A DNA stretch of 64,000 nt from NCBI GenBank assembly GCA_030837965.1, contig JAUTXP010000058.1:62001-126000 (forward strand), written 5' to 3'. Shown one piece after another: positions 1 through 64,000 of this stretch (its first letter is position 1; each line of letters opens with the position of its first letter). The DNA comes from Acidimicrobiaceae bacterium. GTDB taxonomy: Bacteria; Actinomycetota; Acidimicrobiia; Acidimicrobiales; JAUTXP01. Both the position numbers and the translations under genes were made by a program. The notes beneath the pieces are model-generated. The model was not told the DNA's origin and did no database searches. It worked only from the letters and a program-made list of their open reading frames with translations.

Positions 1-1
1 C

Positions 2-415
2 CTCGACACCTTCGAGTGCGGCATCGCCTTGCAGGGCAGCGAGGTGAAGTCGATCAGGGACGGCAAGGTGCAGATGCGCGAGTCCTATGCGCGGGTGGAC
101 GGCGGCGAGGTGTGGCTGTTCGCCATGCACGTGTCGCCCTACGCCTTCGCCGCCGGGTTCGGGGCCCACGATCCCGACCGTCGGCGCAAGCTGCTGCTGC
201 ACCGGCGAGAGATCGAGGAGCTGGCGGCCCGCACCCAGCAGGAGGGGCTGACCCTGGTGCCGCTGTCCGTCTACTTCAAGGAAGGGCGGGCCAAGGTGGA
301 GCTGGGACTGGCCCGGGGCCGCAAGACGTACGACAAACGCCACGCCCTGGCCGAGCGGGACGCGGCGCGCGAGATGCAGCGGGCGACGCGGACGCGCAAC
401 CGGGGCGAGGACTAG
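2..415 (+). CDS. smpB: SsrA-binding protein SmpB (5' end cut by window edge)
   Basis: SmpB binds tmRNA and brings it to stalled ribosomes during trans-translation. The frame is open to the left edge, so roughly the first 25 residues are missing. The visible part starts LDTFECGIALQGSEVK, matching the family's conserved E-x-G-I-x-L-x-G-x-E-V-K-S block. It continues through LVPLSVYFKEGRAKVELGLARG and ends in the basic tail KTYDKRHALAERD that inserts in the mRNA channel. Its RNA partner ssrA lies 1.9 kb downstream on the same strand, the usual pairing. The internal TTG at 29 is not the start. Confidence 0.95.
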   Translation, partial: LDTFECGIALQGSEVKSIRDGKVQMRESYARVDGGEVWLFAMHVSPYAFAAGFGAHDPDRRRKLLLHRREIEELAARTQQEGLTLVPLSVYFKEGRAKVELGLARGRKTYDKRHALAERDAAREMQRATRTRNRGED

Positions 416-451
416 TCGAGGCCGAGGGCTAGGACTCGTCGAGGCCGGGGG

Positions 452-2047
452 CTAGGCCAGTTCGGGGACGGGCTGGCTCTGGTTGTCGGCCGCCTCGCCG
501 TGGTGCTTGGCCTGCTCGCCGTGGACGAGTGCGTGGGCCGGATGGTCGAGCCGGTTGGGCAGCAGGCGGAACACGAGCACGGACGCCACCGCGGCCACCA
601 TCGCCCCGACGAGAACGGCTTGGTGCATGGCGGACACGAACGAGGCCTTGGCCCCGTGCACGATCACGGCCGCCGCGGCCCGGTCGGTCATCTGACGGGC
701 CTGCTCCAATGCGCCGGGCAGGCCGCTGAAGGCCAGCGCCTTGCCCAGCGAGGGCAGGGGCGTGACCACCGGCTTGAGCGTGGTCTGGTAGTGCGAAGCC
801 ACCAGGCTGCCGAGCACGGCCACCCCAAGAGCGCCGCCGAGCTCGCGGGTGGTGTCGTTGACGGCCGACCCGACGCCCGCCTTGCCGAGCGGCAGGGCTG
901 ACATGATCGACGCCGTCGAGGGCGCGCTGGTCAGGCCCATGCCGACAGCAGTCAGCATCATGCTCAGGATCAGTTGCAGGTAGCCCGTGTCGATCTGGAA
1001 GCGGGCGATGAGCACGAGGCCCGCGGTGATGATGACCAGTCCGGTGGTGACCACGTTGCGCGTGCCGAAGCGCTCGGCCAGCCGGGCGCTGGTCGGGGCC
1101 ACGATCATGATCGTGACGGCCATCGGGAGGAGTCGGACGCCCGCTTCCAACGGCGAGTAGCCCAGCACGAGCTGGAGGTACTGGGTGATGAGGAAGAAGA
1201 GTCCGAAGAGGGCGAAGAAGGCGAAGCTGATGGACAGCGCGCCGCCGCTGAAGCTGCCGTTGCGGAAGAAGCGCAGGTCGAGCATGGGCTCGTCGTGGCG
1301 CAGCTCCCACCACGCGAACAGCAGCAGGAACGCGCCGCCCACGATGAAGAACAGCAGGGTCTCGGTGCTGGCCCAGCCCTTGGTCGGCGCTTCGATGATG
1401 CCGTAGAGCAAGGCGGACAGGCCGACGATCGAAAGGCCCGCGCCCACCAAGTCGAGCGGGGGCTGGCGGGGGTCGCGGGACGTGGGCACGAGGATGGCGC
1501 CGGAGATGGCGGCGGTGGCCACGATGGGGAGGTTGACGAAAAACACTGAGCCCCACCAGAAGTGCCCGAGCAGATAGCCGCTGATGATGGGCCCGAAGGC
1601 CGCGCCCGCGGCGGCCACGCCCGCCCACGCGCCGATGGCCCGTCCCCGCTCGTGGGGCGGGAAGACGTTGGTGAGGATGGAGAGGGTGGCGGGCATGACC
1701 AGCGAGGCGCCCACGCCCATGAGGGCCCGGCAGGCGATGACTTGGCCGCTGCTGTGGCTCAGGCCTGCGAGCAGCGAGCCGAGGCCGAAGATCCCGAGGC
1801 CCGCTTGCAGGGCGCCCTTGCGGCCGAAGCGGTCCCCGAGCGCGCCGCTGGTCAGCAGCAGGCCGGCGAAGACCAGGCCGTAGGCGGCGACCATCCATTC
1901 CAACTGCGTGTTGGATGCCCGCAGCTCACGGCCGAGGGTCGGCAGTGCCACGTTGAGGGTCGTGTTGCCCACGATGACCATGACCAGGCTGAGGCACAGC
2001 ACCAGCAGCGTCCACCAGCGGCGATTGTGAATCGTTTCTGCGTCCAT
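452..2047 (-). CDS. MFS multidrug exporter, DHA2 (14-TM, EmrB/QacA) type
   Basis: A 531-residue hydrophobic protein expected to export drugs or lipophilic compounds by proton antiport across the cytoplasmic membrane. Visible family marks are the N-terminal NTTLNVALPTLGRELRAS segment after TM1, GDRFGRKGALQAG (the MFS loop 2-3 motif A), and the antiporter motif C-like stretch around GVGASLVMPATLSIL. About 14 hydrophobic segments can be counted, which fits DHA2 rather than 12-TM families. The ATG at 2047 (MDAETIHNRRW) is preferred; the frame opens further to a TTG at 2062. It separates smpB from ssrA and is transcribed against them. The substrate cannot be told from sequence. Confidence 0.9.
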   Translation of the reverse strand: MDAETIHNRRWWTLLVLCLSLVMVIVGNTTLNVALPTLGRELRASNTQLEWMVAAYGLVFAGLLLTSGALGDRFGRKGALQAGLGIFGLGSLLAGLSHSSGQVIACRALMGVGASLVMPATLSILTNVFPPHERGRAIGAWAGVAAAGAAFGPIISGYLLGHFWWGSVFFVNLPIVATAAISGAILVPTSRDPRQPPLDLVGAGLSIVGLSALLYGIIEAPTKGWASTETLLFFIVGGAFLLLFAWWELRHDEPMLDLRFFRNGSFSGGALSISFAFFALFGLFFLITQYLQLVLGYSPLEAGVRLLPMAVTIMIVAPTSARLAERFGTRNVVTTGLVIITAGLVLIARFQIDTGYLQLILSMMLTAVGMGLTSAPSTASIMSALPLGKAGVGSAVNDTTRELGGALGVAVLGSLVASHYQTTLKPVVTPLPSLGKALAFSGLPGALEQARQMTDRAAAAVIVHGAKASFVSAMHQAVLVGAMVAAVASVLVFRLLPNRLDHPAHALVHGEQAKHHGEAADNQSQPVPELA

Positions 2048-2146
2048 TGAGGTGAGTCCCAATTTCGTTCGTCGGCTAACGGTTCTGGGGTGTCAAGCTA
2101 GCCGCGTCCGGCCATATTCCCGAAGCTCTTTCCGCCCACCCTGCGT

Positions 2147-2190
2147 CTGGAGGACATGGCCTGCGGATTCGGGGGGTCTATGTCCTCCAG
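2147..2190 (+). repeat. Dispersed 44-bp inverted-repeat element, copy 1
   Basis: An 11-bp perfect inverted repeat, CTGGAGGACAT at 2147-2157 and ATGTCCTCCAG at 2180-2190, encloses 22 bases. The same element lies in reverse orientation at 43416-43458, including the interior GGCCTGCGGAT. It sits between the divergent MFS and ssrA genes, about 80 bases before the tmRNA 5' end. It could be an operator, a small structured RNA or a REP-like repeat. Confidence 0.6.
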
Positions 2191-2269
2191 GTCCTCCAGC
2201 TCCTCCTGTCAGCGGGGCCCGTACGAGTGGGGGCGGCGGGGTGGGTACCATGGACGGGCACATTGACAA

Positions 2270-2619
2270 GGGGGTGACTGGCTTCGACTTCAGTCATCGA
2301 AGCGGAAGAAGCGAGCCGTGGTCTCCGGAGCCACGTTAAAGAGCCGGAACCAAAAACAAACGCCGACGACAACGTCGCGCTCGCTGCCTAAACCACAGCG
2401 ACGTCAGCCCGGCCCCGGTCCTGCGGGTCGGATGCTGACGCCATCTAGCAGGACTCACCTGACCGGCCTCGTCAACGGGCCGGACGGGGAAAACTCAGTT
2501 GACTGGGGCCTCGCACCGATGCCGGTGACGACGCGAGGCCCGAGACCCTTCCACCGGCTGCGCTCGGAGAAGTCCCGTTGAGAGGCCGAAGGACGCGGGT
2601 TCGATTCCCGCCACCTCCA
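2270..2619 (+). ncRNA. ssrA: tmRNA (transfer-messenger RNA)
   Basis: The tmRNA rescues stalled ribosomes and appends a degradation tag, working with SmpB. The 5' end GGGGGTGACTGGCTTCGAC pairs with the 3' CACCTCC at 2612-2618 to give a 7-bp acceptor stem with one G-U pair. A T-arm (GGTTCGATTCC) precedes it. The tag reading frame runs 2341-2391, EPEPKTNADDNVALAA then TAA. The ALAA end is diagnostic; the resume codon (GAG 2341) is inferred from spacing. CCA is not encoded: base 2619 (A) is followed by CT. The accessory island begins immediately after it. Confidence 0.95.
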
Positions 2620-3238
2620 CTCCGCTCGTCTTGTACCAACACCCCGATGCCGCGGCCGGGGTCAGCGCCGGCCCAGTTTCGCGGGTCGGGTAGCCCAGCC
2701 AGCGCCCGGAACGTGGACAGGATTCGCTGGCGGTGCCCGACCACAAGCTCGTGGACGAACGCCTGGGCGACCATCTTGCGCACCTCGTCCGGGGCGCTCT
2801 CGATAAGCGCCCGCAACTCGGCGTGCAGGGCCGACAACTGCTCTACAGACGGGACGTAGGCAGCGAGGGCCGACCGGCCAACCGCGTCTGCCGCCTCGGC
2901 CCGCCGCGCCCGCAGGCTCCCGGCCTGCCGCCGGAGTTCGTGAATGCGGCCGGCGAACATCTCCTCGGTCAGCCGCCCGTTCTCGAATGCGATCATGTAC
3001 CGCTCGATCGCCGCCTCGACGCGCCGCAGCTCGACGTCGAGCGCGGCCACCTCCTGCTCCGCCCGCTCCGCCGCCTGCTCGCCGTCGCCGGCGGTCGCCG
3101 CGATGGCTTCGCGGACGGCGTGGGGCTTGCCGTAGACATCGAGCAGGGCTGCGAGCACCGCCTCCTCCAACTCGTCCGCGCGGATCGGCTCGGCGTTGCA
3201 CGCGGCGGTGCCGTAGCGGTGGCGCGTCCAGCACCGGG
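2472..3238 (-). pseudogene. Large serine recombinase, C-terminal stump
   Basis: This is the tail of a large serine (phage or ICE type) site-specific recombinase; the catalytic and first DNA-binding domains are missing. What remains is the end of the zinc-ribbon region (ACNAEPIRADELEEAVLAAL) followed by a long charged coiled coil (EQEVAALDVELRRVEAAIER, MIAFENGRLTEEMF) and the tail RQRILSTFRALAGLPDPRN. The 5' part is removed at 3238 by the IS3-like element. There is no stop before the attachment site: the frame runs on antisense through the 3' end of ssrA to 2472. The coding sequence proper should end near 2640. It marks the left end of an element integrated at ssrA. Confidence 0.8.
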
Positions 3239-3284
3239 TGAACCGCCCCGGGTTTTGTGGAGGCTCCACACTCCACGAGAGAGG

Positions 3285-3614
3285 ATGGAGCCCATGGGAA
3301 CGACGAACAAGCACCCCGCCGAGCTGCGCGAGCGGGCGGTGCGGATGGTCCAGGAGTGGCGGGAGGCCCGGGGGCGCCCCGACGGGGGCTCGGCCGAGGT
3401 GGCGGACAAGCTCGGCGTGCACCCCTCGACCGTCCGCGAGTGGGTGCGGCGCAGCGAGGTCGACGGCGGCCGCCGCCCCGGCCTGACGGCGGACGAGCGC
3501 GCCCGCCTGGCCGCCCTCGAGCGGGAGAACCGCGAGCTGCGGCGGGCCAACGAGATCCTCAAGGCGGCGTCGGCTTTCTTCGCGCGGGAGCCCGGCCCGC
3601 GCCTGCCGAGGTGA
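3285..3614 (+). CDS. IS3-family transposase OrfA
   Basis: A 109-residue DNA-binding subunit of an IS3-type transposase. It has the family's N-terminal helix-turn-helix (ELRERAVRMVQEW, then KLGVHPSTVREWVRRSEVD) and the C-terminal leucine-zipper-like helix RLAALERENRELRRANEILKAAS that pairs OrfA with OrfAB. The ATG at 3285 (MEPMGTTNKH) follows GAGAG; the ATG at 3294 is an alternative. Its stop overlaps the GTG that opens orfB in the adjacent frame. It is intact, unlike orfB. Confidence 0.9.
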   Translation: MEPMGTTNKHPAELRERAVRMVQEWREARGRPDGGSAEVADKLGVHPSTVREWVRRSEVDGGRRPGLTADERARLAALERENRELRRANEILKAASAFFAREPGPRLPR

Positions 3615-4547
3615 GCGCCTTCGTCGAGGCGCACCGGGGACGGACCACCGCGGGCCTGCGCTGGGGGGCCGGGCCGGTCTGCGAGGCGCTCGCGGCCGCC
3701 CCGTCCAGCTACTACGCGGCCAGGGGGCCGCCCGCCGTGCGCCCGGCGCCTGCGCGACGAGGCGCTCAGGCCCGAGGTGCTGCGCGTGTCGAGGCCGACT
3801 ACCGCGCCTACGGGGCCCGCAAGGTGTGGCGCCGGCTCAGCCGCGAGGGCCACGCGGCGGCGCGCTGCACGGTCGAGCGCCTCATGCGCGAGATGGGCCT
3901 GGCGGGCCGGGTCCGGGGGCGCAGGGCCCGCACGACCACGGCGGACCCCGCCGCCGCCCGCCCGGCGGACCTGGTGGAGCGCCGCTTCGCGGCCCGCGCC
4001 CCCAACCGCCTCCGGGTGGCCGACATCACCTACGTCGCCACCTGGTCGGGCTTCGCCTACGCCGCGTTCGTGACGACGTGTTCTCGCGCCGGATCGTGGG
4101 CTGGAGGGTCTCCAACACGCTGCGGGCCGACCTGGCCCTCGACACGCGCTCGAGACGGCGGTCTGGAGCCGGCGGGGCGACGAGCTCGACGGCCTCGTGC
4201 ACCACAGCGACCGCGGGGTGCAGTACCTGTCCATCCGCTACACCGAGCGACTCGCGGCCGAGGGCGCGGTGGCGAGCGTGGGGTCCAGGGGCGACAGCTA
4301 CGACAACGCCATGGCGGAGTCGGTCATCGGGCTCTACAAGGCCGAGTTGATCACCGCCCGCGGACCGTGGCGCACTGTCGAAGACGTCGAGCCGGCCACC
4401 CTCGGCTGGGTCGACTGGTGGAACACGAGGCGCCTCCACTCGGCCATCGGCCATGTGCCGCCCGCCGAGTTGGAGGACGAGTGGCTGAAAGAGGCGGCCG
4501 CGGGAGAGACTCGCGAAGGGCGCGCCGCTGTATTGGCAGGCACGTAA
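3611..4547 (+). pseudogene. IS3-family transposase OrfB (rve/DDE), frameshifted
   Basis: Catalytic part of the transposase, spread over three frames. The order of recognisable pieces is SAFVEAHRGRTTAGLRW; a piece readable only in another frame as LRDEALRPEVLRV (about 3740-3785); EADYRAYGARKVWRRL; RVADITYVATW with the first catalytic Asp; then a shift near 4070 to DVFSRRIVGWRVSN, another near 4145, and HHSDRGVQY (second Asp) to SYDNAMAESVIGLYKAEL (Glu). All three DDE residues can be found but no continuous frame joins them. At least four single-base shifts are needed, so it is non-functional unless the bases are wrong. Confidence 0.85.
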
Positions 4548-4579
4548 CGAACAGCCTCCACAAAACCCGGGGCGGTTCA

Positions 4580-4642
4580 GACCTCTTCGACTGCCTGTTC
4601 GGCGACAACCCCGCCGAGCAGCAGGAGGGGGTGGCCGCATGA
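4580..4642 (+). pseudogene. 3' remnant of a gene truncated by the IS
   Basis: Immediately right of the IS an open frame encodes the last 20 residues of a protein, DLFDCLFGDNPAEQQEGVAA, with its stop overlapping the ATG of the next gene (ATGA). The overlap and the strong AGGAGG-type site within it suggest that it once formed an operon with the HTH gene. The rest of the gene was lost on the left side of the IS. Too little remains to name it. Confidence 0.55.
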
Positions 4643-4878
4643 GTCCCCGTGCAAGGCAGCCGCGCCTTTCGCTGGAGCCGCTCGTCGAGTGCTACGGCAA
4701 CGTCAGCACGCTCGCCCGCGCCCTCGGCGTCGAGCGAACCCAGGTTGCCCATTGGCGCAGCGACGGCCTGCCGGTCGAATCGGCTGACCGAATCGCCTGC
4801 TCGCTGGGCAAGCACCCGGCCGAGGTCTGGCCGGACTGGTATGGCCTCACCGTGCTCTTGGACGGGGAGGCCGCGTAA
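4639..4878 (+). CDS. Small helix-turn-helix protein, phage/ICE regulator type
   Basis: A 79-residue protein with a Cro/XRE-like helix-turn-helix: LEPLVECYGNVSTLARALGV then ERTQVAHWRSDGLP forms the turn and recognition helix. The following DRIACSLGKHPAEVWPDWY resembles excision or MerR-like regulators of integrated elements, with aromatic residues closing the fold. The ATG overlaps the stop of the truncated upstream frame and is preceded by AGGAGGGGG. It is probably a control gene of the integrated element; the DNA target is unknown. Confidence 0.7.
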   Translation: MSPRARQPRLSLEPLVECYGNVSTLARALGVERTQVAHWRSDGLPVESADRIACSLGKHPAEVWPDWYGLTVLLDGEAA

Positions 4879-4934
4879 GCGCAGCGCGGTCGACGGGCGG
4901 GAGGCTCTGCCTCCCGCCCGCAGCGCGTCACCCG

Positions 4935-5765
4935 TCAGTCCGGCGAAGGCACGAACCGCACCGACGGCCGCGGCCAGCGGGCGCGGGCGGCGGCGAACTC
5001 GGCAGCGATGCCGCCCCTCTCGGCCAGCAGCGACGCGAGCCGCCTTCGGGCGTCGTCCACGGCGTCAAGCGCGGCTTGCTGCGCCTCCTTCATGTCGGCG
5101 AACTCGCCGACCCGGCGCGACCTCGACGTGGAGATCCCGATGACGACCCGGTATGCCCCGTCCTGACTGCACCCTCGGGGCCAATCGATGACCCAGGCGT
5201 CGTCCACCAGCTCGCACAAGGCCGAGGGCTGACCCAGCAGCCGGCGGGCGAGTGGGCCGACCCGGCCGCTGTGCCGGCTCGCGTGCCTCCCGACATGGCA
5301 CAGGCGCATCACGTCCAAGACCTCGGCGTGGTCGGGCGACAGCCAGTCCTCCCACTGTGCCTCGACGACCCGTGCCCGCCGTCGGTTCTCGACTTCCTCG
5401 ACGGCGGACCAGTCGGTCACCCACGTCGTGCCGTCGGTGTGGAGGTACGCGACGGGGATGGCGGAGCAGCAGCGGACGGGTTTGCCGTCGCACTCGTACC
5501 ACCACCACCGGCGGGCGTAGAGGACGGGGCCGCGAGCGCGACGGAGCGCCCGCCGCAACGACCGCCACGACGGGCGTCGAGGCGGCAGGTCGCGCTCGTC
5601 CTCGGAGCCGTCGCGCGGGTCCTCACTGAAGTCGACAAAGAACGTCCGGCGGGGGATGAGACCCCAGCGCCGCGGCGCCCACGCCATCGGCGCATTTCGT
5701 AGGACGTAGTCGGGTGATGGTTCGACTTGTCCATTGGTTCGCCGCAGCTTGAGCACCAAACGCAC
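4935..5765 (-). CDS. Hypothetical protein, 276 aa
   Basis: No family recognised. The protein is soluble, rich in Arg and Trp, with a WWWYECDGKPVRCC segment around residue 87 and a regular C-terminal helix region (MKEAQQAALDAVDDARRRLASLL). No signal peptide or membrane segment is seen. The opening MRLVLKLRRTNGQ is reasonable, with MAWAPRRWGL as an alternative internal start. It is convergent with the HTH gene and lies in the accessory island with other orphan genes. The intact 828-bp frame and normal amino-acid mix support a real gene. Confidence 0.6.
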   Translation of the reverse strand: MRLVLKLRRTNGQVEPSPDYVLRNAPMAWAPRRWGLIPRRTFFVDFSEDPRDGSEDERDLPPRRPSWRSLRRALRRARGPVLYARRWWWYECDGKPVRCCSAIPVAYLHTDGTTWVTDWSAVEEVENRRRARVVEAQWEDWLSPDHAEVLDVMRLCHVGRHASRHSGRVGPLARRLLGQPSALCELVDDAWVIDWPRGCSQDGAYRVVIGISTSRSRRVGEFADMKEAQQAALDAVDDARRRLASLLAERGGIAAEFAAARARWPRPSVRFVPSPD

Positions 5766-5899
5766 CCCGCTGGCATTGCTGGAATCGGGTGTATGAGAGT
5801 TCGAGGTTGTTGCACATCGAACCTTCTCCCGTCACTTCGAGAGACCGTGCCAAGGAAAGGCTCAGGACGGAGAGCGCTCGAGACGGAGCAGCCCCAGGG

Positions 5900-6741
5900 T
5901 CAGTCGAGTGTCTGAAGGACATCCGATACTGCTTTGTCGATGTTGTGGTAGCCGTTCTGGTAGAGGAAGTCGCGGAGGAATACGCGCACGAGGTCCGGCG
6001 CGGGCCGCCTCACGTTCCAGTTTCCGGAGGGCTGCCGAGGCGTACCCAGTCGATGGGCAGAAGGCCTGCTGTTGCGAGCCCACGCGTGCAGGCGTCGCCC
6101 CAGGGAAGATCAACTCCTCCCACGAGAGGCTGCCGACGCCCCCAGCGCCGACGATCGTCGGGCTCACCGCGACGCCCCAGTCGAACCGCCGCCGGAAGCC
6201 GGGGATGCGGGAGCCGAACGCGGCGTCGTAGGAGTCGCTGCGGACAGCTTCGAGCAACTCGCAGGAGCACGGCAACGACGTCGAGCACAGATATCGAGAT
6301 CGGCCCTGGGTCCGGCCCGGTGGTCGGGATCGTCACGCACAGGTCGACCCGTCCGCCTGCGTGCGCCCAGGCATACCCATCCGCCGCCCCGTCTTCCGAC
6401 TCGAAGCGGACACCGTGCTCCGGTATCGAGAACACAGGCCGGTCGGGAAACATGCCCGTGAACTGTGACCGGACAAGCCGAATGGCGCAGTCCGGGTTGA
6501 CCTCTCGGCGGCGCAAGGAACGGTTCGGGGCACAGCACACGAGGACGCGGACCTGCGCGGTGGACGATGCCGCGGTCGTCGAGAGCCAGCCGCTCCCGGA
6601 AGTGATCGGGAGGTGGTCGGGCGTGGCACGCCGGCGTGCCCACGTGACGATCCGCTCCCCCCAGTTGACCATCGTGCCTACGACGACGGTGACGACTGCG
6701 CTTACGGCGGCGCTGACGGCGACGGTGTTCATGTTCACCAT
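5900..6741 (-). pseudogene. Membrane-anchored orphan protein, frameshifted
   Basis: Three adjacent minus-strand frames join into one sensible protein of about 280 residues. Frame 1 begins MVNMNTVAVSAAVSAVV, a single membrane segment, and continues through DRPVFSIPEHGVRFESEDG. Near 6275 the sequence continues in a second frame as CELLEAVRSDSYDAAFGSR to STGYASAALRKLERE. Near 6015 a third frame gives NVRRPAPDLVRVFLRDFLYQ to LQTLD and a stop at 5900. Two single-base shifts explain this. It has one N-terminal TM and a cytoplasmic or periplasmic domain of unknown family. It is either a decayed gene or two base-calling errors. Confidence 0.6.
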
Positions 6742-6850
6742 CGTCGTTGGGGGCGGTAGAAGTCCGCGGCATTTGCGACCCGGCTGGGGCTGAGGAACCA
6801 GTGCCGGCGCCCTTCGACCGCTCACCGTCGGGAAGCCATACCTTGGTCGA

Positions 6851-7072
6851 GTGTCCTTCTGGGTCTACGAGAACTGGCGGGCTCACGGCCACAGGGCGAC
6901 GATCCACCGAGGCTGCTGCGGACACTGCAACGAGGGCTCCGGTCAGCGGGGCAGCACACGACGTGACAACGGGAAGTGGCACGGACCCTTCTCGACGGCC
7001 TCCGAAGCCGACACCACGGCCAGGTCGACGGGGGCCGAGGTCCGCCGTTGCGGTTCCTGCAGTCCCGCCTGA
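6851..7072 (+). CDS. Small zinc-ribbon-like protein, 73 aa
   Basis: Starts with GTG (VSFWVYENWRAHGHRATIHR). Two pairs of cysteines, CCGHC near residue 22 and CGSC at the C-terminus, could bind one zinc. Between them lies NGKWHGPFSTASEA, a motif I associate with a widespread family of small accessory proteins of unknown function (family recollection, not a search). Two-cysteine-pair proteins of this size are often nucleic-acid binding, but nothing here proves it. It lies 36 bases before the nuclease-like gene and may be co-transcribed with it. Confidence 0.65.
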   Translation: MSFWVYENWRAHGHRATIHRGCCGHCNEGSGQRGSTRRDNGKWHGPFSTASEADTTARSTGAEVRRCGSCSPA

Positions 7073-7108
7073 GCCCAGCCGGCTTTCGCGGCCCAATAGC
7101 GTCAAGGC

Positions 7109-7999
7109 ATGACTATGTCGCAGACGGCCCATCCAGGGGCGTACGCGCCGCACCGGCGCGTGCCGTTAAAGGGCCACCCCTCCCTCGGAGAGAAGTGGGT
7201 CCAGAGGCTTCTCGCCGACGACCCCTCGCTGCTGGGGCTCGGCGACCTAGAGGTCCGAGACATGGAGCGGTCGCATCCGAGGGCGGGGCGCCTCGACATG
7301 CTCCTGTACGACCCCGAGACCAGCACGCGCTACGAGGTGGAGCTCCAGCTCGGTCCCACCGACGAGTCACACATCATCCGCACGATCGAGTACTGGGACA
7401 TCGAACGCCGGCGGTACCCGCAGTACGACCATGTCGGCGTGATCGTGGCAGAGGAGATCACGGCCCGCTTCTTCAACGTCATCGGCCTGTTCAACGGTTT
7501 CATCCCCCTCATCGCAGTCCAGATGTCTGCGATCGAGGTGGCGGGGGCGCTGACCGTGGTCTTCACCACGGTCCTCGACCGGAAGGTGCTCGGCGTTGAG
7601 GAGGAGGAAGAGGCCGACGAGCCTAGGGATCGGGCCTACTGGGAGCAGAAGGCGTCGCCTGCGACGCTCGCCATCGTGGACCGCCTGCTCAACGTTGCCC
7701 GCAGCGTGGAGCCGGGCATCGCCCTGAAGTACAACAAGAACTACATCGGCCTGGCCCGCTCCGGCATCGCCGCCAACTTCCTTACGTTCCGACCGAAGCG
7801 GCGCCACGTCATCTTCGAGGCGAAGATCCCTCGCAGCGAGGAGCTAACCCAGCGCCTGACCGACGCGAGCGTGGAAATGCTGACCTACAACTCGCGCTGG
7901 GGCTACTACAGGCTGAGCCTCACCGATCCGGACCTCGCAGAGCACGAGGAACTCCTCAAAGAGCTCGTCGCTATCGCACGCGATACCTACGGCGGTTGA
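7109..7999 (+). CDS. PD-(D/E)XK nuclease-like protein with DUF5655-like C-terminus
   Basis: A 296-residue protein. The N-terminal half carries a restriction-nuclease-like signature: GRLDMLLYD followed by RYEVELQLGPTDESHIIRT, i.e. Asp at residue about 53 and E-x-E/Q about 13 residues later, then YWDIERRRYPQYDHVGVIVAEE. The C-terminal part (LKYNKNYIGLARSG, FRPKRRHVIFEAKI) resembles the DUF5655 module often fused to such nucleases. No membrane segments. It probably acts on DNA; the presence of two HNH genes in the same island is compatible with a defence role, which is inference. Start MTMSQTAH at 7109. Confidence 0.75.
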   Translation: MTMSQTAHPGAYAPHRRVPLKGHPSLGEKWVQRLLADDPSLLGLGDLEVRDMERSHPRAGRLDMLLYDPETSTRYEVELQLGPTDESHIIRTIEYWDIERRRYPQYDHVGVIVAEEITARFFNVIGLFNGFIPLIAVQMSAIEVAGALTVVFTTVLDRKVLGVEEEEEADEPRDRAYWEQKASPATLAIVDRLLNVARSVEPGIALKYNKNYIGLARSGIAANFLTFRPKRRHVIFEAKIPRSEELTQRLTDASVEMLTYNSRWGYYRLSLTDPDLAEHEELLKELVAIARDTYGG

Positions 8000-8125
8000 T
8001 CCCCCCAGAGTTCACGGTTCGCGGTAGTGCGCCTCGGTCGCAGGTTCACGGCAATCTCGATAAGTCATGCCCGCCAGCGACGGCAATACCGAACCTATGT
8101 TCGCTGCCGGCGGTAATCTCGTCGC

Positions 8126-8254
8126 ATGGCACCGAAGATCAGCAGACGCCCGAAGAAGTCGCCGCCCCACTACCGGTCGGCGGTGACCGGGCGCTACGTC
8201 ACCAAGCACTACGCAGAGACTCACCCGAAGACAACGGTTCGGGAGTCCAAATAG
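8126..8254 (+). CDS. Small basic protein, 42 aa
   Basis: A short frame, MAPKISRRPKKSPP then HYRSAVTGRYVTKHYAETHP and TTVRESK. The RSAVTGRYVTK...HPKTTV pattern is a recurrent small-protein signature in bacteria, so this is probably a real gene despite its length. It is strongly basic; no function is known to me. It sits between the nuclease-like gene and the HNH gene. Confidence 0.6.
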   Translation: MAPKISRRPKKSPPHYRSAVTGRYVTKHYAETHPKTTVRESK

Positions 8255-8324
8255 CCGCGCCACGGCGCCGCGCGTCGCGGATTGGGCCACGTGCGTCGTC
8301 TACCGGCTCAACGGGGAGGTCGGA

Positions 8325-9043
8325 ATGCCGGGTGATGTCGATCGCAAGCAGCTATGGGGCGGGCTGGCTCGCGGTGTGCCATCTGCAACAGTGAGCTGAC
8401 GCATCTGGACGGCCTCGACTCGATTGTTGGGGACGAGGCGCACATTCGGTCTCGGAAGCCGAGCGGGCCCCGCCACGAGCCGGACTACCCGGTCGAGATG
8501 GTGGACACGTACGCCAACTTGATCCTGCTTTGCAAAGCGCACCACAAGCTCGTTGACGACAACTGGGTGGTCTTCCCCTCCGAGGCTCTCGAGGAGATCA
8601 AGCGGAACCACGAACACCGCGTCAAGGAGTCATTGACGAACGAGGCCTCCGATTGGGTCGAGGACCCAGACGTGCGCCGGCTCGAAACGGGCACCGAGTT
8701 GGCCAATATCGTCATGTCTGCGTCCGCATACGTGATGGGGAACGACCACCCAGGAGACGAGGAAGAGGCCACCATCATCAGTGCGCTTCTTCAAGAAGCG
8801 CAGGATTGGGGTGACATCGCCGGGGATGTGGGCCAGCGGGGCCGGGTCGACGCCGCGATGAGCCTGCACTCGCAGTTGGAGGATCTAGCAGCCCGCGGGT
8901 TTGCAGTTGTCGGAGGCCTCGGGCGATACCGCATCGCCCGAGGACTGATCGTGCCCACCGCCTTCGTCCGGATCGTGCGGGTCGCGGCGCCACAGGGCGA
9001 GGACGGCTTCGCCGGAGCAGCTCAAGGAGCCGCGGATGAATAG
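8325..9043 (+). pseudogene. HNH endonuclease-type protein with an N-terminal frameshift
   Basis: The HNH fold is clear: CAICNSELT zinc-type Cys pair, GDEAHIRSRKPSGPRH with the catalytic His, and NLILLCKAHHKLVDD, followed by a helical C-terminal domain. The main frame starts only at ATG 8354. However, a well-placed site (GGGGAGGT) and ATG at 8325 open another frame, MPGDVDRKQLWG, which is exactly how proteins of this type normally begin. The two frames would join as QLW-G-RAGSRCAIC if one G were added near 8357. So either the gene lost one base in a G-run or the base call is short by one. HNH proteins nick or cut DNA; the target here is unknown. Confidence 0.75.
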
Positions 9044-9142
9044 CACGGATGACGTTGCGCGGATGCATTCGCCGACGTCTTCTTCGCGCGCATCGGCTTG
9101 GACCCGGAGTACGCGGCTCGGCTGCGAGACCACGGTCTCTGA
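9036..9142 (+). pseudogene. Possible short frameshifted gene after the HNH gene
   Basis: An ATG at 9036 overlaps the end of the HNH gene (MNSTDDVA), and after one base shift the frame continues DAFADVFFARIGLDPEYAARL to a stop at 9142. The second piece is compositionally protein-like and has no start of its own. Low confidence; it could be chance. Confidence 0.3.
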
Positions 9143-9227
9143 CAACTATCGGTCGCGGTCGCCAGCCTTTAGGGCGGTGTTGTTCTTCGCGGGTTGGGCG
9201 CGGGTCCGCGGCTTTGGGCCACGACTA

Positions 9228-10133
9228 TCAATCAAAGTCCCAACTGATGCCCGGCCCCGGGCCCGTTGGGATTACTACCCGCGTCCCGCTGCCCCCGACG
9301 GCGAAGCACAACCACACCTCGCCGCCTCCCGAGTACGTGTCGAGTAGGTAGCTCACGCCGCCCGTCGTGCCACTGGCGAGCGGATGCGGGCCACCCAGCC
9401 CGTTCCAGCCAGTGGCGCATGCGGCCGCATTCGTGTCGGTCCGGGGCGCGCCGCCGCTGACCGACTGCACGACAACCCGACCCCCAACACTGTCTCCGCC
9501 CCCGGCGTCGATCCTGAAGCACACCCAATTGGTGCCGGGCGCCGCTTGTTCGGAGTAGAGCCGGTGATAGATCCCTCCGAGATAACCCTCGGAGAGTTGT
9601 CCGACAGTGCAGGAGCCGGAGACCGCGCCGGGACCGCCGGCACCGCTCTGCGGCATGTGGATCGTGTCGATGGCGACCCATGTGATGAGGAAGTCCTCGG
9701 TGCTATCCAGGCAGTCGCCACCCCTCGTGGGGTCAGGCGCAAGGATGCCAACTGCCTGGAAGTCGTCGAGGTTGCCGTTCGCATCCCGTACCGCTACGAA
9801 CACGCTTCCGACTGCGTCGAAGTGGAAACCCGCGCCGTTATTGGTGGTGCCGTTGCCGCTAGTGAGCAAGCAAGACCCACCGGACGAGCCGCCGTAGGCG
9901 GTGAACGCGCCAAAGGGGCAGCCGGCGGATTGAGTGATGTTGAAGTACGTATTGATGGGAGAGCCGGGCGGTACGGCGATCCCAGGGGAAATGCGCATCG
10001 ATGCCGGACCCGCGCACACACTCGATGCTGGCCGCGTGCTGGGCGTCGTCGATGCAAGAACCGGCGTGCTGAACATGAGCAGAACCACGCTTGTCAACAG
10101 CCCGCTGGCCAACGACAGCCTCCAAGTCCTCAT
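9228..10133 (-). CDS. Secreted protein with a WVCFR / NAAACAT domain
   Basis: Start MRTWRLSLASGLL at 10133 gives a signal peptide ending near LASTTPST; the frame opens 20 codons further upstream. The first 130 residues are unique. The last approximately 115 residues (from GSCTVGQLSEG through WVCFRIDAGGG, SVGGRVVVQS, NAAACATGW, GPHPLASGT, YLLDTYSGGGEVWLC) are homologous to the C-terminus of the RCC1 protein at 22877-24832. The conserved Cys and Trp suggest a disulphide-stabilised extracellular domain. The function is unknown to me. It lies in the island although its partner lies outside it. Confidence 0.7.
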   Translation of the reverse strand: MRTWRLSLASGLLTSVVLLMFSTPVLASTTPSTRPASSVCAGPASMRISPGIAVPPGSPINTYFNITQSAGCPFGAFTAYGGSSGGSCLLTSGNGTTNNGAGFHFDAVGSVFVAVRDANGNLDDFQAVGILAPDPTRGGDCLDSTEDFLITWVAIDTIHMPQSGAGGPGAVSGSCTVGQLSEGYLGGIYHRLYSEQAAPGTNWVCFRIDAGGGDSVGGRVVVQSVSGGAPRTDTNAAACATGWNGLGGPHPLASGTTGGVSYLLDTYSGGGEVWLCFAVGGSGTRVVIPTGPGPGISWDFD

Positions 10134-10193
10134 GGGCCGTGTATTCGCCGCAACCGGGGTGCCGGCCTTGCAGAAGACTCCAATACCCCCCAA

Positions 10194-10228
10194 TCGAGGG
10201 GTCGAGGGGTCGAGGGGTCGAGGGGTCG
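10194..10228 (+). repeat. 8-bp tandem repeat, four copies
   Basis: TCGAGGGG is repeated four times without a break followed by TCG. It lies about 60 bases upstream of the start of the minus-strand secreted protein at 10133, so copy-number change could alter its promoter spacing. The same G-rich stretch could simply be slippage-prone junk. Confidence 0.7.
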
Positions 10229-10370
10229 CGGGCTCTCCTCGTCCTCAACGTGGCGGCGCGACCCTTCTCGAAGGCAACGGCGGTGGCGCGGCGCCTCGCG
10301 GGCGGCACCATCGTCTCCACTCAAACGAGCCATCGGACCATCGCGCCCCGCGCCTCATGCGGCCGATGGT

Positions 10371-10432
10371 CACCGGTCGCCGTCACCAAACCCTGAGCGG
10401 CGTGTTCGGCGGGCACAGCGTCAGCACCGGGC
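10371..10432 (-). repeat. Approximately 62-bp repeat, copy A
   Basis: Matches 11351-11412 closely: both contain ACCGGTCGCCGTCACC and GAGCGGCGTGTT, then GGGCACAGCG. On the minus strand both read as the end of an open frame, PVLTLCPPNTPLR here and PVLALCPPNTPLR in copy B. A weaker relative precedes the repeat copy at 13868. Confidence 0.65.
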
Positions 10433-10436
10433 TGTC

Positions 10437-10505
10437 ATGGTTTCGCGGGTCGGGTAGCTCACCCACCGCCCGGAACGTGGACAGGCTTCGCTGGCGGTGG
10501 CGGGC
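10437..10505 (-). pseudogene. Relic of a serine recombinase C-terminus
   Basis: Bases 10441-10499 match 2677-2735, inside the recombinase stump, at 55 of 59 positions by eye. Minus-strand translation gives RQRSLSTFRAVGELPDPRN against RQRILSTFRALAGLPDPRN. Here the frame continues into the 62-bp repeat (HDSPVLTLCPPNTPLRVW) and stops. It is a second, different recombinase tail, presumably from another integration or a duplication. Confidence 0.7.
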
Positions 10506-10547
10506 GAACCGCACCGAGCGCCGCGCCCACGGGGTACGCGGGGGCCG

Positions 10548-10949
10548 CTACGCAACCACTACGACGCCAGTCCCGCGCGCAGTAGACATCGGGCAGTAAC
10601 TATCGGGCACCATCACTAGGCCTCGGGCGTACCCAAAGAACTGGAGCACGACATAAGCAGAACCAGCAACTACCACCGATTCGCCTTCCGTGATGACTAC
10701 CGCACCACAGTTCCCAAAATATGAATAACCCCAGACTCCGCTGCCCGCCGACGGAGTCAACCCAGGAGCACCGGCGCACGTATTGTTCCATTCCTGGGTA
10801 ACAAAGCCTGACTGATTCCCAAGAGTGAGCGGTGGGGAGAACGTGAGCGTGTCGTTCTCGACGCAGAGTTGCCTTGCCTGCGCGCTGGGTTGCGGCAGGA
10901 AGACAGTCGCCGAACACAACATGGCAATGAGCAGCACTCGACGCAACAT
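10548..10949 (-). CDS. Small secreted protein, 133 aa
   Basis: Start MLRRVLLIAMLCSATV at 10949 gives a signal peptide likely cleaved after [10 protein letters not shown] lies just upstream. The mature part has four Cys (LCVEND, NTCAGAP, FGNCGAVV, DSYCPM), suggesting disulphides, and it is rich in Gly, Ser and aromatic residues. No family recognised. Composition and layout resemble the other short exported proteins of the window, for example 42611-43294. Confidence 0.55.
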   Translation of the reverse strand: MLRRVLLIAMLCSATVFLPQPSAQARQLCVENDTLTFSPPLTLGNQSGFVTQEWNNTCAGAPGLTPSAGSGVWGYSYFGNCGAVVITEGESVVVAGSAYVVLQFFGYARGLVMVPDSYCPMSTARGTGVVVVA

Positions 10950-11430
10950 GGAGTCCTCCCGACCCAATCGTCACGATTGTAGTGATTTCATCGCAGTGTG
11001 GCACAAGTGCGAGTGCCTTCGATACCCCCCCAAATGGGGGGAATTCCCTGACCAGATGATCTCGGCAAGCTGCTTCGGTGTCCACGTTGGCTCGATGGCC
11101 GACGTGGCGATCCTGGCCAGTTCCTTTGTGTGAGTCGATCGCCCAGCACGTTAAGTGCGGGACGCCCAGTACCCACGTTCGCCGCCCCGACGCTGCGCGT
11201 GTGGCGTACGCACGTCTCCTGCCCTGCACGGCTCCGAGCTCGCGCCTGAGTTCCTCCTTCGAAATACCCACACATCGAGATCCTGGGCTGGGGGCTCGTT
11301 CATCCCCAACGGGTTTCTCCGGGCGCAGCGTCGAGTTGGTCGGGGGCGGCTACCGGTCGCCGTCACCCGCCCGGAGCGGCGTGTTGGGTGGGCACAGCGC
11401 CAGTACCGGGCCGGGGATCGTCGCTTGGGG
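10950..11430. other. Gene-free stretch before the cassette-like array
   Basis: No supportable gene. It holds a short perfect palindrome around 11024-11040 (CCCCCC-AAAT-GGGGGG type) and repeat copy B at 11351-11412. The first 83-bp element begins at its right edge. By analogy with integrons, an attI-like site or promoter could lie here, but I see no direct evidence. Confidence 0.4.
11351..11412 (-). repeat. Approximately 62-bp repeat, copy B
   Basis: Second copy of the segment at 10371-10432, one base shorter and with about ten substitutions. It ends 18 bases before the first 83-bp inverted-repeat element (11431), so in this copy the two repeats form one composite of about 160 bp. Confidence 0.65.
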
Positions 11431-11513
11431 GGTGTTCGTACAATGACACCCCAGGACCACCAAGCTCTTGACCTGCGGTTTCGCGCGGGGCCGGGTGCCA
11501 TTGTGCGAACACC
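11431..11513 (+). repeat. 83-bp attC-like element, copy R1
   Basis: Left arm GGTGTTCGTACAATGACACC at 11431-11450 pairs with the right arm at 11494-11513 (GGTGCCATTGTGCGAACACC). The 43-base interior contains GACCACCAAGCTCTTGACC. It is the first of a series of elements that alternate with genes to 16.6 kb. Within the arms, CACAAT and ATTGTG occupy the positions that the R'' and R' boxes would take in an integron attC. Confidence 0.8.
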
Positions 11514-11563
11514 TCTCTCCTCCAGAGTGGATCCGAATGTTCGGGAGGGAGGAACATTGACCA

Positions 11564-12448
11564 ATGACACTCCCGCCCCTGGATGCTCCGGACCTCGCGC
11601 CATGGGGGCTCACGGGTGTCGTCGTCGGCACTGCGCGCTCGACCTTCCCAGGCCGAGCGGTCTACCCGGTTCAGTCGGACCAAGGAGTGTTTGCCGCCAA
11701 GGTGTCTCGACGGACCTCGCAACCCAATCCGGGCAGCGAAGACTCGATACGTCTGCTGGAGTACCTCCAGGCGCGGGGGTTGCTCCACGTACCGACGCCC
11801 CTGCGGACTCTCGACGGGCATGCGAGCGCCGCGTCGGGCGGGAGCGACATCACGGTCCTGGAGTTCGTTCCGCGCCCGCTCTACGCCGAGGCGACACCGC
11901 CGGCGTCCGCTTGGAGCGACCTGGGCGCGGCTGCCGCTGCATTGAACGACATCACGGGCTACCCCCGCCGATTCGCGGTCCCGGTGGACGAAGCCCTCGT
12001 CCACCTCCGGGCCCGGTCCGAGCAGGCGGCGTTCGAAAGGCCGTTTCGCGATGCCCTGGCGCGGGCGTCTCAGGTGACCGAGTCCAGTCGGGCGGCGCTC
12101 ATCCACGGTGAGATCAATGAGGCGAACGCACTCCGCCGACACGACGGGACGGTCGTGCTCGTCGACTGGGACCAGGCGGGAACCGGGCCCGTGGCGCTCG
12201 AGCTCGGATACCCCCTGATCATCGCCTTCGTCGATATAGACACGCACCGACTCCACGAGCAGCGAGCAAAGGCTTTCTATGACGCGTACCGAAGCTCCGG
12301 CGGCATCGTTGACCCGCTGGCGACCTTCGCGGCGGCGGTCTTTCATGCTCTGCGGTACATGTGGTTCGCGGACGTCGACAGGCGATGGGACCGAATCTCC
12401 TGGGCGCTCCGGAATGAGTCGCAGTTGCTCGACGTGGTCGCCGGATAG
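11564..12448 (+). CDS. Aminoglycoside-phosphotransferase-like kinase
   Basis: A 294-residue APH/choline-kinase-fold protein. The catalytic loop reads ALIHGEINEANALRR and the metal-binding segment VLVDWDQAGTGP, spaced as in the family. The usual HGD aspartate is Glu here (HGE), a conservative but rare change at the proposed catalytic base. The N-terminal lobe is short (VFAAKVSRRT would carry the ATP-binding Lys). It could phosphorylate an aminoglycoside, a macrolide or another small molecule. It lies alone between repeat copies R1 and R2, as a resistance cassette would. ATG at 11564. Confidence 0.8.
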   Translation: MTLPPLDAPDLAPWGLTGVVVGTARSTFPGRAVYPVQSDQGVFAAKVSRRTSQPNPGSEDSIRLLEYLQARGLLHVPTPLRTLDGHASAASGGSDITVLEFVPRPLYAEATPPASAWSDLGAAAAALNDITGYPRRFAVPVDEALVHLRARSEQAAFERPFRDALARASQVTESSRAALIHGEINEANALRRHDGTVVLVDWDQAGTGPVALELGYPLIIAFVDIDTHRLHEQRAKAFYDAYRSSGGIVDPLATFAAAVFHALRYMWFADVDRRWDRISWALRNESQLLDVVAG

Positions 12449-12550
12449 CGTCGAGTCCTCCCCACAGGCGTCGCCCCGGACCTACCGTCCCCCCACGTCG
12501 AAGCGTCGTGCGCCCAGCGCCAGAGCAGGACCGGGGACGAGTCCGAGCGG

Positions 12551-12632
12551 GGTGTTCGCATGATGACACCCCACGTCCACCAAGCCGCTGACCTGGGTTT
12601 CGTACACGGGCGCGTGTCGTTGTGCGAAGAGC
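12551..12632 (+). repeat. 83-bp attC-like element, copy R2
   Basis: Left arm GGTGTTCGCATGATGACACC at 12551-12570; right arm around 12613-12632 contains GTGTCGTTGTGCGAA and then diverges (GAGC for CACC). The interior keeps GTCCACCAAGCCGCTGACC. It is one base shorter than R1 and R3. It separates the phosphotransferase from the P-loop kinase. Confidence 0.78.
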
Positions 12633-12664
12633 CTGCGCTGCTCTTGTTCGTACATCATGGCTCC

Positions 12665-13135
12665 GTGGCTACGGCATACCTCGTGCACGGTTTCCTGGGA
12701 GCAGGCAAGACGACTTTCGCCGAAGCGTTGGCGCAGTCATCCGGCGGCATACGTCTGTCTCTAGACGAGTGGTACCTGCGACTGTTCGCCGACGCTCCGA
12801 CCGAGCACCTCGACGCGGCATCGTGGAAGAGGCTCGACGCGATGATGGCCGACATGTGGCCTCAGATGCTTCGCAGCGGCGTGGACGTGGTCTTGGACTT
12901 CGGCTTCTGGACCCGCCCCTCACGCGACCGAGCCCGCTCGGCCGCTGCGGCGGTCGGTGCCGACACCATTCTGTATCTCGTGACGTGTGACGACGCAGTC
13001 GCCCTCGGTCGGTGCTTGGCACGCAACTCGCTTGGCGGACCCAGCTTCATCATCACGCCCGCAGGGTTCGAAGAGATGCGGTCGCGGTTCGAGCCCTTGG
13101 GCCATGACGAGGCTCACGTCCTCGTGGAGACGTAG
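12665..13135 (+). CDS. P-loop kinase (AAA_33 / Zeta-CPT-like), 156 aa
   Basis: A compact nucleotide-binding protein with Walker A GFLGAGKTTFA at residues 9-19 and a hydrophobic strand ending in Asp (VDVVLDFGFW) that suits the second metal- or substrate-binding site. The size and LSLDEWYLRL segment after the P-loop resemble small-molecule kinases such as chloramphenicol phosphotransferase and zeta-like kinases. The substrate is unknown. I chose GTG 12665 (VATAYLVHGFLG); the frame reaches further upstream but that part lies in repeat R2. It fills one unit between R2 and R3. Confidence 0.75.
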   Translation: MATAYLVHGFLGAGKTTFAEALAQSSGGIRLSLDEWYLRLFADAPTEHLDAASWKRLDAMMADMWPQMLRSGVDVVLDFGFWTRPSRDRARSAAAAVGADTILYLVTCDDAVALGRCLARNSLGGPSFIITPAGFEEMRSRFEPLGHDEAHVLVET

Positions 13136-13236
13136 GCGCGCCAGGAACGCGAGGCCGGTCCTCAGCGATCTCCGCCGCGTCGTCGTAACACTGCATACGG
13201 GCGACCGAGGCGAAGCGGCGGCTGGCTTGCAGCGCG

Positions 13237-13319
13237 GGTGTTCGCATAATGACACCCCAGGTCCACTGCGCCGCTGACCTGCGGTTTCGCACGCGGGCCG
13301 GTGTCGTTGTGCGAACACC
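13237..13319 (+). repeat. 83-bp attC-like element, copy R3 (best copy)
   Basis: The most regular copy: GGTGTTCGCATAATGACACC at 13237-13256 and GGTGTCGTTGTGCGAACACC at 13300-13319 are complementary at all positions but two (one of them a G-T wobble), around a 43-base interior. The interior itself holds AGGTC...GACCT, able to form an inner stem. The outer arms include GCATAAT and GTTGTGC in attC R''/R' orientation; GTTGTGC misses the GTTRRRY consensus at one base. Confidence 0.85.
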
Positions 13320-13328
13320 GCCCTTTAC

Positions 13329-13759
13329 TCAGGGCCAGATCAGTTGCTCGATGCCGCCTGGGACGAGTTCGCAGGCCCCACGTCCGCAGGGCCGCCACCG
13401 CACGCGGACGCGCCCCGTCGGGTCGTCGCGTATCGTCTGCTCCGCGATCTCGTACGCCGACTGATCCACGAACCGCCCTTCTAATACGAAGACGATCTCG
13501 TGCGCTGGTTCTCCGTCCAGTTCGAAGATGTTCTCGAGCACGCCGAGCAGCCCGAGGTCGTCGACCTGCTGCGGATCTCGCGGATCTCGCGGACCGCGGC
13601 GTTGGCGGCTCGCTCTCCGAACCCGACGTGTCCGCCGAGAGGTCGCTCGAAATGTCGCCCAGATCCGTCCTCGTTCTCGGACACGAGGATCGCTCCATCC
13701 CTCGGCCGTCGGATGACCACCATCGCCTTGTTGACCTGACGCGACACGTTGCGAGTCAA
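13329..13759 (-). pseudogene. NUDIX hydrolase, one frameshift
   Basis: The N-terminal frame (start 13759) contains AMVVIRRPRDGAILVSEN, PLGGHVGFGERAANAAVREI, the beginning of the NUDIX box G-x5-E-x7-R-E. Just after the REIREI stretch the frame is lost, and the protein continues in a second frame as QQVDDLGLLGVLENIFELDG, EIVFVLEGRF and so on to a stop at 13329. The shift falls inside a 9-bp direct duplication (CGGATCTCG twice, about 13572-13590), a typical slippage site. NUDIX enzymes hydrolyse nucleoside diphosphate derivatives. It is the only unit in the array on the minus strand, and it reads into R3. Confidence 0.8.
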
Positions 13760-13867
13760 TCAGTTGCAGCGCTCAACTCGCTACCTGTCACTGGCATCTG
13801 TCCTGAGCGTCATGTTCGGCGGAGAGAGTGCTAGCGCGGGGCCCGGCAGCGTCGCGGCCGAGTGCGG

Positions 13868-13907
13868 AGTGTTCGCACAATGACACCCCTACGTCCACTG
13901 GCATGAC
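13868..13907 (+). repeat. attC-like element, copy R4 (left half only)
   Basis: AGTGTTCGCACAATGACACC at 13868-13887 and the following CGTCCACTGG...ATGACC match the left arm and interior of R3. The right arm is not recognisable. A degraded relative of the 62-bp repeat precedes it (about 13803-13850, GTTCGGCGG). The copy has probably lost its right end by deletion. Confidence 0.65.
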
Positions 13908-14023
13908 CACGCAAGAACCGGCTCGCCTCGTTCGGCAAGGCGGCTTACGGGACTCGGAACCACGCGGTCGCAACGCTTGGACGGAGCACGATCAGCGGTG
14001 ACAGACAATGGCATTCTGTTGGG

Positions 14024-15154
14024 GTGCCAATTGTCCACCCACGGCCGACAGAAGCTACTGCCAAGGAGCTGTACGCGAACGCTTTTAGGTGTGCAGCGCC
14101 CGACTGCCAGCAACCGCTCTATCGAGTCGAACCGGAATCGTGGATGCAAACGCTGAACTCGCGGATTGCTCATATCTGTGCGAGAAGCGAAGGGGGTCCT
14201 CGGTGGGATCCGGACATGTCATCCGAGGAGAACCGTTCGCGGACCAACCTGCTGGTGCTATGCCTTGCGCACGCGGCAGAGGTGGATGCCCCCGAGCGGG
14301 TGAATCGATTTCCCGCGGATCTCCTGAAGGAATGGAAGAGGTCACAGCTTGAGGAATTTGATCGAGTACGGCGAGGGTGGGCCTTGAGCGACGACGACGT
14401 AGCGAGCGTTCTCCAGCTCACTCTCGGGTCCAATGCAATAGCCATCGTGCAGTCGGAGGCCGCGCTTGGCGGTGCAGGGGGTGCCGCTCCCGGCGCCGGT
14501 GGGGGTGGCGGAGGCGCTGTTGGGCACGGTGCGATCGCGGGAGATGGTGGATCGGGCGGCGAGATCGTGTGGGTGACCTTACCTGCCGAGGACTTGCCCG
14601 ACTCGATCACGGTCACCGTCGGTCAAGGCGGCGAAACGGGTGTAGACGGTGGCGACAGCAGCGACGGCGGCAACACATCGTTCGGCGATCTCATACTTGC
14701 GCGTGGTGGCAAGGGCGGAAAGGACGCCAATACCAAAATGGCCGAGATGGCCGCTGTCCTCATCGACCGGCTGACGGTAGCCGCGCTGTTCTTCGCGGAC
14801 CACGCTCAGGTGCGCGACGGCTTGCTCTTCGTCTCCGGTGGAGGGTGGGGCCTCTACAACGTCCCCTCGAATGCTGTGATCGCTGGGGCCGTTGTGTTCG
14901 TGCTTGACCTCCTGCCGGGCGACAAGTCTGGCGTTCTCCCGTTGGCCGTTGAGTTGCAGGACCCTGCGGGGCTCTCTCGGTGGGCGTCGCCCTTTGACGT
15001 GGAGTTCGTATCGACGGAGACTGCCGTACGGATGTGCTTGGTCTACCCCTTCGCTACCAACGCGGACGTGGAAGGCCGATGGTCGGCGCGCATCCTCCTT
15101 GAGAGCGGAACAGTGGTTGCAACGCACCACATCGACATTCGACTCGGAGACTGA
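14024..15154 (+). CDS. HNH-like domain + Gly-rich linker + C-terminal globular domain
   Basis: A 376-residue mosaic. Residues 20-95 resemble an HNH nuclease: CAAPDCQQPLYR, SRIAHICARSEGGPRWDP, NRSRTNLLVLCLAHAAEVD. Residues about 145-235 are an almost pure Gly/Ala-rich segment (GGGGGGAVGHGAIAGDGG) as found in tail fibres and structural linkers. The last 135 residues (ALFFADHAQVRDGLLFVSGG, LPLAVELQDPAGL) form a separate domain that I associate with an uncharacterised actinobacterial family. The GTG at 14024 (VPIVHPRPT) is the start. The combination suggests a nuclease tethered by a flexible linker. It occupies the unit between R4 and R5. Confidence 0.7.
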   Translation: MPIVHPRPTEATAKELYANAFRCAAPDCQQPLYRVEPESWMQTLNSRIAHICARSEGGPRWDPDMSSEENRSRTNLLVLCLAHAAEVDAPERVNRFPADLLKEWKRSQLEEFDRVRRGWALSDDDVASVLQLTLGSNAIAIVQSEAALGGAGGAAPGAGGGGGGAVGHGAIAGDGGSGGEIVWVTLPAEDLPDSITVTVGQGGETGVDGGDSSDGGNTSFGDLILARGGKGGKDANTKMAEMAAVLIDRLTVAALFFADHAQVRDGLLFVSGGGWGLYNVPSNAVIAGAVVFVLDLLPGDKSGVLPLAVELQDPAGLSRWASPFDVEFVSTETAVRMCLVYPFATNADVEGRWSARILLESGTVVATHHIDIRLGD

Positions 15155-15251
15155 GCGATTCCGGGCATCACCCGAGCGCGCGGAATCCACCATCAGGGAG
15201 ACCACGGGCGGCCCGTCAGGTCGATCCCCGTGCGCTCACCAAGGGTCACAC

Positions 15252-15332
15252 GGCTCGGGTTGTGCCCTTCCAGCCCCACCGAGTTCCTGACCTGCGACGT
15301 TGCGCAGCAAGTAAACCGTCGTGCGAACACCC
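15252..15332 (+). repeat. attC-like element, copy R5 (degraded)
   Basis: The right part, CTGACCTGCG at 15287 through CGTCGTGCGAACACC ending at 15332, is clearly the family sequence. The interior CCAGCCCCACCGAGTTCCTGACC aligns with R1, but the left arm is poorly conserved. It separates the HNH/Gly-rich gene from the DUF4160/DUF2442 pair. Confidence 0.6.
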
Positions 15333-15359
15333 TGGTTGGTTCGACCATGATGCCGGGCG

Positions 15360-15617
15360 ATGCCTCGACTGTCAGCGTTCTACGGCGTCGTCATCTACAT
15401 GTACTGGCGTGATCACTCCCCGCCACACTTCCATGCCGAGTACGGCGACCAGGAAGCACCCATCGTGATCGGCGACGGACGCGTCTACGCCGGTTCGCTG
15501 CCGCCGCGCGCCCTCCGAATGGTCAGGGAGTGGCGCCTGCATCTGGACGAACTTCATCGGGCGTGGGCGCTCGCGTCCAGCCGTGAGGACCCCGGTACCA
15601 TTGAGCCGCTGCCATGA
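15360..15617 (+). CDS. DUF4160 protein, toxin-antitoxin-like pair member
   Basis: An 85-residue protein with the DUF4160 signature: YGVVIYMYWRDHSPPHFHAE, IVIGDGRVYAGSLPPRALRMV and EWRLHLDELHRAWALA. DUF4160 genes are usually paired with DUF2442, as here, and the pair is often regarded as a candidate toxin-antitoxin or addiction module; the biochemical role is not established. The gene overlaps the next by four bases (ATGA), so translation is likely coupled. Pairs of this kind are frequent in integron cassette arrays. Confidence 0.85.
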   Translation: MPRLSAFYGVVIYMYWRDHSPPHFHAEYGDQEAPIVIGDGRVYAGSLPPRALRMVREWRLHLDELHRAWALASSREDPGTIEPLP

Positions 15618-15892
15618 AGAGAACCATCAGGATTCCCAAGGTCACCGCCGTAGAGGTACAGCCGCCGTACGCGCTGCGTCTCACGTTCGACGACGGCATG
15701 ACGCGTGAATTGGACTTGGCCTACGAACTCTGGGGTCCCATGTTTGAGTCGTTGAGGGACCCGGCATTCTTCGCTCAGGTCGTCGTCGAGCATGGCACCG
15801 TCGTGTGGCCGAACGGGGTCGACCTCGACCCGTTGGTCCTCCACGGCGACTTCGAGCCCGCTATCTCGCAGAACCAGCAACAAGTCGTCTAG
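15614..15892 (+). CDS. DUF2442 protein, partner of DUF4160
   Basis: A 92-residue protein: KVTAVEVQPPYALRLTFDDG, ELDLAYELWGPMFESLRDP, and WPNGVDLDPLVLHGDFEP. These are the hallmark strands of DUF2442. Its ATG lies in the stop of DUF4160. No DNA-binding motif is evident. A truncated IS481-like element begins 2 bases after the stop, so the 3' end of the unit has been overrun. Confidence 0.87.
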   Translation: MKRTIRIPKVTAVEVQPPYALRLTFDDGMTRELDLAYELWGPMFESLRDPAFFAQVVVEHGTVVWPNGVDLDPLVLHGDFEPAISQNQQQVV

Positions 15893-15893
15893 C

Positions 15894-16384
15894 TGTGACA
15901 ACCGGGGACGTTGTCCCTGACGGGACGGGGTGAGTGGTCCACCGATGAGTTGAGCCCTCCGAGCGACGCTGTGGGTCTTCCACAACTCCCGGCTCACAAG
16001 GAGGGCTCAGTGGCCCACGCTGGAAGCCGGCACCCGAACGCGGTGCTGACCCCGACCGGCCGCCGCCGCATGGTGGCCTGCGTCATCGAGCGGCGATGGA
16101 CGGTCGAGGCGACCGCCGAGCGGTTCCAGGTCGACCCGAAGACGGTCCACAAGTGGCGTGACCGGTTCCTCGCTGCGGGCAAGGACGGCCTGCGGGACCG
16201 GTCGAGCCGGACTCGGCGCTCACCGAGCCGGACGCCTCGGCCGCTCCGCCGTCGGGTGATTCCGCTCCGGCGCAGCCGCCGCTGGGGCGGCGACCGGATC
16301 GCCTGCGAGCTCGGTCTGGCGTGGGCAGCCACAACGTCGAACTCATTGAGTACACCCCTGGGGTGCCTCGTTCAGGCCGGCTGA
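15894..16384 (+). mobile_element. Truncated IS481-like element
   Basis: A left end beginning TGTGACAACCGGGGACG is followed from about 16011 by the N-terminus of an IS481-type transposase: LTPTGRRRMVACVIERRWTV, the helix-turn-helix RFQVDPKTVHKWRDRFLAAG, LRDRSSRTRRSPSRTP and RRWGGDRIACELGLA. The frame then ends in unrelated sequence; the rve/DDE catalytic domain and the right end are missing. It cannot transpose by itself. Confidence 0.8.
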
Positions 16385-16557
16385 GCAACTTCGACCTCAG
16401 GGGGCCGCAGGGACCTGCGCCGGAACAGCCTGCGAGCGCGTAGTTTCCGGCAGCGTCATGGCTCGCAGGGCGCGCGCTATCAGTCACCGGTCGCGATCTC
16501 CGACCGGAGAACCGTGTGGCGATGCGCAAGGCGCAGTGAAGGCATCGAGGCCGCCGG

Positions 16558-16640
16558 GGTGTTCGCACAAGGACCTCCCAGGGCCACTGAGCCGCTGACC
16601 TGCGGCTTTTGCGCGGGCAACTGTCGTTGTGCGAACCACC
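16558..16640 (+). repeat. 83-bp attC-like element, copy R6
   Basis: Left arm GGTGTTCGCACAAGGACCTC at 16558; right arm around 16620-16640 contains CTGTCGTTGTGCGAACCACC. The interior keeps GGCCACTGAGCCGCTGACCT and GCGGCTTTTGCGCGGG. Outer parts still pair; the inner arm has diverged. It is the last clear copy in the series. Confidence 0.75.
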
Positions 16641-16669
16641 CTTCGCCTCCCGCGCAGTGACCGACCCAG

Positions 16670-17010
16670 TCACGCCCGCCGTGCTAGCAGAGAGAACGAG
16701 TTCGGCAGCCTGCCTCGCCAGGCGGCCGCAGATGCACCGGCGGGCATCCAGAACGGGTCTGAGTACTCGCCGAGGTGAAGGACGGTCATCCCCATGCCAA
16801 CCACCGAGTTCACCACGGCGGCCAACGGCCACTGGTGCTCGACCGCCTCCACGTCGGCGTCGTCAGAGAACCGCTGTATCGCGGACCCGGGGAACGTGTC
16901 GTTCACGCGGTCCCGCCGAAGTAGTCCACATCGGTGAGGCGCACCTCGTCCTCGTCGCTGGACCACAGCGGTGCGCAGGCTGTCCGCTCGGTGGGTAACC
17001 CCCGGCGGCG
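16670..17010 (-). pseudogene. SAM-methyltransferase remnant (C-terminal part)
   Basis: The minus frame ending at 16670 reads NDTFPGSAIQRFSDDADVEA, VVNSVVGMGMTVLHLGEYSD and GRLPNSFSLLARRA, a typical C-terminus of class I SAM methyltransferases of small molecules. A frame switch near 16915 is needed to extend it to RLTDVDYFGG. The SAM-binding N-terminus is absent. It lies right after R6, in a unit that has decayed. Confidence 0.6.
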
Positions 17011-17065
17011 CTTCACGCGGTGCGGTCCGACTCCGTAGATGGACCGGTAACAGCGATGATTGTAC

Positions 17066-17689
17066 GTGGCCTTCTCGCCGAAGAGACTCGTACGGCAGAG
17101 CTACAACCGAATCGCCGATTCGTACGCGGACGCCGTTCCCGACCCCGAGGGACCGAGGGCGAAGTACATCCGCCTGTTAAGGGATCTCGTCCCGGCGGGA
17201 AGACGAGTGCTCGATCTCGGCTGTGCCACCGGTGCACATGTGACTCGCTACCTGGCGGAGGACTTCGATGTTGTCGGAGTCGACATCTCGGAGCGGAGCA
17301 TCGCCCGGGCGACGGAGACGGTCCCAAGGGCAACGTTCGTCGTGGCCGACATGGCAACAGTCGCCTTCGCGCCCGGCTCCTTCGACGCGGTCGTCGCTTT
17401 CTTCTCGCTCATCCATGTGCCACGTGCCGAGCACGCCGTCGTTCTGCGATCGGTGCACGACTGGCTGCGCCCGGGCGGGGTGTGCATCGTGACGATGGGC
17501 GCCGGGGGCGGGGGCGAAGCTACCGGCACATTTCACGGCGTCGAGATGTACTGGAGCAGCTGGCCCGCGGCCGACAGTCTACGAATGGTTGCGGACGCAG
17601 GCCTTGGGCTCCTCTCCGCAACCGAAGAGCACGAAGAGGAGAACGCGACGCTGGTGTCGCATCTTTGGGTGGTCGCCCGGCGCCCTTAG
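17066..17689 (+). CDS. Class I SAM-dependent methyltransferase
   Basis: A roughly 207-residue methyltransferase with motif I VLDLGCATGAHVTRYL, acidic residue at the end of strand 2 (VVGVDIS), ATFVVADMATVAF (motif III region) and FDAVVAFFSLIHVP (motif IV). The C-terminal strand pair (GVCIVTMGAGG and ATLVSHLWVVARRP) completes the fold. It probably acts on a small molecule. The start is uncertain: GTG 17066 (VAFSPKRLVRQ) or TTG 17060. It is intact, next to a broken relative on the other strand. Confidence 0.85.
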   Translation: MAFSPKRLVRQSYNRIADSYADAVPDPEGPRAKYIRLLRDLVPAGRRVLDLGCATGAHVTRYLAEDFDVVGVDISERSIARATETVPRATFVVADMATVAFAPGSFDAVVAFFSLIHVPRAEHAVVLRSVHDWLRPGGVCIVTMGAGGGGEATGTFHGVEMYWSSWPAADSLRMVADAGLGLLSATEEHEEENATLVSHLWVVARRP

Positions 17690-17885
17690 CGCGAGGTCCG
17701 GGGGACACGGGGTGGCCGCCGCCTCCGCCTTCGGGCTTCGAGGACGCGGCTGGATCGTCACGTCCCACAACGCCCGCATGCGCTACCTCCGGTGCCCCCT
17801 CTGACGTCACAGTTGGCCTCCGCAGGCGGCCGCGGCTTGCGACCGCATCCGCGGATCGCGGTGACTGTCCGACGCGGCGAGCCCA

Positions 17886-18529
17886 TCACGTTGCCGCCTC
17901 TCTCGGGCCGGCGAGCCATCCCTGGCCAAGCGAGAGCGCGCTGTCGCGCCATAGCCCGAGTTGCTGGTCGACCCATGCCATCAGGCATGGCGCCGCATCG
18001 GCCACCGAGACTCCGCTGGTGTCGATGACGGCAAGGTCCCACCTGGGATCCCCCTTTGACCAGCCTGTCCAGCGGTTCCACACTGCGTCTGCGCACGTAC
18101 CGCGAATGACGCTTGGCTCGAACTGCGGGTCCTGCGCGTGGTGCCGGTGCCACGCCGCCCACCGCAAGTAGTCGCGCTCCGTTTCCGGTGTCGAGCGCGC
18201 GCCATCGCGCTTGCGGAGGCGTTCGACCCTGATCTCGTCGGTGACGTCGACAAGGCAGATTGCAATTCCGTCCAGCTCGGTCGCCGACGGCGTGGCGAGC
18301 ACCTCGCCCAGTGGCGACTGGCCCGCGAGGAGCAAGTGCCTGCCTTGGCGTTCGTAAGCCAGCGCCTGACGCACCCACCACTAGTTGGCCCGGTGCCGCC
18401 AACACGTGTCGGGGGACTCCGGACGCCAATCTCGTCGAAGTCGCGCACAACGACCTCAGGATGATCCGCGAGGCTCCGGGCAAGCGTGGACTTCCCGGCG
18501 CAGCTCGAACCCGTGAGCTTCAACAGCAT
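17886..18529 (-). pseudogene. P-loop kinase-like gene, frameshift plus internal stop
   Basis: The first part, MLLKLTGSSCAGKSTLARSL and VVRDFDEIG, carries a clear Walker A. Around 18410 the frame shifts; the correct continuation reads PDTCWRHRAN, then a TAG in the sense frame, then WWVRQALAYERQGRHLLLAG and SPLGEVLATP to DVTDEIRVERLRKRD. Proteins of this kind normally continue without interruption (W-R-x-R-A-x-E-x-W-V-R), so the TAG replaces a probable GAG. Two independent lesions make sequencing error unlikely as the only cause. It is a nucleotide-dependent kinase or transferase remnant. Confidence 0.75.
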
Positions 18530-18705
18530 TGATCGGGCTTTTCCCGGCCGTCGAACAGCTTCCTTGTTCTTGTGCGAAATGCCACGGCCGAATCTTCGCT
18601 CGGATCACTCGTGCCCTCGATGCATTTGATTCGCACGAACATCGAGGCGGATCGCGGAACGGTCAGCAGCAGCGTCCAAACCCCACATGCCGACAGGTCG
18701 ATACC

Positions 18706-19527
18706 GTGTCGGCAGTGGACCACGTCTTGTGGATCGGCGGCCCTCCCGGGTCGGGGAAGACCACGGTGGCCAGGCGGCTGGCTCGTAAGCACGGGCTCCG
18801 CCTCTACAGCACCGACACCCGAACGTGGGACCACCGAGACCGCGCGCTCGCCTCCAACTACGAGCCTGCCATGCGCTGGGAGGCGATGACCCCCGCTGAG
18901 CGCCGGTCGGGCGATCCGGCCGAGATGCTCCGCATGTCGTTGCACCACGAGCGCCGTCAGATGGTGATCGACGATCTCGAGGCGATGCCGACTGCGCCGC
19001 TGATCGTCGCCGAGGGTACGTGCGTCCCGGCGTCGGCGTCGGCGGCGCGGCCGCACCGCGCTGTCTGGCTGCTGCCCAGCGGAGAGTTCCAGCAATCGAC
19101 CCTGGCAATGCGGAGTCTCGACCGGGGGTCACTGGAGATGTACATGCTGCTCAGTCAACAGATTGTCGACGAGGCCCGGGCACACCGGCTCCCGACAGTC
19201 CGGGTCGACCGCACCCATCCGCTCGACGCAGTGATGGAGGCAGTGGAAGACGCGTTCTCGGCAGCCCTCACGAATGGTCCGCGCATCTTGGCGATGACGG
19301 ATCGCCGCATCCTGCTCCGCGAGATCAACCAAGCGGTCGTCGCTCAAGTGCGCGGGTACTACGCCCGGCCATGGGCCGCGGGCGACGCAGACTCGGTCAT
19401 CCAGTCGTTCGTGTGCGAGTGCGGCGAAGCGGCTTGTACGGCCGAGGTCTCGACGACGGTCGGCGCGGCGGCGCAGCCGATCGTCGCGCACCCATTCGAC
19501 AAGCGCCTCAGGCATCATGAGGCGTGA
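18706..19527 (+). CDS. P-loop NTPase/kinase-like protein, 273 aa
   Basis: Walker A GGPPGSGKTTVARRLARKHG lies at residues 9-28 when GTG 18706 (VSAVDHVLWIG) is the start; the frame opens to 18529 but the extra part is Arg-rich and unconvincing. The rest includes YSTDTRTWDHRDRALA, VEGTCVPA in a strand position, and a C-terminal CECG...C segment that may bind zinc. It resembles gluconate/shikimate-kinase-fold proteins of unknown substrate. Its last codon overlaps the next gene (GTGA), so the two are coupled. Confidence 0.75.
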   Translation: MSAVDHVLWIGGPPGSGKTTVARRLARKHGLRLYSTDTRTWDHRDRALASNYEPAMRWEAMTPAERRSGDPAEMLRMSLHHERRQMVIDDLEAMPTAPLIVAEGTCVPASASAARPHRAVWLLPSGEFQQSTLAMRSLDRGSLEMYMLLSQQIVDEARAHRLPTVRVDRTHPLDAVMEAVEDAFSAALTNGPRILAMTDRRILLREINQAVVAQVRGYYARPWAAGDADSVIQSFVCECGEAACTAEVSTTVGAAAQPIVAHPFDKRLRHHEA

Positions 19528-19988
19528 TCCGCCATACGGCCCTCACGCGGTGGGCGCTCACCGTGATGTACGGGGCAGTTGCAGGCTTCATCCTCTTGGG
19601 CGCGGTGGTGAACGCGGCGGGCGGGAAGTGGCGGGACGCCCTCCTGCTGTTCGGCTTCGGGGCGTTCCTCGCCTATCGAGGCGCGTTGCCATGGGTGCAG
19701 TTCGTCGACGTGACGGCCGGCGGCCTCCGGTATTGCAACTGGGGTCGAGTTCGGTTCCTGCCATGGGCCGCGATCGAGCGGTTTGATGTGCGCGAGCTCC
19801 TTGTTTCAAAGGGCCCGAACCGTTGGGTGGTGACGGCGCATCGGCCACGGAGGCCGCCGGTGGCACTGCGGGCCGCGACCCGTCCCGGCAGTTACCGCGC
19901 CCGCCCGAGTCCGAGCGAGACGTTCGCACGTGGGTTGGCCTCGGAGCTGAACGACCGACTCAGGGCGCAGGCCCCACGCGGGCGGTAG
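19524..19988 (+). CDS. Small membrane protein with PH-like domain
   Basis: Two membrane segments (LTVMYGAVAGFILLGAVV and ALLLFGFGAFLAY) precede a cytoplasmic part reading VDVTAGGLRYCNWGRVRFLP then WAAIERFDVRELL, the pattern of bacterial PH-like (bPH/YcxB-type) domains. The GTG at 19524 overlaps the stop of the kinase-like gene. The function is unknown; coupling suggests a shared role. Confidence 0.6.
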   Translation: MIRHTALTRWALTVMYGAVAGFILLGAVVNAAGGKWRDALLLFGFGAFLAYRGALPWVQFVDVTAGGLRYCNWGRVRFLPWAAIERFDVRELLVSKGPNRWVVTAHRPRRPPVALRAATRPGSYRARPSPSETFARGLASELNDRLRAQAPRGR

Positions 19989-19992
19989 AGAT

Positions 19993-20157
19993 CTAACCGG
20001 ACGGGCGTGACCGAAGGCGGCGCGCTGTGCCCCACAGTGCGCCCAAGGTGGTGCCGACGACGGCGCCAGGGGCTCCGAACGCGCCGCCGAGCAAGGCGGC
20101 CGCGATGACCACGACAACGAATCCCCCAAGCCACACTCGCGTCGACACGTCGGTCAT
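19993..20157 (-). CDS. Small membrane protein, 54 aa
   Basis: MTDVSTRVWLGGFVVVVIAA and GGAFGAPGAVVGTTLGALWG give two membrane-spanning helices with a basic tail RRLRSRPSG. The ATG overlaps the stop of the GNAT gene (TAATG), which suggests translational coupling. No function can be assigned. Confidence 0.5.
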   Translation of the reverse strand: MTDVSTRVWLGGFVVVVIAAALLGGAFGAPGAVVGTTLGALWGTARRLRSRPSG

Positions 20158-20636
20158 TATCCCCGACTGCCGACGGCGATGCTCATGCATGTGCTGACCG
20201 GGTTGGCGGTGTAGTCGCCGAACGGCGGACACGGCTCGAAGCCGGCTTTGGCGTACAGGGCCCGGGCCGGCGCGAACGCCTCAAGCGTGCCCGTCTCCAG
20301 ACTGACCCTTCGATAGTTGCGCGCCGCAGCCACCGACAGAATGTGGTCGACCATGGCCCGCCCCACCCCCCGGCCGCGAACGGCGTCGCTGGTGTGCATC
20401 GACTTCAGCTCGCCATGGGTCGCATCCAGTTCCTTGAGCGCCCCGACAGCCACCAGCACACCGTCTTCGCGGCCACTGAAGAACGTGACCGCCGGGTCGC
20501 AAAGACCCTCGATGTCCAAGGCGTGGACGTGCCCGGGAGGGGTCACCTCCCGGGCGAAGTCCAAATGGCGTTCGAGGAGCCGGCGAACGTCTTCACGGCG
20601 AGGGTCGTCAGTGTCGATCTCGATGGCCAAGCCCAC
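20157..20636 (-). CDS. GNAT-family N-acetyltransferase
   Basis: A 159-residue GNAT protein. Motif A is clear, MHTSDAVRGRGVGRAMVDHI (R-G-x-G-x-G/A), followed by VSLETGTLEAFAPARALYAKAGFEPC, the motif B arrangement. The GTG 20636 (VGLAIEIDTDD) is chosen because homologs begin just before such a strand; an ATG lies 27 codons upstream. The substrate is unknown. It lies near the presumed right end of the island. Confidence 0.85.
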   Translation of the reverse strand: MGLAIEIDTDDPRREDVRRLLERHLDFAREVTPPGHVHALDIEGLCDPAVTFFSGREDGVLVAVGALKELDATHGELKSMHTSDAVRGRGVGRAMVDHILSVAAARNYRRVSLETGTLEAFAPARALYAKAGFEPCPPFGDYTANPVSTCMSIAVGSRG

Positions 20637-20763
20637 GCCCTGACTTAACCACCGCCCGCCCGCGTCCGGCAACGCGGTGCTTGTCAGCCTCAGTTCGGCC
20701 CCGAGGCGAGGCGGCATGACAAGAACGGAAGGGAGTGACGCCGTGCGGGGGACGCGTCTGGCT

Positions 20764-20802
20764 CAGCCGGCGCCGTCAGCCGGCGCCGTCAGCCGGCGCC
20801 GT
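20764..20802 (+). repeat. 13-bp tandem repeat, three copies
   Basis: CAGCCGGCGCCGT occurs three times in a row, ending at the stop codon of the minus-strand gene at 20802. Each unit contains the palindrome GCCGGC/GGCGCC and a TCA/TGA, so the 3' end of the gene is followed by repeated stops. It may help transcription end. Confidence 0.7.
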
Positions 20803-21755
20803 CAGCCCACGCCCTCGCCGGTTGCCGCGGGTGCCTCGGCCAAGTGGACGAAGCCCGCGGGCACCGCCACCGCGAGCTGGGCTTCACTGGCCGCCGAGCG
20901 GGGGAGCCATTCGAAGTCAGACCGCACGTCCGACTGTGCCTTGTTGGCCTGATGCGAGACCGACCGCACGGGGAGGTTGGTAGCGACGTCGACCCACAAG
21001 TCGCCCGGCGTGGTGATCAGCCCGGGCTTGGTCGGCGGCAGCCAGCGCAGACGGAGCACCGCCCTACCGTCGAGCGTCTCGTGGGCAACCTCTTGCAAAG
21101 TGCCGTCATCGAGCTGGGCCCGGATGTCGGCCGCCGTCGGCCCACCGGTGAACGTCATCTCGCTCTCGCGGCCAGGCTCGGTGTTGTACGTCCACCACGC
21201 CCGGTCGTTGAAGCTCACGACGCGCACCACCACGTGGTCGCCCTGCGCCGTCAGCTCGTGGTCGTAGATCGGCACCCCGGCCAGGGTGGAGCTGCGGAAC
21301 CGCTCCCGCCGGTTGACCGGATCGTGCCACGAGTCCCAGCGCACGCCATTGCCGAAGTCGCCGACCACGTGGAGCACATCGTCCGCGGCCCCGGCCATGG
21401 CCAGGCGCACCCGTTCCAGCACCAGCGGCGGCTCGCCAACGGGAGCGGCGGCCGAACCCGAGGTCGTGGAGTGCGGCGAGTTCGAGGACGACGACGGCAG
21501 ACCGGCCCACAGCAGGCCGACGACGGCCGCGGCAGTCAGCACCGGCGCCAGCGATGCGGCGGCCACCCGGCGCCGTCGACTGCGACCACGGCCCCGACTG
21601 CGATCGCGGTCGTGGCCCACCGCAACACTCGCTTCGTCGGCCAACAGGGATGCCAACAGCTCGTCGCGCTCCCTGGCCCCGACCACCTGTTCCGTGCGCT
21701 CGGCAAGGGCGGGTCGGGCCTGGGTCAGACGGTCCATCAGGTCAGTCGTGTTCAT
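20802..21755 (-). CDS. Membrane-anchored anti-sigma-like / sensor protein
   Basis: A 317-residue protein encoded directly after the ECF sigma gene, overlapping it by four bases. The N-terminus (MNTTDLMDRLTQARPALAER) is cytoplasmic, a single TM follows an Arg-rich stretch (VLTAAAVVGLLWAGLPS, near residue 72), and the rest is an extracytoplasmic domain resembling outer-envelope LolA/MucB-like folds (DVLHVVGDFGNGVRW, LWVDVATNLPVRSV). The topology and overlap fit a regulator that holds the sigma factor at the membrane. No HxxxCxxC zinc anti-sigma motif is present, so the mechanism is uncertain. Confidence 0.65.
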   Translation of the reverse strand: MNTTDLMDRLTQARPALAERTEQVVGARERDELLASLLADEASVAVGHDRDRSRGRGRSRRRRVAAASLAPVLTAAAVVGLLWAGLPSSSSNSPHSTTSGSAAAPVGEPPLVLERVRLAMAGAADDVLHVVGDFGNGVRWDSWHDPVNRRERFRSSTLAGVPIYDHELTAQGDHVVVRVVSFNDRAWWTYNTEPGRESEMTFTGGPTAADIRAQLDDGTLQEVAHETLDGRAVLRLRWLPPTKPGLITTPGDLWVDVATNLPVRSVSHQANKAQSDVRSDFEWLPRSAASEAQLAVAVPAGFVHLAEAPAATGEGVG

Positions 21756-22372
21756 GGTGCCTCCAAGGGCTCAGGCAAACGGTCAAGCGGATCGGCTTCG
21801 ACTTCGGGTTCGGCTTCGGATTCGTCGACGACGGAGTCGTGAACTTCAAACGCGGCGGCCAGGCGGCGTCGGGCCCGGGACAGCCGCACGGCGAATGCGG
21901 CCTCCGAACAGCCCAGCACCACCGCCGCGTCCGCGGCCGGCAACCGGTCCCACGCCACCAGCCGCAGCACTTCTCGGTCACTTTCCGACAGGGTGAGAAA
22001 AGCATTGACCACGCCGTCGGCCTCGGCCACGGCATCGGCCGGGTCGACATGAGCGGCAGTGGCAGCGGCCGCGGCACCGCCGGCGCGTCCCATGGTCGAG
22101 ACCCGCGCCACCAGACTCCGCCGTCGGGTGGCGGATCGCCGCATGTCGGCCAACGTCCTGCGGGTCACTCCCAGCAGCCACGGCCTGACCTGCTCGGGCA
22201 TGTCGTCCCGCCTGCGCCAGGCCACGAGGAATGTCTGGGCCGCGGCGTCCTTGGCCAGTTCCACGTCCGCCCGAAGCAGGGCGTAGGCCAGCACGGCGTC
22301 GTAGTGCTCATGAAAGAGGCGCTCGAAGGCGCCCCGCTCGTCGTCGCGCACTCGCACGCCTTCCCTGGCCAT
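21752..22372 (-). CDS. ECF-type RNA polymerase sigma factor
   Basis: A 206-residue sigma-70 family protein. Region 2 is AFERLFHEHYDAVLAYALLR and AAAQTFLVAWRR; region 4 is LTLSESDREVLRLVAWDRLP then VVLGCSEAAFAVRLSRARRR, the helix-turn-helix that reads the -35 box. An Ala-rich linker joins them. The start MAREGVRVRDDER at 22372 is preferred over the upstream ATG. The overlapping gene downstream is the likely membrane regulator. The acidic C-terminal tail (SEAEPEVEADP) is unusual. Confidence 0.87.
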   Translation of the reverse strand: MAREGVRVRDDERGAFERLFHEHYDAVLAYALLRADVELAKDAAAQTFLVAWRRRDDMPEQVRPWLLGVTRRTLADMRRSATRRRSLVARVSTMGRAGGAAAAATAAHVDPADAVAEADGVVNAFLTLSESDREVLRLVAWDRLPAADAAVVLGCSEAAFAVRLSRARRRLAAAFEVHDSVVDESEAEPEVEADPLDRLPEPLEAP

Positions 22373-22455
22373 CAACCGTGTAGTGGCCGGCACCGCCCTC
22401 GCATTACAGCGGACGGCCGGATTGCCCGACCCCCCTCGTACACTGATGCGCCCTG

Positions 22456-22821
22456 ATGACGCAGATCGACGTGCTCAGCGCGGAGCGGACGAAGGTAGCG
22501 GCCCAAGTGGGCGCGCTCGCCGAGGAGTGGGACGCCATCGTGGCCGCGGCCCAGGACGTGGCCATGGACGACGAGCACGATCCCGACGGCTCCACGGTGG
22601 GGTTCGAGCGGGCCCGAGTCGGCGCGCTGCTCGACCAGTCCAGACGCAGGCTGGCCGCGCTCGACCAGGCTCTCGAACGGGCCCACGCCGGGAGGTACGG
22701 GCGATGCGAGGAGTGCGGCGTCCCCATCCCGCCCGAGCGCTTGGCCGCCCTGCCCGAGACGGTGAGATGCGTGGCCTGCGCGGCCCCGACCGACCCCCGC
22801 CGTTCCGGCATTTGGGCGTAG
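22456..22821 (+). CDS. DksA/TraR-family zinc-finger protein
   Basis: A 121-residue protein: a helical coiled coil (SAERTKVAAQVGALAEEWDA, RARVGALLDQSRRRLAALDQ) followed by a C4 zinc finger, GRCEECGVPIPPERL and VRCVACA. This is the DksA/TraR architecture, in which the coiled coil enters the RNA polymerase secondary channel. Actinobacterial members are often growth or stress regulators. The gene is divergent from the sigma operon. Its 3' end is part of a hairpin. Confidence 0.85.
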   Translation: MTQIDVLSAERTKVAAQVGALAEEWDAIVAAAQDVAMDDEHDPDGSTVGFERARVGALLDQSRRRLAALDQALERAHAGRYGRCEECGVPIPPERLAALPETVRCVACAAPTDPRRSGIWA

Positions 22822-22859
22822 TTCAGGCCGGTTTGTCGACAGAACCACGCCCAAATGCC
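22807..22859. terminator. Inverted repeat at convergent gene ends
   Basis: GGCATTTGGGCGT (22807-22819) and ACGCCCAAATGCC (22847-22859) are perfectly complementary across a 27-base loop. The left arm includes the last codons and stop of the DksA-like gene. It lies between convergent genes and could end transcription from both sides, although no U-tract follows. Confidence 0.6.
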
Positions 22860-22876
22860 AGAGGCAGGCCGTCCGC

Positions 22877-24832
22877 CTAGGTGCCGTCGAGATTGGCCAG
22901 CGCGGCGGGCGGGACGCTGGTGACCGACACGACGACCCGCTTGTGGACGTCGCCCGCGGTGACGCAGGTCCAGGCCTGCATCCCGTTGCTGTAGGTGTCG
23001 ACCAGGTACGGCACCTGGGTGCTGGACGAGTCCCCGACGGTGCCCGACTGGAGCGGGTGCGGCCCAGGAGCAGTGTTGCCTGGGGCCGTGGCGCACGCGG
23101 CGGCATTGTCGTCCACCGTCACCGTCGGAGCGGTGATGGACGGGGCGACCAGCGAGACCCGGCCGCCGACCGACTTGCTGCTGTCGTTGACACGGAAGCA
23201 CACCCAGGTCTCGTCCGCGCTGGGCTGCTGCACCTTCACCAGCAGGTGGCCGCTGCCCGCGTCCTGGTCGGCCACGGTCTGCGTGGCCGCGGTGCACGAG
23301 CCCGAATACTGGCTGGGACCTCCGGGGCCCCAGGTCGCCGTCGTCTGGGCCGAGGCCTGGACGAAGGGCGGCGGCGCGGTGGCCGACGGACTGGCCACGT
23401 AGGCCGTGTAGGTGCGGCTGGCCTGGGTTGCGCTGGTGACCGTGGCCGAGCACGACGTGCCCGTCGAGCACGAGCCGAGCAGCAGACCGGTCTGGTCGAA
23501 GAGCTCGATGGCGTACGGCGTCGGGCCCACGTCCTGGTTGGCCACCGCGGTCAGGGTGACGGTGCCGCCCGGCGATGCGACGGGCGGGTCGGCCACGAGA
23601 ACGAGGCTCCACGGCACAGGCGCCACGCGAGAGTCCGTGCAGCCGCCCTGGACCGGGAAGCTGGATGGCGTCGTCTTCCCGTTCCCGTGCTGGCCGTCGC
23701 TGTTGTTGCCCCAGGCCCACAGCGTGCCTCCGCCCCGCAGGGCGTAGGACGTGGTGCCGCCTGCGGCCACGTTGGTGGCGCCGCTGGCCCCGGTCACTTC
23801 AAGCGGGCGGTTGCTGGAGGGGATGGGCGGGGTGGCCTGCGAGGTGGCGTCCGACGTGGCCGAGCCCACGCCGAGCTGCCCGCTGGTGTTTGAGCCCCAC
23901 GACCACACGCGTCCGTCGGCCGTCGTGACCAGGTTGTGGAACGAGCCCGCGGCGATGTGGGTGACGTTGGCCAGGCCGCTCACCGCGACCGGCGTGGTCT
24001 TGCCGCCGTTGCCGGGCACGCCGAGCTGGCCGGTGCTGTTGCCGCCCCACGTGCGCACGGTGCCGTCGGCCAACAGGGCGATCGAGTAGTTCGTGCCGCC
24101 ATCGACGGCGACGGCATTGGTGATGCCGCTGACCTGAACGGGAACAGAGCTGCTGACCTTGGTGCCGTTCCCGAGCTCGCCGTCGGTGTTGAGGCCCCAC
24201 GTCCACACCGTTCCGTCCGAGCGGATGGCGAGCGAGTGGTCCCACGCCGCGGCGACGGCGGTGACGCCCGTCAGGCCCGAGACGTGCACGGGCGCCGAGC
24301 GGTTGGTCGTGGTGCCGTCGCCCAACTGGCCTTCCAGGTTGCGGCCCCAGGCCCACACGGTGCCGTCTCTGTCCAGGGCGAGCGAGTGGTAGCCGCCTGC
24401 GGACACGGCCGACGCGGTGGTGATCCCGGTCGACACCACGGCGTGGCTGTCGGTCGTGGTCCCGTTCCCGATCTCGCCGTAGGCGTTGTAGCCCGTGGCC
24501 TTCACGGTGCCGTCAGGGAAGACGGCGAGGGTATGGAGGTAGCCCATCGAGATGCCGATCGCGTTGGCCAGGTCGCTGACCGCGACTGGGCTCAGGCGGT
24601 CGACCGTCGGGCCCGCACCGAGCTGGCCCCTGGCGTTGCTGCCAAAGCCCCATGCCGAGTGGTCGGACCGCTGGGCGAAGGCCGCCTGCTGGCCGGCGGC
24701 GATGGCCGTGGTCCCGGAGCACAACGCCCCGGTGGCCGCGCCCGCGCCCTCGATGCCGACCGTGCTGATCGTGCCCAACGACGCCCCCAAGACCAACGTG
24801 GACGCGCCGAGTCGACGAAGACGTCGCCTCAT
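22877..24832 (-). CDS. Secreted RCC1-repeat protein with C-terminal WVCFR domain
   Basis: Start MRRRLRRLGASTLVLGASL gives a signal peptide. From residue about 40 to 390 there are seven or so RCC1 repeats, each about 50 residues with the W-x-W-G-x-N-x-x-G-Q-L-G-x-G core (VWAWGRNLEGQLGDGT, VWTWGLNTDGELGNGT, VWSWGSNTSGQLGVGS), predicting a beta-propeller. An Ig-like or PKD-like linker (VATPGG-type, LTAVANQDVGPTPY) follows, then an approximately 115-residue domain (WVCFRVNDSS, NAAACATA, GPHPLQSGT, YLVDTYSNG) shared with the protein at 9228. It acts outside the cell; the ligand is unknown. Confidence 0.8.
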   Translation of the reverse strand: MRRRLRRLGASTLVLGASLGTISTVGIEGAGAATGALCSGTTAIAAGQQAAFAQRSDHSAWGFGSNARGQLGAGPTVDRLSPVAVSDLANAIGISMGYLHTLAVFPDGTVKATGYNAYGEIGNGTTTDSHAVVSTGITTASAVSAGGYHSLALDRDGTVWAWGRNLEGQLGDGTTTNRSAPVHVSGLTGVTAVAAAWDHSLAIRSDGTVWTWGLNTDGELGNGTKVSSSVPVQVSGITNAVAVDGGTNYSIALLADGTVRTWGGNSTGQLGVPGNGGKTTPVAVSGLANVTHIAAGSFHNLVTTADGRVWSWGSNTSGQLGVGSATSDATSQATPPIPSSNRPLEVTGASGATNVAAGGTTSYALRGGGTLWAWGNNSDGQHGNGKTTPSSFPVQGGCTDSRVAPVPWSLVLVADPPVASPGGTVTLTAVANQDVGPTPYAIELFDQTGLLLGSCSTGTSCSATVTSATQASRTYTAYVASPSATAPPPFVQASAQTTATWGPGGPSQYSGSCTAATQTVADQDAGSGHLLVKVQQPSADETWVCFRVNDSSKSVGGRVSLVAPSITAPTVTVDDNAAACATAPGNTAPGPHPLQSGTVGDSSSTQVPYLVDTYSNGMQAWTCVTAGDVHKRVVVSVTSVPPAALANLDGT

Positions 24833-24910
24833 TCCCAGACCCCCAGTGCTTGTCACAACTACTCCGTATTCGATATTCGGCAGCGGGGCTCCAGCCCCCT
24901 GCCCTTCGGG

Positions 24911-25381
24911 TCAGGCCGGACAGGTCTGCTCGCCCGGCGTGAGGACGAGCCCCACCGAGCCGGCTCCCGGCAACTGCTGCTGGCCGAGCTGCGGGTCTCC
25001 GACAAACACCGTTCCGTTGGTGACGGCAACGTCGACGATGTCGCCCGCGGCGATGACCTTGGCGTGGCAGGCCCCGTCAGGACCGCCGGCGCGCGAGCCG
25101 CGGTAGACACGCACCACGCTCTTCGACCCGCCGATCATCCGCGAGACCGTGATCGACCAACTGTCCGCGGCGGCGACGTAGTGCCCCCACCGCGTGGCCG
25201 TGTACGAACAGGTCGCCGTCGACGTCACGCCGCCTGCGGCCTGACCGGGCGTGGTGGTGAAGCAGCCCTCGCCGCCGGCGGGAAAGGCGTTGGCACTGCC
25301 GGTGATCCCGCCTAAGGCGAGGACGGCGGCGACGGCCGCGGCCGCGCTGGTGGCGATGGTGCCGACGATGGTCCTGCGCAT
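24911..25381 (-). CDS. Secreted protein, 156 aa
   Basis: MRRTIVGTIATSAAAAVAAV at 25381 opens a signal peptide cut after SANA; GGGGGAG precedes it. The mature part has four Cys (EGCFTT, ATCSYT, GACHAKV, QTCPA) and reads GHYVAAADSWSITVSR, VVRVYRGSRAGGPDG, like a small beta-sandwich. No family recognised. It is followed on the same strand by the RCC1 gene and may be co-expressed with it. Confidence 0.65.
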   Translation of the reverse strand: MRRTIVGTIATSAAAAVAAVLALGGITGSANAFPAGGEGCFTTTPGQAAGGVTSTATCSYTATRWGHYVAAADSWSITVSRMIGGSKSVVRVYRGSRAGGPDGACHAKVIAAGDIVDVAVTNGTVFVGDPQLGQQQLPGAGSVGLVLTPGEQTCPA

Positions 25382-25531
25382 GCGAACTCCCCCTTGTGGT
25401 GCCCGCTTCGATTGTTCGACGCGGGTCATGGTTGGTCCTTCAATTGACGTTGCTGATATTGCAGATGTTCGTTTCTGCCATCCGCCCATCCCTGCCCACT
25501 CCCCCCGCTCGGGCCCTTCCCCCGCCCCCCT

Positions 25532-25586
25532 CCGCTTCTGGGCACCTTTTCTTCGCCCTGGGGCAAGAAAAGGTGCCCAGAAGCGG
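25532..25586. terminator. Strong 22-bp perfect hairpin
   Basis: CCGCTTCTGGGCACCTTTTC plus TT (25532-25553) is fully complementary to 25565-25586 with an 11-base loop. It lies 60 bases after the last gene of the eight-gene operon on the minus strand, so it most likely ends that transcript. A run of G5C units (25595-25629) lies between the operon's stop and the hairpin. Confidence 0.75.
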
Positions 25587-25644
25587 AAACCCACGGGGCG
25601 GGGGCGGGGGCGGGGGCGGGGAGCGGGGGTTAGGCGGGTGGGGG

Positions 25645-27360
25645 TCATCGGCAGGTGGACAGGTCGAAGAAGCGGTCGTCGGCGTCGGCGGGCCAGGCGA
25701 AGGCGGTGTGCCGGGCCCCTTGGGCGATGTAGCACCAGCCCCCGCGCGGGTTGGTAGGCGACCGGTACGCGGGCGCACTCTCGTTCCACCACACCGCGCT
25801 CACGTCGTCGACCATGGTGTGGTCGCCGGGGCCGAAGCCGACGTGGGCCTGCCAGTACGGGGCCTGCCCGGCGCCGGGGTTGGGGAACTTGGTCTTCTCC
25901 AGACCTTCGGCAAACGTCGTCGGCGTCAGGTGCGGGCCCGCCTGCTGGATGCCCGAGGCCAGCAGCAGCAGGGCGTAGTACCACTGGTAGAAGAAGAAGC
26001 CCTGGGCCTGGCCCCTGATGGTGTCATCGTCCGGGTTGGCCTCCTTGGCCGCCCAGAAGGCGGGCTCGTCGGCCTCGGCGTTGAGCTTGTTGAACTGCCC
26101 GACGCCGAACATGTGCGACCGTCGGCCGGCATCGCCGAAGGTCTGCATCTGCAACTCGTGCTGGGGCAGCGAGTACCCGGTCGTCAACAGCTCGGGCTCG
26201 AAGCTCACTTGGGCGTAGCCCTCCATCTCGCCGGTGAACGTCGAGGGGCCCGCCATCACGATGACGGACGTAATTCCCTTGTCCCGCATGTCCTGTCCTC
26301 GGCCCGTCCGGCCGTTGACGGTGGCGTCCGCGATCTCGTAGCGCGGCACCTTCTCGCCGCACCGGGCCAACGCGTCGTCCAACGTCTTCAGCGGAAGCGT
26401 GCTGCCGTCCGGATACCGCTCGTAGAGGACGGCGAACCGACGCGGCTTCAACCGGAACTCCGCGCCCGCGTGTGATGCGGGGGCGTTGTGCAGCCGGCAC
26501 ACCAGCGCGGCGGCCTGTCGTTCCAAGAAGTCCAAGCTGGGCTCGTACTGCCAGTAGTACGGGGCCATGGCGTTGATGTCGGAGTCGGTGAAGCGCCGGG
26601 TCATCCCGGCCACGCCGACGACCTTGCGCCGGGCCAACTCCCTGAAGAAGGGCTCGCCCGAGACGTACACGTTGATGTCCTGCTCGAAATCGAGGGCGGC
26701 GAAGGCGTGCGCTTCCTCGTCGGCGGCGACCGCGTACGCCTCTCGGTTGGTGGACTTCACGGGCACGCCCCGGATCTGCCTGCCGAAGAACTGGAAGCGC
26801 TTGTTGAAGAAGGCCACGAACTTCTCGAACACGTCCGAGCCCGTCTCCACCGGGTAGGCGACCCTGATCTCGTCGCCGGTCACGCCCTTCGAGGTGCTGC
26901 CGCCGTTGTCGCCCTCCCAGTAGTTGGCGCACGGAGGCGACTGTGGGTCCTCGGTCTGGCGGGGCGGGTCGCCGACGCAGTGCTTGACCCTGGCCTGCTC
27001 GATGACCCGCTTGGGCGGCGCCGTGCCCGGGGCCAGGCCAGGCACGGTGGTGGTCGTGGTGGTCACGCCCGTGCCAGCGCCCGCGGCGCAGTCCTGCCCG
27101 GCACCGCAGTCCCCACCCTCGCCGGAGCCGAACTGGCTGGCCTGCTGCTTCAACGCCTCGTCGATGGTCTCGCTGGCACGCGGCGCGAACTCGGCGATGC
27201 CGGGCGGCGAAGGAGGCGTGACGACGAGGGCGAGGGTGGCGATGGCCAGCAGCAAGGCCAAGACCACGACGCCGTGCACATAGCCGCCCACCGGCGACTG
27301 CGGCCGACGCGGCCCCGAGACCCTGGCCACCACTGCGCCGCTGGGTGTGACAACGCTCAT
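25645..27360 (-). CDS. Periplasmic binding-protein-like (Liv/urea type) membrane-anchored protein
   Basis: A 571-residue protein with one N-terminal TM (GVVVLALLLAIATLALVVT, residues 30-48), a Thr-rich linker (GVTTTTTTVPG) and a type 1 periplasmic-binding fold: GDEIRVAYPVETGSDVFEKF, YWQYEPSLDFLERQAA, DGSTLPLKTLDDALARCG, GITSVIVMAGPSTFTGEM. It lacks a lipobox and is anchored by the TM instead. As the last gene of an operon with Liv-type permease and ATPases, it is the probable substrate receptor. Several Cys could form disulphides. The substrate is unknown. Confidence 0.75.
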   Translation of the reverse strand: MSVVTPSGAVVARVSGPRRPQSPVGGYVHGVVVLALLLAIATLALVVTPPSPPGIAEFAPRASETIDEALKQQASQFGSGEGGDCGAGQDCAAGAGTGVTTTTTTVPGLAPGTAPPKRVIEQARVKHCVGDPPRQTEDPQSPPCANYWEGDNGGSTSKGVTGDEIRVAYPVETGSDVFEKFVAFFNKRFQFFGRQIRGVPVKSTNREAYAVAADEEAHAFAALDFEQDINVYVSGEPFFRELARRKVVGVAGMTRRFTDSDINAMAPYYWQYEPSLDFLERQAAALVCRLHNAPASHAGAEFRLKPRRFAVLYERYPDGSTLPLKTLDDALARCGEKVPRYEIADATVNGRTGRGQDMRDKGITSVIVMAGPSTFTGEMEGYAQVSFEPELLTTGYSLPQHELQMQTFGDAGRRSHMFGVGQFNKLNAEADEPAFWAAKEANPDDDTIRGQAQGFFFYQWYYALLLLASGIQQAGPHLTPTTFAEGLEKTKFPNPGAGQAPYWQAHVGFGPGDHTMVDDVSAVWWNESAPAYRSPTNPRGGWCYIAQGARHTAFAWPADADDRFFDLSTCR

Positions 27361-27370
27361 GAGGCCCTCC

Positions 27371-29074
27371 TCATCGGACGTACAGCTCCCGCAACAGTGG
27401 GGCGCCTGCCAGCGTCAGCACTCGCCCGTCGGCCCTGGCCCCGGCCACTCGCTCGGTATGCAGGGCCACAGCCGACTGCCCGAACAGCACGGGGATGAGC
27501 GGCACGTCCTGGCAGAGCCGGTCCTCGAGCCCGCGCAACTCCAGGTCGCGCTCGCGTTCGTCCACCGCGCCTGTGGCCTTGACCTCGAAGACCCGGTCGA
27601 ACTCCACGCTCGAATAGCGCTCCAAGTTGGAGCCGCCGCCGTTGGCCGAGAAGAACAGCGGGCCCAGGTACTCGAGGCCGCTCTGGTAGCGCGGGCTCCA
27701 CGACATGCGGAACAGTCCGTCCAGCCCTTGTCCCAACGAGGCCTTGGACACGTAGTCGTCCCACGCCATGGGGACGAGCCGCACGTCGAGGCCCAGCTTG
27801 TCGTGCCACTGGCGGGCCACCGCCTCGGCCAACTGCCGGTTCTTGAACTCGTCGTTGAAGGTCAACGTCAGCGGTTGGGTCGGGGGCTTGGGCCGCGCCC
27901 CACTCGCATGGAAGCGGCACGCGTCGGGCCGGGAAACCCGGCCCAGCGACGGCGGCAGGAAGCCGGTCGCGGGTGCACGCGATCCGCCGTAAACATCACG
28001 GGCGATGGCGTTGCGGTCCAAGGCGTCGGCCAACGCCCGCCGCGACTCGGCGTCGGGGAACGGCGAACGCGACCCGGCGGGCACGGCGATGAACTCGACT
28101 TGGGGCGAAGGGCCGACGGCCACGGCCTGGGGCCCGTCGACTCGGGCCTGGGCCACCTGGTCGGGCGGCACCGGGGCCACGTCGACCTCGCCTCTTCGCC
28201 AGGCGCCGTAGCCCGCGGCGGCATCGGCGAACACGCGGAAGTCGACCTCGTCGGCAAACCCCGCGCCTCGCCGGGCCACACCCTCCAGGGCCTGGTCTGG
28301 CTTCCCACCGGTCCGCACGACGCGGACAGAAGCGGCTCCCGGCTTGAAGGGCGCGGCGGGCTTGTAAGGCCCCGAGCACACGGGGGCTGCGGCGAAAGCG
28401 GCGGGGGCGCGGTCGGCCAGGTCGGCTCTCACGGGCGCGGTGGCCGGGTGGGCCAGGGCCCGCACGAAGTCAGGGTGCTTCCCGCGTTCGAACAGCACCT
28501 CGAAGCTCAAGGGCTCGATGGCCCGCACCCCGCGCAACAGAGTCCGTGCGTCTTCCGCGGTCGACGCGCCCAGCTTGCTGTAGCCCGCCACGTCGGCAAG
28601 CAGCGAGGACGCGGCGCTGGCCGTCGACGGATCGGCCAGGCGGCGCAGGGACGCGACGACCTCTTTCGACGTGAGGCGGGACCCGTCGCTGAAGCGGAGG
28701 CCCTTGCGAAGCTTGAACGAGATCGAGCGGCCCCCGTCGGACGCGATCCACGATTGGGCCAGACCTGGCCTGGGGTCGCCGGTGACGGGGTCGATGGTGA
28801 CGAGGGTGTCGCACATGGTCGACACCACCAGTTGGGCCGACGGGTCGGTGGCGCCTGCCGGGTCGATGGAACCAGGCGGGGTCACGGCGACGCGCACGGC
28901 CCCGCCGGGCTTGGCCGCCACCACCGACTCGGCCTGCGGGCCCGCCGACTCCCGCGGGATGGCGCAGCCGCCCGCCAACAGGGCTCCGGCCAGAGCCAAA
29001 ACCAGAATGAGAACTCGTCTCGTTTCGAGAGGCCGTCTCGTTTCGGCCCGTCTCATTTCGAGAACCCGTCTCAT
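27371..29074 (-). CDS. Oligopeptide-type substrate-binding lipoprotein (SBP_bac_5)
   Basis: A 567-residue lipoprotein. The lipobox is LLAGGC after VLILVLALAGA. The body follows family 5 binding proteins (DppA/OppA type): TMCDTLVTIDPVTGDPRPGL, AQSWIASDGG, ISFKLRKGLRFSDGSRLTSK, and late PLIPVLFGQSAVALHTERV. The ATG at 29074 is chosen; the second ATG at 29056 lies in the same tandem repeat. The N-terminus is a heptad array, MRRVLEMRRAETRRPLETRR, made by 15-18-bp DNA repeats. It is the second receptor-like protein in this operon, of a class different from its Liv-type ATPases. Confidence 0.8.
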   Translation of the reverse strand: MRRVLEMRRAETRRPLETRRVLILVLALAGALLAGGCAIPRESAGPQAESVVAAKPGGAVRVAVTPPGSIDPAGATDPSAQLVVSTMCDTLVTIDPVTGDPRPGLAQSWIASDGGRSISFKLRKGLRFSDGSRLTSKEVVASLRRLADPSTASAASSLLADVAGYSKLGASTAEDARTLLRGVRAIEPLSFEVLFERGKHPDFVRALAHPATAPVRADLADRAPAAFAAAPVCSGPYKPAAPFKPGAASVRVVRTGGKPDQALEGVARRGAGFADEVDFRVFADAAAGYGAWRRGEVDVAPVPPDQVAQARVDGPQAVAVGPSPQVEFIAVPAGSRSPFPDAESRRALADALDRNAIARDVYGGSRAPATGFLPPSLGRVSRPDACRFHASGARPKPPTQPLTLTFNDEFKNRQLAEAVARQWHDKLGLDVRLVPMAWDDYVSKASLGQGLDGLFRMSWSPRYQSGLEYLGPLFFSANGGGSNLERYSSVEFDRVFEVKATGAVDERERDLELRGLEDRLCQDVPLIPVLFGQSAVALHTERVAGARADGRVLTLAGAPLLRELYVR

Positions 29075-29103
29075 TTCGATAACGCGTCCCGTCTCGGCCC
29101 GTC

Positions 29104-30114
29104 TCACTTGGGCTCCAGCGGCTCGGTGGAGGCCAGCAGTTGCACGGTCTTCGACGCCGTGTCCGACCGGGCGTCGGTCCGATGCGAGACGAACAGCCCG
29201 CCGTACTGCGTGCCCACGTTGATGATCTGCACGAAGTCCACGGTTTCGGGGCCACCCGGCCCGGCCGTGACACTGCGTCCACTGATGGTCACCAGCCACA
29301 CGTCGATGGGCGTGCCGCATGCGTCGAACACGGCCTTGTGCTCGACCGTCGACCGCTGCGTGATGGTGGTCGGGCCGTCGCTGGCCGACGCGTCGAAAGC
29401 GTCCTTCTCCTCCAAGGGGAAGCGGATCATGGCCAAGCCGGGGAACGAGGGGTGGAACCCCTCGGTGCCCGCCAGGTACAGCCCAGGCCCGGCCTCGTTG
29501 GGACGGGGCACGCTGTCCGGGGGCCGAGGGGGCGTGACCACGACGGTGGGCGGACGGCTGTCGACACCCGCGGCAAGAACGCGATACGTCGTCGTGCTGG
29601 GAGGCAGGCCCGCGTTGGCCATGGTCACGTCGAACGTCCACCCGGTCGACTCGGTCACCACGTTGCCCACGGTGATGGTCGACGTCGGGGCGAGGATGGA
29701 GAGCTTGCCGCCCGCGGCCGCGATCTTCCCTTCTGTTCGGTAGACGTAGGTCGCGGGCACCGGCGGCTTGTCGATTTGGTTCCGGGCCACCAATCGCGGC
29801 GGCTGGAGGGGGTCGGCCTCGGGGCAGTCCGACGGCGCCTCTTGCGTGGGTGGGGCCACAGTGGGCTTGGGCCCCTCAACCGGCGCAGGCTCGTCGCTGA
29901 AGACGCCACCGGCCTCGAAGGCGGCCCGTGGGATCACGAGGGGCGGCACCGGGGCCTCGCCCACGGCCTGCACACGCTTGCCCAGCAGCACGTCGATGGG
30001 CACCTCCTTGGAGGCGATGTCCAACGGCGTCAGAGGCCCGGCGCATGCGCTCATGGCCAGGCTCACGCACGCCAACACCAGCGCCGTCCGAAAGGTCGAG
30101 GAACGGGGCATCAC
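29104..30114 (-). CDS. Lipoprotein of unknown function
   Basis: A 336-residue protein with signal peptide and lipobox (LACVSLAMSAC). A Pro-rich segment (PVEGPKPTVAPPTQEAP) follows, then a probable beta-rich domain (YVYRTEGKIAAAGGKLS, TVGNVVTESTGWTFDVTMAN, IDVWLVTISGRSVTAGPG). No family recognised. Its ATG overlaps the stop of the transglutaminase-like gene, so it belongs to the operon and acts outside the membrane. Confidence 0.65.
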   Translation of the reverse strand: MMPRSSTFRTALVLACVSLAMSACAGPLTPLDIASKEVPIDVLLGKRVQAVGEAPVPPLVIPRAAFEAGGVFSDEPAPVEGPKPTVAPPTQEAPSDCPEADPLQPPRLVARNQIDKPPVPATYVYRTEGKIAAAGGKLSILAPTSTITVGNVVTESTGWTFDVTMANAGLPPSTTTYRVLAAGVDSRPPTVVVTPPRPPDSVPRPNEAGPGLYLAGTEGFHPSFPGLAMIRFPLEEKDAFDASASDGPTTITQRSTVEHKAVFDACGTPIDVWLVTISGRSVTAGPGGPETVDFVQIINVGTQYGGLFVSHRTDARSDTASKTVQLLASTEPLEPK

Positions 30115-33050
30115 GGGCCACCTCGGCGAGGGTCAATGGGCGGGGTCCCGCCTGACGCAGCGAGGGACACGGCCTGTTCGCCCCGCTGGCCCGCCAACAA
30201 GTCGACGAAGAGCTGCTCGGGCTCGGTCAGCGTCCGGCTGGCCACGAGCAGTTGATACGAACGGCCATCGGGGTTGAACGACAGCAGCAGCCGTTGCTCG
30301 GACAGGCGCAGGATGTAGACCCGCTCGTTGCCCAGTCGTTGCAGGCGAAGGCGGCCGTGTCCCACCGACTGGAGGACGCCGTCGCGCACCTCCCGGTCGC
30401 GGCCCCGAAGCCCGGGCTTGAACGCGGCCACTTGGAGCGTGCCTGCCACCAGCCCGTCGCCGCCCTTGATCGTGTACAACTCGCCGCGCGAGACCAGCGA
30501 GACCTTGGCCAGGTCGTCGAAGGCCTTGCCGCCGCGAGGCTCGATCTCCAATCGAAACCCGTCCAACGACCCGGGGACGGTGGGCATGTCCGTCGGTCGT
30601 GGGGCGCCCGGCGCCGCGGCCCGCAGGTCGACGTCGCGCGCGCAGCCGCCGAGCGAGAGCACCGCGAGCACCAACAAGAGCACGGCCGCGTGGGCACCCA
30701 CTGATCGGCGGGGCCGCGCCCGGCGGACGCCGCGCACAACGATCCGCAGCGAACGCCGCACCACCCGAGCGGCCTTGGCCCGGTACGACGTGCGCCACCA
30801 CAGGTTCGGGATCTCCTCGTCGTAGGGCGCGACCAGCGAGGCGCGAGACGCGGCGGCGAGCAGGCGCGGCACGAACTGCTGAGCCCCCAGCAGCCTGCGT
30901 CGAACGCTTCGACTCCACTGCTCGGCCCGCTCCGCGTCGTCCTCACGCACGTCGCGCGCCAAGTCGCCCCACAAGGCCCGGGTGACGAGCCAACCCAACT
31001 GCCGGTGCTCCTCGTCCTCCACGGTCACGTCCACGAACTCGATTGGAGTCAGCGTCGGGTGGCCCACGTTCAGGTCCACCGCCGCATCGCGAAGCTCGGC
31101 GTAGGCCGCGGCGATGCGGGCGCGAGGCCCCGCTCGATGGGCCCAGCGCCTGCGTCGGGCCGACCGGGCCGCCTTGACCAACGCGGGATACAGCAACAGC
31201 GCCAGTGCGGCCAGAGCTCCCAGGGGCACCAGGCGCACGGCCCAGAACTGCACCAGCCGGTACAGCAGCGTGATGCGCGACAGCCGGATGGGCACGTAGA
31301 CGACGGCCGCCAGTTCCTCGGTGGGACGGATGGTGGGGTCGTCCTGCTTGGGATCGGGCTTCAGACTCGACTTGGCGCGCGGCGGGCGTCCCACGATCGG
31401 CGTCCAGCCCACGCCCTCGAACCACACCTCCAGCCACATGGCCCCATGGCGAGGCCGGATCTCGATGTGGTCCCCCTTGGGCTCGCCGCCGAAGTAGCCG
31501 TAGCCGATGCGGGACGGGACGCCCGCCCACCGGGCGAGCAGGGCCTCGCCCGCGGTGATCTCGTAGGGGGTGGCGTCCTTGCCCTCGAGCATGTCGGCCA
31601 CGCGTGCAGGCGGAACGTCGACCGGGTTGCCCGCGCCCGCGGCCACCACCTTGTCGTAGAAGTGGGTGCGCACGAACTGGAGCCGCTCGTACGTCGGCGT
31701 GTTCGGGGGGATCTCGTCCAACAGGCGCTGCACGGCCTCGGGCGGACGCGGCACCCGCAAGAACTCCCTCATCGCCGCATTCGGCGCTGGGGCACGCAGC
31801 AAGTCCTTCGACGACGGCGGCGCCGGAGACTGGACCGTGTAACGAGTGCCCTTGTGCGCCCTGGCCCCCACACGAAACGTGCCCGTCCTGGGGTCGACTT
31901 CGAGCCCGCCCGGCGCGTTGTCCACCTGAAAGGGCGAGGCCATGTCGGGCACCGTCCGGCCCTCCACGTCGGCGATCTCGAACGTCGCCTTGATGGTCGG
32001 TGCATCGGCCGCGGGCCTGGTCGCCAACGGCACCCGGCCCGTGCTGTCGACGGGCTTGAACCGCCGGGGGTCGAAGGGCGGCGTGAGCCAGGCGTTGTCC
32101 TCGTACACGTCGAGCACGCCCAGCCGCCACGGCACGGCCACGTCCGCCTTCACCGTGAACAACACGCGGTCGGGCGACGAGGGAGGCGGTTGGGGCCGCT
32201 TGGGCGGCACCACCTGCGTCTCGTCCGCGTGGGGGAAGAGGAACCCGAGTTGGCTGACCGCGAACAGCACGACGAGGAGGCCGGCCAAGCTCGCCCCTGC
32301 CCGTCCGAACCGCCGGACCTCGAAGGACTGGCCCGTGGCCCCTTGGCCAGCCAGGTCGGCACCGAAGGCCACGGCCAGCGCGCCGATGACGAGGACCAAG
32401 GCCACGCCCACGGACAGCAGCTCACGGCCGGGCGGCTGGACGAGGACGGCGGCTGCGGCGACCGGTGCCGGAAGCAGGGCCGCCAGTCGGGGCTTGCCCG
32501 TGCCGTGGGCGAGGCTGGCCGCGGCCATGGCCAGCGACGAAACCAGCAGCACGAGCAGGAACCGCCAGCCCGGATCGAAGGGGATCGGCGGCGAGGACAG
32601 CCCGCCGGTGCGCAGCGCCTCCACCACCAGATGCGGGAGGTTGGCCGTGCCGCCGGTTGCGTCGGGTGCCACCAACACCGCGCCCGCCACCACCGCGGCG
32701 GGGATGGCCGCCAGTTGCACGACCATGGGCCTGCTGGTCCTGCTGGCCGCATAGAACATGCCCGCGCCGAGAGCGGCCGCGCCAACGCCCACCAACCGGG
32801 CGGTGACGCCGCTGAAGACGCCCGCCATCATCCAGGCCGCAGCGGCGGAAGACAGCAGCGACGCGGCCGCGGCCAACGCCGGGCTGACGACGGGGGCGGC
32901 GGCCTCCTGCTCGGCCTGCCCTTCGGCGTCAGGACGGGTCGACGGGGTTACCGCTCCCGCCGACTCAAGGCCGTCGGCTCCGGCGTCGGCACCCGCGCCA
33001 GCATCGGCATCGGCGACAGGGAGGACCACGGGGTCTTCGATCAGCGTCAT
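30111..33050 (-). CDS. Transglutaminase-like membrane protein (TgpA type), probably catalytically altered
   Basis: A 979-residue protein. The first 270 residues hold about six TMs, then an extracytoplasmic transglutaminase-like region (residues about 440-580: EFLRVPRPPEAVQRLLDEIP, LLARWAGVPSRIGYGYFGG, RPRHGAMWLEVWFEGVGWTP), another TM, a cytoplasmic stretch, and a last hydrophobic segment ending LSLGGCARD followed by 200 extracytoplasmic residues. In active members a Cys stands before the A-x-x-L-L-R-x-x-G-I-P-x-R block; here that stretch is DATPYEITAGEALLARWAG, with no Cys. MoxR and DUF58 precede it, the standard partners. The last domain may be a fused lipoprotein module. Confidence 0.8.
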   Translation of the reverse strand: MTLIEDPVVLPVADADAGAGADAGADGLESAGAVTPSTRPDAEGQAEQEAAAPVVSPALAAAASLLSSAAAAWMMAGVFSGVTARLVGVGAAALGAGMFYAASRTSRPMVVQLAAIPAAVVAGAVLVAPDATGGTANLPHLVVEALRTGGLSSPPIPFDPGWRFLLVLLVSSLAMAAASLAHGTGKPRLAALLPAPVAAAAVLVQPPGRELLSVGVALVLVIGALAVAFGADLAGQGATGQSFEVRRFGRAGASLAGLLVVLFAVSQLGFLFPHADETQVVPPKRPQPPPSSPDRVLFTVKADVAVPWRLGVLDVYEDNAWLTPPFDPRRFKPVDSTGRVPLATRPAADAPTIKATFEIADVEGRTVPDMASPFQVDNAPGGLEVDPRTGTFRVGARAHKGTRYTVQSPAPPSSKDLLRAPAPNAAMREFLRVPRPPEAVQRLLDEIPPNTPTYERLQFVRTHFYDKVVAAGAGNPVDVPPARVADMLEGKDATPYEITAGEALLARWAGVPSRIGYGYFGGEPKGDHIEIRPRHGAMWLEVWFEGVGWTPIVGRPPRAKSSLKPDPKQDDPTIRPTEELAAVVYVPIRLSRITLLYRLVQFWAVRLVPLGALAALALLLYPALVKAARSARRRRWAHRAGPRARIAAAYAELRDAAVDLNVGHPTLTPIEFVDVTVEDEEHRQLGWLVTRALWGDLARDVREDDAERAEQWSRSVRRRLLGAQQFVPRLLAAASRASLVAPYDEEIPNLWWRTSYRAKAARVVRRSLRIVVRGVRRARPRRSVGAHAAVLLLVLAVLSLGGCARDVDLRAAAPGAPRPTDMPTVPGSLDGFRLEIEPRGGKAFDDLAKVSLVSRGELYTIKGGDGLVAGTLQVAAFKPGLRGRDREVRDGVLQSVGHGRLRLQRLGNERVYILRLSEQRLLLSFNPDGRSYQLLVASRTLTEPEQLFVDLLAGQRGEQAVSLAASGGTPPIDPRRGGP

Positions 33051-34405
33051 CGGCGACTCGAAACGATGTGCTGGAACAGCGTGGACAACGGCGTGTTGGC
33101 CGCGACCTCGGCCACGTTGCAGCCCAGGCTTCCGGCCCGGCGCAGGCTCAGCGCGTCGGGCTCTTCACCCAGGATGACGACGACGAGCATGGACGTGCCC
33201 CGCTGACGCAACAAGCGCAGTCGAGCGGCGGCCTCGGCGCTGAGCGATGGCGTCACGATCACGTTGTGGGCCGAGCCCTGCGGGTCGGTCAGCATGCGCT
33301 CGACGGCCTTGGCCAAGGGCTTGTCGATGCGTTCCACGCGGGCCAACCGGTCGAGCACCGCGATCTGGCTGCCGCCGCCGCGAAAGCGCGGCGGGCGAAG
33401 CTCGTTGCCGGTGTGAAGGGTGACGGTGAAGCCCGACTTCAGATAGCTCGTCGCCAAGGAGGCGGCCACCTTCACCGACAGCTCGAAGGTGGGCGAGTCC
33501 TCGCCCGACTCGTACACGGCTCGGTCGGTGTCGAGGTACACGTGGATGCGGTCGGTGATGCCTTGCTCCGACTCACGCACCAGATAGCGGTCGTACTGCG
33601 CGAAGGCGCGCCACACGATGCGCCGCGGGTCGTCGCCCTCGACGTAGTCGCGCATGCCGTAGAACTCGAAGCCATTGGGCCACGGCTTGGACACCGGCGG
33701 CCGCACGGGCGGGTCTTCCCACTCCCTGCTGGTGATGCGGTCGGCCACCGGCTCGGTGTCGGGGTGGACCAGGATCTCGACCGAGGGAGCGATCTCCTGA
33801 CGGTGACGGGTCAGGCCGAACGGGTCGCTCCACTCGGCCACCAGCGGGCCCACGTTGAACGCGCCTCGACGCGATGGCGAGAACCGGTACTGGTGAACGA
33901 TCTCCTTGCCCGCGGGCAGCAGCGGCACCGGCACGCGCACGGGTTGGCCCAAGTGGCGGTCGAGGGTCTCCTCCACGATGACGCCGGTGATGCGGCGGGC
34001 GGCCCGAAGCTTGATCTCGACCGATACCGGCCGACGGGCCCTGACCCGCCGGGGCAGTTCCGAGCGGTCCGTCTCCACCGACAGCGTGCGCCGGCCCAGC
34101 AGCCAGGCGGACACGACCACCACGACCAAGCCATAGGCGGCCAAGGCCAGACCGCGACTGGTGAGCAGGCGGGCTGCGCTCCACAACACGACGGCGGCGA
34201 CCACAGTCCACACGCCGCTCGGTGTGAGCGACAGCCTGCGTTCGAGCAGCGCGAACAGGGTTTGCTGGCGGGCCCTGGCCTGGGCCGCGGCAGCCCGACC
34301 TCGGGGTGCAGGCGCGGCCGGCGAGACGGGCGCGCCAGGTGCGAGGGGCGCGGTCGGGCTGTCCGCGGCCACCGCCTCGCTCCCCTGGTCCAGCACGTCG
34401 GTCAT
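33047..34405 (-). CDS. DUF58 protein, MoxR-associated
   Basis: A 452-residue protein with two TMs (GVWTVVAAVVLWSAARLL, LAAYGLVVVVVSAWLLG) and then an extracellular/cytoplasmic beta region and DUF58 core: GEFYGMRDY-type motif FEFYGMRDYVEGDDPRRIVW, RAFAQYDRYLVRESE, then a VWA-like part IHVYLDTDRAVYE and SSRR end. MoxR-DUF58-transglutaminase gene sets are widespread and are thought to act in envelope protein assembly or maturation. Start MTDVLDQGSEAV at 34405. It overlaps the next gene by four bases. Confidence 0.87.
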   Translation of the reverse strand: MTDVLDQGSEAVAADSPTAPLAPGAPVSPAAPAPRGRAAAAQARARQQTLFALLERRLSLTPSGVWTVVAAVVLWSAARLLTSRGLALAAYGLVVVVVSAWLLGRRTLSVETDRSELPRRVRARRPVSVEIKLRAARRITGVIVEETLDRHLGQPVRVPVPLLPAGKEIVHQYRFSPSRRGAFNVGPLVAEWSDPFGLTRHRQEIAPSVEILVHPDTEPVADRITSREWEDPPVRPPVSKPWPNGFEFYGMRDYVEGDDPRRIVWRAFAQYDRYLVRESEQGITDRIHVYLDTDRAVYESGEDSPTFELSVKVAASLATSYLKSGFTVTLHTGNELRPPRFRGGGSQIAVLDRLARVERIDKPLAKAVERMLTDPQGSAHNVIVTPSLSAEAAARLRLLRQRGTSMLVVVILGEEPDALSLRRAGSLGCNVAEVAANTPLSTLFQHIVSSRR

Positions 34406-34430
34406 CCCGTCCTTGCTCCTCGGCGCCGGA

Positions 34431-35477
34431 TCAGCGCCCGGCCGCGGCCCCCGCCCGCGCCCCACTCGGAACCTTGACCCTGTGCAGCAATCGGTCCACC
34501 GCGTCGTTCACCGTCTCGCCTCGCAACTCGGCTTCGGGCGACAGCATCAGGCGATGGGCCAGCACGGCGTGAACAAGCTGCTTCACGTCGTCGGGCAGGA
34601 CGTCGTCGCGGCCCTGCGATGCGGCCATGACCCTGGCCGCGCGCATCAAGGCGATGGACGCACGAGTCGACGCGCCCATCTGCAAGGCCGGGTCCGACCG
34701 GGTGGCCTGAACCAGGTCGGTGATGTAGTGGAGGATCTCGTCGCTCACCAAGACGTTGGCGGCCCAGGCGCTCATCTCCACCACCTCAGCCAGGTCGATC
34801 ACCGCCTTGATGTCCGTGATGGCGTCGTGCTTGAGGTGGGCGCGGAGCACGTCGACCTCGGCGGCCCGCTCCGCGTACCCAACCGACAGCTTGAACAAGA
34901 AGCGGTCGAGCTGGGCCTCGGGCAGGGGGAACGTGCCCGCCAACTCGATGGGGTTCATGGTGGCCAGCACGAAGAACGGAGCCGGCAGCGGATGGGTCAC
35001 GCCGTCGAAGGTCACCCGGCGCTCGGCCATGGCTTCGAGCAGGGCGGACTGCGTCTTGGGCGTGGCCCGGTTCAACTCGTCGGCCAGGAACACGTTGGCG
35101 AACACCGGTCCTTCGCGGAAAACGAAGTCGCCCGTGGTGCGGTTGAGAACCGTGGAGCCGGTGATGTCGGCGGGCAGCAGGTCGGGCGTGCACTGGACAC
35201 GCGAGCTGCGGGCGCTGATGGTCTCGGCGATGGAGCGGGCCAGCATGGTCTTGCCCGTCCCCGGCATGTCCTCGAACAGCACGTGGCCCTCGGCCAGCAT
35301 GGCGACGAGAGCGAGGCGGACGATGTCGTCCTTGCCCTTCATCACCAGGCCGATGTTGTCCACCATGCGCTCGAAGCGCTCGCCGAAGCGGTCGCTCGAC
35401 ATCTCGATCTCCTTGCGGGCCGAGCGCCTTGCCGACCGTCGCTCCACCCGGACGTCTATGTGGGCCATCGCCGTCAC
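34431..35477 (-). CDS. MoxR-family AAA+ ATPase
   Basis: A 348-residue AAA+ chaperone-like ATPase: Walker A EDMPGTGKTMLARSI, Walker B NVFLADELNRATPKTQSALL, sensor 1 FVLATMNPIE and arginine finger region LDRFLFKLSVGYP-type (LDRFLFKLSVGYAER). The C-terminal lid contains DVKQLVHAVLAHRL. It is expected to remodel a partner such as the DUF58 protein. The GTG at 35477 overlaps the ABC gene's stop; ATG 35465 (MAHIDVRVE) is an alternative start. Confidence 0.93.
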   Translation of the reverse strand: MTAMAHIDVRVERRSARRSARKEIEMSSDRFGERFERMVDNIGLVMKGKDDIVRLALVAMLAEGHVLFEDMPGTGKTMLARSIAETISARSSRVQCTPDLLPADITGSTVLNRTTGDFVFREGPVFANVFLADELNRATPKTQSALLEAMAERRVTFDGVTHPLPAPFFVLATMNPIELAGTFPLPEAQLDRFLFKLSVGYAERAAEVDVLRAHLKHDAITDIKAVIDLAEVVEMSAWAANVLVSDEILHYITDLVQATRSDPALQMGASTRASIALMRAARVMAASQGRDDVLPDDVKQLVHAVLAHRLMLSPEAELRGETVNDAVDRLLHRVKVPSGARAGAAAGR

Positions 35478-38400
35478 ATCCCTCTCCTTCGATCGATATC
35501 CGTGTGCTCAAGACCGAGTACGCGCGTCACGCGGTCCATGCCCGAGCCGGACCGGCTCAGCGCGCCCTCCGACGCGGCCAGGTAGCCCCCGACCACGCGC
35601 GGGTGGGCCATCACGTCTGCGGGCGGGCCTTCCACCACGACCCGGCCGAGCTCCAGCGCCACCAACCGGTCGCTGATCGACGCGACGAGGGGCACGTCGT
35701 GCTCGATGACCAACAGGCCGCACCCGAGTTCGCGCACCAGCCGCTGCAACACCGGCCCCAGGGACTCGGCCTCGGCTTGGGCCAGCCCGGAGGCAGGCTC
35801 GTCGAGCAGCACGACCTTGGGCTCGAGCGCGGTGATCATGGCCAGCTCGACCGCCCGGCGGGTGCCGGTGGACAGCTCGTGCGTGAAGGTGTCGGCGTAC
35901 TCGGTCAGGCCGAGCAGTTCGAGCACGTCCTCCACCCGGCGCCCGATGCCCTGCTCGCGCTTGCGCACCTGCGGCGCCCAGATGGCGGCCAGCACGGGCG
36001 AGCGCACGGCCCGGCGCTCGAAGGCGACGGCCACCGTCTCGCGCACGGTCAGGGCCGGGAAGAGGCGGGCGTTCTGGAAGGTGCGGCCCAGGCCGTGCCG
36101 GGCCCGGGCGTCCGCGGGCAGCGCGGTCACGTCGGTCCCGTCGATGCGCACCACCCCGGACGTGCTCAGCGCGTGGCCGGACAAGGCGTCGAGCAAGGTC
36201 GACTTGCCTGCTCCATTGGGCCCGATCACACCCACGATCTCGCCCGCGCCGATGGACACGTCGACGTCGCTCAAGGCGTGAATGCCGCCGTAGGAAACGG
36301 TCAGCGACTCGCCGACCAGGGCGGGCACGGCCCGCTGCGTCCCTTCCGCCGTCGAGGGACGCGGGCGACGGGAAGCAGCTGGGGTGCTCGCAGCCCCGCC
36401 GCCCGCGAGGAAGACGGCCCGTACCAAGTCGGGCCGCGAAAGGAGGTCCTCAGTGGGACCGTCGAACTCGATGCGCCCCCTGTCCATGAACACCGACCGC
36501 TCGGCCACGGTCAGGGCCACGTTCAGGGACTGCTCGACCAGCACCACCGCGCTTCCGCCTGCGGTGAGGTCCTTGATGATGGCGATGGCCTGGTCCACGG
36601 CCGACGGCGCCAAGCCGAGGGACAGCTCGTCGACCAGCAGCAGGCGCGGGCGCAGGAGGGCCACTTGGGCGATGGCCAACATCTGCTGCTCGCCGCCCGA
36701 AAGGTCGCCCGCCTTGGCATCGAGCCGATCGGCCAGCGCGGGGAAGAGGGCCACGCCCGCGGCGACGGGGTCGGGAGTCGGCTCACCGTCATGGTCGAGA
36801 AGGCCCGCGGCGAGCACCAGGTTCTCGCGCACGGTCAGGCTCGGGAACACGGCCTCGCCGCCGGGAAGAAGGATGACGCCCGCCCGCGCGTTCTCGTGGG
36901 CCGGGACGTGGGTGGTGTCCCTGCCGTCGATCACCACCGCGCCGTTGGCAGGCTCCTGCAAGCCCGCGATGGCCCGCAGCAACGTCGACTTGCCCGCGCC
37001 ATTGGTGCCAAGGAGGGCCAGGCACTCACCACCGTCGAGATCGAGGTCGGCGTGATGCACGATGGTCACCGGGCCCGCGGCCACGTCCACGTCCCGGCAG
37101 ATGAGCAGCGCGTCCTCGCCTGCGCCCCTGCGTCGTCGCGACGTGTCCCCCGCCACCGCGGCGGCGCGAGCGGCGCGCATGTCGGACGCCACCGTCGACG
37201 CCGACGACAGCACGATCATCCCGCCGACGATGTTGAAGGGGATGAAGAACAAGAGCCCCTGCTGCACCGGCACCTGCTGGGCGAAGCGGACGACCGCGGG
37301 GCCGACGGCCAGTCCGACCAACAGGAACGGCGCCGCCATCTGGAAGCCGACGCCGCGCACGCGGGCGGGCGCCACAAGCGAGATGACGACGGATGAAGCG
37401 GGCAGCAGGGCGGCAACGAGGAACGCGATCAGGACCGAGGTCGCGATGAAGACGACCAAGCTGTCGTTGAGGGCGACGACCGCCAACAACAGGGCGGACA
37501 GGAAGTAGAGCGAGGCCTGGGCGGCCACGAGGGAGGCGGGGCGAAAGCGGATCATGCGGTCGGCGATGACGCCGCCGAGCAGGAAGGCAGGCAGCGCGGC
37601 CACGGCCTGGGCCGTGAGCAGGGCGGCCCGTTGCGAGGGGTCGAGGAAGAACTTCTCGGCCATCACCAACGACACCAGCAAGGTGGTGGGCTGGGTCACC
37701 ACGGCCTGCACGCCTTGGGCGTAGGCCTGGCGGCGCAGCGTGCGCACGGCCCACGCGGCCCGCAGCGCCTCGCGCCAACTGGGCGGGGGCTGGTCGGGCA
37801 CGGCATCCGGGTCGGCGCCCAACTCGGCCCTGTCCATGGCGCCCCGGGGGGGCTCCTTGAGCAGGAACGTGAGGGCCGATACCGCAGTCGCCACCGCGGC
37901 CAGGCTGAGCACCGCGGCGCGCCAGCCGAGATGCACGATCAGGTACCCGGCCACGGGCAGGCCGAGGATCACACCGAGCTGCGAACAGGCGGCCAGGAAG
38001 GCCATGGCCCGAGCCCTGGCGTGGGAGGGGTAGTAGTCGGCGATGAGGGGGCCGACCGCAGGCGAGCCGAACCGCTGTGCGCTGACGCCGAGCAGACGGC
38101 CGCCGTAGAACGCGCCCGCGCTTCCGGCCATGGCTTGCAGGAGGCTCGACACGTTCGACCCGATCACCCCGACGCGGATGATCCGCACCCGCTTGACCCG
38201 GTCCACCAGGAAGCCGGTGGGCAGGGCGAGCAGCACGGCCACAATGCCGATGGCCGACCCCAACGCGGCCAAGGTCTGCACGGACACGCCGAACTCAGCC
38301 CGGAGTTCCGGGGCGATGAGGCCGAGGGCCTGATCGTCCCAGCCCGCGATCAAGGTGATGAGGCCGAACACGAAGAACGGCAGCTTGGGGCCGGGGATGT

Positions 38401-38647
38401 TGCGGGGGTCGAGGTCGCGAACGGCCTGCGCCAAGGCCCGCCGACGTGGGTGGTCCCCGCCGTCGGCGCGTGTCGCGCGTGGGTCTTCGACGGGCGTCGA
38501 CTGGCCGTCGGGAGCAGGGCCGTGCGCGGGGACCAGAGGCCGATGCCACACCGTCTCCGGCGTGATGGGCAGGGCGCCCTCGACGACTGCGCCCTGCTGG
38601 TCGCGCTCGCCCAGCTCGCCCTGCTCGGCCTGTTGGATGGCGGTCAC
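35474..38647 (-). CDS. MFS transporter fused to LivF- and LivG-type ABC ATPases
   Basis: A 1057-residue fusion. Residues about 75-540 are a 12-TM MFS domain (FVFGLITLIAGWDDQALGLI, GFLVDRVKRVRIIRVGVIG, the motif A-like loop). The first ATPase has Walker A LLGTNGAGKSTLLRAI, signature LSGGEQQMLA and Walker B LLLVDELSLGLAP, matching LivF. The second has GVIGPNGAGKSTLLDAL, LSTGTRRAVELA and VVLLDEPASGLAQ, matching LivG. GTG 38647 (VTAIQQAEQ) overlaps the permease stop. It should energise the fused LivHM permease next door; the attached MFS domain is unexplained. Confidence 0.88.
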   Translation of the reverse strand: MTAIQQAEQGELGERDQQGAVVEGALPITPETVWHRPLVPAHGPAPDGQSTPVEDPRATRADGGDHPRRRALAQAVRDLDPRNIPGPKLPFFVFGLITLIAGWDDQALGLIAPELRAEFGVSVQTLAALGSAIGIVAVLLALPTGFLVDRVKRVRIIRVGVIGSNVSSLLQAMAGSAGAFYGGRLLGVSAQRFGSPAVGPLIADYYPSHARARAMAFLAACSQLGVILGLPVAGYLIVHLGWRAAVLSLAAVATAVSALTFLLKEPPRGAMDRAELGADPDAVPDQPPPSWREALRAAWAVRTLRRQAYAQGVQAVVTQPTTLLVSLVMAEKFFLDPSQRAALLTAQAVAALPAFLLGGVIADRMIRFRPASLVAAQASLYFLSALLLAVVALNDSLVVFIATSVLIAFLVAALLPASSVVISLVAPARVRGVGFQMAAPFLLVGLAVGPAVVRFAQQVPVQQGLLFFIPFNIVGGMIVLSSASTVASDMRAARAAAVAGDTSRRRRGAGEDALLICRDVDVAAGPVTIVHHADLDLDGGECLALLGTNGAGKSTLLRAIAGLQEPANGAVVIDGRDTTHVPAHENARAGVILLPGGEAVFPSLTVRENLVLAAGLLDHDGEPTPDPVAAGVALFPALADRLDAKAGDLSGGEQQMLAIAQVALLRPRLLLVDELSLGLAPSAVDQAIAIIKDLTAGGSAVVLVEQSLNVALTVAERSVFMDRGRIEFDGPTEDLLSRPDLVRAVFLAGGGAASTPAASRRPRPSTAEGTQRAVPALVGESLTVSYGGIHALSDVDVSIGAGEIVGVIGPNGAGKSTLLDALSGHALSTSGVVRIDGTDVTALPADARARHGLGRTFQNARLFPALTVRETVAVAFERRAVRSPVLAAIWAPQVRKREQGIGRRVEDVLELLGLTEYADTFTHELSTGTRRAVELAMITALEPKVVLLDEPASGLAQAEAESLGPVLQRLVRELGCGLLVIEHDVPLVASISDRLVALELGRVVVEGPPADVMAHPRVVGGYLAASEGALSRSGSGMDRVTRVLGLEHTDIDRRRGM

Positions 38648-40890
38648 GGAAGCACCTGCCGGGTGCGGGCGTCGATGGCCCACTGTCGGGGGACGTCGTA
38701 GGCCACGCGGGCCACGGCCAGGGCGCGGGGCTCGCGCAGCGGCGCCCGGTCGGCCTGTCGACGGCCGAGCAGCGCGGGCACGTCGATGCGCAGCCGGATG
38801 GCGATACGCCGCAAAGCCGCGTCGCGTGCGTCGTACAGAAGCTGGGCGATGCCGCCCGGGGCGGCGGCCAACAACAACACGCCGCCCAGGCCCGTGCCCG
38901 CGAAGACGATGAGCGGGTTGGTCGAAAAGAGGGTGAGGGCGGCCTCGAAGGCAAAGCCCAGAAGGGGCCCAGCCACCCCGCCCAGGCCGCCCACGACCGA
39001 GTAGAGGAACACGCCGAGGCTGGCGTCGGTCGAGAAGGTGGCACTGGAGATGCCGCGCTGTTGGTACAGGAGCAGCGCGCCGGCCACGCCGCACAGAAAG
39101 CCCGCGATGGCGAAGGCCGTCAGCTTGGCCCGCATGGCGCTGATGCCGAAGGCGGCCACCGCGCTCGGATTGCCGCGGGTGGCGATCAGCACGCGGCCGG
39201 TGCGGGAGCGACGCAGGCCGACCACGCCGATGCACGCGAGGGCCACCACGGCCACCGCCCCGTAGTAGAAGGCCCGCGGGTCGTTGAAGTCCATGCCCAA
39301 CACGGCCGGGCGGGCGATCAGCCTGGGCACGTGGGCGCCCAAATAGCGCCGGTCGGCGAAGACGGCCTGCGCGCTCAAGGCGAAGGCCAGGCTGATGACG
39401 GCGACGTGCACGTTGCGCAGGCGGACGGCGGGCAGGCCCATCAGCATTGAGACGGCCGCGCCGGCCAGGCCCCCCACCACGACGGCGATCGGCGCGGGCA
39501 GCCCGGTGACGGCCACGACCCAGGCCCCCACCGCGGCCACACCCATCTGACCTAGGCTCAACTGGCCGGCCCAACCGGTGAGCACCAACAGCGACAAGCC
39601 GACGAGGGACAGCACGACGAAGGCGGCCGCGCTGGCCGTGGTGCTGGCCGACAAGGCCCACGGAAGACCGAGCACGACGACGGCGCCGATGACGGCACCG
39701 GCCTTGGCCCACGCCCGCACCTGCGGCAGGCGGCGCAGCTCGGGCGGCACGGGCCGGACCTCATCGGCCAACGCGGCCGCGGCCTCCGCCTCCTGCTCAG
39801 CCCGAGACGGGTGCTCCCGTTGCGGTACGAGGAGAAGGCCGACCAACAACGGAAGGGCGGCGGCCAACGGAGCGGTGGACTGAAACCCTTGGGCCACGGT
39901 CTGCTGGAGCACGCCGAACACGGCCGCGGCCAACGCCACCACGCCCAGCCGGCGGAACCGGCCCGTCACCACTGCGGTCAGCACGAGGGCCAGTTCGAGG
40001 GAGGCGATCTGAGGCGCGCTCAAGGTCCGCACGTCGCGGCCGAAGCCAGAGACCACGCCGACCACGCCTGCGAAGAGGCCCGCCCACAGCCACACGCGTG
40101 TGGCCACCGCGGCCACGTCGACCCCAAGCGTCTCGGCCCGACCAGGCCGCTCCGACGCGGCCCGCAACTCCGCGCCCGCCCGCGTGCGCCGCAGCCAGTA
40201 CGACAAGGCGGCCACCGCGAACCCGGCGAAGAGGAGCAAGAGCACCTGGCCCATGCGGAACGTAGCGAAGGGATCGATGCGCCAGACGAAGTCGCCGGGC
40301 GGGTAGGTCGAGCGGGTCTGGAGCACGGACTTGAGCTGGTCCATGGTCTGGGTGCCGGTGGGTTTGGGCAGCAGCAGCCGCTCGATGGTCGGCTGGAGGC
40401 CAAGGAAGACCTGGGCCGCGAACACGGTCACCAGCGAGCAGACGATGCGGGGGGCGTGGGCGAATCGGCGGGTGACGAGCTGGCCCACGAGGTACGACGC
40501 CACCATGGCCACGAGGACGCCGATGACGGCGGCGGCGAAGAAGTTGACGGTCACGGCCAGTCGACCGGGCTGGGCCGCGATGCAGCCACAGGCCGAGCGG
40601 GTCACGTCGATCAACCGCTGCCCTTGGGCCACGTCCACGAACACGAACGCACTGAGGCTGGCCAGTTGCACTTGGCAGAAGTTCACGACGCGGTTGGACC
40701 GGTAGACGAGCAGCACGGCCAGGGCGTGCACGGCCAGCACCGCGCCGCCCACCGCGCCGGTCGCATAGACGCCGAAGCTCAGGTGGCGGGGCGCGGCCTG
40801 CACCAGGAGGAGGGCGGCACCGAGCACGCCGACCTCCATGAGGGCCGTTGACTGGCGCAGGCGCGTGAGCGCGGCGGGCGGGTTGTCCAC
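38644..40890 (-). CDS. Fused LivH-LivM branched-chain amino-acid-type ABC permease
   Basis: A 748-residue permease. The first half follows LivH (VLAVHALAVLLVYRSNRVVN, ELRAASERPGRAETLGVDVA with the EAA-like cytoplasmic loop). The second half follows LivM (LVLTGWAGQLSLGQMGVAAV, GLRRSRTGRVLIATRGNPSA, FLYSVVGGLGGVAGPLLGFA). The two permease subunits are usually separate; here one chain makes the pore. The GTG at 40890 is the start. It is the first gene of the operon, 78 bp from the divergent sigma-like gene, so the promoter lies in that gap. Confidence 0.9.
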   Translation of the reverse strand: MDNPPAALTRLRQSTALMEVGVLGAALLLVQAAPRHLSFGVYATGAVGGAVLAVHALAVLLVYRSNRVVNFCQVQLASLSAFVFVDVAQGQRLIDVTRSACGCIAAQPGRLAVTVNFFAAAVIGVLVAMVASYLVGQLVTRRFAHAPRIVCSLVTVFAAQVFLGLQPTIERLLLPKPTGTQTMDQLKSVLQTRSTYPPGDFVWRIDPFATFRMGQVLLLLFAGFAVAALSYWLRRTRAGAELRAASERPGRAETLGVDVAAVATRVWLWAGLFAGVVGVVSGFGRDVRTLSAPQIASLELALVLTAVVTGRFRRLGVVALAAAVFGVLQQTVAQGFQSTAPLAAALPLLVGLLLVPQREHPSRAEQEAEAAAALADEVRPVPPELRRLPQVRAWAKAGAVIGAVVVLGLPWALSASTTASAAAFVVLSLVGLSLLVLTGWAGQLSLGQMGVAAVGAWVVAVTGLPAPIAVVVGGLAGAAVSMLMGLPAVRLRNVHVAVISLAFALSAQAVFADRRYLGAHVPRLIARPAVLGMDFNDPRAFYYGAVAVVALACIGVVGLRRSRTGRVLIATRGNPSAVAAFGISAMRAKLTAFAIAGFLCGVAGALLLYQQRGISSATFSTDASLGVFLYSVVGGLGGVAGPLLGFAFEAALTLFSTNPLIVFAGTGLGGVLLLAAAPGGIAQLLYDARDAALRRIAIRLRIDVPALLGRRQADRAPLREPRALAVARVAYDVPRQWAIDARTRQVLP

Positions 40891-40968
40891 TGCCGATCAA
40901 ACGGTGGACCGGAGTGGTGATTACGAAGGAGGTTCACATTTTCGAACGACCGTGGTACTAATCGCTGG

Positions 40969-41982
40969 ATGCGTGCTGGGGTCACGGCAAACCAAGTTGA
41001 GACGGGCGCGGGCGCGGGCGGCGACACGCGGCCCGGGTCGGCAGAGTTCACGCCCGCGCTGCTCGAGGCCATGTGGCCCGTCGCCCATCGACGCCTGGTC
41101 ACGGCCCTGCGGGCCGCGGGAGCCGACGAGGACAAGGCCGAAGAGGCAGTGGCCGAGGCCTTCACCCGGGCCTTGGCCCGTCGCCTGGTCATCGCCGACG
41201 TGGACGAGTTCTGCCGGTGGGCCTTCGTGGTGGCCAGGAACGCGTTTGTCGACGCGGGCCGCAAGTCCCGGCGGGTGGTCCTGCTCGACGTCATGCCCGA
41301 GGCCGTGGACCCCTACGACTTGGCGTCCCACGTGGAGAGCAGGGAGCGGCTGCAAGAGGCTCGGGCCGCCATTGCCGCCATGTCGAGCAGCGACCGCGGC
41401 GTGCTCATCGACGGGCTGACCGGCGGCGAGGCGGCCGGGTCGCGCAAGGAGGCGGTCAGTCAGGCCGTGCGCAGGCACCGGGCCCGGGCCCGTCTCCGCC
41501 AAGCCCTCGGTGCGCCCGTCGGGTGGCTCGGGCTGCGCAAGCCCCGCTGGCTGTGGCGGCTGTCGAACATGCCCACCGACGCCATGTCGGCCATGATCGC
41601 CCTGCCGTTCTTGGCGGTGACGGCCACGTGGTTCACGCCCAGCGCGGCGTCGACGCCCGATGCCGTTGCCCCTCCTGCGGTGATCGCCGCGGCCGCACCC
41701 GCACCTGTCGTGGTGGCGCGGCCACCGGCCCCGGCTACGTCGGCGAGTGCGGCGGCCCGACCGACCCGCTCGGGTGGGTCAGGCTCGTCCGGCGGCGGCG
41801 GTACGTCGACCCCCGATGGGCCCAAGCGGCCACTGACGCCTGGGGCGGGGAACACAAGCGTGCGCCTCAACGCGCCCACCGGCGACCATGCGACCGTGTC
41901 ATTCGGGTTCACGTACGACCCGGACACCACGCAGGACAAGGTGGAAGAGGTGCACGCCACCACCGTCATCCCGCTTCCGTAG
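40969..41982 (+). CDS. ECF sigma-like protein with C-terminal membrane segment
   Basis: A 337-residue protein. Residues 28-190 resemble ECF sigma factors: VAHRRLVTALRAAGADEDKA, EAFTRALARRLVIADVDEFC, WAFVVARNAFVDAGRKSRRV (region 2), then AMSSSDRGVLIDGLTGGEAA and EAVSQAVRRHRARARLRQAL (region 4). A hydrophobic segment (SAMIALPFLAVTATWFTPSA) follows near residue 210, then a Pro/Ala/Gly-rich tail and NTSVRLNAPTGDHATVSFGF. This is a sigma factor that may be tethered to the membrane with an outside domain. It is divergent from the transport operon and may control it. Confidence 0.7.
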   Translation: MRAGVTANQVETGAGAGGDTRPGSAEFTPALLEAMWPVAHRRLVTALRAAGADEDKAEEAVAEAFTRALARRLVIADVDEFCRWAFVVARNAFVDAGRKSRRVVLLDVMPEAVDPYDLASHVESRERLQEARAAIAAMSSSDRGVLIDGLTGGEAAGSRKEAVSQAVRRHRARARLRQALGAPVGWLGLRKPRWLWRLSNMPTDAMSAMIALPFLAVTATWFTPSAASTPDAVAPPAVIAAAAPAPVVVARPPAPATSASAAARPTRSGGSGSSGGGGTSTPDGPKRPLTPGAGNTSVRLNAPTGDHATVSFGFTYDPDTTQDKVEEVHATTVIPLP

Positions 41983-42077
41983 ATCCGGCCCGCGGTTCCG
42001 TCAGAAGTTCGGTAATCACGGGCGTCCTCGGCCGTTTCACCGATGTGCATGGTGTCGGTCAAGTCCTCGGTCGTGAC

Positions 42078-42614
42078 ATGGCGTTGCGTCTGGTGCCAAG
42101 CGGAGGCGCGGCGCCTCGGCAGGCGGCCGACCCGACTGCGGCGGCCGACCTGGCCTTGGCCTGCGAGCTGTTCGACGTGCGGGGGATGATCGAGCCCGTG
42201 ATCGCGGCCCGGGCCGCCGAGCGATCGATCGGCGCCGACCACCTCCGCCGGCTCTACGCCCTGCGGGGCGCCATGCGCAGGGCGATGGAGGGGCCGGGTG
42301 CCCCCGACGTGGGTGCGTTGCTGGCCGCCAACGCCGCCTTCCACGTGGTGCTGGCCCGGGCGTGCGGCAACGACGTGTTGACGTGCATCGTCGAAGAGGT
42401 GTTCCTGCGGCTCGACCCGCTGTTGGGCCGGGCCATCGACCGAGGCGCGGGCCACGACAGCCCAGTCGATCCGTCGTGCCATGGCGACGTGCTCGACGCC
42501 GTGCTGCGCGGCGACCCGGACCACGCATGGGAGACGGCCAGGGCCCACGTGGCGTCGTCCCGGAGAGCCGTCCTCGACGCGCTGGTCGGCGTGGGCTCGC
42601 GACCTGAGCGTTAG
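42078..42614 (+). CDS. FCD-domain protein (GntR-type effector domain without HTH)
   Basis: A 178-residue helical protein matching the FCD effector domain of GntR regulators: LACELFDVRGMIEPVIAARA, AANAAFHVVLARACGNDVLT, SCHGDVLDAVLRGDPDHAWE with the Asp/His positions that bind metal in FCD domains. The winged-helix N-terminus is absent; GTG 42045 would add only 11 residues. It could be a truncated regulator or a stand-alone ligand-binding protein. Its stop overlaps the next convergent gene by bases 42612-42614. Confidence 0.75.
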   Translation: MALRLVPSGGAAPRQAADPTAAADLALACELFDVRGMIEPVIAARAAERSIGADHLRRLYALRGAMRRAMEGPGAPDVGALLAANAAFHVVLARACGNDVLTCIVEEVFLRLDPLLGRAIDRGAGHDSPVDPSCHGDVLDAVLRGDPDHAWETARAHVASSRRAVLDALVGVGSRPER

Positions 42615-43294
42615 TTCGCCGCGGCCACGTTGCAGATCTCGGGCTTGCAGACAGTGCGCACGACCGACACGACGGCGTTCTTCACCGGCATGAGGTCGAT
42701 GTACACGCTGGCAGGCACGGGCACGGGGAGCACGTACGGGAAGCAGGTGAAGTAGACGCCCTGGTAGCACACCGCGTTGGCCGTGCCCACGCCCATCGTC
42801 TTGCCCGACTCGCCGTCGACGAACACCGTGTCGATGGTCATCAGGCACGTGGCCCAGATGCTGGTCTCGTCGGCCGCGCACGCGCCCGCGCCGCCGAAGA
42901 AGGTCGCCCCGTCAGCGCCGGGCGGGACCATGATCACGCCCGCCGAGCTGGTGCCCCCGCACATGAAGGCGTGGGTGCCGACCACGGAGTTGTCGTACTC
43001 GCACACGCCGCCGCCCGCCCCGAAGTTGAGCCAGGTGTAGCCGGACCCGCTGCCCGGCGCGGCCTGCACGTCGGTCCTGCCCTCGAGCCCGCGGACGGGC
43101 GTGGGGTAGACGCAAACGACGAAGATGTACTCGCCCGGGCGCGGGGTCTGCTGGTCCACGCCCGCGCTGGCCCCCGCGACGGCTGGCGTGCCCGTGTGGC
43201 ACGAGCCCGGCGCCGCGCCCGCCGGACCGCCCGCGGCCACGCCGACGCCCAAGCACATGGCCAGCAGCCCGATGACGACAGCGATCCTTCGCAT
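42611..43294 (-). CDS. Secreted protein, 227 aa
   Basis: Start MRRIAVVIGLLAMCLGVGVA at 43294 gives a signal peptide cleaved near AGAAP. The mature protein is rich in Gly, Val and Cys (GSCHTGTPAV, GGVCEYDNSV, HAFMCGGTS, AVCYQGVYFTCFPYV, TVCKPEICN), so it is probably disulphide-bonded. No family recognised. It is alone on its strand and divergent from the mannosyltransferase gene, with two repeat elements in the gap. Confidence 0.65.
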   Translation of the reverse strand: MRRIAVVIGLLAMCLGVGVAAGGPAGAAPGSCHTGTPAVAGASAGVDQQTPRPGEYIFVVCVYPTPVRGLEGRTDVQAAPGSGSGYTWLNFGAGGGVCEYDNSVVGTHAFMCGGTSSAGVIMVPPGADGATFFGGAGACAADETSIWATCLMTIDTVFVDGESGKTMGVGTANAVCYQGVYFTCFPYVLPVPVPASVYIDLMPVKNAVVSVVRTVCKPEICNVAAAN

Positions 43295-43415
43295 GGCTCC
43301 CCCAGTCGCGGGCCCACAGCCCGACTCCTGCGAAGAGTTCCCCGCCGGGTCGCCGAATCCTCTGCCCGTCGCCGAATCCCCTGTTTCACCTGCGTTTTGT
43401 GCCATGCCAACCGGA

Positions 43416-43458
43416 CTGGAGGACATAGCACGCGTCATCCGCAGGCCACGTCCTCCAG
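43416..43458 (-). repeat. Dispersed inverted-repeat element, copy 2
   Basis: CTGGAGGACAT at 43416-43426 and ACGTCCTCCAG at 43448-43458. Read on the minus strand it matches 2147-2190: arm, then GGCCTGCGGAT, a variable middle, and CTATGTCCTCCAG. The similarity extends about 20 bases outside the arm (GCTCTTT...CGTCTGG). As in copy 1 it lies in a divergent promoter gap. Confidence 0.6.
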
Positions 43459-43513
43459 ACGGGTGCAAAGGGGGCAAAGAGCCGATCGGTCAGGCTTGGC
43501 GTGACCCTCCCAT

Positions 43514-43544
43514 CTTTTCCACAGCACCTGCTGCTGTGGAAAAG
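43514..43544. repeat. 31-bp palindrome with DnaA-box-like arms, copy 1
   Basis: CTTTTCCACAGCA, five bases, TGCTGTGGAAAAG: perfect 13-bp arms. It lies 25 bases before the ATG of the mannosyltransferase gene, in a divergent gap, so it cannot be a simple terminator for a neighbour. The arms contain TTTTCCACA, which fits the relaxed DnaA box TTWTNCACA. Confidence 0.8.
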
Positions 43545-43569
43545 TCGGGCGCCGCTACCATCCGCGGCC

Positions 43570-44703
43570 ATGGCCGACGAGGCGACGGACGCGACGCCTC
43601 GCGCCCAGCCCCGAGACCTGCTCGTCCCGCTCGGCCTGTTCGCTGCGTCTCGAGTCGTGGTCTGGACGTCGGCCTGGGTGGCGTGGTTCCTCAACGGCAA
43701 GCTCTCGCTGGGCGAGATCCTGACCAAGTGGGACGGCGACTGGTACCTCAAGATCGTCAACCACGGCTATCCCACCACCATCGTGCGGGGCGAGGGCAAC
43801 GCGGCCCAAAGCCCGCTGGCCTTCTATCCCGGCTATCCCGCCCTGGTTCGGGCCGTCATGGCCGTGACCCCCTTCGGCCCCCGCACTGCCGCCGTCCTCG
43901 TCAACGTCGTGGGCGCGGCAGCGGCCACCGTCCTGCTGTGGCTGCTGGCCCGCCGCCTCATCGGTCCGGATGCGGCCACCCGCGCCATCGCACTGTTCGC
44001 CTTCTTCCCCGGCTCGTACGTGTTGGGCATGGCCTACTCGGAGGGTCTCTTCCTGGTGGCCGTGGGCGCGTGCTTCTTGCTGCTCTCCCAACGGCGATGG
44101 GTGCTGGCGGGCCTGGCCTGCGCGGTGGCATCGGCCACCCGTCCCACCGGCCTGGTCTTGGTGGCGTGCTGCGCGCTGGCCGCCTTCGAAGCCGTCCGCA
44201 GACGACGCGAGCTGCTCGCCATCGCCGCGCCCGTCATCGGCTCGCTCGGCTTCGCCGCCTTCACCGTCTATCTCGCCGTCCACGCCCACGACCCGCTGGC
44301 GTGGAAGTACCCCGAGGAGCATGGCTGGGGCCAAGGGCTCGACTTCGGCCGCAACACGCTGCGCCAGGCCCACCGGTTCCTGAGCCACCCGCTGGCCGAC
44401 CTCAACGTGCTCGTCTCCATGCTGACGTTCGGCGCCGTCATCGCCCTGGCCCTGCTCTGGTGGCGGAGCGGCTGGCGGGCCCCCGCCATCCTCGTCCTCT
44501 ACACCGTGGGCATCCTGGCCCCGGCCGTGCTGTCGAGGCAGCTCTACTCCACGGCCCGATTCACCATGACCGCCTTCCCGCTGTTCTTCGCCGCGGGCCG
44601 AGTGCTCAAAGGGCCGACCCTGTTGGCCGTGCTCGGGGCCATGGCGGGCGGACTGGCCTTGGTCACGGTCTTGTCCGGGGCCACGTACGGCCTGACGCCG
44701 TAG
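43570..44703 (+). CDS. PIG-V-like mannosyltransferase (polytopic)
   Basis: A 377-residue protein with about nine TMs. LTKWDGDWYLKIVNHGYP (the W-D-x-x-x-Y/W motif after TM1) and SPLAFYPGYPALVRAVM are the marks of PIG-V/GPI mannosyltransferase II-like enzymes, which in bacteria are lipid-linked sugar transferases acting on the outer face of the membrane. GSYVLGMAYSEGLFLVAVGA and ATRPTGLVLV follow the usual order. ATG 43570 (MADEATDATP) is the start; the frame extends upstream through the palindrome but that part is unlikely to be translated. Confidence 0.85.
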   Translation: MADEATDATPRAQPRDLLVPLGLFAASRVVVWTSAWVAWFLNGKLSLGEILTKWDGDWYLKIVNHGYPTTIVRGEGNAAQSPLAFYPGYPALVRAVMAVTPFGPRTAAVLVNVVGAAAATVLLWLLARRLIGPDAATRAIALFAFFPGSYVLGMAYSEGLFLVAVGACFLLLSQRRWVLAGLACAVASATRPTGLVLVACCALAAFEAVRRRRELLAIAAPVIGSLGFAAFTVYLAVHAHDPLAWKYPEEHGWGQGLDFGRNTLRQAHRFLSHPLADLNVLVSMLTFGAVIALALLWWRSGWRAPAILVLYTVGILAPAVLSRQLYSTARFTMTAFPLFFAAGRVLKGPTLLAVLGAMAGGLALVTVLSGATYGLTP

Positions 44704-44730
44704 CGGCCCGAACGCGCCCGCGCGCGCCGC

Positions 44731-46539
44731 TCACCACGTGTCGATGTTCGGCCGCTTCTTGCCGGTGCGCGCCGCGACCGGCGGGGCCGACTCCAACGCC
44801 GCGCTGATCCAGCGCCGCGAATCGGCCGGGTCGATCACGTCGTCGATCTCGAAGTAGGTCGACGTGTTGAGGGCCTTGCCGTGCTCGTACATGCGGGCGA
44901 CCATCTCCTCGAACAGGGCTTGGCGCTCGGCCTCGTCGGCTACCGCCTCCAACTCCTTGCGGAATCCCAGCTTCACCGCGCCCTCCAAGCCCATGCCGCC
45001 GAACTCGCCCGTGGGCCAGGCCACGCAGAACACCGGCGCCTTGAAGCTGCCCCCGGCCATCGACTGGGCGCCCAGGCCGTAGCCCTTGCGCACGACGATG
45101 GTGAAAAACGGCACCGTCATGCTGGCCCCGGTCACGAACATTCGACTCACATGTCGGACGAGCGCCGTCTTTTCCGCCTCGGGCCCGACCATGAAACCGG
45201 GCGTGTCGCAGAGGAACAGGACCGGGATGTCGAACGCGTCGCAGAGCTGCATGAACCGCGACGCCTTGTCCGCCCCGTCGGCATCGATGGCCCCGCCCAA
45301 GTGGAGCGGGTTGTTGGCGATCACGCCGAGAGGCCTGCCCTCCACCCGGACGAACGACGTGACGATTCCGACGCCGAACCGCGGCCGCAGTTCGAGCACG
45401 GTCCCGGTGTCGGCCAGCGTGTCGATGACGGTGCGGATCTCATACGCCCGCAGCCGGTTCTCGGGCACGGCTCTGCGCAACAGGCGCTGGTCGGCACACT
45501 CCCATTCGGGCCATCGGCCCTGGAAATAGGAGAGGTATTGCTTGGCCACGGCCACCGCTTCGGCCTCGTCGGCCACGGCCACGTCGACCACGCCGTTGGG
45601 CACCTGCACCGACATGGGCCCGATCTCCTCGGGCTCGTACACGCCGAGTCCGCCGCCCTCGATCATGGCCGGACCGCCCATGCCGATGTTCGAGCCCTCG
45701 GTGGCGATGATGACGTCGCAACAGCCCAAGATGGCGGCGTTGCCCGCGAAGCACCGGCCGGACGTGATGCCCACCAGCGGGACCAGTCCTGACAGCCCGC
45801 CGAACAGGGCGAAGGCCAGACAGTCCAAGCCCGAAACGCCCGCGCCGTCGGTGTCGCCGGGCCTGCCGCCGCCCCCTTCGGTGAAGAACACGACGGGCAG
45901 TCGCAGGCGCTCGGCCAACTCGAAGAGCCGGTCCTTCTTGCGATGGTTCTGCAGGCCCTGGGTCCCAGCCAGCACCGTGTAGTCGTACGACATGACGATG
46001 GTGCGGGCGCCGTTCACCGTGCCCACCCCGCCGACCATTCCGTCGGCCGGCGTGCGGGCGATCAGGTCGTCCACCGGCCGGCGCCTGCGCTGCGCCGCGA
46101 TCACGAGCGGGCCGTACTCCACGAAGCTGCCGGGGTCGCACAGGTCGTCCACGTTCTCGCGGGTCGTGCGCTGGCCCGTGGCCCGGCGCCGGGCCACCGC
46201 CTCCGGCCTGCGGTCGTCCATCCCCATGGCATGGCGGTCGAGCACGGCGGCCAGGTCGGGGCGGATGTGGTCCAGGTCGACGTCGGCCTGCTCGACGGGT
46301 GCCAGCGCGTCGTCAGGCCCGCCCGCGGCGTCGACGGTCAGCAGCGGGTCGCCCGGAAAGACGGTCTGTCCCACCTCGACGTCGACGGAAGTCACCACGC
46401 CGCCGATCTCGGCGGCGACCACGTGCTCCATCTTCATGGACTCCATAACCAACAGCGGCGCCCCGGCCCGCACCGCGTCACCCGGTCGCACATCGATGGA
46501 GACGATGGTGCCTTGCAGGGGCGACTCGACCGCCGACAT
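44731..46539 (-). CDS. Biotinyl domain fused to acyl-CoA carboxylase carboxyltransferase
   Basis: A 602-residue fusion. Residues 1-72 are a biotinyl/lipoyl domain with the biotinylation motif VMESMKMEHVV (Lys about 36). The rest is a carboxyltransferase beta/alpha pair like propionyl-CoA carboxylase: FVEYGPLVIAAQ, DGMVGGVGTVNG, FFTEGGGGRPGDTDG, GRCFAGNAAILGCCDVIIAT, FMVGPEAEKTALVRHVSRMF, and GGSFKAPVFCVAWPTGEFGG. No biotin carboxylase domain is nearby, so that subunit must come from elsewhere. It carboxylates an acyl-CoA; the exact substrate is not readable. Confidence 0.9.
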   Translation of the reverse strand: MSAVESPLQGTIVSIDVRPGDAVRAGAPLLVMESMKMEHVVAAEIGGVVTSVDVEVGQTVFPGDPLLTVDAAGGPDDALAPVEQADVDLDHIRPDLAAVLDRHAMGMDDRRPEAVARRRATGQRTTRENVDDLCDPGSFVEYGPLVIAAQRRRRPVDDLIARTPADGMVGGVGTVNGARTIVMSYDYTVLAGTQGLQNHRKKDRLFELAERLRLPVVFFTEGGGGRPGDTDGAGVSGLDCLAFALFGGLSGLVPLVGITSGRCFAGNAAILGCCDVIIATEGSNIGMGGPAMIEGGGLGVYEPEEIGPMSVQVPNGVVDVAVADEAEAVAVAKQYLSYFQGRWPEWECADQRLLRRAVPENRLRAYEIRTVIDTLADTGTVLELRPRFGVGIVTSFVRVEGRPLGVIANNPLHLGGAIDADGADKASRFMQLCDAFDIPVLFLCDTPGFMVGPEAEKTALVRHVSRMFVTGASMTVPFFTIVVRKGYGLGAQSMAGGSFKAPVFCVAWPTGEFGGMGLEGAVKLGFRKELEAVADEAERQALFEEMVARMYEHGKALNTSTYFEIDDVIDPADSRRWISAALESAPPVAARTGKKRPNIDTW

Positions 46540-46564
46540 GGGTGATGTCTAGCAAGATGCCTGC

Positions 46565-46990
46565 ATGGGCTACACCGACATGCAGGACTGGCGGGCCTTC
46601 CTCCGCTCCCCCGTGCGCCCCGGCGTGCTGGCCACGGTCAGGGCCGACGGCAGCGCGCACACGGCGCCCATCTGGTTCGACCTCGACGGAGATGACGTCG
46701 TGTTCAACACCGGAACGGGCACGGTCAAAGGCAAGAACCTGGCCCGCACCGGACGGGCCGCGCTGTGTGTGCAGGACGACCAGCCCCCGTTTGCCTTCGC
46801 GTCCATCGAGGGGCCGGTTACGCTGTCGGCCGATCTCGACGAGGTGCGGGAGTGGGCGGCACGCATCGGTGCGCGCTACATGGGGGCAGAACGGGCGGAC
46901 GAGTACGGCGCCCGTAACGGCGTCCCCGGCGAGCTGCTCGTGCGGCTCACGCCAGAGCGAGTGGTGGCCAAGGACGCCGTCGCCGACTAG
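46565..46990 (+). CDS. Pyridoxamine-5'-phosphate-oxidase-fold protein
   Basis: A 141-residue split-barrel flavin or F420-binding protein: AFLRSPVRPGVLATVRADGS, HTAPIWFDLDGDDVVFNTGT, KGKNLARTGRAALCVQDDQP and FASIEGPVTLSADLDEVREW. This is the actinobacterial PPOX class, often F420-dependent. Start MGYTDMQDWRAF at 46565, 25 bp from the divergent carboxyltransferase gene. Confidence 0.87.
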   Translation: MGYTDMQDWRAFLRSPVRPGVLATVRADGSAHTAPIWFDLDGDDVVFNTGTGTVKGKNLARTGRAALCVQDDQPPFAFASIEGPVTLSADLDEVREWAARIGARYMGAERADEYGARNGVPGELLVRLTPERVVAKDAVAD

Positions 46991-47084
46991 AGGGCGAGCC
47001 GATTGGGGAGCCCGTGGCCCGAGCGGCCCGGCGGCGAAGCCGCCAAGAGCGGGGAGTGCAGAGGGCGAGCCGATAGGCGAGCCC
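46991..47084 (+). repeat. Direct repeat of 23 bp downstream of the PPOX gene
   Basis: AGGGCGAGCCGAT is found at 46991 and 47062, each continuing to GAGCCC with two differences over 23 bases. The spacer is GC-rich and contains GCGGCGAAGCCGCC, a small hairpin. Possibly part of a transcription end; otherwise unexplained. Confidence 0.45.
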
Positions 47085-47146
47085 GGAGGCGGACGCCGGA
47101 GGGCGGGTACGGCGTGACCTATCCGCGCCGCCTCTAAGCAGAACAG

Positions 47147-47719
47147 CTAGTGCGCGACCTCTCGCAACTCCGCCGTCTGCGAGGTGCCCAGCGATCCCGG
47201 GTTGAGGACGGTCCCGGTGATGGACCCAGTCGCGGTGGCGTTACGCGCGGTGATGCCGGGCTGGACCTCATGAGCCGGGCCCGTGGCCAGCCACTGCGCG
47301 TTCACGGTGACGGTGGACTGACCCAGACTCGTGGTGGTCACCGGTCCGCTCGGCGCCGAGCAGTTCGACTGGCGTTGTTCGGTCCCGTTCACGGTGGTGG
47401 TGGCTGAGAGCCGGGCCGACTTCAGACTGGGCTGCACCGAGAAGTCCTTCGGCGCCAGCGGGGCCTGGGCCAAGAAGTTGCGGAAGACCATCTCGTTCGT
47501 GCCGGTGTCGCAGAACGACTGGGTGACGAACAGGAACATCGAACGGTCCTTGCCCGGCGTCTCCGATCCCTGGAGGCTCACCCGCGTGTGGAGGGCATCG
47601 CCCACGTCCCAGGACGCACTGGCCGAATGGGTCGACGCCGCCGCCCACGCAGGCCCGGCCGACACCATCAGTACCGCCGCGGTCAAGCCAACGAACACCG
47701 TCATCATCCTGCGACGCAT
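47147..47719 (-). CDS. Secreted protein, 190 aa
   Basis: MRRRMMTVFVGLTAAVLMVS at 47719 starts a signal peptide ending AWAAAS. The mature part is Ser/Thr/Ala-rich and beta-like (ASASWDVGDALHTRVSLQGS, RSMFLFVTQSFCDTGTNEM, SATTTVNGTEQRQSNCSAPS) with two Cys. No family recognised. It stands alone between the PPOX gene and a divergent GNAT gene. Confidence 0.6.
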   Translation of the reverse strand: MRRRMMTVFVGLTAAVLMVSAGPAWAAASTHSASASWDVGDALHTRVSLQGSETPGKDRSMFLFVTQSFCDTGTNEMVFRNFLAQAPLAPKDFSVQPSLKSARLSATTTVNGTEQRQSNCSAPSGPVTTTSLGQSTVTVNAQWLATGPAHEVQPGITARNATATGSITGTVLNPGSLGTSQTAELREVAH

Positions 47720-47756
47720 GGCGCCACCCCCCTCATCCCGACGGCACGTCGCCGCC

Positions 47757-48308
47757 ATGTGCCACCGTACCCCTCTGCGCGACGATGCCGTCGTGCCCGT
47801 GCTCGAGACTGACCGACTCCTGATCCGCCCGTTCGAGACGGGGGACCTCGACGAGTGGGCTGAGGTCATGTCGGACCCAGAGGTCGTGGCCTTTTTGGGC
47901 ACGCCGCCCATGTCTCGCGAGGACGCGTGGCGGAGCATGGCCATCTTCCTCGGGCACGAGCAGCTGCGGGGTTGGAGCAACAACGCCGTGGTGGAGAAGT
48001 CGAGTGGTCGGCTCGTCGGCCGGTCTGGGCTGTGGCAGCCCGAGGGCTGGCCGGGGTTGGAGGTCGGCTGGGCCCTCGGTCGGTTCGCGTGGGGCCACGG
48101 CTATGCCACTGAGGCGGCCGCGGCCTGGCGGGATTGGGCCTTTGCCGAGTTGGCCGCCGACGAACTCATCTCCGTCATCCATCGGGACAACGCCCGGTCC
48201 ATCGCCGTGGCCGAGCGCATCGGGCACACGTTGTGGCGCGAGGCGGAGGTGCGCGGCGCTCCCTGCCTCATCTACGGCCAGCGTCGTCCGGCCGGGTCAG
48301 GCGGGTAG
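47757..48308 (+). CDS. GNAT acetyltransferase, RimJ/RimL type
   Basis: A 183-residue protein: VPVLETDRLLIRPFETGDLD, SDPEVVAFLGTPPMSREDAW, GRSGLWQPEGWPGLEVGWAL and the acetyl-CoA loop FAWGHGYATEAAAAWRDWAF, then RDNARSIAVAERIGHTLWRE. This is the subgroup acetylating N-terminal or small amino groups. ATG 47757 is used; GTG 47793 (VPVLETDRLL) fits homologs' start equally well. The substrate is unknown. Confidence 0.87.
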   Translation: MCHRTPLRDDAVVPVLETDRLLIRPFETGDLDEWAEVMSDPEVVAFLGTPPMSREDAWRSMAIFLGHEQLRGWSNNAVVEKSSGRLVGRSGLWQPEGWPGLEVGWALGRFAWGHGYATEAAAAWRDWAFAELAADELISVIHRDNARSIAVAERIGHTLWREAEVRGAPCLIYGQRRPAGSGG

Positions 48309-48331
48309 TAGTCGGAGCGGATGCTCCCGCC

Positions 48332-48661
48332 CTAGGCGCGCAACGCGTCGCGCAGCACGGCCAGGCGCTCGGGCACGGCCCGGAAGTAGGCCCACTTCCC
48401 CCGCTTCTCGCGCTCGACCAGGCCTGCGTCGACCAGGACCGACAGGTGGTGGCTGATGGTGGGCTGCGACCGGCCGAGGGGCTCGGTCAGGTCGCACACG
48501 CAAGCCTCACCCGTCGAGGCGTTGGCGATCATGGAAAGCAGGCGCAGGCGCACGGGATCGGCCAGCACCTTGAAGGCGGCGGCCAAGTCCTCGGCCTCCG
48601 CGGCCCGCAGCGTGGAGTCGAACACCGGGCTGCAGCACGCCTCGATCACCTTGACTTCCAT
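48332..48661 (-). CDS. ArsR/SmtB-family metalloid-responsive repressor
   Basis: A 109-residue winged-helix repressor: DLAAAFKVLADPVRLRLLSM, CVCDLTEPLGRSQPTISHHL with the sensor CVC pair in helix 3/4, and GLVEREKRGKWAYFRAVPER as the wing. An extra vicinal CC near the N-terminus (EACCSPV) is typical of As(III)-binding ArsR of actinobacteria. It is divergent from the ArsI/CadI gene and should repress both until metalloid binds. Confidence 0.93.
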   Translation of the reverse strand: MEVKVIEACCSPVFDSTLRAAEAEDLAAAFKVLADPVRLRLLSMIANASTGEACVCDLTEPLGRSQPTISHHLSVLVDAGLVEREKRGKWAYFRAVPERLAVLRDALRA

Positions 48662-48663
48662 GG

Positions 48664-48720
48664 TTCGACATATTGACAGGCATCGATTGGTCTGTCAAAG
48701 TATCGACAGTCATCAATGTG
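48664..48720. promoter_or_regulatory. Candidate ArsR operator in the divergent gap
   Basis: ATATTGACAGGCATCGAT followed by a second half-site ATCGACAGTCATCAAT resembles the ATAxTTGAC/ATCAAT-type imperfect dyads bound by ArsR proteins. It lies between the repressor start and the metalloenzyme start, where the -35 region (TTGACA) would be. Binding is inferred from position and pattern. Confidence 0.6.
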
Positions 48721-48747
48721 TTCCTCACCCCGATGGAGGCCCTGATC

Positions 48748-49230
48748 GTGTCCCGAGTCCAACTCGCCCTCAACGTGTCCGACCTCGACGCCGCCGTCGA
48801 CTTCTACAGCCGGCTGTTCGGGACCGAGCCCGCCAAGCGCAGGCCGGGCTACGCCAACTTCGCCATCGCCGACCCGCCGTTGAAGCTCGTCCTCATGGAG
48901 CAGGCCGACGCCTCGGCCCCGACCGGCACGGCATCCGGCTTCGTGCGCCTCAACCACCTGGGCGTCGAAGTGGAGTCGCCCGGCGACGTGCAGGCCGCCA
49001 CCGCCCGCCTGTCCGACCAGGGTCTCGACACTGCGGCCGAGGACAACGTCACCTGTTGCTACGCGGTGCAGGACAAGGTCTGGGTCACTGACCCGGATGG
49101 CGCGCCGTGGGAGGTCTACACCGTGCTGGCCGACGCCCCTGGCGACTCGCCCGCCCCCGCCGCGGCCACCGCGGCCACCGCGTCCGCGTGCGGCGCGGCC
49201 AACGCATCCTCAGAAGGGAGGTGCTGCTGA
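48748..49230 (+). CDS. ArsI/CadI-family metal(loid) resistance metalloenzyme
   Basis: A 160-residue vicinal-oxygen-chelate protein: SRVQLALNVSDLDAAVDFYS, LFGTEPAKRRPGYANFAIAD, RLNHLGVEVESPGDV with a metal-binding His, NVTCCYAVQDKVWVTDPDGA with the vicinal Cys pair that binds As(III), and WEVYTV with the Glu ligand. ArsI members cleave C-As bonds of trivalent organoarsenicals; CadI relatives bind Cd. GTG 48748 is chosen because GGAGG lies 8 bases upstream. The C-terminal tail ends SSEGRCC and overlaps a small frame. Confidence 0.9.
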   Translation: MSRVQLALNVSDLDAAVDFYSRLFGTEPAKRRPGYANFAIADPPLKLVLMEQADASAPTGTASGFVRLNHLGVEVESPGDVQAATARLSDQGLDTAAEDNVTCCYAVQDKVWVTDPDGAPWEVYTVLADAPGDSPAPAAATAATASACGAANASSEGRCC

Positions 49231-49355
49231 TGCCGTCCATCCTCGCCCCCGTCATCATCGACGACCGCAGGATCAGCTTCGAGCGCGACGCGTGCCTGTC
49301 CCGTCTGGGCAGGCTCGTCCAGCGCTGCCGCCGGGCAGGCCCGGACTGCCGATAA
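49230..49355 (+). CDS. Small translationally coupled protein, 41 aa
   Basis: An ATG overlaps the stop of the ArsI/CadI gene (TGATG), and GGGAGGTG lies 8-14 bases upstream. The frame reads MPSILAPVIIDDRRISFERD then ACLSRLGRLVQRCRRAGPDC and R. Two C-terminal Cys and a basic helix suggest a small metal- or membrane-associated peptide. No family is known to me. Its existence rests on the site and the coupling. Confidence 0.45.
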   Translation: MPSILAPVIIDDRRISFERDACLSRLGRLVQRCRRAGPDCR

Positions 49356-49415
49356 CCGGACTGCCGTCAACCGGACTGCCGTTACGAATGCAGCCGCCGG
49401 TAGCGTGGTCGGCCC

Positions 49416-49718
49416 ATGCGCGTGTGGATCGACCAGGACCTGTGCACCGGCGACGGGCTCTGCGTCGACCACTGCCCTGAGGTCTTCACGCTCCTGGAGG
49501 ACGGGATCGCCTACGTGAAGGACGGACCGCTCGTCCACAACGACCCAGGGCAGGCGGCAGGTCTGGCCACGGTGCCGTCCAACAAGGAGCGCAAGGTCAT
49601 CTTGGCCGCCGAGGACTGCCCCGGCGAGTGCATCTTCATCGAGCCCGATCCCGACTTTTCCACAGCACCTGCTGCTGTGGAAAAGTTGAAGGGGTCAGTC
49701 CTCGACGATGTCGAGTGA
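49416..49718 (+). CDS. Small ferredoxin (3Fe-4S/4Fe-4S, Fer4_13 type)
   Basis: A roughly 100-residue ferredoxin: [20 protein letters not shown] carries Cys ligands C-x5-C-x3-C, and [11 protein letters not shown] the last. The number and spacing suit actinobacterial ferredoxins that serve cytochromes P450 or oxygenases. The last 22 residues ([16 protein letters not shown] and on) are encoded across the 31-bp palindrome and overlap the end of the OsmC gene, so the original protein probably ended near IEPD and the tail is read-through. Confidence 0.85.
49654..49686. repeat. 31-bp palindrome with DnaA-box-like arms, copy 2
   Basis: ACTTTTCCACAGCA (49654-49667), five bases, TGCTGTGGAAAAGT (49673-49686): 14-bp arms here. 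It lies in the last codons of the ferredoxin frame and between convergent ferredoxin and OsmC genes, a position suiting a two-way terminator. Confidence 0.82.
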
Positions 49719-50117
49719 GACGTCGATGTTGCCCCGGGTGGCGTTCGAGTACGGGCAGACCTGATGGGCCTTGGCCACTAGGCCTCGGGCCACCTCCGGG
49801 TCCACGCCTGGCAGTTCGGCCTCGATGCCGACCATCAGCTCGAACCCGCCGCTGTCATTGGCGCCGATGCCCACCCGCACGGTGACGGCCGAGTCGGCCA
49901 CGTCGACCTTCTGGGACCGGGCGACGAGCTTGAGCGCGCTGTGGAAGCACCCGGCGTAGCCGGTGGCGAAGAGCTGCTCGGGGTTGGTCCCCGCCCCGCC
50001 CGGGCCACCCAACTCCTTGGGCACCACGAGCTGCATGTCGACGTTCCCGTCAGACGATGCAGCCCGCCCCTCACGTCCACCCCATGCCGTGGCCTCGGCC
50101 GTGTAAAGCGGTTGCAC
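49695..50117 (-). CDS. OsmC/Ohr-family peroxide reductase
   Basis: A 140-residue protein with the family's two redox Cys: [20 protein letters not shown] and AKHAHQVCP-type [20 protein letters not shown]. The start [19 protein letters not shown] matches Ohr proteins, which reduce organic hydroperoxides with lipoylated or thiol partners. Its 3' end overlaps the ferredoxin frame by 24 bases on the opposite strand. Confidence 0.92.
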
Positions 50118-50173
50118 GCTGACTCCTTCGCCTGACCCCGAGACCCGACGATCGGGCCGGTGTGGCGAGGATG

Positions 50174-51003
50174 CTACGGCGCGGCGATGGCGCCGATGGG
50201 CTGGTTGGGCTTGGTGATCCCGAGGTCCAAATGCAAACGGGCCGCGGCCAGTTGGCCCAAGGCCTGGCGCAGCGACTCGGCCGCGTCGGCCACAAAGGTG
50301 ACGTCCAGCGACAGGCTGCGCACCAAGTCGTCCTTCTTGCCCACCAGCACGGTCACGTGCGACGCGCGCACGGCTTTGCGCAAGCGCTCGGCCGCCGCCC
50401 CCTCAATGGGACCGACCCCACTGCCGAACTGGCCCGCCAGCGTGAACACGTCGTTCAAGGCCCGCACGGCATCGACATCCGCGTCCACCCGGTCCACGGC
50501 CACGCCGTCGGCCCGACCGCCGTCGGTCCGCTTGGCCCGGCCCGTGGCCCACCGGTCCAAGTGGAAGCCAGCCACCCCGCCCGAGGTCTTGCCCTTAGTC
50601 AGGCGCAGCGACCGCAGTTGGTCGCCGGTGAGCTCCACCGTGCGCCCTCCACTCTCCACGAAGGCCTGCGTGCCCGTGGAGGTGAAGACCGTGCGCTGCT
50701 CGGTCGATCCCACCAGCCTGGTGAAGGTCAGCTTGGCCTTGGGCAGCGAGCCCGCCGAGCCCGACAGGTCGAACGGCCCTTCCAGCGAGAAGCCCACGTC
50801 GTGCCCGTCCGCCGTCTCCCCCGCCCCGCCGACCAGCTTGAGGGACATGCCGCCCTTCTTCACCGACCCCAGGCCGCTCTGGGCCGAGGCCATGACCTTG
50901 TCCTCGCCAGACGCCGACGCGTTGCACGCGGCCAGTGCCGACACCACCAGGCCGACCCCCGAGACGACAACGAGAATCGTTCTCACTCTGCTGAGAATGG
51001 TTC

Positions 51004-51007
<4 letters not shown>
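50174..51007 (-). CDS. Lipoprotein, last gene of the ELPDREAMSL-peptide operon
   Basis: A 277-residue lipoprotein: [15 protein letters not shown] lipobox, then a long helix/strand body ([60 protein letters not shown]). The fold could resemble LppX/LprG-type lipid-carrying lipoproteins, but no motif proves that. Its ATG overlaps the stop of the secreted Cys-pair gene, so it belongs to the same transcript. Confidence 0.65.
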
Positions 51008-51794
<787 letters not shown>

Positions 51795-51798
<4 letters not shown>

Positions 51799-53522
51799 GG
51801 CGCGGTGGTCGCCGACGTGGCGCCGGTGGTGGAGGTGGTGGTCGGCTGGCCCGTGGTCGAGGTGGTGGACCGAGACGACGACGCGGTCGTTGAGGTGACC
51901 CGGTGGCCGAGGGTGGTCGAGGTTGCAGGCACGGTCGTGGTGGTCGAGTCCGTCGACCCCGAGGAGCCCGAGGAGTCCGACGGGTTGGAGACGGTGCCAT
52001 CAGACGAGGACGTGGCCTTGCGCCGGTCGGCCTCCGTCGAGCGCAGGATGGTGCCGCGGCCGGTGGACACGTCGCGCACGGCGACCACCCCTTCGGCCAG
52101 CGTGCCCCGCTCCTGCGGCTTGATCGGCGTATAGCTGTCCTTGGGCAGCCAGGCCATGGCTAGCAGGGCGACCAGGCCGCCGCCCGCGGCCACCGCCGCC
52201 ACACGGAACACCGGCTTGCCCTCGGTGTGCTGCCACGTCCACTGCCCGCCCTTCTGGAAGACCCGGACGAGCATGAGAACGATGCCGAGCACAGGCACGG
52301 CCAGCACCACGATCTGGAGCACGCCGGTGATGCCGCTGAGGAGGTCGCCATGGCCGAACGACGCCGACGCCGTGTGCCACTGCTTGGCCCCCGAGTCCCA
52401 CGACGTGCCGAGGATGCGCGGCAGATGGACGAGGATCATCACCAGTTGGAACAGCAGCAGGGGCACCACGATCAGCACCCACGCGGTCACGGCCAACCGG
52501 ACCCAGCGCTTGAGCACGGTCACCCGTTCATCGGCCTTCCGCCACGGCACCATGCCTCGCATGATGGGGCCGATGCGGTTGAACAGGTCGGGCACGCCGG
52601 TGAGGTCGGCGACGATGTAGTAGCCGTCGAGCCGGACCACGGGCAGGAGCTGGTGGGCGATCTCGACGTGCATGATGATCACCAGCAGGAGCAGCGGCTC
52701 GAAGCCGGTGGCCAGGTACGCCCCCACCGTCGCCAGCACGACGATCACGTTGAAGTAGACGCCGCCCAAGTCGGTGCGCAGGCGGGCTCGCTTGCCCAGC
52801 CGGTAGGCGTCGGTGACGTCGGTGTAGAACGCGGGCCAGGCCAGGTACAGCCCGCAGCCCATCTTGCCGGGCTTGGCCCCGCCGAAGCGGCACGCGGCGG
52901 CGTGGCCGATCTCGTGGAACCCGGCCGACAGCACGACGGCGGCGAACAGTGGCAGGAAGAGCCCCGGGTGATAGACGGACTGGCGCACGGCCTGGGCCAC
53001 GCCGTGGTAGCCGAACAGCCAGACGTCGGCGGCCACGAAGGCGCCGAGCACGGCCACCACGATGGGTGCGTGGAACAGGGGCATGAAGATTCGGCCCACC
53101 ACGTTGGCGACCCGCTGCGGGATGACCGCGGTGCGGAACTTCAAGGCCAGCAGCGGATCGGCCTTGTCCACCGCGGGCTGGGCCCCGTCCGGCCCGGTCA
53201 CCACGCCCAGCGGGGCCAGCCGCTCCTCGACGAGGAAGCGGATGTTGTCGGCCGTCAATGCGCGGCCGATCTCCTGGCCCACGACGTGAGCCAGTTCGGC
53301 GTAGTCGCGTGAGCCGTCGGCCTGCTCTGCCACCGTGTAGAGCAGCGGCGTGAGCTGGATGACCTGGCCGTCGGCCCTGCGCACCAGCGAAGGTGGCTCC
53401 TTGTAGCCGGAGCCCTCGTACTCGCCGATGAGGTCGATGCCCTCCGCCAGCCGCGGGGGGACGGGCCCGTTGGACGGACGGTCCCCGCTCGCGGCCGGGC
53501 GGGCGTCTGCAGTGAGGGTCAT
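51795..53522 (-). CDS. M50 (site-2 type) membrane metalloprotease with PqqD-like N-terminus
   Basis: A 575-residue protein. Residues 28-115 form a PqqD/RRE-like winged helix: EPPSLVRRADGQVIQLTPLL, LAHVVGQEIGRALTADNIRF. Then come about eight TMs with the zinc motif SAGFHEIGHAAACRFGG and the second M50 motif LLPVVRLDGYYIVADLTGV. The C-terminus is a Ser/Thr-rich tail outside the membrane. PqqD-like domains often bind leader peptides of ribosomal peptides, and M50 enzymes cut in or near membranes, so it probably processes or exports the ELPDREAMSL peptides encoded just upstream. The 4-base overlap with the next gene shows coupling. Confidence 0.85.
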
Positions 53523-53579
53523 GTGAGCGGGTGCAGTCCGGTTGTCGGCGGATCGGTCGGGATCGGGGTGACCGGCCGA

Positions 53580-53786
53580 TCAGGTGGACTGCGTGATGGG
53601 CGCCGTCTGCTCGGCGTTGGCGTAGGCCACCGAGTTGTCCGAAGCCACGTTCAGGGCCACCGCCGCATTCACCGGGGCGGCCAGGTTGGCGTTGATGAGG
53701 GACATGGCCTCGCGGTCGGGCAGCTCCTCGCCCGTCTCCTCGGCCAGCTCCTCTTCGGTCAGGCCGTTCTGCTTCTCGTCTGCCAT
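53580..53786 (-). CDS. ELPDREAMSL-leader peptide, paralog 1 (68 aa)
   Basis: MADEKQNGLTEEELAEETG, then EELPDREAMSLINANLAAPV, NAAVALNVASDNSVAYANAE and QTAPITQST. The acidic leader and ELPDREAMSL are nearly identical in four tandem genes; the second half keeps NAAxAxNVxSDxSxAxAxAxQ. There is no Cys and no signal peptide, so export would depend on the leader and the adjacent protease. Its ATG overlaps the stop of the preceding diverged peptide gene. Confidence 0.75.
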   Translation of the reverse strand: MADEKQNGLTEEELAEETGEELPDREAMSLINANLAAPVNAAVALNVASDNSVAYANAEQTAPITQST

Positions 53787-54028
53787 CAGTTCGCTCCTTG
53801 GTCGGTGTCCGTCTTGCGGGTGATCCGGGTATGGCGGCCGTTCTGCACGATGTCGAGGTGCTGGCTGCTCGACGCGTGGGTGGTCGTGTCGGACTGGGCC
53901 ACGTTGACGGCGGCCACGATGTTGACGTCGTCGCTGCCGGTGCTGCCGTCGCTGTCGCTGCTGCCGTTGCTCCGGGCCTGCTCGACTGCGTCGCGCACCC
54001 GCCGCCTCACCATGCGCCCGATGTCCAT
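53786..54028 (-). CDS. Diverged small peptide, 80 aa, within the peptide set
   Basis: MDIGRMVRRRVRDAVEQARS then a Ser/Asp-rich linker and DDVNIVAAVNVAQSDTTTHA, RHTRITRKTDTDQ. It lacks ELPDREAMSL but keeps an N-I-V-A-A-V-N-V-x-x-S-D stretch like the NAAVAANVLSD of its neighbours. The basic N-terminal helix is new. It may be a chaperone, leader carrier or diverged paralog. ATG 54028 is preferred over the upstream in-frame start at 54070. Confidence 0.55.
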   Translation of the reverse strand: MDIGRMVRRRVRDAVEQARSNGSSDSDGSTGSDDVNIVAAVNVAQSDTTTHASSSQHLDIVQNGRHTRITRKTDTDQGAN

Positions 54029-54113
54029 GGCCGTCCTTTGCGCTCGTCGGTCCTTGTCCTGCACACGCACTCGCCCTGCGGGAGGTCCGCCGCCCTCCCG
54101 CAGGCCGCGGGTG

Positions 54114-54329
54114 TCAGGTGGACTGGGTGATGGGTGCCGTCTGCTCGGCGTTGGCGTAGGCCACCGAGTTGTCGGACAGCACGTTGGCCGCCACCGCGGC
54201 GTTGATCGGTGCTGCGGCGTTGAGGTTGATGAGGGACATGGCCTCGCGGTCGGGCAGCTCCTCGCCCGTCTCCTCGGCCAGCTCCTCGTCGGTCAGGGCC
54301 TTGTCCTGGTTCTGGTTCTGGTCGGTCAT
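54114..54329 (-). CDS. ELPDREAMSL-leader peptide, paralog 2 (71 aa)
   Basis: MTDQNQNQDKALTDEELAEE, TGEELPDREAMSLINLNAAA, PINAAVAANVLSDNSVAYAN, AEQTAPITQST. The C-terminal half is almost identical to paralog 1, so the two arose by recent duplication. A purine-rich GGAG-type site precedes the ATG (AGGAGCGAC). Confidence 0.78.
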   Translation of the reverse strand: MTDQNQNQDKALTDEELAEETGEELPDREAMSLINLNAAAPINAAVAANVLSDNSVAYANAEQTAPITQST

Positions 54330-54337
54330 GTCGCTCC

Positions 54338-54547
54338 TTAGGTGCCCTGCTGAATGGGCGTGTTCTGGGCCGCGTCCGCGTAGGCCACGGCGCCGTCGGA
54401 CAGGACGTTGGCCGCCACCGCGGCATTCACGGGGACAGCGATGTTGGCGTTCACGAGGGACATGGCCTCGCGGTCGGGCAGTTCCTCGCCCGCCTCGGCC
54501 TCGAGCTCCTCCTCGGTCATGGCCTGGTCCTTGTTCTGCTCGGTCAT
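54338..54547 (-). CDS. ELPDREAMSL-leader peptide, paralog 3 (69 aa)
   Basis: MTEQNKDQAMTEEELEAEAG, EELPDREAMSLVNANIAVPV, NAAVAANVLSDGAVAYADAA, QNTPIQQGT. The leader is conserved; the tail differs (NTPIQQGT for TAPITQST), as expected if the C-terminal half is the variable product. AAGGAGCC precedes the ATG. Confidence 0.78.
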   Translation of the reverse strand: MTEQNKDQAMTEEELEAEAGEELPDREAMSLVNANIAVPVNAAVAANVLSDGAVAYADAAQNTPIQQGT

Positions 54548-54588
54548 GTGCAGGCTCCTTCGGTGCTCTGGTGGTCGGTGCGCAGGGG

Positions 54589-54798
54589 TCAGGTGCTCTG
54601 AGTGATGGGGGCGGTCTGATGGGCGGTGGCGGCCGCGGTCGAGTCGTCCGACAGGACGTTCAAGGCCGCGGCTGCGTTGATGGGCGCAGCCACGTTGCCG
54701 TTGATGAGCGACATGGCCTCGCGGTCGGGCAGCTCCTCGCCCGCCTCGGCCTCGAGTTCTTCGTCTGTCAGGGCCTGGTCCTTGTTCTGGTCTGTCAC
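54589..54798 (-). CDS. ELPDREAMSL-leader peptide, paralog 4 (69 aa)
   Basis: MTDQNKDQALTDEELEAEAG, EELPDREAMSLINGNVAAPI, NAAAALNVLSDDSTAAATAH, QTAPITQST. It is the first peptide gene of the set in transcription order, with GGAGG just upstream of the ATG. The promoter should lie between it and the hairpin at 54891. Confidence 0.78.
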   Translation of the reverse strand: MTDQNKDQALTDEELEAEAGEELPDREAMSLINGNVAAPINAAAALNVLSDDSTAAATAHQTAPITQST

Positions 54799-54890
54799 TC
54801 GGCCTCCTTCGCTCGCCGTTTGTCCCGTACCGAATTCCCGAAATGAATGGGGCTGAAACGGGCCAATTCACCCCAATTGCTTCGGCCCAT

Positions 54891-54937
54891 TAACGCGAAC
54901 AAGCCGCCCGTTTGTCGCGGGCGGCTTGTTCGCGTTA
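54891..54937. terminator. Perfect 20-bp hairpin after the DUF6458 gene
   Basis: TAACGCGAACAAGCCGCCCG (54891-54910) pairs fully with 54918-54937 around a 7-base loop. On the minus strand it lies 20 bases after the DUF6458 stop and before the peptide operon, so it should isolate the two transcripts. Confidence 0.8.
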
Positions 54938-54956
54938 GTTGTGCTGTTCGGGAGGT

Positions 54957-55172
54957 CTAGAGGACCTCGCGGTCACGCACGACGACCTCGTCGCGGCGAC
55001 CGTAAGGACTGAGGCTGCTCCAGAAGATCAGTGATGCCAACAGCCCGATGGCGCCCACGATCATGAGGATCACACCGACCGTGTTGAGGTTCACCCCGTC
55101 CGTCGTCACGTCGACCGCGAACTTCAGGATGGCTCCCACGGCAATCAGGAAAATGCTGATTCCGATGCCCAT
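54957..55172 (-). CDS. DUF6458 small membrane protein
   Basis: A 71-residue protein with two TMs: MGIGISIFLIAVGAILKFAV and GVILMIVGAIGLLASLIFWS, followed by a short basic-acidic tail RRDEVVVRDREVL. DUF6458 is common in actinobacteria with unknown function. GGAGG lies before the ATG at 55172. Confidence 0.85.
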   Translation of the reverse strand: MGIGISIFLIAVGAILKFAVDVTTDGVNLNTVGVILMIVGAIGLLASLIFWSSLSPYGRRDEVVVRDREVL

Positions 55173-55272
55173 GTCATTCACCTCCTTCGAGCGGCGCTCG
55201 GGCCCCCCGGCCTGGTGGACTTCCGCTTCGACGACATGTAGCCACGGACTGTGAGTGACAAACCTCCGAGGG

Positions 55273-55908
55273 TCAGGCCACGAGCCTGGCCACGGCCTCG
55301 GCCGCCACCCGCAAGTCGGCCACCAAGCCCCCGAGCTGCTGATTACGGGCGTCGTCGTCAGGGGCGCGCAGAATGGACGACGGGTGCACAGTGGCCATGA
55401 CGCGCGCGCCGCGGTCGGGCCCGTCGAGGTCGAGCAGTACACCGCGCTGTTGGGTCACCTTGAACGACCGGCCCAACACGGCCTGGGCCGCAGTGGCGCC
55501 CAGCAGGACGACGACCGCGGGACTCACCCGTTCGATCTCCGCGTCGAGCCAAGGCCGGCACGCGCTGACCTCGGCCGCATTGGGCTTTTGATGGATGCGG
55601 CGCTTGCCCACGGGCCGCCATTTGAAGTGCTTGACCACGTTGGTGACATAGGCCTGGGTGCGGTCGATGCCGGCCTCGGCCAAGGCCCGGTCGAGCAGGG
55701 CGCCCGCGGGGCCGACGAAGGGCTCGCCCGCCACGTCCTCCTTGTCGCCCGGCTGCTCGCCGACCAGCATCACCGGGGCCTGGCGCGGGCCCTCGCCGAA
55801 CACGGTCTGCGTGCCGGTGCGGTACAGGTCGCAGGCCGTGCAGCCTTTGGCGATGCGTCGAAGCTCGTCGAGGTCGGCGTCGGATGGGATCAGGTCTGCC
55901 GCGCTGCC
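55273..55908 (-). CDS. udgX: UdgX-type uracil-DNA glycosylase
   Basis: A 211-residue family 4-like uracil-DNA glycosylase. Motif 1 is VGEQPGDKEDVAGEPFVGPAG, and the loop KRRIHQKP carries the His that in UdgX forms a covalent bond with the DNA after uracil excision (established for the Mycobacterium enzyme). Late motif ATVHPSSILR and N-terminal Cys pair CTACDLYR (Fe-S cluster ligand region) fit as well. It protects DNA from uracil. Start MGSAADLIPSD at 55908; the frame opens 12 codons upstream. Confidence 0.9.
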   Translation of the reverse strand, partial: GSAADLIPSDADLDELRRIAKGCTACDLYRTGTQTVFGEGPRQAPVMLVGEQPGDKEDVAGEPFVGPAGALLDRALAEAGIDRTQAYVTNVVKHFKWRPVGKRRIHQKPNAAEVSACRPWLDAEIERVSPAVVVLLGATAAQAVLGRSFKVTQQRGVLLDLDGPDRGARVMATVHPSSILRAPDDDARNQQLGGLVADLRVAAEAVARLVA

Positions 55909-55965
55909 CATGCCCGGCGCGTACCCGGCCCGTCGCCTGCCCATGCCCTCGGCGGGGGCGGCGCG

Positions 55966-57243
55966 CTACAGGTAGGGCAGCGGGTCGACGGGCGAGCCGT
56001 TGACCCTGACCTCGAAGTGCAGGTGCGGCCCGGTGCAAAAGCCGGTGCAGCCCACGGCGCCGATGACCTGTCCCCTGCTGACGCGCTGACCGACCGTTAC
56101 GTATACCGCGCTCTGATGGCCGTACAGGGTGGCGAGCGACGAGCCGTGGTCGATGACGGTGGCGTTGCCATAGCCGCCACGAGGTCCGGCGTAGACGACG
56201 ATGCCGTCGCCCGCGGCGTGGATGGGAGTGCCCGAGCCTGCGCCGAAGTCGACGCCGGTGTGCATGCGCACCTCATGGAAGATGGGATGCATGCGGGGGC
56301 CGAAGGTGGAGGTGACATGGGCCCCGGGGATGGGAGAGGCGAGCCTGCCGTTGCCGGGCGGCAGGGCGATCTGGCCCACCTGAATGCCTTGCAGCAGTTG
56401 GCTGATGGCGCTCGACTCGGCTTGGAGGGCGCCGATCTGCTCTTCGAACTCCGACTTGCGGTCGCGGATCTCGGTGAGCAGCGACTGCTCTTGCGCCTCT
56501 TCGCCGAGCACCTCGCGGCGCACCGAGTCCTGCTCGGCCCGCGCCCCTTCCAACAGTGACCTTTGATGCAGGACGACGTCTTGCTGGGCCTTGGTGTCGT
56601 CGCGCTTTTTGACGACGTCCTGGCGCAGGCTCTCGGTCTGGTCCTTGAGGACGGTGTACCGGTCGAGCACGTCGCGCTGACGGGAGACCATGGCCCGGTA
56701 GTAGCCCTGGGTCGCGGCCATCTGGCGCAGGTTCCCGGCCCGCAGCATCATCCCGGCCGCGGACAGGGCCGCGGGGTGGATGTAGGCGTTGATGGCCCGG
56801 TCCCGCAGTTCGAGCTTGGCCTGGAACTCTTGGTGCGTGGCCGCGTCGAGCTTCAACTCGGTGTGCACCAGCTCGGCCGTGAGCCGGTCGAAGAGGTCGG
56901 AGCCCGCGTCGACTTTGGCCTGCACGTCGTCGATGCGGCCGTCGAGCTCGGCGACCTTGTCGTCCAGCTCGGCCCGCTTGGCCTTGACGTCGTCCAGCTT
57001 GCCGAGCAGGTCGGCCTCCTCGGCGGACGCCTCCTCGACCTGGTCCTTCAGCGTGGAGATCTGGGCCTTGATCTGGGCCTTGCGCTGCTCGCGCTGCTGG
57101 TCGGCCGGCGTCTGCTTCTTGGCCGCGGCCGCAGTCCCGGCCCCAGTCGTGGCCGCGGCGGGAGCCGCAGGCGTCAAGCAGGCCAGAGCCACGGCCAACG
57201 CCGCAGCCACCGACATACCGCGCTTCACCACACCACGACGCAC
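55966..57243 (-). CDS. Coiled-coil M23 peptidase, FtsEX-associated (EnvC/RipC-like)
   Basis: A 425-residue exported protein: signal peptide (MSVAAALAVALACLTPAAPA), a long coiled coil (residues about 45-280, e.g. KAQISTLKDQVEEASAEEAD, DDVKAKRAELDDKVAELDGR), and a LytM domain with the zinc residues in RMHPIFHEVRMHTGVDFGAG and CTGPHLHFEVRVNG. All M23 ligands (HxxxD, HxH) are present, so it should be an active peptidoglycan endopeptidase, unlike E. coli EnvC. It is next to ftsX-ftsE, which control such hydrolases at the division site. Confidence 0.88.
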   Translation of the reverse strand: MRRGVVKRGMSVAAALAVALACLTPAAPAAATTGAGTAAAAKKQTPADQQREQRKAQIKAQISTLKDQVEEASAEEADLLGKLDDVKAKRAELDDKVAELDGRIDDVQAKVDAGSDLFDRLTAELVHTELKLDAATHQEFQAKLELRDRAINAYIHPAALSAAGMMLRAGNLRQMAATQGYYRAMVSRQRDVLDRYTVLKDQTESLRQDVVKKRDDTKAQQDVVLHQRSLLEGARAEQDSVRREVLGEEAQEQSLLTEIRDRKSEFEEQIGALQAESSAISQLLQGIQVGQIALPPGNGRLASPIPGAHVTSTFGPRMHPIFHEVRMHTGVDFGAGSGTPIHAAGDGIVVYAGPRGGYGNATVIDHGSSLATLYGHQSAVYVTVGQRVSRGQVIGAVGCTGFCTGPHLHFEVRVNGSPVDPLPYL

Positions 57244-57339
57244 ACCTACAACATCGACCCGGTGTCAAGCACCTTGAGGGTCAATGGACGAACCGCCCGA
57301 AAACGCCAGAGTCGTGATGCGGTCCCCCAGCGCAAAGGC

Positions 57340-58227
57340 TCAGACGTCGAGGAAGCGGCGGACGGCGACGAACGACCCCACCGCGCCGACCAGCCCGCCG
57401 ATGACCAGGATCATCGACCCGGTGGTGATGGCGTCGCGGCTGGACACCACGACCTGGTCGAGCAGGCCCAAGTCGTAATGGTGCACCAGCCACTCGACCC
57501 CGCTGCGTATGAGCACGACCACCCCGAAGGCCACCGCCGCGCCCGCCAGCCCCTGCACCATGCCTTCGAGCATGAAGGGCACGCGGATGAACCAGTTCGT
57601 GGCGCCGACGAGCTTCATCACCGCCACCTCCCGGCGGCGGGCGAAGATGGCCATGCGGATGGTGTTGAGGATCAGCAGCGAGGCCGACAGCAGCAGCACG
57701 CCGGAGATCACGAAGATGGCCCAGCGGGCGATGTCGGTGATGTTGATGATCGTGTCCACGATCTTCTGGGCCAGGGCCACGTCGATCACGCCGGGGTCGT
57801 TTCGGAAGCGGTCGGCGATGGCCTTGGCGTCCTCGGCCCGCTTGGGGACGATGCGGTACGAGGTGGGCAGGTCCTCGGCGGTGACGCTTTGGATCTCCTC
57901 GGGCGAGTTCTTGAACATCTCCTTGAACTCGTCGAAGGCCTTCTGATGGTCGTAGTAGGTGAACCGCTTGACCTCGGGCATCCCGGCCAGCTTCCGCTCG
58001 ATGGCGTCGGCCTGCTGCGAGGGCGCCTTCGGGTCGAGGAAGATGGACAGGTCGACGCCGCCGCGCCAGCGGATGGTGGCCCGGTCGATGCCCCGCTTGA
58101 GCAGCAGCGAGCCGCCGAACAGCGACAGCGACACGGCCACCGTTAGCACTGCGGCCGTCGTCATCAGCAGGTTGCGGCGCAGGTTCGACGCCGTCTCCCG
58201 CACCACGTAGTCGAGGGACAGGGCCAT
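57340..58227 (-). CDS. ftsX: Cell-division protein FtsX
   Basis: A 295-residue membrane protein with four TMs in the FtsX arrangement: LLMTTAAVLTVAVSLSLFGG, a large outside loop (FLDPKAPSQQADAIERKLAG, VKRFTYYDHQKAFDEFKEMF), then WAIFVISGVLLLSASLLILN, IRMAIFARRREVAVMKLVGA and the last TMs. The cytoplasmic RRREVAVMKLVGAT loop contacts FtsE. FtsEX signals to the M23 peptidase across the membrane. It overlaps the small gene upstream by one base (TGATG). Confidence 0.95.
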   Translation of the reverse strand: MALSLDYVVRETASNLRRNLLMTTAAVLTVAVSLSLFGGSLLLKRGIDRATIRWRGGVDLSIFLDPKAPSQQADAIERKLAGMPEVKRFTYYDHQKAFDEFKEMFKNSPEEIQSVTAEDLPTSYRIVPKRAEDAKAIADRFRNDPGVIDVALAQKIVDTIINITDIARWAIFVISGVLLLSASLLILNTIRMAIFARRREVAVMKLVGATNWFIRVPFMLEGMVQGLAGAAVAFGVVVLIRSGVEWLVHHYDLGLLDQVVVSSRDAITTGSMILVIGGLVGAVGSFVAVRRFLDV

Positions 58228-58541
58228 CAGCGGACCTCTTTCCGGAAGACGAAGGCGACCACGCCGACCGCGTGGCTCAGGGTCACCAGGGCGACGGCCG
58301 CGGCCACGCCCAGTTGGAGATAGGCCAAGTGCAGGCTGCCCGCGTCCGGCGGGTGGTGGGCCCGCACATAGACGTCGACGGGCGAGTTGGAGGAGACGGC
58401 GGGCAGGGACTGGGTGCGGACGAAGGCCATCACGATCACGACCACGGCCACGCCGAGGCCGGTGAGCACAAGCTGGCGGCGGAGCAGGGCCTCAGCCCGC
58501 CCTTGCCGACTCTCGACGCCTTGGACGTCGGCCGTGCTCAT
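58227..58541 (-). CDS. Small two-TM protein between ftsE and ftsX, 104 aa
   Basis: Two membrane segments ([19 protein letters not shown] and [19 protein letters not shown]) flank an outside loop of about 30 residues ([18 protein letters not shown]). ftsE and ftsX are usually adjacent, so the inserted gene, overlapping both neighbours by 1-4 bases, is unusual and probably a partner of the complex. No family recognised. Confidence 0.7.
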
Positions 58542-59221
58542 GCGTAGCCGTACACGCCTCGCGCCTGGTCCCGCACGACGGTGCCCCGGTCGAGCTCGAT
58601 GACCCGACGGCGCATCGAGTCGACGATGCCCTGGTCGTGGGTGGCCATGACCACGGTCGTGCCCGTCCGGTTGATGCGGTCGAGCAGGCGCATGATCCCG
58701 ACCGTGGTGTTGGGGTCCAGGTTCCCAGTGGGCTCGTCGGCCAGCAGGATCAGCGGGCGGTTGACGAAGGCCCGGGCGATGGACACCCGCTGCTGCTCGC
58801 CGCCCGACAGCTCGCCCGGCAGGTTGTCCATCTTCTTGGACAGGCCGACCAGGTCGAGGATCTGCGGCACCTGGGATGCCACGACGTGCTTGGGCCTGCC
58901 GATGACTTCCAAGGCGAAGGCCACGTTCTCGTAGACGCTCTTGTTGGGCAGCAGCTTGAAGTCCTGAAAGATGCTCCCGATGTTGCGGCGCAGGTACGGC
59001 ACCTTCCAGTGCGAGAGCTGGCCGATGTCCTTGCCCGCCACCCAGATGCGGCCGTCGTCGGGCTGCTCCTCCTTGGTCAGCAGGCGTAGGAAGGTCGACT
59101 TGCCCGAGCCCGACGGGCCCACGAGGAAGACGAACTCGCCTTTTTGGATGTCGACCGAGCAGTCGCGCAAGGCGACGGTGGTCCCCTTGTATGACTTGGT
59201 GACGTTCTCGAGGCGGATCAT
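58538..59221 (-). CDS. ftsE: Cell-division ATP-binding protein FtsE
   Basis: A 227-residue ABC ATPase: Walker [17 protein letters not shown]-loop IFQDFKLLP, signature [15 protein letters not shown], Walker [14 protein letters not shown], and the H-loop [10 protein letters not shown]. GxDI-type insert [20 protein letters not shown] is FtsE-like. ATG 59221 is the start; the frame extends upstream through unrelated Ala/Pro-rich sequence. Confidence 0.96.
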
Positions 59222-59331
59222 GGTCGGGGGCGGCGCTGGCGCCGACGGCCGCACAGCCGAGGGCGCTCCAAAGGCCGGGGCCAGGCTACCAGCGGCACCC
59301 CCTAGAACCCCGGCATGTCCCCGCCCCCCGA

Positions 59332-59362
59332 CTTTTCCACAGCAGCAGGTGCTGTGGAAAAG
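59332..59362. repeat. 31-bp palindrome with DnaA-box-like arms, copy 3
   Basis: CTTTTCCACAGCA, GCAGG, TGCTGTGGAAAAG: perfect 13-bp arms, with the loop inverted relative to copies 1 and 2. It begins one base after the stop of the minus-strand RNA methyltransferase, a terminator position. Confidence 0.82.
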
Positions 59363-59363
59363 A

Positions 59364-60218
59364 TCAGGCCTGGGGGCGGGCGGCGCGCTGGCGGACGGCG
59401 TCGAAGAGGAGCACGGCCGCGGCGGCGGCCACGTTGACGCTGTCCACGCCGGCCATGGGGATGCGCACGACGACGTCGGCCTGGTCCAGCCACAGCGGGG
59501 TGACGCCGTGCTGCTCGCTGCCCACCACCACGGCGACGGACGCGGCCAGGTCGACGTCCCAGTAGTCCTGCTCACCCGCGGGGGACGCCGTCACCACTCC
59601 TACCGCGTGCGCGCGCAAGAAGGCGAGCGTCTCGGCACTCGAGGCCACGGCCACCGGCTGGGCGAACAGCGTGCCCACCGAGGCGCGCACGACCTCCGGC
59701 GCGAACACGTCCGTCTGGGGCTCGGCGGCGATGACGGCGGTGACCCCCGCGCCCGCCGCGGTGCGGATCATGGAGCCCAGGTTTCCCGGGCGTTCGGCGC
59801 CTTCGGCTACCAGGATCAGCGCCGGACCCGACGCCACGTCGAGCCTGTCGGCCGACAACGACGTGTCGAACTGGCGGGCCACCGCCAACAGCCCGTCCGG
59901 CCTGTCGCGAGTGGCGACGGAGGCAAAGGGCTCCGGAGCGACCTCATGGGTGGGCGCGCCGAGCGCGGCAATGAGCGCGGGCTCGTTCTGGCCCAGGAAG
60001 AGCGCGGGCGAGACGTACACCTCCTCGATGGCCACGCCCGCCTCGAAGGCCCGCTTCACCTCGCGGTAGCCCTCGATCAGAAAGACGCCGGCGTCGTCCC
60101 TGTCCCGCCGCTTTCGCAGGCGGCGCAGGCGCTTCAGGCGCTCGTTGGCGGTGGAGGAGATGATGCGAGACAGTACGCTCGCCCGCCGATGCCGACCCGG
60201 CCCGCGGGGCCCCAACAC
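59364..60218 (-). CDS. SpoU/TrmH-family RNA 2'-O-methyltransferase (minus copy)
   Basis: An approximately 285-residue SPOUT methyltransferase. The N-terminal substrate-binding part is [20 protein letters not shown] and [20 protein letters not shown]; the C-terminal knot carries motifs 1-3, [29 protein letters not shown] and [20 protein letters not shown]. It methylates a ribose in rRNA or tRNA. The start is doubtful: no ATG precedes SRIISS, and GTG 60218 or TTG 60215 would overlap the start of the divergent paralog. Confidence 0.87.
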
Positions 60219-60998
60219 CCTCGCGTGAAGCAGTTCGTCTCGCTGAAGCGCAACCTCAAGGGGAACCCCGACCGGCTGGTTCCACTCGAGGGTCTGTGGG
60301 AGTTGCAGCGGGCCGTGGCCGCGGGCATGGAGCTGCGGGCCTTCTTCGTGTGCCCGGAGCTGTTGCGGGGCGACGCGGGCCGGACATTGGCCGACCAGGT
60401 CGTGGCCACGGGCGTGCACTCGTATCAGGTCAGCGAGCGGGTCTTCGAGAAGCTGGCCGACCGCGAGGGGCCTGATGGGCTGGCCGCCATCGGCGTGCTG
60501 CCGGGCTTCGACTGGGATGCGGTGCTGCCCGCCGACTCGAACCGCGTCGTGGTGCTGGACGGGCTCGAGATCGTGGGCAACGTGGGCACCGTCATCCGCT
60601 GCGCCGACGCCACCGGGGTCGACGCCGTGGTGCTCACCAACCGCCGGGTTCGGCTGACCCATCCCAAGCTGGTGCACTCGTCGATGGGCGCGTCGCTCAC
60701 CGTGCCCGTCATCGAGGCCGAGATCGACGACGCCGTGGCCTGGCTGCGGTCGAACCGGTTCCGCATCGTGTGCGCGGACACGGACGGGACGGTCTCGTAT
60801 CGGCGCGCCGACTACCGCGGCCGGGTCGCGTTGGTATTGGGCAGCGAGCGCTACGGCATCTCGGCGCCGTGGCACGCGGCCGAGGACGTGCGGGTGAGCA
60901 TCCCGATGGCGGGCCGCGTCGACTCGCTCAACGTGGGCAACGCGGCCGTGCTGCTGCTGTACGAGGCCTGGGCCCAACACGAACCCGAGCGGTTCTAG
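60189..60998 (+). CDS. SpoU/TrmH-family RNA 2'-O-methyltransferase (plus copy)
   Basis: A 269-residue SPOUT methyltransferase, related to its divergent neighbour: KQFVSLKRNLKGNPDRLVPL, LEIVGNVGTVIRCADATGVD (motif 1), LVLGSERYGISAPW (motif 2), VSIPMAGRVDSLNVGNAAVL (motif 3). Ser/Arg/Asn residues of the knot are present, so it should bind AdoMet. The two genes face outward from a common start region with overlapping 5' ends. The exact target nucleotide is unknown. Confidence 0.9.
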   Translation: MPTRPAGPQHPRVKQFVSLKRNLKGNPDRLVPLEGLWELQRAVAAGMELRAFFVCPELLRGDAGRTLADQVVATGVHSYQVSERVFEKLADREGPDGLAAIGVLPGFDWDAVLPADSNRVVVLDGLEIVGNVGTVIRCADATGVDAVVLTNRRVRLTHPKLVHSSMGASLTVPVIEAEIDDAVAWLRSNRFRIVCADTDGTVSYRRADYRGRVALVLGSERYGISAPWHAAEDVRVSIPMAGRVDSLNVGNAAVLLLYEAWAQHEPERF

Positions 60999-61119
60999 CC
61001 CCGACGCCCCCGCCGTAGTTGTCACACCCCGCCGTTACGCTTCTTGCCGGGGTCCCCCAGACAGGGTGCGGTTCGGCGCGCCCGCCCAGCCCGGGCGCCA
61101 GTGCGCCACCCGGCTGAAA

Positions 61120-61150
61120 CTTTTCCACAGCACCCCCTGCTGTGGAAAAG
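61120..61150. repeat. 31-bp palindrome with DnaA-box-like arms, copy 4
   Basis: CTTTTCCACAGCA, CCCCC, TGCTGTGGAAAAG. It lies between convergent genes (RNA methyltransferase and prfB), as expected for a two-way terminator. Confidence 0.82.
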
Positions 61151-61195
61151 ATGGAGGGGTCGGGGGTCAGGGAGCGGGAGGGGGCCGGAGCGGGA

Positions 61196-62320
61196 TTACG
61201 AGCGGGGGGCGGGGCCGGCTTCTTGTTGCTCGCGGCGCCAGCGCAGCCAGGCCTCGATGAACGGGTCCAGCTCGCCGTCGATCACGGCCTGCACGTTGCC
61301 GGTCTCGTAGTCGGTGCGCAGGTCCTTGACGAGCTGGTAGGGCGCCATCACGTACGACCTGATCTGCGTGCCCCACGACGCTTGCGTGGTGGGCCCGGTG
61401 ATGGCCTCCAACTCGGCCCTGCGCTCCTCGCGCTGGCGTTCGGCCAGCTTGGCCGCCAGCACCTCCATGGCCTTGGCCTTGTTCTGCATCTGGCTGCGCT
61501 CGTTCTGGCACGACGTGACGATGCCGGTGGGCAGATGGGTGATCCGCACGGCCGAGTCGGTGACGTTGACGTGCTGGCCGCCCGCGCCCGACGAGCGGAA
61601 CGTGTCGATGCGCAGGTCCTTCTCGTCGATCTGCACCTCGGACAGGTCTTCGAGGGCGGGCACCACTTCGAGCGACGCGAACGAGGTCTGGCGCCGGTTC
61701 TGCGCATCGAACGGCGAGATGCGCACCAGGCGGTGCGTGCCCTGCTCCCCCCCCAACAGGCCGTATGAATACCGGCCCCGCACGATGAACGTGGCCGACA
61801 GGATGCCCGCCTCCTGGCCCTCGCTCACGTCCTCCACCTCGAACTGCATGCCCCGGCGCTCGGCCCAGCGCTGGTACATGCGCACCATCATCTGGGCCCA
61901 GTCCTGGGCGTCGGTGCCCCCCGCGCCCGCCTGCACGTTGCAGATGGCGTTGCGCTCGTCGTGCTCGCCCGAGAACAGCGACCGCAGTTCCAGGTCGGCG
62001 AAGGCCCGTTGCAGGTCGGCCACGCCCGCCTCGATCTCGGCCGCCTGCGACTCGTCCCCCTCCTCCACCGCGAGAAGGTGGAGCGTCTCCGCGTCCTCGA
62101 TCTTGGCGCCCAGCCGCTCGATGACGTCGACGTCCTCTTTGACCCGCTGGTACTCGGTGGTGACCGCTCGCGCCGCGTCCGGGTCGTCCCACAAGTCGGG
62201 CCGTCCGACCTCGGTCTCCAGCTCGGCCAGTCGCTTGCGCTTGCCCTCGACGTCGAGGTAGCGCTCGGCCTCGCCCAGTCGGCGCCGGAGCGCGGCCAAG
62301 TCGTCGGTGAAGTCACGCAT
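61196..62320 (-). CDS. prfB: Peptide chain release factor 2
   Basis: A 374-residue RF2: MRDFTDDLAALRRRLGEAER, the UGA-recognition SPF tripeptide in LVRISPFDAQNRRQTSFAS, and the catalytic GGQ loop SSGAGGQHVNVTDSAVRI. The C-terminal QASWGTQIRSYVMAPYQLVK is also typical. No internal stop or programmed frameshift site of the E. coli kind exists: the frame is continuous from ATG 62320. It lies 17 bases after the secA stop on the same strand, the usual actinobacterial order. Confidence 0.96.
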   Translation of the reverse strand: MRDFTDDLAALRRRLGEAERYLDVEGKRKRLAELETEVGRPDLWDDPDAARAVTTEYQRVKEDVDVIERLGAKIEDAETLHLLAVEEGDESQAAEIEAGVADLQRAFADLELRSLFSGEHDERNAICNVQAGAGGTDAQDWAQMMVRMYQRWAERRGMQFEVEDVSEGQEAGILSATFIVRGRYSYGLLGGEQGTHRLVRISPFDAQNRRQTSFASLEVVPALEDLSEVQIDEKDLRIDTFRSSGAGGQHVNVTDSAVRITHLPTGIVTSCQNERSQMQNKAKAMEVLAAKLAERQREERRAELEAITGPTTQASWGTQIRSYVMAPYQLVKDLRTDYETGNVQAVIDGELDPFIEAWLRWRREQQEAGPAPRS

Positions 62321-62337
62321 GTCTGTGGAGGTTGGCC

Positions 62338-64000
<1,663 letters not shown>

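Follow-up and report, generated by a model that had tools for sequence, protein, structure and literature searches.

Genes and features of the locus

The window analyzed here, the whole 64,000-nucleotide stretch of an Acidimicrobiaceae contig, contains a tmRNA gene, remnants of a large serine recombinase (LSR) and a series of short genes separated by repeated elements. In the following list, P and P' denote half-sites of the attachment site discussed below.

2270..2620, + strand: tmRNA gene, its 3' end the integration target (ARAGORN; Rfam RF00023)
2621..2660, - strand: attL-like junction, a P' arm relic GGTGTTGGTACAAGACGAG adjoining the tmRNA 3' end, laid out as in the LSR/tRNA junctions of relatives
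2662..3245, - strand: LSR, C-terminal part only (Zn_ribbon_recom; tblastn 47%)
about 3245-4575: insertion sequence truncating the LSR (ORFs with HTH_Tnp_1 and rve_3)
4639..4878, + strand: small HTH-like protein (HTH_35 below cut-off), homologous to one near the LSR in genomes G079 and G411
10371..10439, - strand: LSR C-terminal tail (62-bp repeat, copy 1), P arm lost
10440..10499, - strand: relic of an LSR body end (STFRAVGELPDPRN), in frame with the tail
11351..11460, + strand: cassette end, comprising tail (minus-strand reading), P half-site and core CCAC
11455..11513, - strand: P' half-site (long form) of the next cassette, which with the P arm makes up the 83-bp element R1
11564..12448, + strand: cassette gene 1, phosphotransferase of the APH family (Pfam)
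12498..12632, + strand: P|P' junction R2, tail degenerate
12674..13135, + strand: cassette gene 2, AAA_33/zeta-toxin-like kinase (Pfam)
13167..13319, + strand: P|P' junction R3, tail degenerate
13783..13897, + strand: cassette end R4 (tail and P), with no P' found after it
14024..15154, + strand: cassette gene, glycine-rich-domain protein (Pfam)
15276..15331, - strand: lone P' half-site, weak (E 0.009)
15360..15892, + strand: cassette gene pair, DUF4160 and DUF2442 (Pfam)
16486..16639, + strand: P|P' junction R5, tail degenerate
17060..17689, + strand: cassette gene, methyltransferase (Pfam)

The HTH-like protein, whose homologues near the LSR in the two relatives lie at L045 5767-5948 and L124 5856-5988, is a candidate regulator or recombination directionality factor. 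Pfam matches were absent for window positions 13325-13698, for the island genes at 7109-7996 and 9231-10193, and for positions 2393-2959 of locus L010.

Several other repeats occur in the window. An imperfect palindrome (TGTTCTTGTGCGAAATGC..GCATTTGATTCGCACGAACA) at 18569-18650 precedes a P-loop kinase gene and by eye could be a cassette junction that has diverged. A near-perfect palindrome (CTTTTCCACAGCA..TGCTGTGGAAAAG) is present four times, at 43513, 49654, 59331 and 61119, and by eye is unlike the LSR sites. There are also four copies of a 194-nt repeat at 53580-54782, the other three 75-87% like the first, and a large inverted repeat at 25490-25628 with 69-nt arms, 1 nt between them and 72% complementarity.

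Coding character of the 62-bp repeat

A sequence-only reading of the window had reported that positions 10441-10499 match the 3' end of the recombinase and are joined to a 62-bp repeat, a second copy of which is joined to R1. Both observations hold. The recombinase match extends over 60 bp (10440-10499 against 2676-2735; 93.3% identity, E 2e-18), and the source of this end is indeed a recombinase, the translation of 2620-3299 matching Pfam Zn_ribbon_recom. The two repeat copies (11352-11411 against 10372-10432) are 86.9% identical over 61 bp (E 2e-12), and the second lies 18 bp from the first 83-bp element, which has its arm at 11431; these 18 bp are part of the same conserved block, the extended element matching 11351-11460. 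Both matches are far beyond chance. The minus-strand translation given in that reading for both copies, PVLxLCPPNTPLR, was also reproduced. Searches of the same genome found further copies on contigs C1 (three), C6 and C74, and degenerate copies lie at window positions 12498, 13167, 13783 and 16486. Wherever the 62 bp is complete in this genome, it is followed after ∼18 bp by the arm GGTGTTCGYACAATGACACC of the cassette element, and in two copies from G378 the spacer is longer.

From the core outward, the half-site at the far end and the 62 bp encode V-x-L-G-C-H-C-T-N-T-P … G-P-V-L-A-L-C-P-P-N-T-P-L-R-x-G-D-G-D-R-stop, and related tails were found in ten genomes (G000, G489, G457, G395, G079, G378, G138, G606, G602 and G591). 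The predicted frame is open to a stop directly after the final R in 21 of 32 P ends, compared with 2 and 7 of 32 for the other two frames, counts that apply to ends gathered by hand from searches, partly with a model containing the 62 bp, and to a stop-after-R criterion fixed only once tails had been seen. Three of the 21 (R2, R3 and R4) are degenerate, and the 11 ends that lack such a reading include three of the five in G079. The synonymous fraction of the tail is 0.442, compared with 0.186 (sd 0.042) for shuffled columns, a value reached by none of 1000 shuffles; the six LSR-less cassette ends give 0.421 compared with 0.185 (sd 0.049), again reached by none of 1000. By these codon-position statistics and the frame joins described below, the 62 bp is protein-coding and encodes the C-terminal tail (…GPVLALCPPNTPLRAGDGDR*) of an LSR clade in the Acidimicrobiales. 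The same two results overturn the idea that the repeat is a noncoding site flank antisense to the recombinase.

It could still be argued that the tail is read by coincidence and that the 62 bp is a noncoding accessory recombination site through which the LSR happens to read. Retention of the 62 bp in cassettes without an LSR would fit such a role, as would the resemblance by eye of its middle to a second degenerate arm (GTGTTCGGCGGGCACA). We consider this improbable given the strength of the codon-position signal and the shared position of the stop codon in ten genomes.

The recombinase clade and its attachment site

The intact LSR of G079, a member of the same order with Pfam Resolvase, Recombinase and Zn_ribbon domains, was used as query and has matches at E<=1e-60 in 20 of 298 genomes of the order searched. 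The intact relative at locus L045 carries PF00239, PF07508 and PF13408 above cut-off, the domain set of large serine recombinases, and of the copy in the window only the C-terminal part with its zinc ribbon is left (2688-3245, 47% identity to the intact LSR of a relative, E 1e-38, tblastn). At E<=1e-40 no close LSR was found in phages (9 records, at most 36.4% identity) or in plasmids (2 records). One IMG/VR relative (43%) lies at tRNA-Leu, with no tail seen.

ARAGORN places a tRNA at 14 of 26 LSR loci, the remaining 12 being cut short or having a partial tRNA or none, and in all 14 the tRNA 3' end faces the LSR 3' end in convergent orientation. The arm stands before the tRNA end, as in the tRNA-Val example GGTGTTCGCGCCATGACACCTTC|GGTGGGCC, and the motif GTTCG is present in this P' arm at 12 of the 14 loci, with TTTCG at one and neither at one. 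The LSR remnant in the window abuts the tmRNA 3' end in the same layout, with its frame shifted there. Judged by this recurrent position, the arm of the cassette element is a serine-integrase half-site.

In most printed loci the integrated LSRs have one frame running through the arm (VRAMTPSV or similar) and on into antisense tRNA (…GLEPPTP…). The order of parts in the unintegrated gene is LSR body, P' half-site, core, P half-site and 62-bp tail, so that its frame reads body – VRAMTPSV – core – LGCHCTNTP…GDGDR* and is interrupted by attP about 36 codons upstream of the stop. An attP inside the LSR gene is best documented by a natural pair, comprising the attP form (L070) and an integrated form at tRNA-Arg (L079). 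These are identical at 513 of 600 positions before the arm (85%) and at 30 of 33 through arm and core, then at only 26 of 77 (unrelated), L070 entering the inverted arm and the tail past the core and L079 entering the tRNA. The L070 locus stops 165 bases past the LSR match, short of a visible stop codon. When P' was joined to P by script at the core, for G457, G395 and those two of the five G079 P ends that have intact tails (the other three lack such a tail), one open frame ending in ...GDGDR* or ...GNGDR* resulted in four of four cases. Contig C74 of the window's own genome has LSR body end, P', core, P and tail in series, which by eye form a single open frame once shifted by one base, although its LSR-body relic is weak (27 of 33 bp alike; as protein E 1.7). 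The compared junctions show that integration at tRNA or tmRNA 3' ends swaps the tail for an antisense-tRNA peptide, leaving tail and P at the far end of the inserted element.

At window positions 10371-10499 the translation is STFRAVGELPDPRN-HDSPVLTLCPPNTPLRVW-stop, in which the end of an LSR body runs in frame into the tail and no attachment site separates them. We take this to be a relic LSR 3' end from which attP was lost in frame, by its sequence the decayed equivalent of the C74 junction. In the neighboring cassette end, 11351-11513, the site is still intact. The proposal in the sequence-only reading that the cassette element derives from the attachment region of a serine recombinase is thus borne out, but not its placement after the gene, as the element sits inside the reading frame. 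Recombinases that end in LCPPNTPLR and are then followed by the element are not to be expected, since integrated copies have antisense tRNA instead of the tail and the att site precedes the tail.

The core bases vary with the target. Ends with a CCAC/GTGG core occur where the target is tRNA-Val (G457, G079 and G489), and in G395, with tRNA-Glu as target, GCAG is found in both P' and P. That the core follows the target fits the required identity of crossover bases in attP and attB. CTGC cores were found in three other P ends (G138, G602 and G489 C23), and one-base departures in G489 C55 (tRNA-Lys; GTGG at the tRNA, GTGA at P) and in C74 (GTTG).

Cassettes without a recombinase

A cassette opens with a core and a long-form P', followed by the gene, the tail, P and again a core. 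The 83-bp element (R1, R2, R3 and R5, all of which belonged to the P' training set) is the P|P' junction between successive LSR-less cassettes. Comparison of loci further shows short LSR-less cassettes with the same ends standing in arrays or singly at tRNA genes. A lone ∼0.67-kb one-gene cassette (GYD domain) at tRNA-Val on G489 C31 has the order tRNA – core – P' – gene – tail – P; no empty site was found for it, the flanks beyond the tRNA being unconserved in the other 9 of the 10 family genomes searched. The C1 array is also next to a tRNA-Val gene, with no P' arm at the tRNA. Further cassette genes encode PIN, NUDIX, PemK/MazF, DUF5615, CcdA-like, DUF433 and HTH_3 proteins (Pfam). At L011 484-530 and L126 1670-1720 a motif, GAAACCGCAGGTC, follows P in direct orientation; it is inverted inside the long P' form.

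The evidence on cassette mobility consists of sequence footprints, namely shared cassettes with different neighbors. In the window's genome, two PIN cassettes match at 92.8% identity over 513 bp up to the core, where they part; the opposite ends of both fall beyond the contigs. A DUF5615/DUF433 cassette common to G079 and G411 is 82% identical over 842 bp with different neighbors.

An alternative is that ordinary LSR islands inserted successively at the same tRNA or tmRNA gene and later lost the recombinase and most of their cargo, so that the array reflects decay rather than a cassette system, as in the accretion of SCC elements. LSR relics do lie in or beside arrays (window 2662-3245 and 10440-10499; the weak one on C74), the intact LSR scores best against CcrB in NCBIfam, though below cut-off, and a 4.4-kb element in which no LSR was detected stands at tRNA-Lys in G489. 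This element (L117 3685-8112) has P' and tail+P ends and by eye encodes a P-loop kinase and a large permease-like ORF. Decay of islands sits poorly with the compactness of the cassettes (about 0.6-1.6 kb, one or two genes), with the lack, from R1 to R5 of the window, of any LSR match at E below 1, with the coding-like tail kept at cassette ends that have no LSR, and with the cassette common to genomes in which its neighbors differ. We regard successive accretion as unlikely, though a good deal less so than an incidental tail.

A true integron cassette array in an actinobacterium, with a tyrosine integrase (IntI) and attC sites, would likewise combine palindromic sites with a series of short genes that include toxin-antitoxin, NUDIX and kinase genes. 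By-eye comparison with the attC consensus showed no fit to RYYYAAC/GTTRRRY boxes at the expected ends, however, and the arms are those of the LSR. No IntI was found at E<=1e-10 in the genome (97.9% complete, 88 contigs), in which the only Phage_integrase match at that threshold is an Xer-like protein with 67.6 bits compared with an integron-integrase cut-off of 265; the attC/integron reading was rejected on this ground, and its probability is very small.

Distribution in the order

A model of tail plus P has matches in 17 of 397 genomes of the order, several of them weak and two (G466 and G342) with no convincing arm. Only 8 of these 17 have an LSR at E<=1e-60: seven are among the 20 LSR-positive genomes, and the eighth is G591, one of three among the remaining ten with an LSR at E<=1e-30 and the only one of these below 1e-60. 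On the four contigs bearing both (G079:C10, G395:C256, G411:C148 and G457:C17), P ends point away from the LSR in every case. A pattern scan of genome contigs returned 9 stretches, three of which were inspected for the element, found in Acidimicrobiales RYN_50 and Actinomycetota 0813_bin2 and not in DBS1-2; the remaining six belong to Acinetobacter (five) and Lewinella (one). Raw pattern matches in viral contigs numbered 2.

Interpretation and proposed mechanism

We conclude, with a probability of roughly 0.8, that an LSR targeting tRNA/tmRNA genes and carrying attP in its own frame has the 62-bp repeat as its C-terminal coding tail, and that the 83-bp element is an attP-like junction between cassettes using the same kind of site. 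Counting against this explanation, the long P' form has ∼49 bp between arm and core, where LSR sites have ∼21-23 bp. The arrangement suggests gene capture in the manner of integrons but by another class of enzyme, and the best reading of it is a cassette system driven by a serine integrase that alters its own C-terminus upon integration. The anatomy of this system is well supported by sequence comparison; that cassettes move in trans and that the tail has a role are predictions from it.

We predict that an LSR would move cassettes in trans, as circles carrying a P|P' junction, and that this junction would recombine either with a cassette junction already in place or with the end of a tRNA gene. 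The swap of tails may change or switch integrase activity, and a cassette landing beside an LSR could restore a tail to it; positions 10371-10499 of the window would then be a joint of this kind between LSR and cassette that has lost the site in frame. We tentatively put forward, at somewhat less than even odds, a serine-recombinase counterpart of the integron in which tail-bearing single-gene cassettes are captured at tRNA/tmRNA ends, the integrase losing its tail on integrating and regaining one from a joining cassette, so that capture and integrase state would be coupled. The array in the window may now be immobile, because the only LSR of the clade in its genome at E<=1e-60 (on C80) has a different arm and a different target, tRNA-Arg. 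Integron cassette clusters without an integrase likewise exist.

Integrons, in which gene-cassette capture is known, rely on a tyrosine recombinase. If correct, the reading given here would be a route to the same architecture that uses a serine recombinase and operates at tRNA/tmRNA genes in uncultured actinobacteria. An attP within the integrase gene, with exchange of the C-terminus, is also a testable idea for how serine integrases avoid reversing themselves, and the sites (54-bp attP, tRNA-end attB and target-fitting core) could yield new serine integrases for genome engineering.

Comparison with known systems

In the titles and abstract openings listed by our searches of open PMC papers, we found described neither an in-gene attP that exchanges the C-terminus of an integrase nor cassette capture by a serine recombinase. 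Integrons are tandem arrays of short cassettes that hold one or two genes, have a recombination site at their end and for the most part share an orientation; they are rich in toxin-antitoxin genes. The arrays described here resemble them in all of these respects but differ in having a serine recombinase, double-strand attP-type sites, a tRNA/tmRNA-end target and cassette ends that encode the C-terminus of the integrase.

SCC elements accrete in tandem, are many kb in size, carry ccr genes and target rlmH. PMC6222049 describes ECC as having a large serine recombinase, SCC-like insertion and 50-bp att sites. The likeness lies in these features and in the nearest NCBIfam models to the intact LSR, which are SCC recombinases, all scoring below the family cut-off (CcrB 159 of 900 bits, CcrC 120 of 900 and CcrA 90 of 700), so that it does not classify as ccrA, ccrB or ccrC. 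In contrast to SCC and ECC, the targets here are tRNA/tmRNA genes, with the window copy at tmRNA and 14 of 26 relatives at tRNA genes rather than at rlmH, the cassettes are single-gene and LSR-less, and attP lies inside the recombinase gene.

Two other systems place a recombination site in a gene. Archaeal SSV-type suicidal integrases, as presented in PMC8371274, are tyrosine recombinases with the site in the integrase gene, which is split on integration into halves called inactive there. An att site inside the integrase gene is likewise indicated here by the L070/L079 pair and four joins, but the enzyme is a serine recombinase whose catalytic body stays whole, only the tail being exchanged. 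Integration-dependent immunity in mycobacteriophages such as BPs involves, according to PMC9262239, an attP in a coding gene, a tRNA target and a C-terminus changed on integration, the attP-bearing gene being the repressor and the integrase a tyrosine integrase. The LSR clade shares the attP in a coding gene, the tRNA target and the change of a C-terminus, but whereas BPs combines a repressor gene with a tyrosine integrase, the gene here is that of the serine integrase itself.

Follow-up and report, generated by a model that had tools for sequence, protein, structure and literature searches.

An array of small gene units in an Acidimicrobiaceae genome, bounded by probable att sites of a large serine recombinase family that targets tRNA and tmRNA genes

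Integrons are the textbook route by which single genes are collected in arrays. The SCC and pseudo-SCC elements of staphylococci, with the serine recombinases CcrA/B, also occur in tandem and include elements that lack ccr genes. Large serine recombinases (LSRs), such as the A118, Bxb1 and phiC31 type integrases of prophages and other elements, carry Resolvase, Recombinase and zinc-ribbon domains. Serine integrases recombine attP with attB only, other pairings requiring a partner protein, and act on an attP that is symmetric around a short core, with the zinc-ribbon motif shifted by 5 bp between attP and attB (PMC3783163). Units that are bounded by att sites and lack a recombinase pile up in tandem at one target, as in CIMEs and in ICE and IME accretion (PMC5704250).

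The locus described here lies in a 64,000-nucleotide stretch of DNA (hereafter, the window) from an Acidimicrobiaceae bacterium (GCA_030837965.1 JAUTXP010000058.1:62001-126000). In the original prediction, positions 11431–16640 were read as an integron-like cassette array built on six copies (R1–R6) of an 83-bp inverted repeat, and three origins were offered: a divergent attC family, a cassette system using another recombinase, or a MITE-like repeat. The second is the best supported of the three, with an enzyme that appears to be an LSR and not a tyrosine recombinase. The repeats are probably att sites of a tRNA/tmRNA-targeting LSR family, and the array a head-to-tail accretion of att-bounded units in which small units would have been moved in trans; we assign this reading a probability of about two in three.

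Repeats are present at or near all six predicted positions, in one orientation and with genes between them. A scan of the window with the 20-bp arm GGTGTTCGTACAATGACACC, allowing up to 4 mismatches, gave plus-strand matches at R1, R2, R3, R4 and R6 and matches to the inverted second arm at R1 and R3; no arm was found at this threshold in shuffled windows. The 83-bp inverted repeat is borne out at R1, R2, R3 and R6, each with two inverted arms of about 20 bp separated by about 40 bp (shuffle test of inverted-arm pairing, p 0.005–0.010), and not at R4, a half copy with the left arm only, or at R5, a copy with one recognisable arm and a decayed left arm; both fail the same test. The conserved unit, moreover, reaches about 80 bp to the left of the arm in all good copies, a minus-strand reading frame (hereafter, the tail) that had been overlooked. 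In R1 the tail, a putative LSR C-terminal coding end of 36 codons (GTG-VLGCHCTNTP...GDGDR and stop), occupies 11350–11460 on the minus strand. On the plus strand it overlaps arm2, a putative attP half-site (11431–11450), and the core CCAC (11457–11460), followed by a long left end (11461–11513) with a TTGACC motif at 11468–11484 and the inverted arm1 at 11494–11513. R2 (12485–12632) and R3 (13165–13319) are also full long sites, with minus-strand tails at 12485–12580 and 13165–13266, arm2 at 12551–12570 and 13237–13256, and arm1 at 12613–12632 and 13300–13319, as is R6 (16492–16636), where the minus-strand tail is degenerate, arm2 lies at 16558–16577 and arm1 at about 16617–16636. R4 (13784–13894) is a half site composed of a minus-strand tail and arm2 (13868–13887), without arm1, and R5 (15253–15331) is a long left end in which arm2 has decayed and the CTGACCTGCG motif and GTCGTGCGAACACC are retained. 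Further copies had been missed: a truncated one at 10389–10436, part of a region (R0; 10389–10500, minus strand) in which a remnant of an LSR C-terminus is joined to a truncated tail (PVLTLCPPNTPLR), and others elsewhere in the genome on contigs C1 (three copies), C6, C74 and C45, those on C1, C6 and C74 being located at contig ends.

The array units span 0.6–1.4 kb and hold one gene or gene pair each. Unit 1 encodes an APH phosphotransferase (11564–12448, plus strand; PF01636), unit 2 an AAA_33 or zeta-like P-loop kinase (12665–13135, plus strand; PF13671), unit 3 a NUDIX protein split over two frames by either pseudogene formation or a sequencing frameshift (13329–13759, minus strand), unit 4 a Gly-rich protein (14024–15154, plus strand; PF21722) and unit 5 the pair DUF4160 and DUF2442 (15360–15892, plus strand; PF13711, PF10387). 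Pfam agrees with the gene types first proposed, apart from an N-terminal HNH-like region of the Gly-rich protein that it does not report. In the window and related loci together, the unit genes include APH, zeta-like kinase, NUDIX, DUF4160 with DUF2442, PIN toxin, GYD, DUF3800, ribbon-helix-helix, HTH plus nucleotidyltransferase-like and MazF/PemK genes.

The tail ends in a stop codon, with the consensus GTG-VLGCHCTNTP...P(N)T(P)LRxGDGDR-stop, and its pattern of substitution identifies it as protein-coding. Pairwise differences amount to 0.51 at third codon positions versus 0.34 and 0.26 at the others, and synonymous changes number 272 in the reading frame versus 97 and 85 in the other frames, an approximately threefold drop; this codon-position evidence is for the 36-residue tail class, the 43-residue class being left out (its L096 row is misplaced by one codon). 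In the arm, conservation extends to every codon position, and the arm is therefore constrained as DNA as well. A free-standing microprotein of 36–43 residues was considered and rejected, since the frame is the in-frame continuation of LSR C-termini. The frame has no match in Pfam, and an Rfam search for structured RNA returned tmRNA and tRNA only. The simplest reading is that the tail represents an alternative C-terminus of the LSR, displaced on integration.

Intact LSR genes of the order supply the connection. These enzymes are represented by P0002, from genome G119, in which the catalytic, recombinase and zinc-ribbon domains are recognised (PF00239, PF07508 and PF13408). Their genes finish on the arm1 codons (G-V-R-A-M-T-P-S-V or a near match), from which the frame runs on into a tRNA or tmRNA in antisense, as in GKGVRAMTPSV/GRRGLEPLTPC, SPVRTMTGSV/GVEGLEPPTPSL and GFRAMTPTV/GAEGLEPPTTAL, where the slash marks the junction, and ARAGORN places tRNAs at these read-through junctions. 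The non-integrated order is seen in the same frame on contigs C74 (GVRAMTPSVDLGRHCPNTP...GSGDR) and C1 (GVRAMTPQSGPGCHCTNTP...GSGDR and stop), and the LSR C-terminus in genome G315 reads ...IHPIFRVP...VRAPSRSV, then VLRWHDAKP...NTVIRRGVGDW and stop. The LSR 3' end is located in attL, so that the LSR stands next to one att site. The 20-bp arms are, on the strength of these junctions, identified as putative attP half-sites of an LSR clade that targets tRNA/tmRNA 3' ends, and most simply attP would lie within the last 50 or so codons of the LSR gene. Since attP would overlap the 3' end of the gene, the integrated LSR reads through arm1 and core into antisense tRNA. Integration at a tRNA or tmRNA 3' end would in this way swap out the last 40 or so residues of the LSR, while the displaced coding tail and arm2 would stay behind at the opposite end (attR) of the element; the half sites in the arrays, which comprise arm2 plus tail, probably correspond to attR. 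The spacing of the sites supports a location of attP inside the LSR gene: of 17 element ends, 14 have CGAAC at 18 bp from the core, and the five tRNA-Val targets that were measured all have it at 13 bp, which matches the 5-bp shift of the zinc-ribbon motif described for attP versus attB (PMC3783163).

The window itself contains the order predicted from the LSR reading, namely tmRNA, attL, LSR remnant and then the array. The tmRNA gene (ssrA; 2270–2620, plus strand; ARAGORN and Rfam RF00023), with a 3' end that would be the attB of the LSR, is followed by an attL (2621–2645, plus strand) in which the tmRNA 3' end meets a degenerate attP arm (CTTGTACCAACACC). The T-loop-to-arm distance is 32 at this junction and 33 in most tRNA attLs. 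The adjoining LSR is broken, and only a C-terminal remnant that includes zinc-ribbon and coiled-coil parts (2646–3270, minus strand; PF13408) reads into the tmRNA; after it comes an IS3-like element (about 3250–4570; type read from sequence). An intact LSR is absent from the array of this draft genome, the closest intact relative being 46% identical. A second attL occurs at tRNA-Glu on contig C45. The C1 copies adjoin tRNA-Val, and no arm was recognised at the 3' end of that tRNA.

Full sites fall into two classes, with spans of 56–60 bp (short) and 85–90 bp (long); the long class includes the 83-bp element of the original prediction. Short sites are attP-like arm2/arm1 junctions; in long sites the right end of a unit meets a distinct left end, of 53 bp, that belongs to the following unit. 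The left end is laid out as core, 7 nt, TTGACC-like motif and arm1, with near-constant geometry in all six good examples (R1, R3, G163, G315, G338 and L093); the motif lies 34–35 bp from CGAAC in R1, R2, R3, R6, G163, G338 and L093, with G013 and G315a left out for wrong anchors. This left end is not seen at LSR genes, and several half sites have no recognisable left end; the other one-sided copies break at the core CCAC. In the long site, arm1 stands about 30 bp farther out than in a standard attP, and the TTGACC motif may therefore be the half-site in use there. Some relatives without arms (L169 and L173) have a similar motif after tRNA-Val, and on that basis it would be part of the target. 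An assignment of the motif as a promoter -35 box was dropped, there being no matching -10.

The exact arm pattern was found in seven stretches among 84,980 species genomes, against a chance expectation estimated at about two matches in the whole collection, and all seven are in MAGs of Acidimicrobiia or Actinomycetes. Within the order, the tail profile matched 15 of 397 genomes and, outside it, one of the genomes sampled from the phylum (G467). In viral contigs the arm pattern had no match and the LSR query returned one distant fragment only. Arrays occur in other families as well, with a spacing of 0.75–1.5 kb in G013, G163 and G315 and a further array in G067. At locus L093 tRNA-Val and an attR half site enclose a complete unit of 0.66 kb, which holds a GYD gene but no LSR; both ends of the unit are present, and the junction has the order tRNA, TTGACC motif, arm1. 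An empty site for this unit was not found by comparing the joined flanks with relatives, which matched the tRNA alone because the flank is not conserved. At L104 a two-gene unit at tRNA-Ala is followed by a long site and then by a unit shared with the tRNA-Val array of G013 (81% over 261 bp), and the vapC units of C6 and C74 share 93% identity as far as the core, past which they are unrelated. Turnover at the core is best indicated by these comparisons, with the reservation that C6 and C74 are ends of draft contigs. A larger element without an LSR, of 4.4 kb, is found at tRNA-Lys (L092).

An integron whose attC family is divergent and whose intI is missing would be in keeping with the unit size, the single gene in each unit, the constant orientation and the gene types. 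The reservations already attached to that reading hold: the R' candidate GTTGTGC misses GTTRRRY, and the lack of intI in the window extends to the genome, where TIGR02249 has no match over cut-off and the single PF00589 protein, of 392 aa, is encoded elsewhere (draft 98% complete). No R box is present, and the arms pair almost perfectly as a continuous 20-bp stem that lacks the unpaired spacer at the centre of attC; they are part of an LSR gene and of attL junctions at tRNAs, and an integron origin is scarcely credible. A MITE-like palindrome that lies between genes by chance would account for the inverted arms and the short length, but the 80 bp or so of flank conserved as a coding tail, the break of half copies at the one core and the placement of copies at tRNA/tmRNA 3' ends or clustered in arrays, with arms that resemble recombinase attP half-sites, make it highly improbable.

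More weight attaches to the question of how the small units arose. Judged from sequence, a single integration system accounts for arms, core, tail, LSR gene and tRNA/tmRNA junctions alike, and its sites bound the units. Under the preferred reading, an LSR from a co-resident element would act in trans to excise and insert small units at a tRNA, a tmRNA or neighbouring att sites, and the locus would gain and lose genes one unit at a time. Alternatively, full LSR elements may have integrated in tandem and been reduced by deletion to a single gene each, as in CIME-type accretion, the small units never having been self-mobile. The LSR fragments at 2646–3270, in R0 and on C74, the existence of larger LSR-less elements such as that at tRNA-Lys, and the well-documented tandem accretion of decayed elements that retain att sites (PMC5704250) speak for such decay. 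It is nevertheless rather unlikely, given that the units have converged on one size across different families and usually hold a single gene or pair, that they carry a special left end foreign to LSR genes, and that a lone 0.66-kb unit stands at tRNA-Val. The restriction of serine integrases to attP and attB, together with the distal arm1 of long sites, is a difficulty for small-unit movement. A stronger version of the preferred reading could conceivably apply, and is put forward tentatively: the array would be a serine-recombinase counterpart of the integron, with single-gene cassettes that have their own left end and are caught and released singly at tRNA/tmRNA genes by an LSR in trans, the 53-bp left end regenerating the tRNA-side site after each insertion, as in L093.

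The succession of head-to-tail sites with often single genes between them suggests integron-like gene collecting by an unrelated enzyme. If LSRs with an in-gene attP build such arrays at tRNA and tmRNA genes, cassette-type capture has arisen with an enzyme unrelated to that of integrons, and searches based on attC would miss the results. The hosts are a group of bacteria with few studied mobile elements, and the loci yield a natural set of LSRs with defined attP and tRNA attB sites. Integration that swaps the integrase's own C-terminus could also be a switch of its activity. In the open-access subset of the literature, no paper on LSR cassette arrays at tRNA genes was found.

In comparison to integron arrays, the likeness is one of working, with short single-gene units and one repeated recombination site between them; IntI, attI and attC are absent here, and serine chemistry would act on double-stranded sites, not on a folded single-strand attC. 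SCC and pseudo-SCC share with the array serine recombinases, tandem elements and units without a recombinase. Their recombinases, however, probably belong to a different clade, and their units are much larger; SCC elements carry ccr genes and insert in rlmH/orfX, and the target here is tmRNA or tRNA. Tandem att-bounded units without a recombinase, as in CIMEs and accretion islands, are present in the R1–R6, C1, G013 and G067 arrays, but CIMEs as described are remnants of larger conjugative elements, whereas these units measure 0.6–1.4 kb, hold one gene or pair and have a distinct left end. With LSR elements and prophages the family shares its domains, the symmetric attP around a short core and the 5-bp shift (PMC3783163), and it differs in an attP that lies within the LSR gene, at its 3' end, in its tRNA/tmRNA 3' end targets and in the many tandem units without an LSR. 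LSR elements and tandem accretion are already known, and the single-gene units and the attP inside the LSR gene appear to be new; the array resembles cassette arrays in its way of working, and its place is among LSR integrative elements and accretion islands.

The large serine recombinase (LSR) of the window is broken, as an IS3-like transposase encoded in two frames (3250–4570) has been inserted beside its remnant. Within the array, an IS481-like fragment (15994–16384) lies in unit 5, which carries the DUF4160 and DUF2442 genes, and the NUDIX gene of unit 3 (13329–13759) is split between two frames.

A lone arm, the attP half-site of about 20 bp, is found on contig C45 of the source genome at the 3' end of tRNA-Glu (L039, 5258–5355), which constitutes a third target site within this genome. 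A PF00589 search of the whole genome returned a single tyrosine recombinase (G000:C71:77817–78341) and no second XerC/D partner.

One copy of the tail, the displaced C-terminal coding end of the LSR, occurs in a genome from another order of the phylum (L175, G467:C111). In the G013 array, the right ends of neighbouring units are alike over 373 bp (76%; L089, 15725–16096 versus 16491–16850), a resemblance that points to duplication of a unit end.

The ends of source-genome contigs C1, C6 and C74 have their first 27 bases in common (L034, L035 and L036, each from position 1), and the vapBC unit thus branches into two different continuations, representing either a strain mixture or two arrays.
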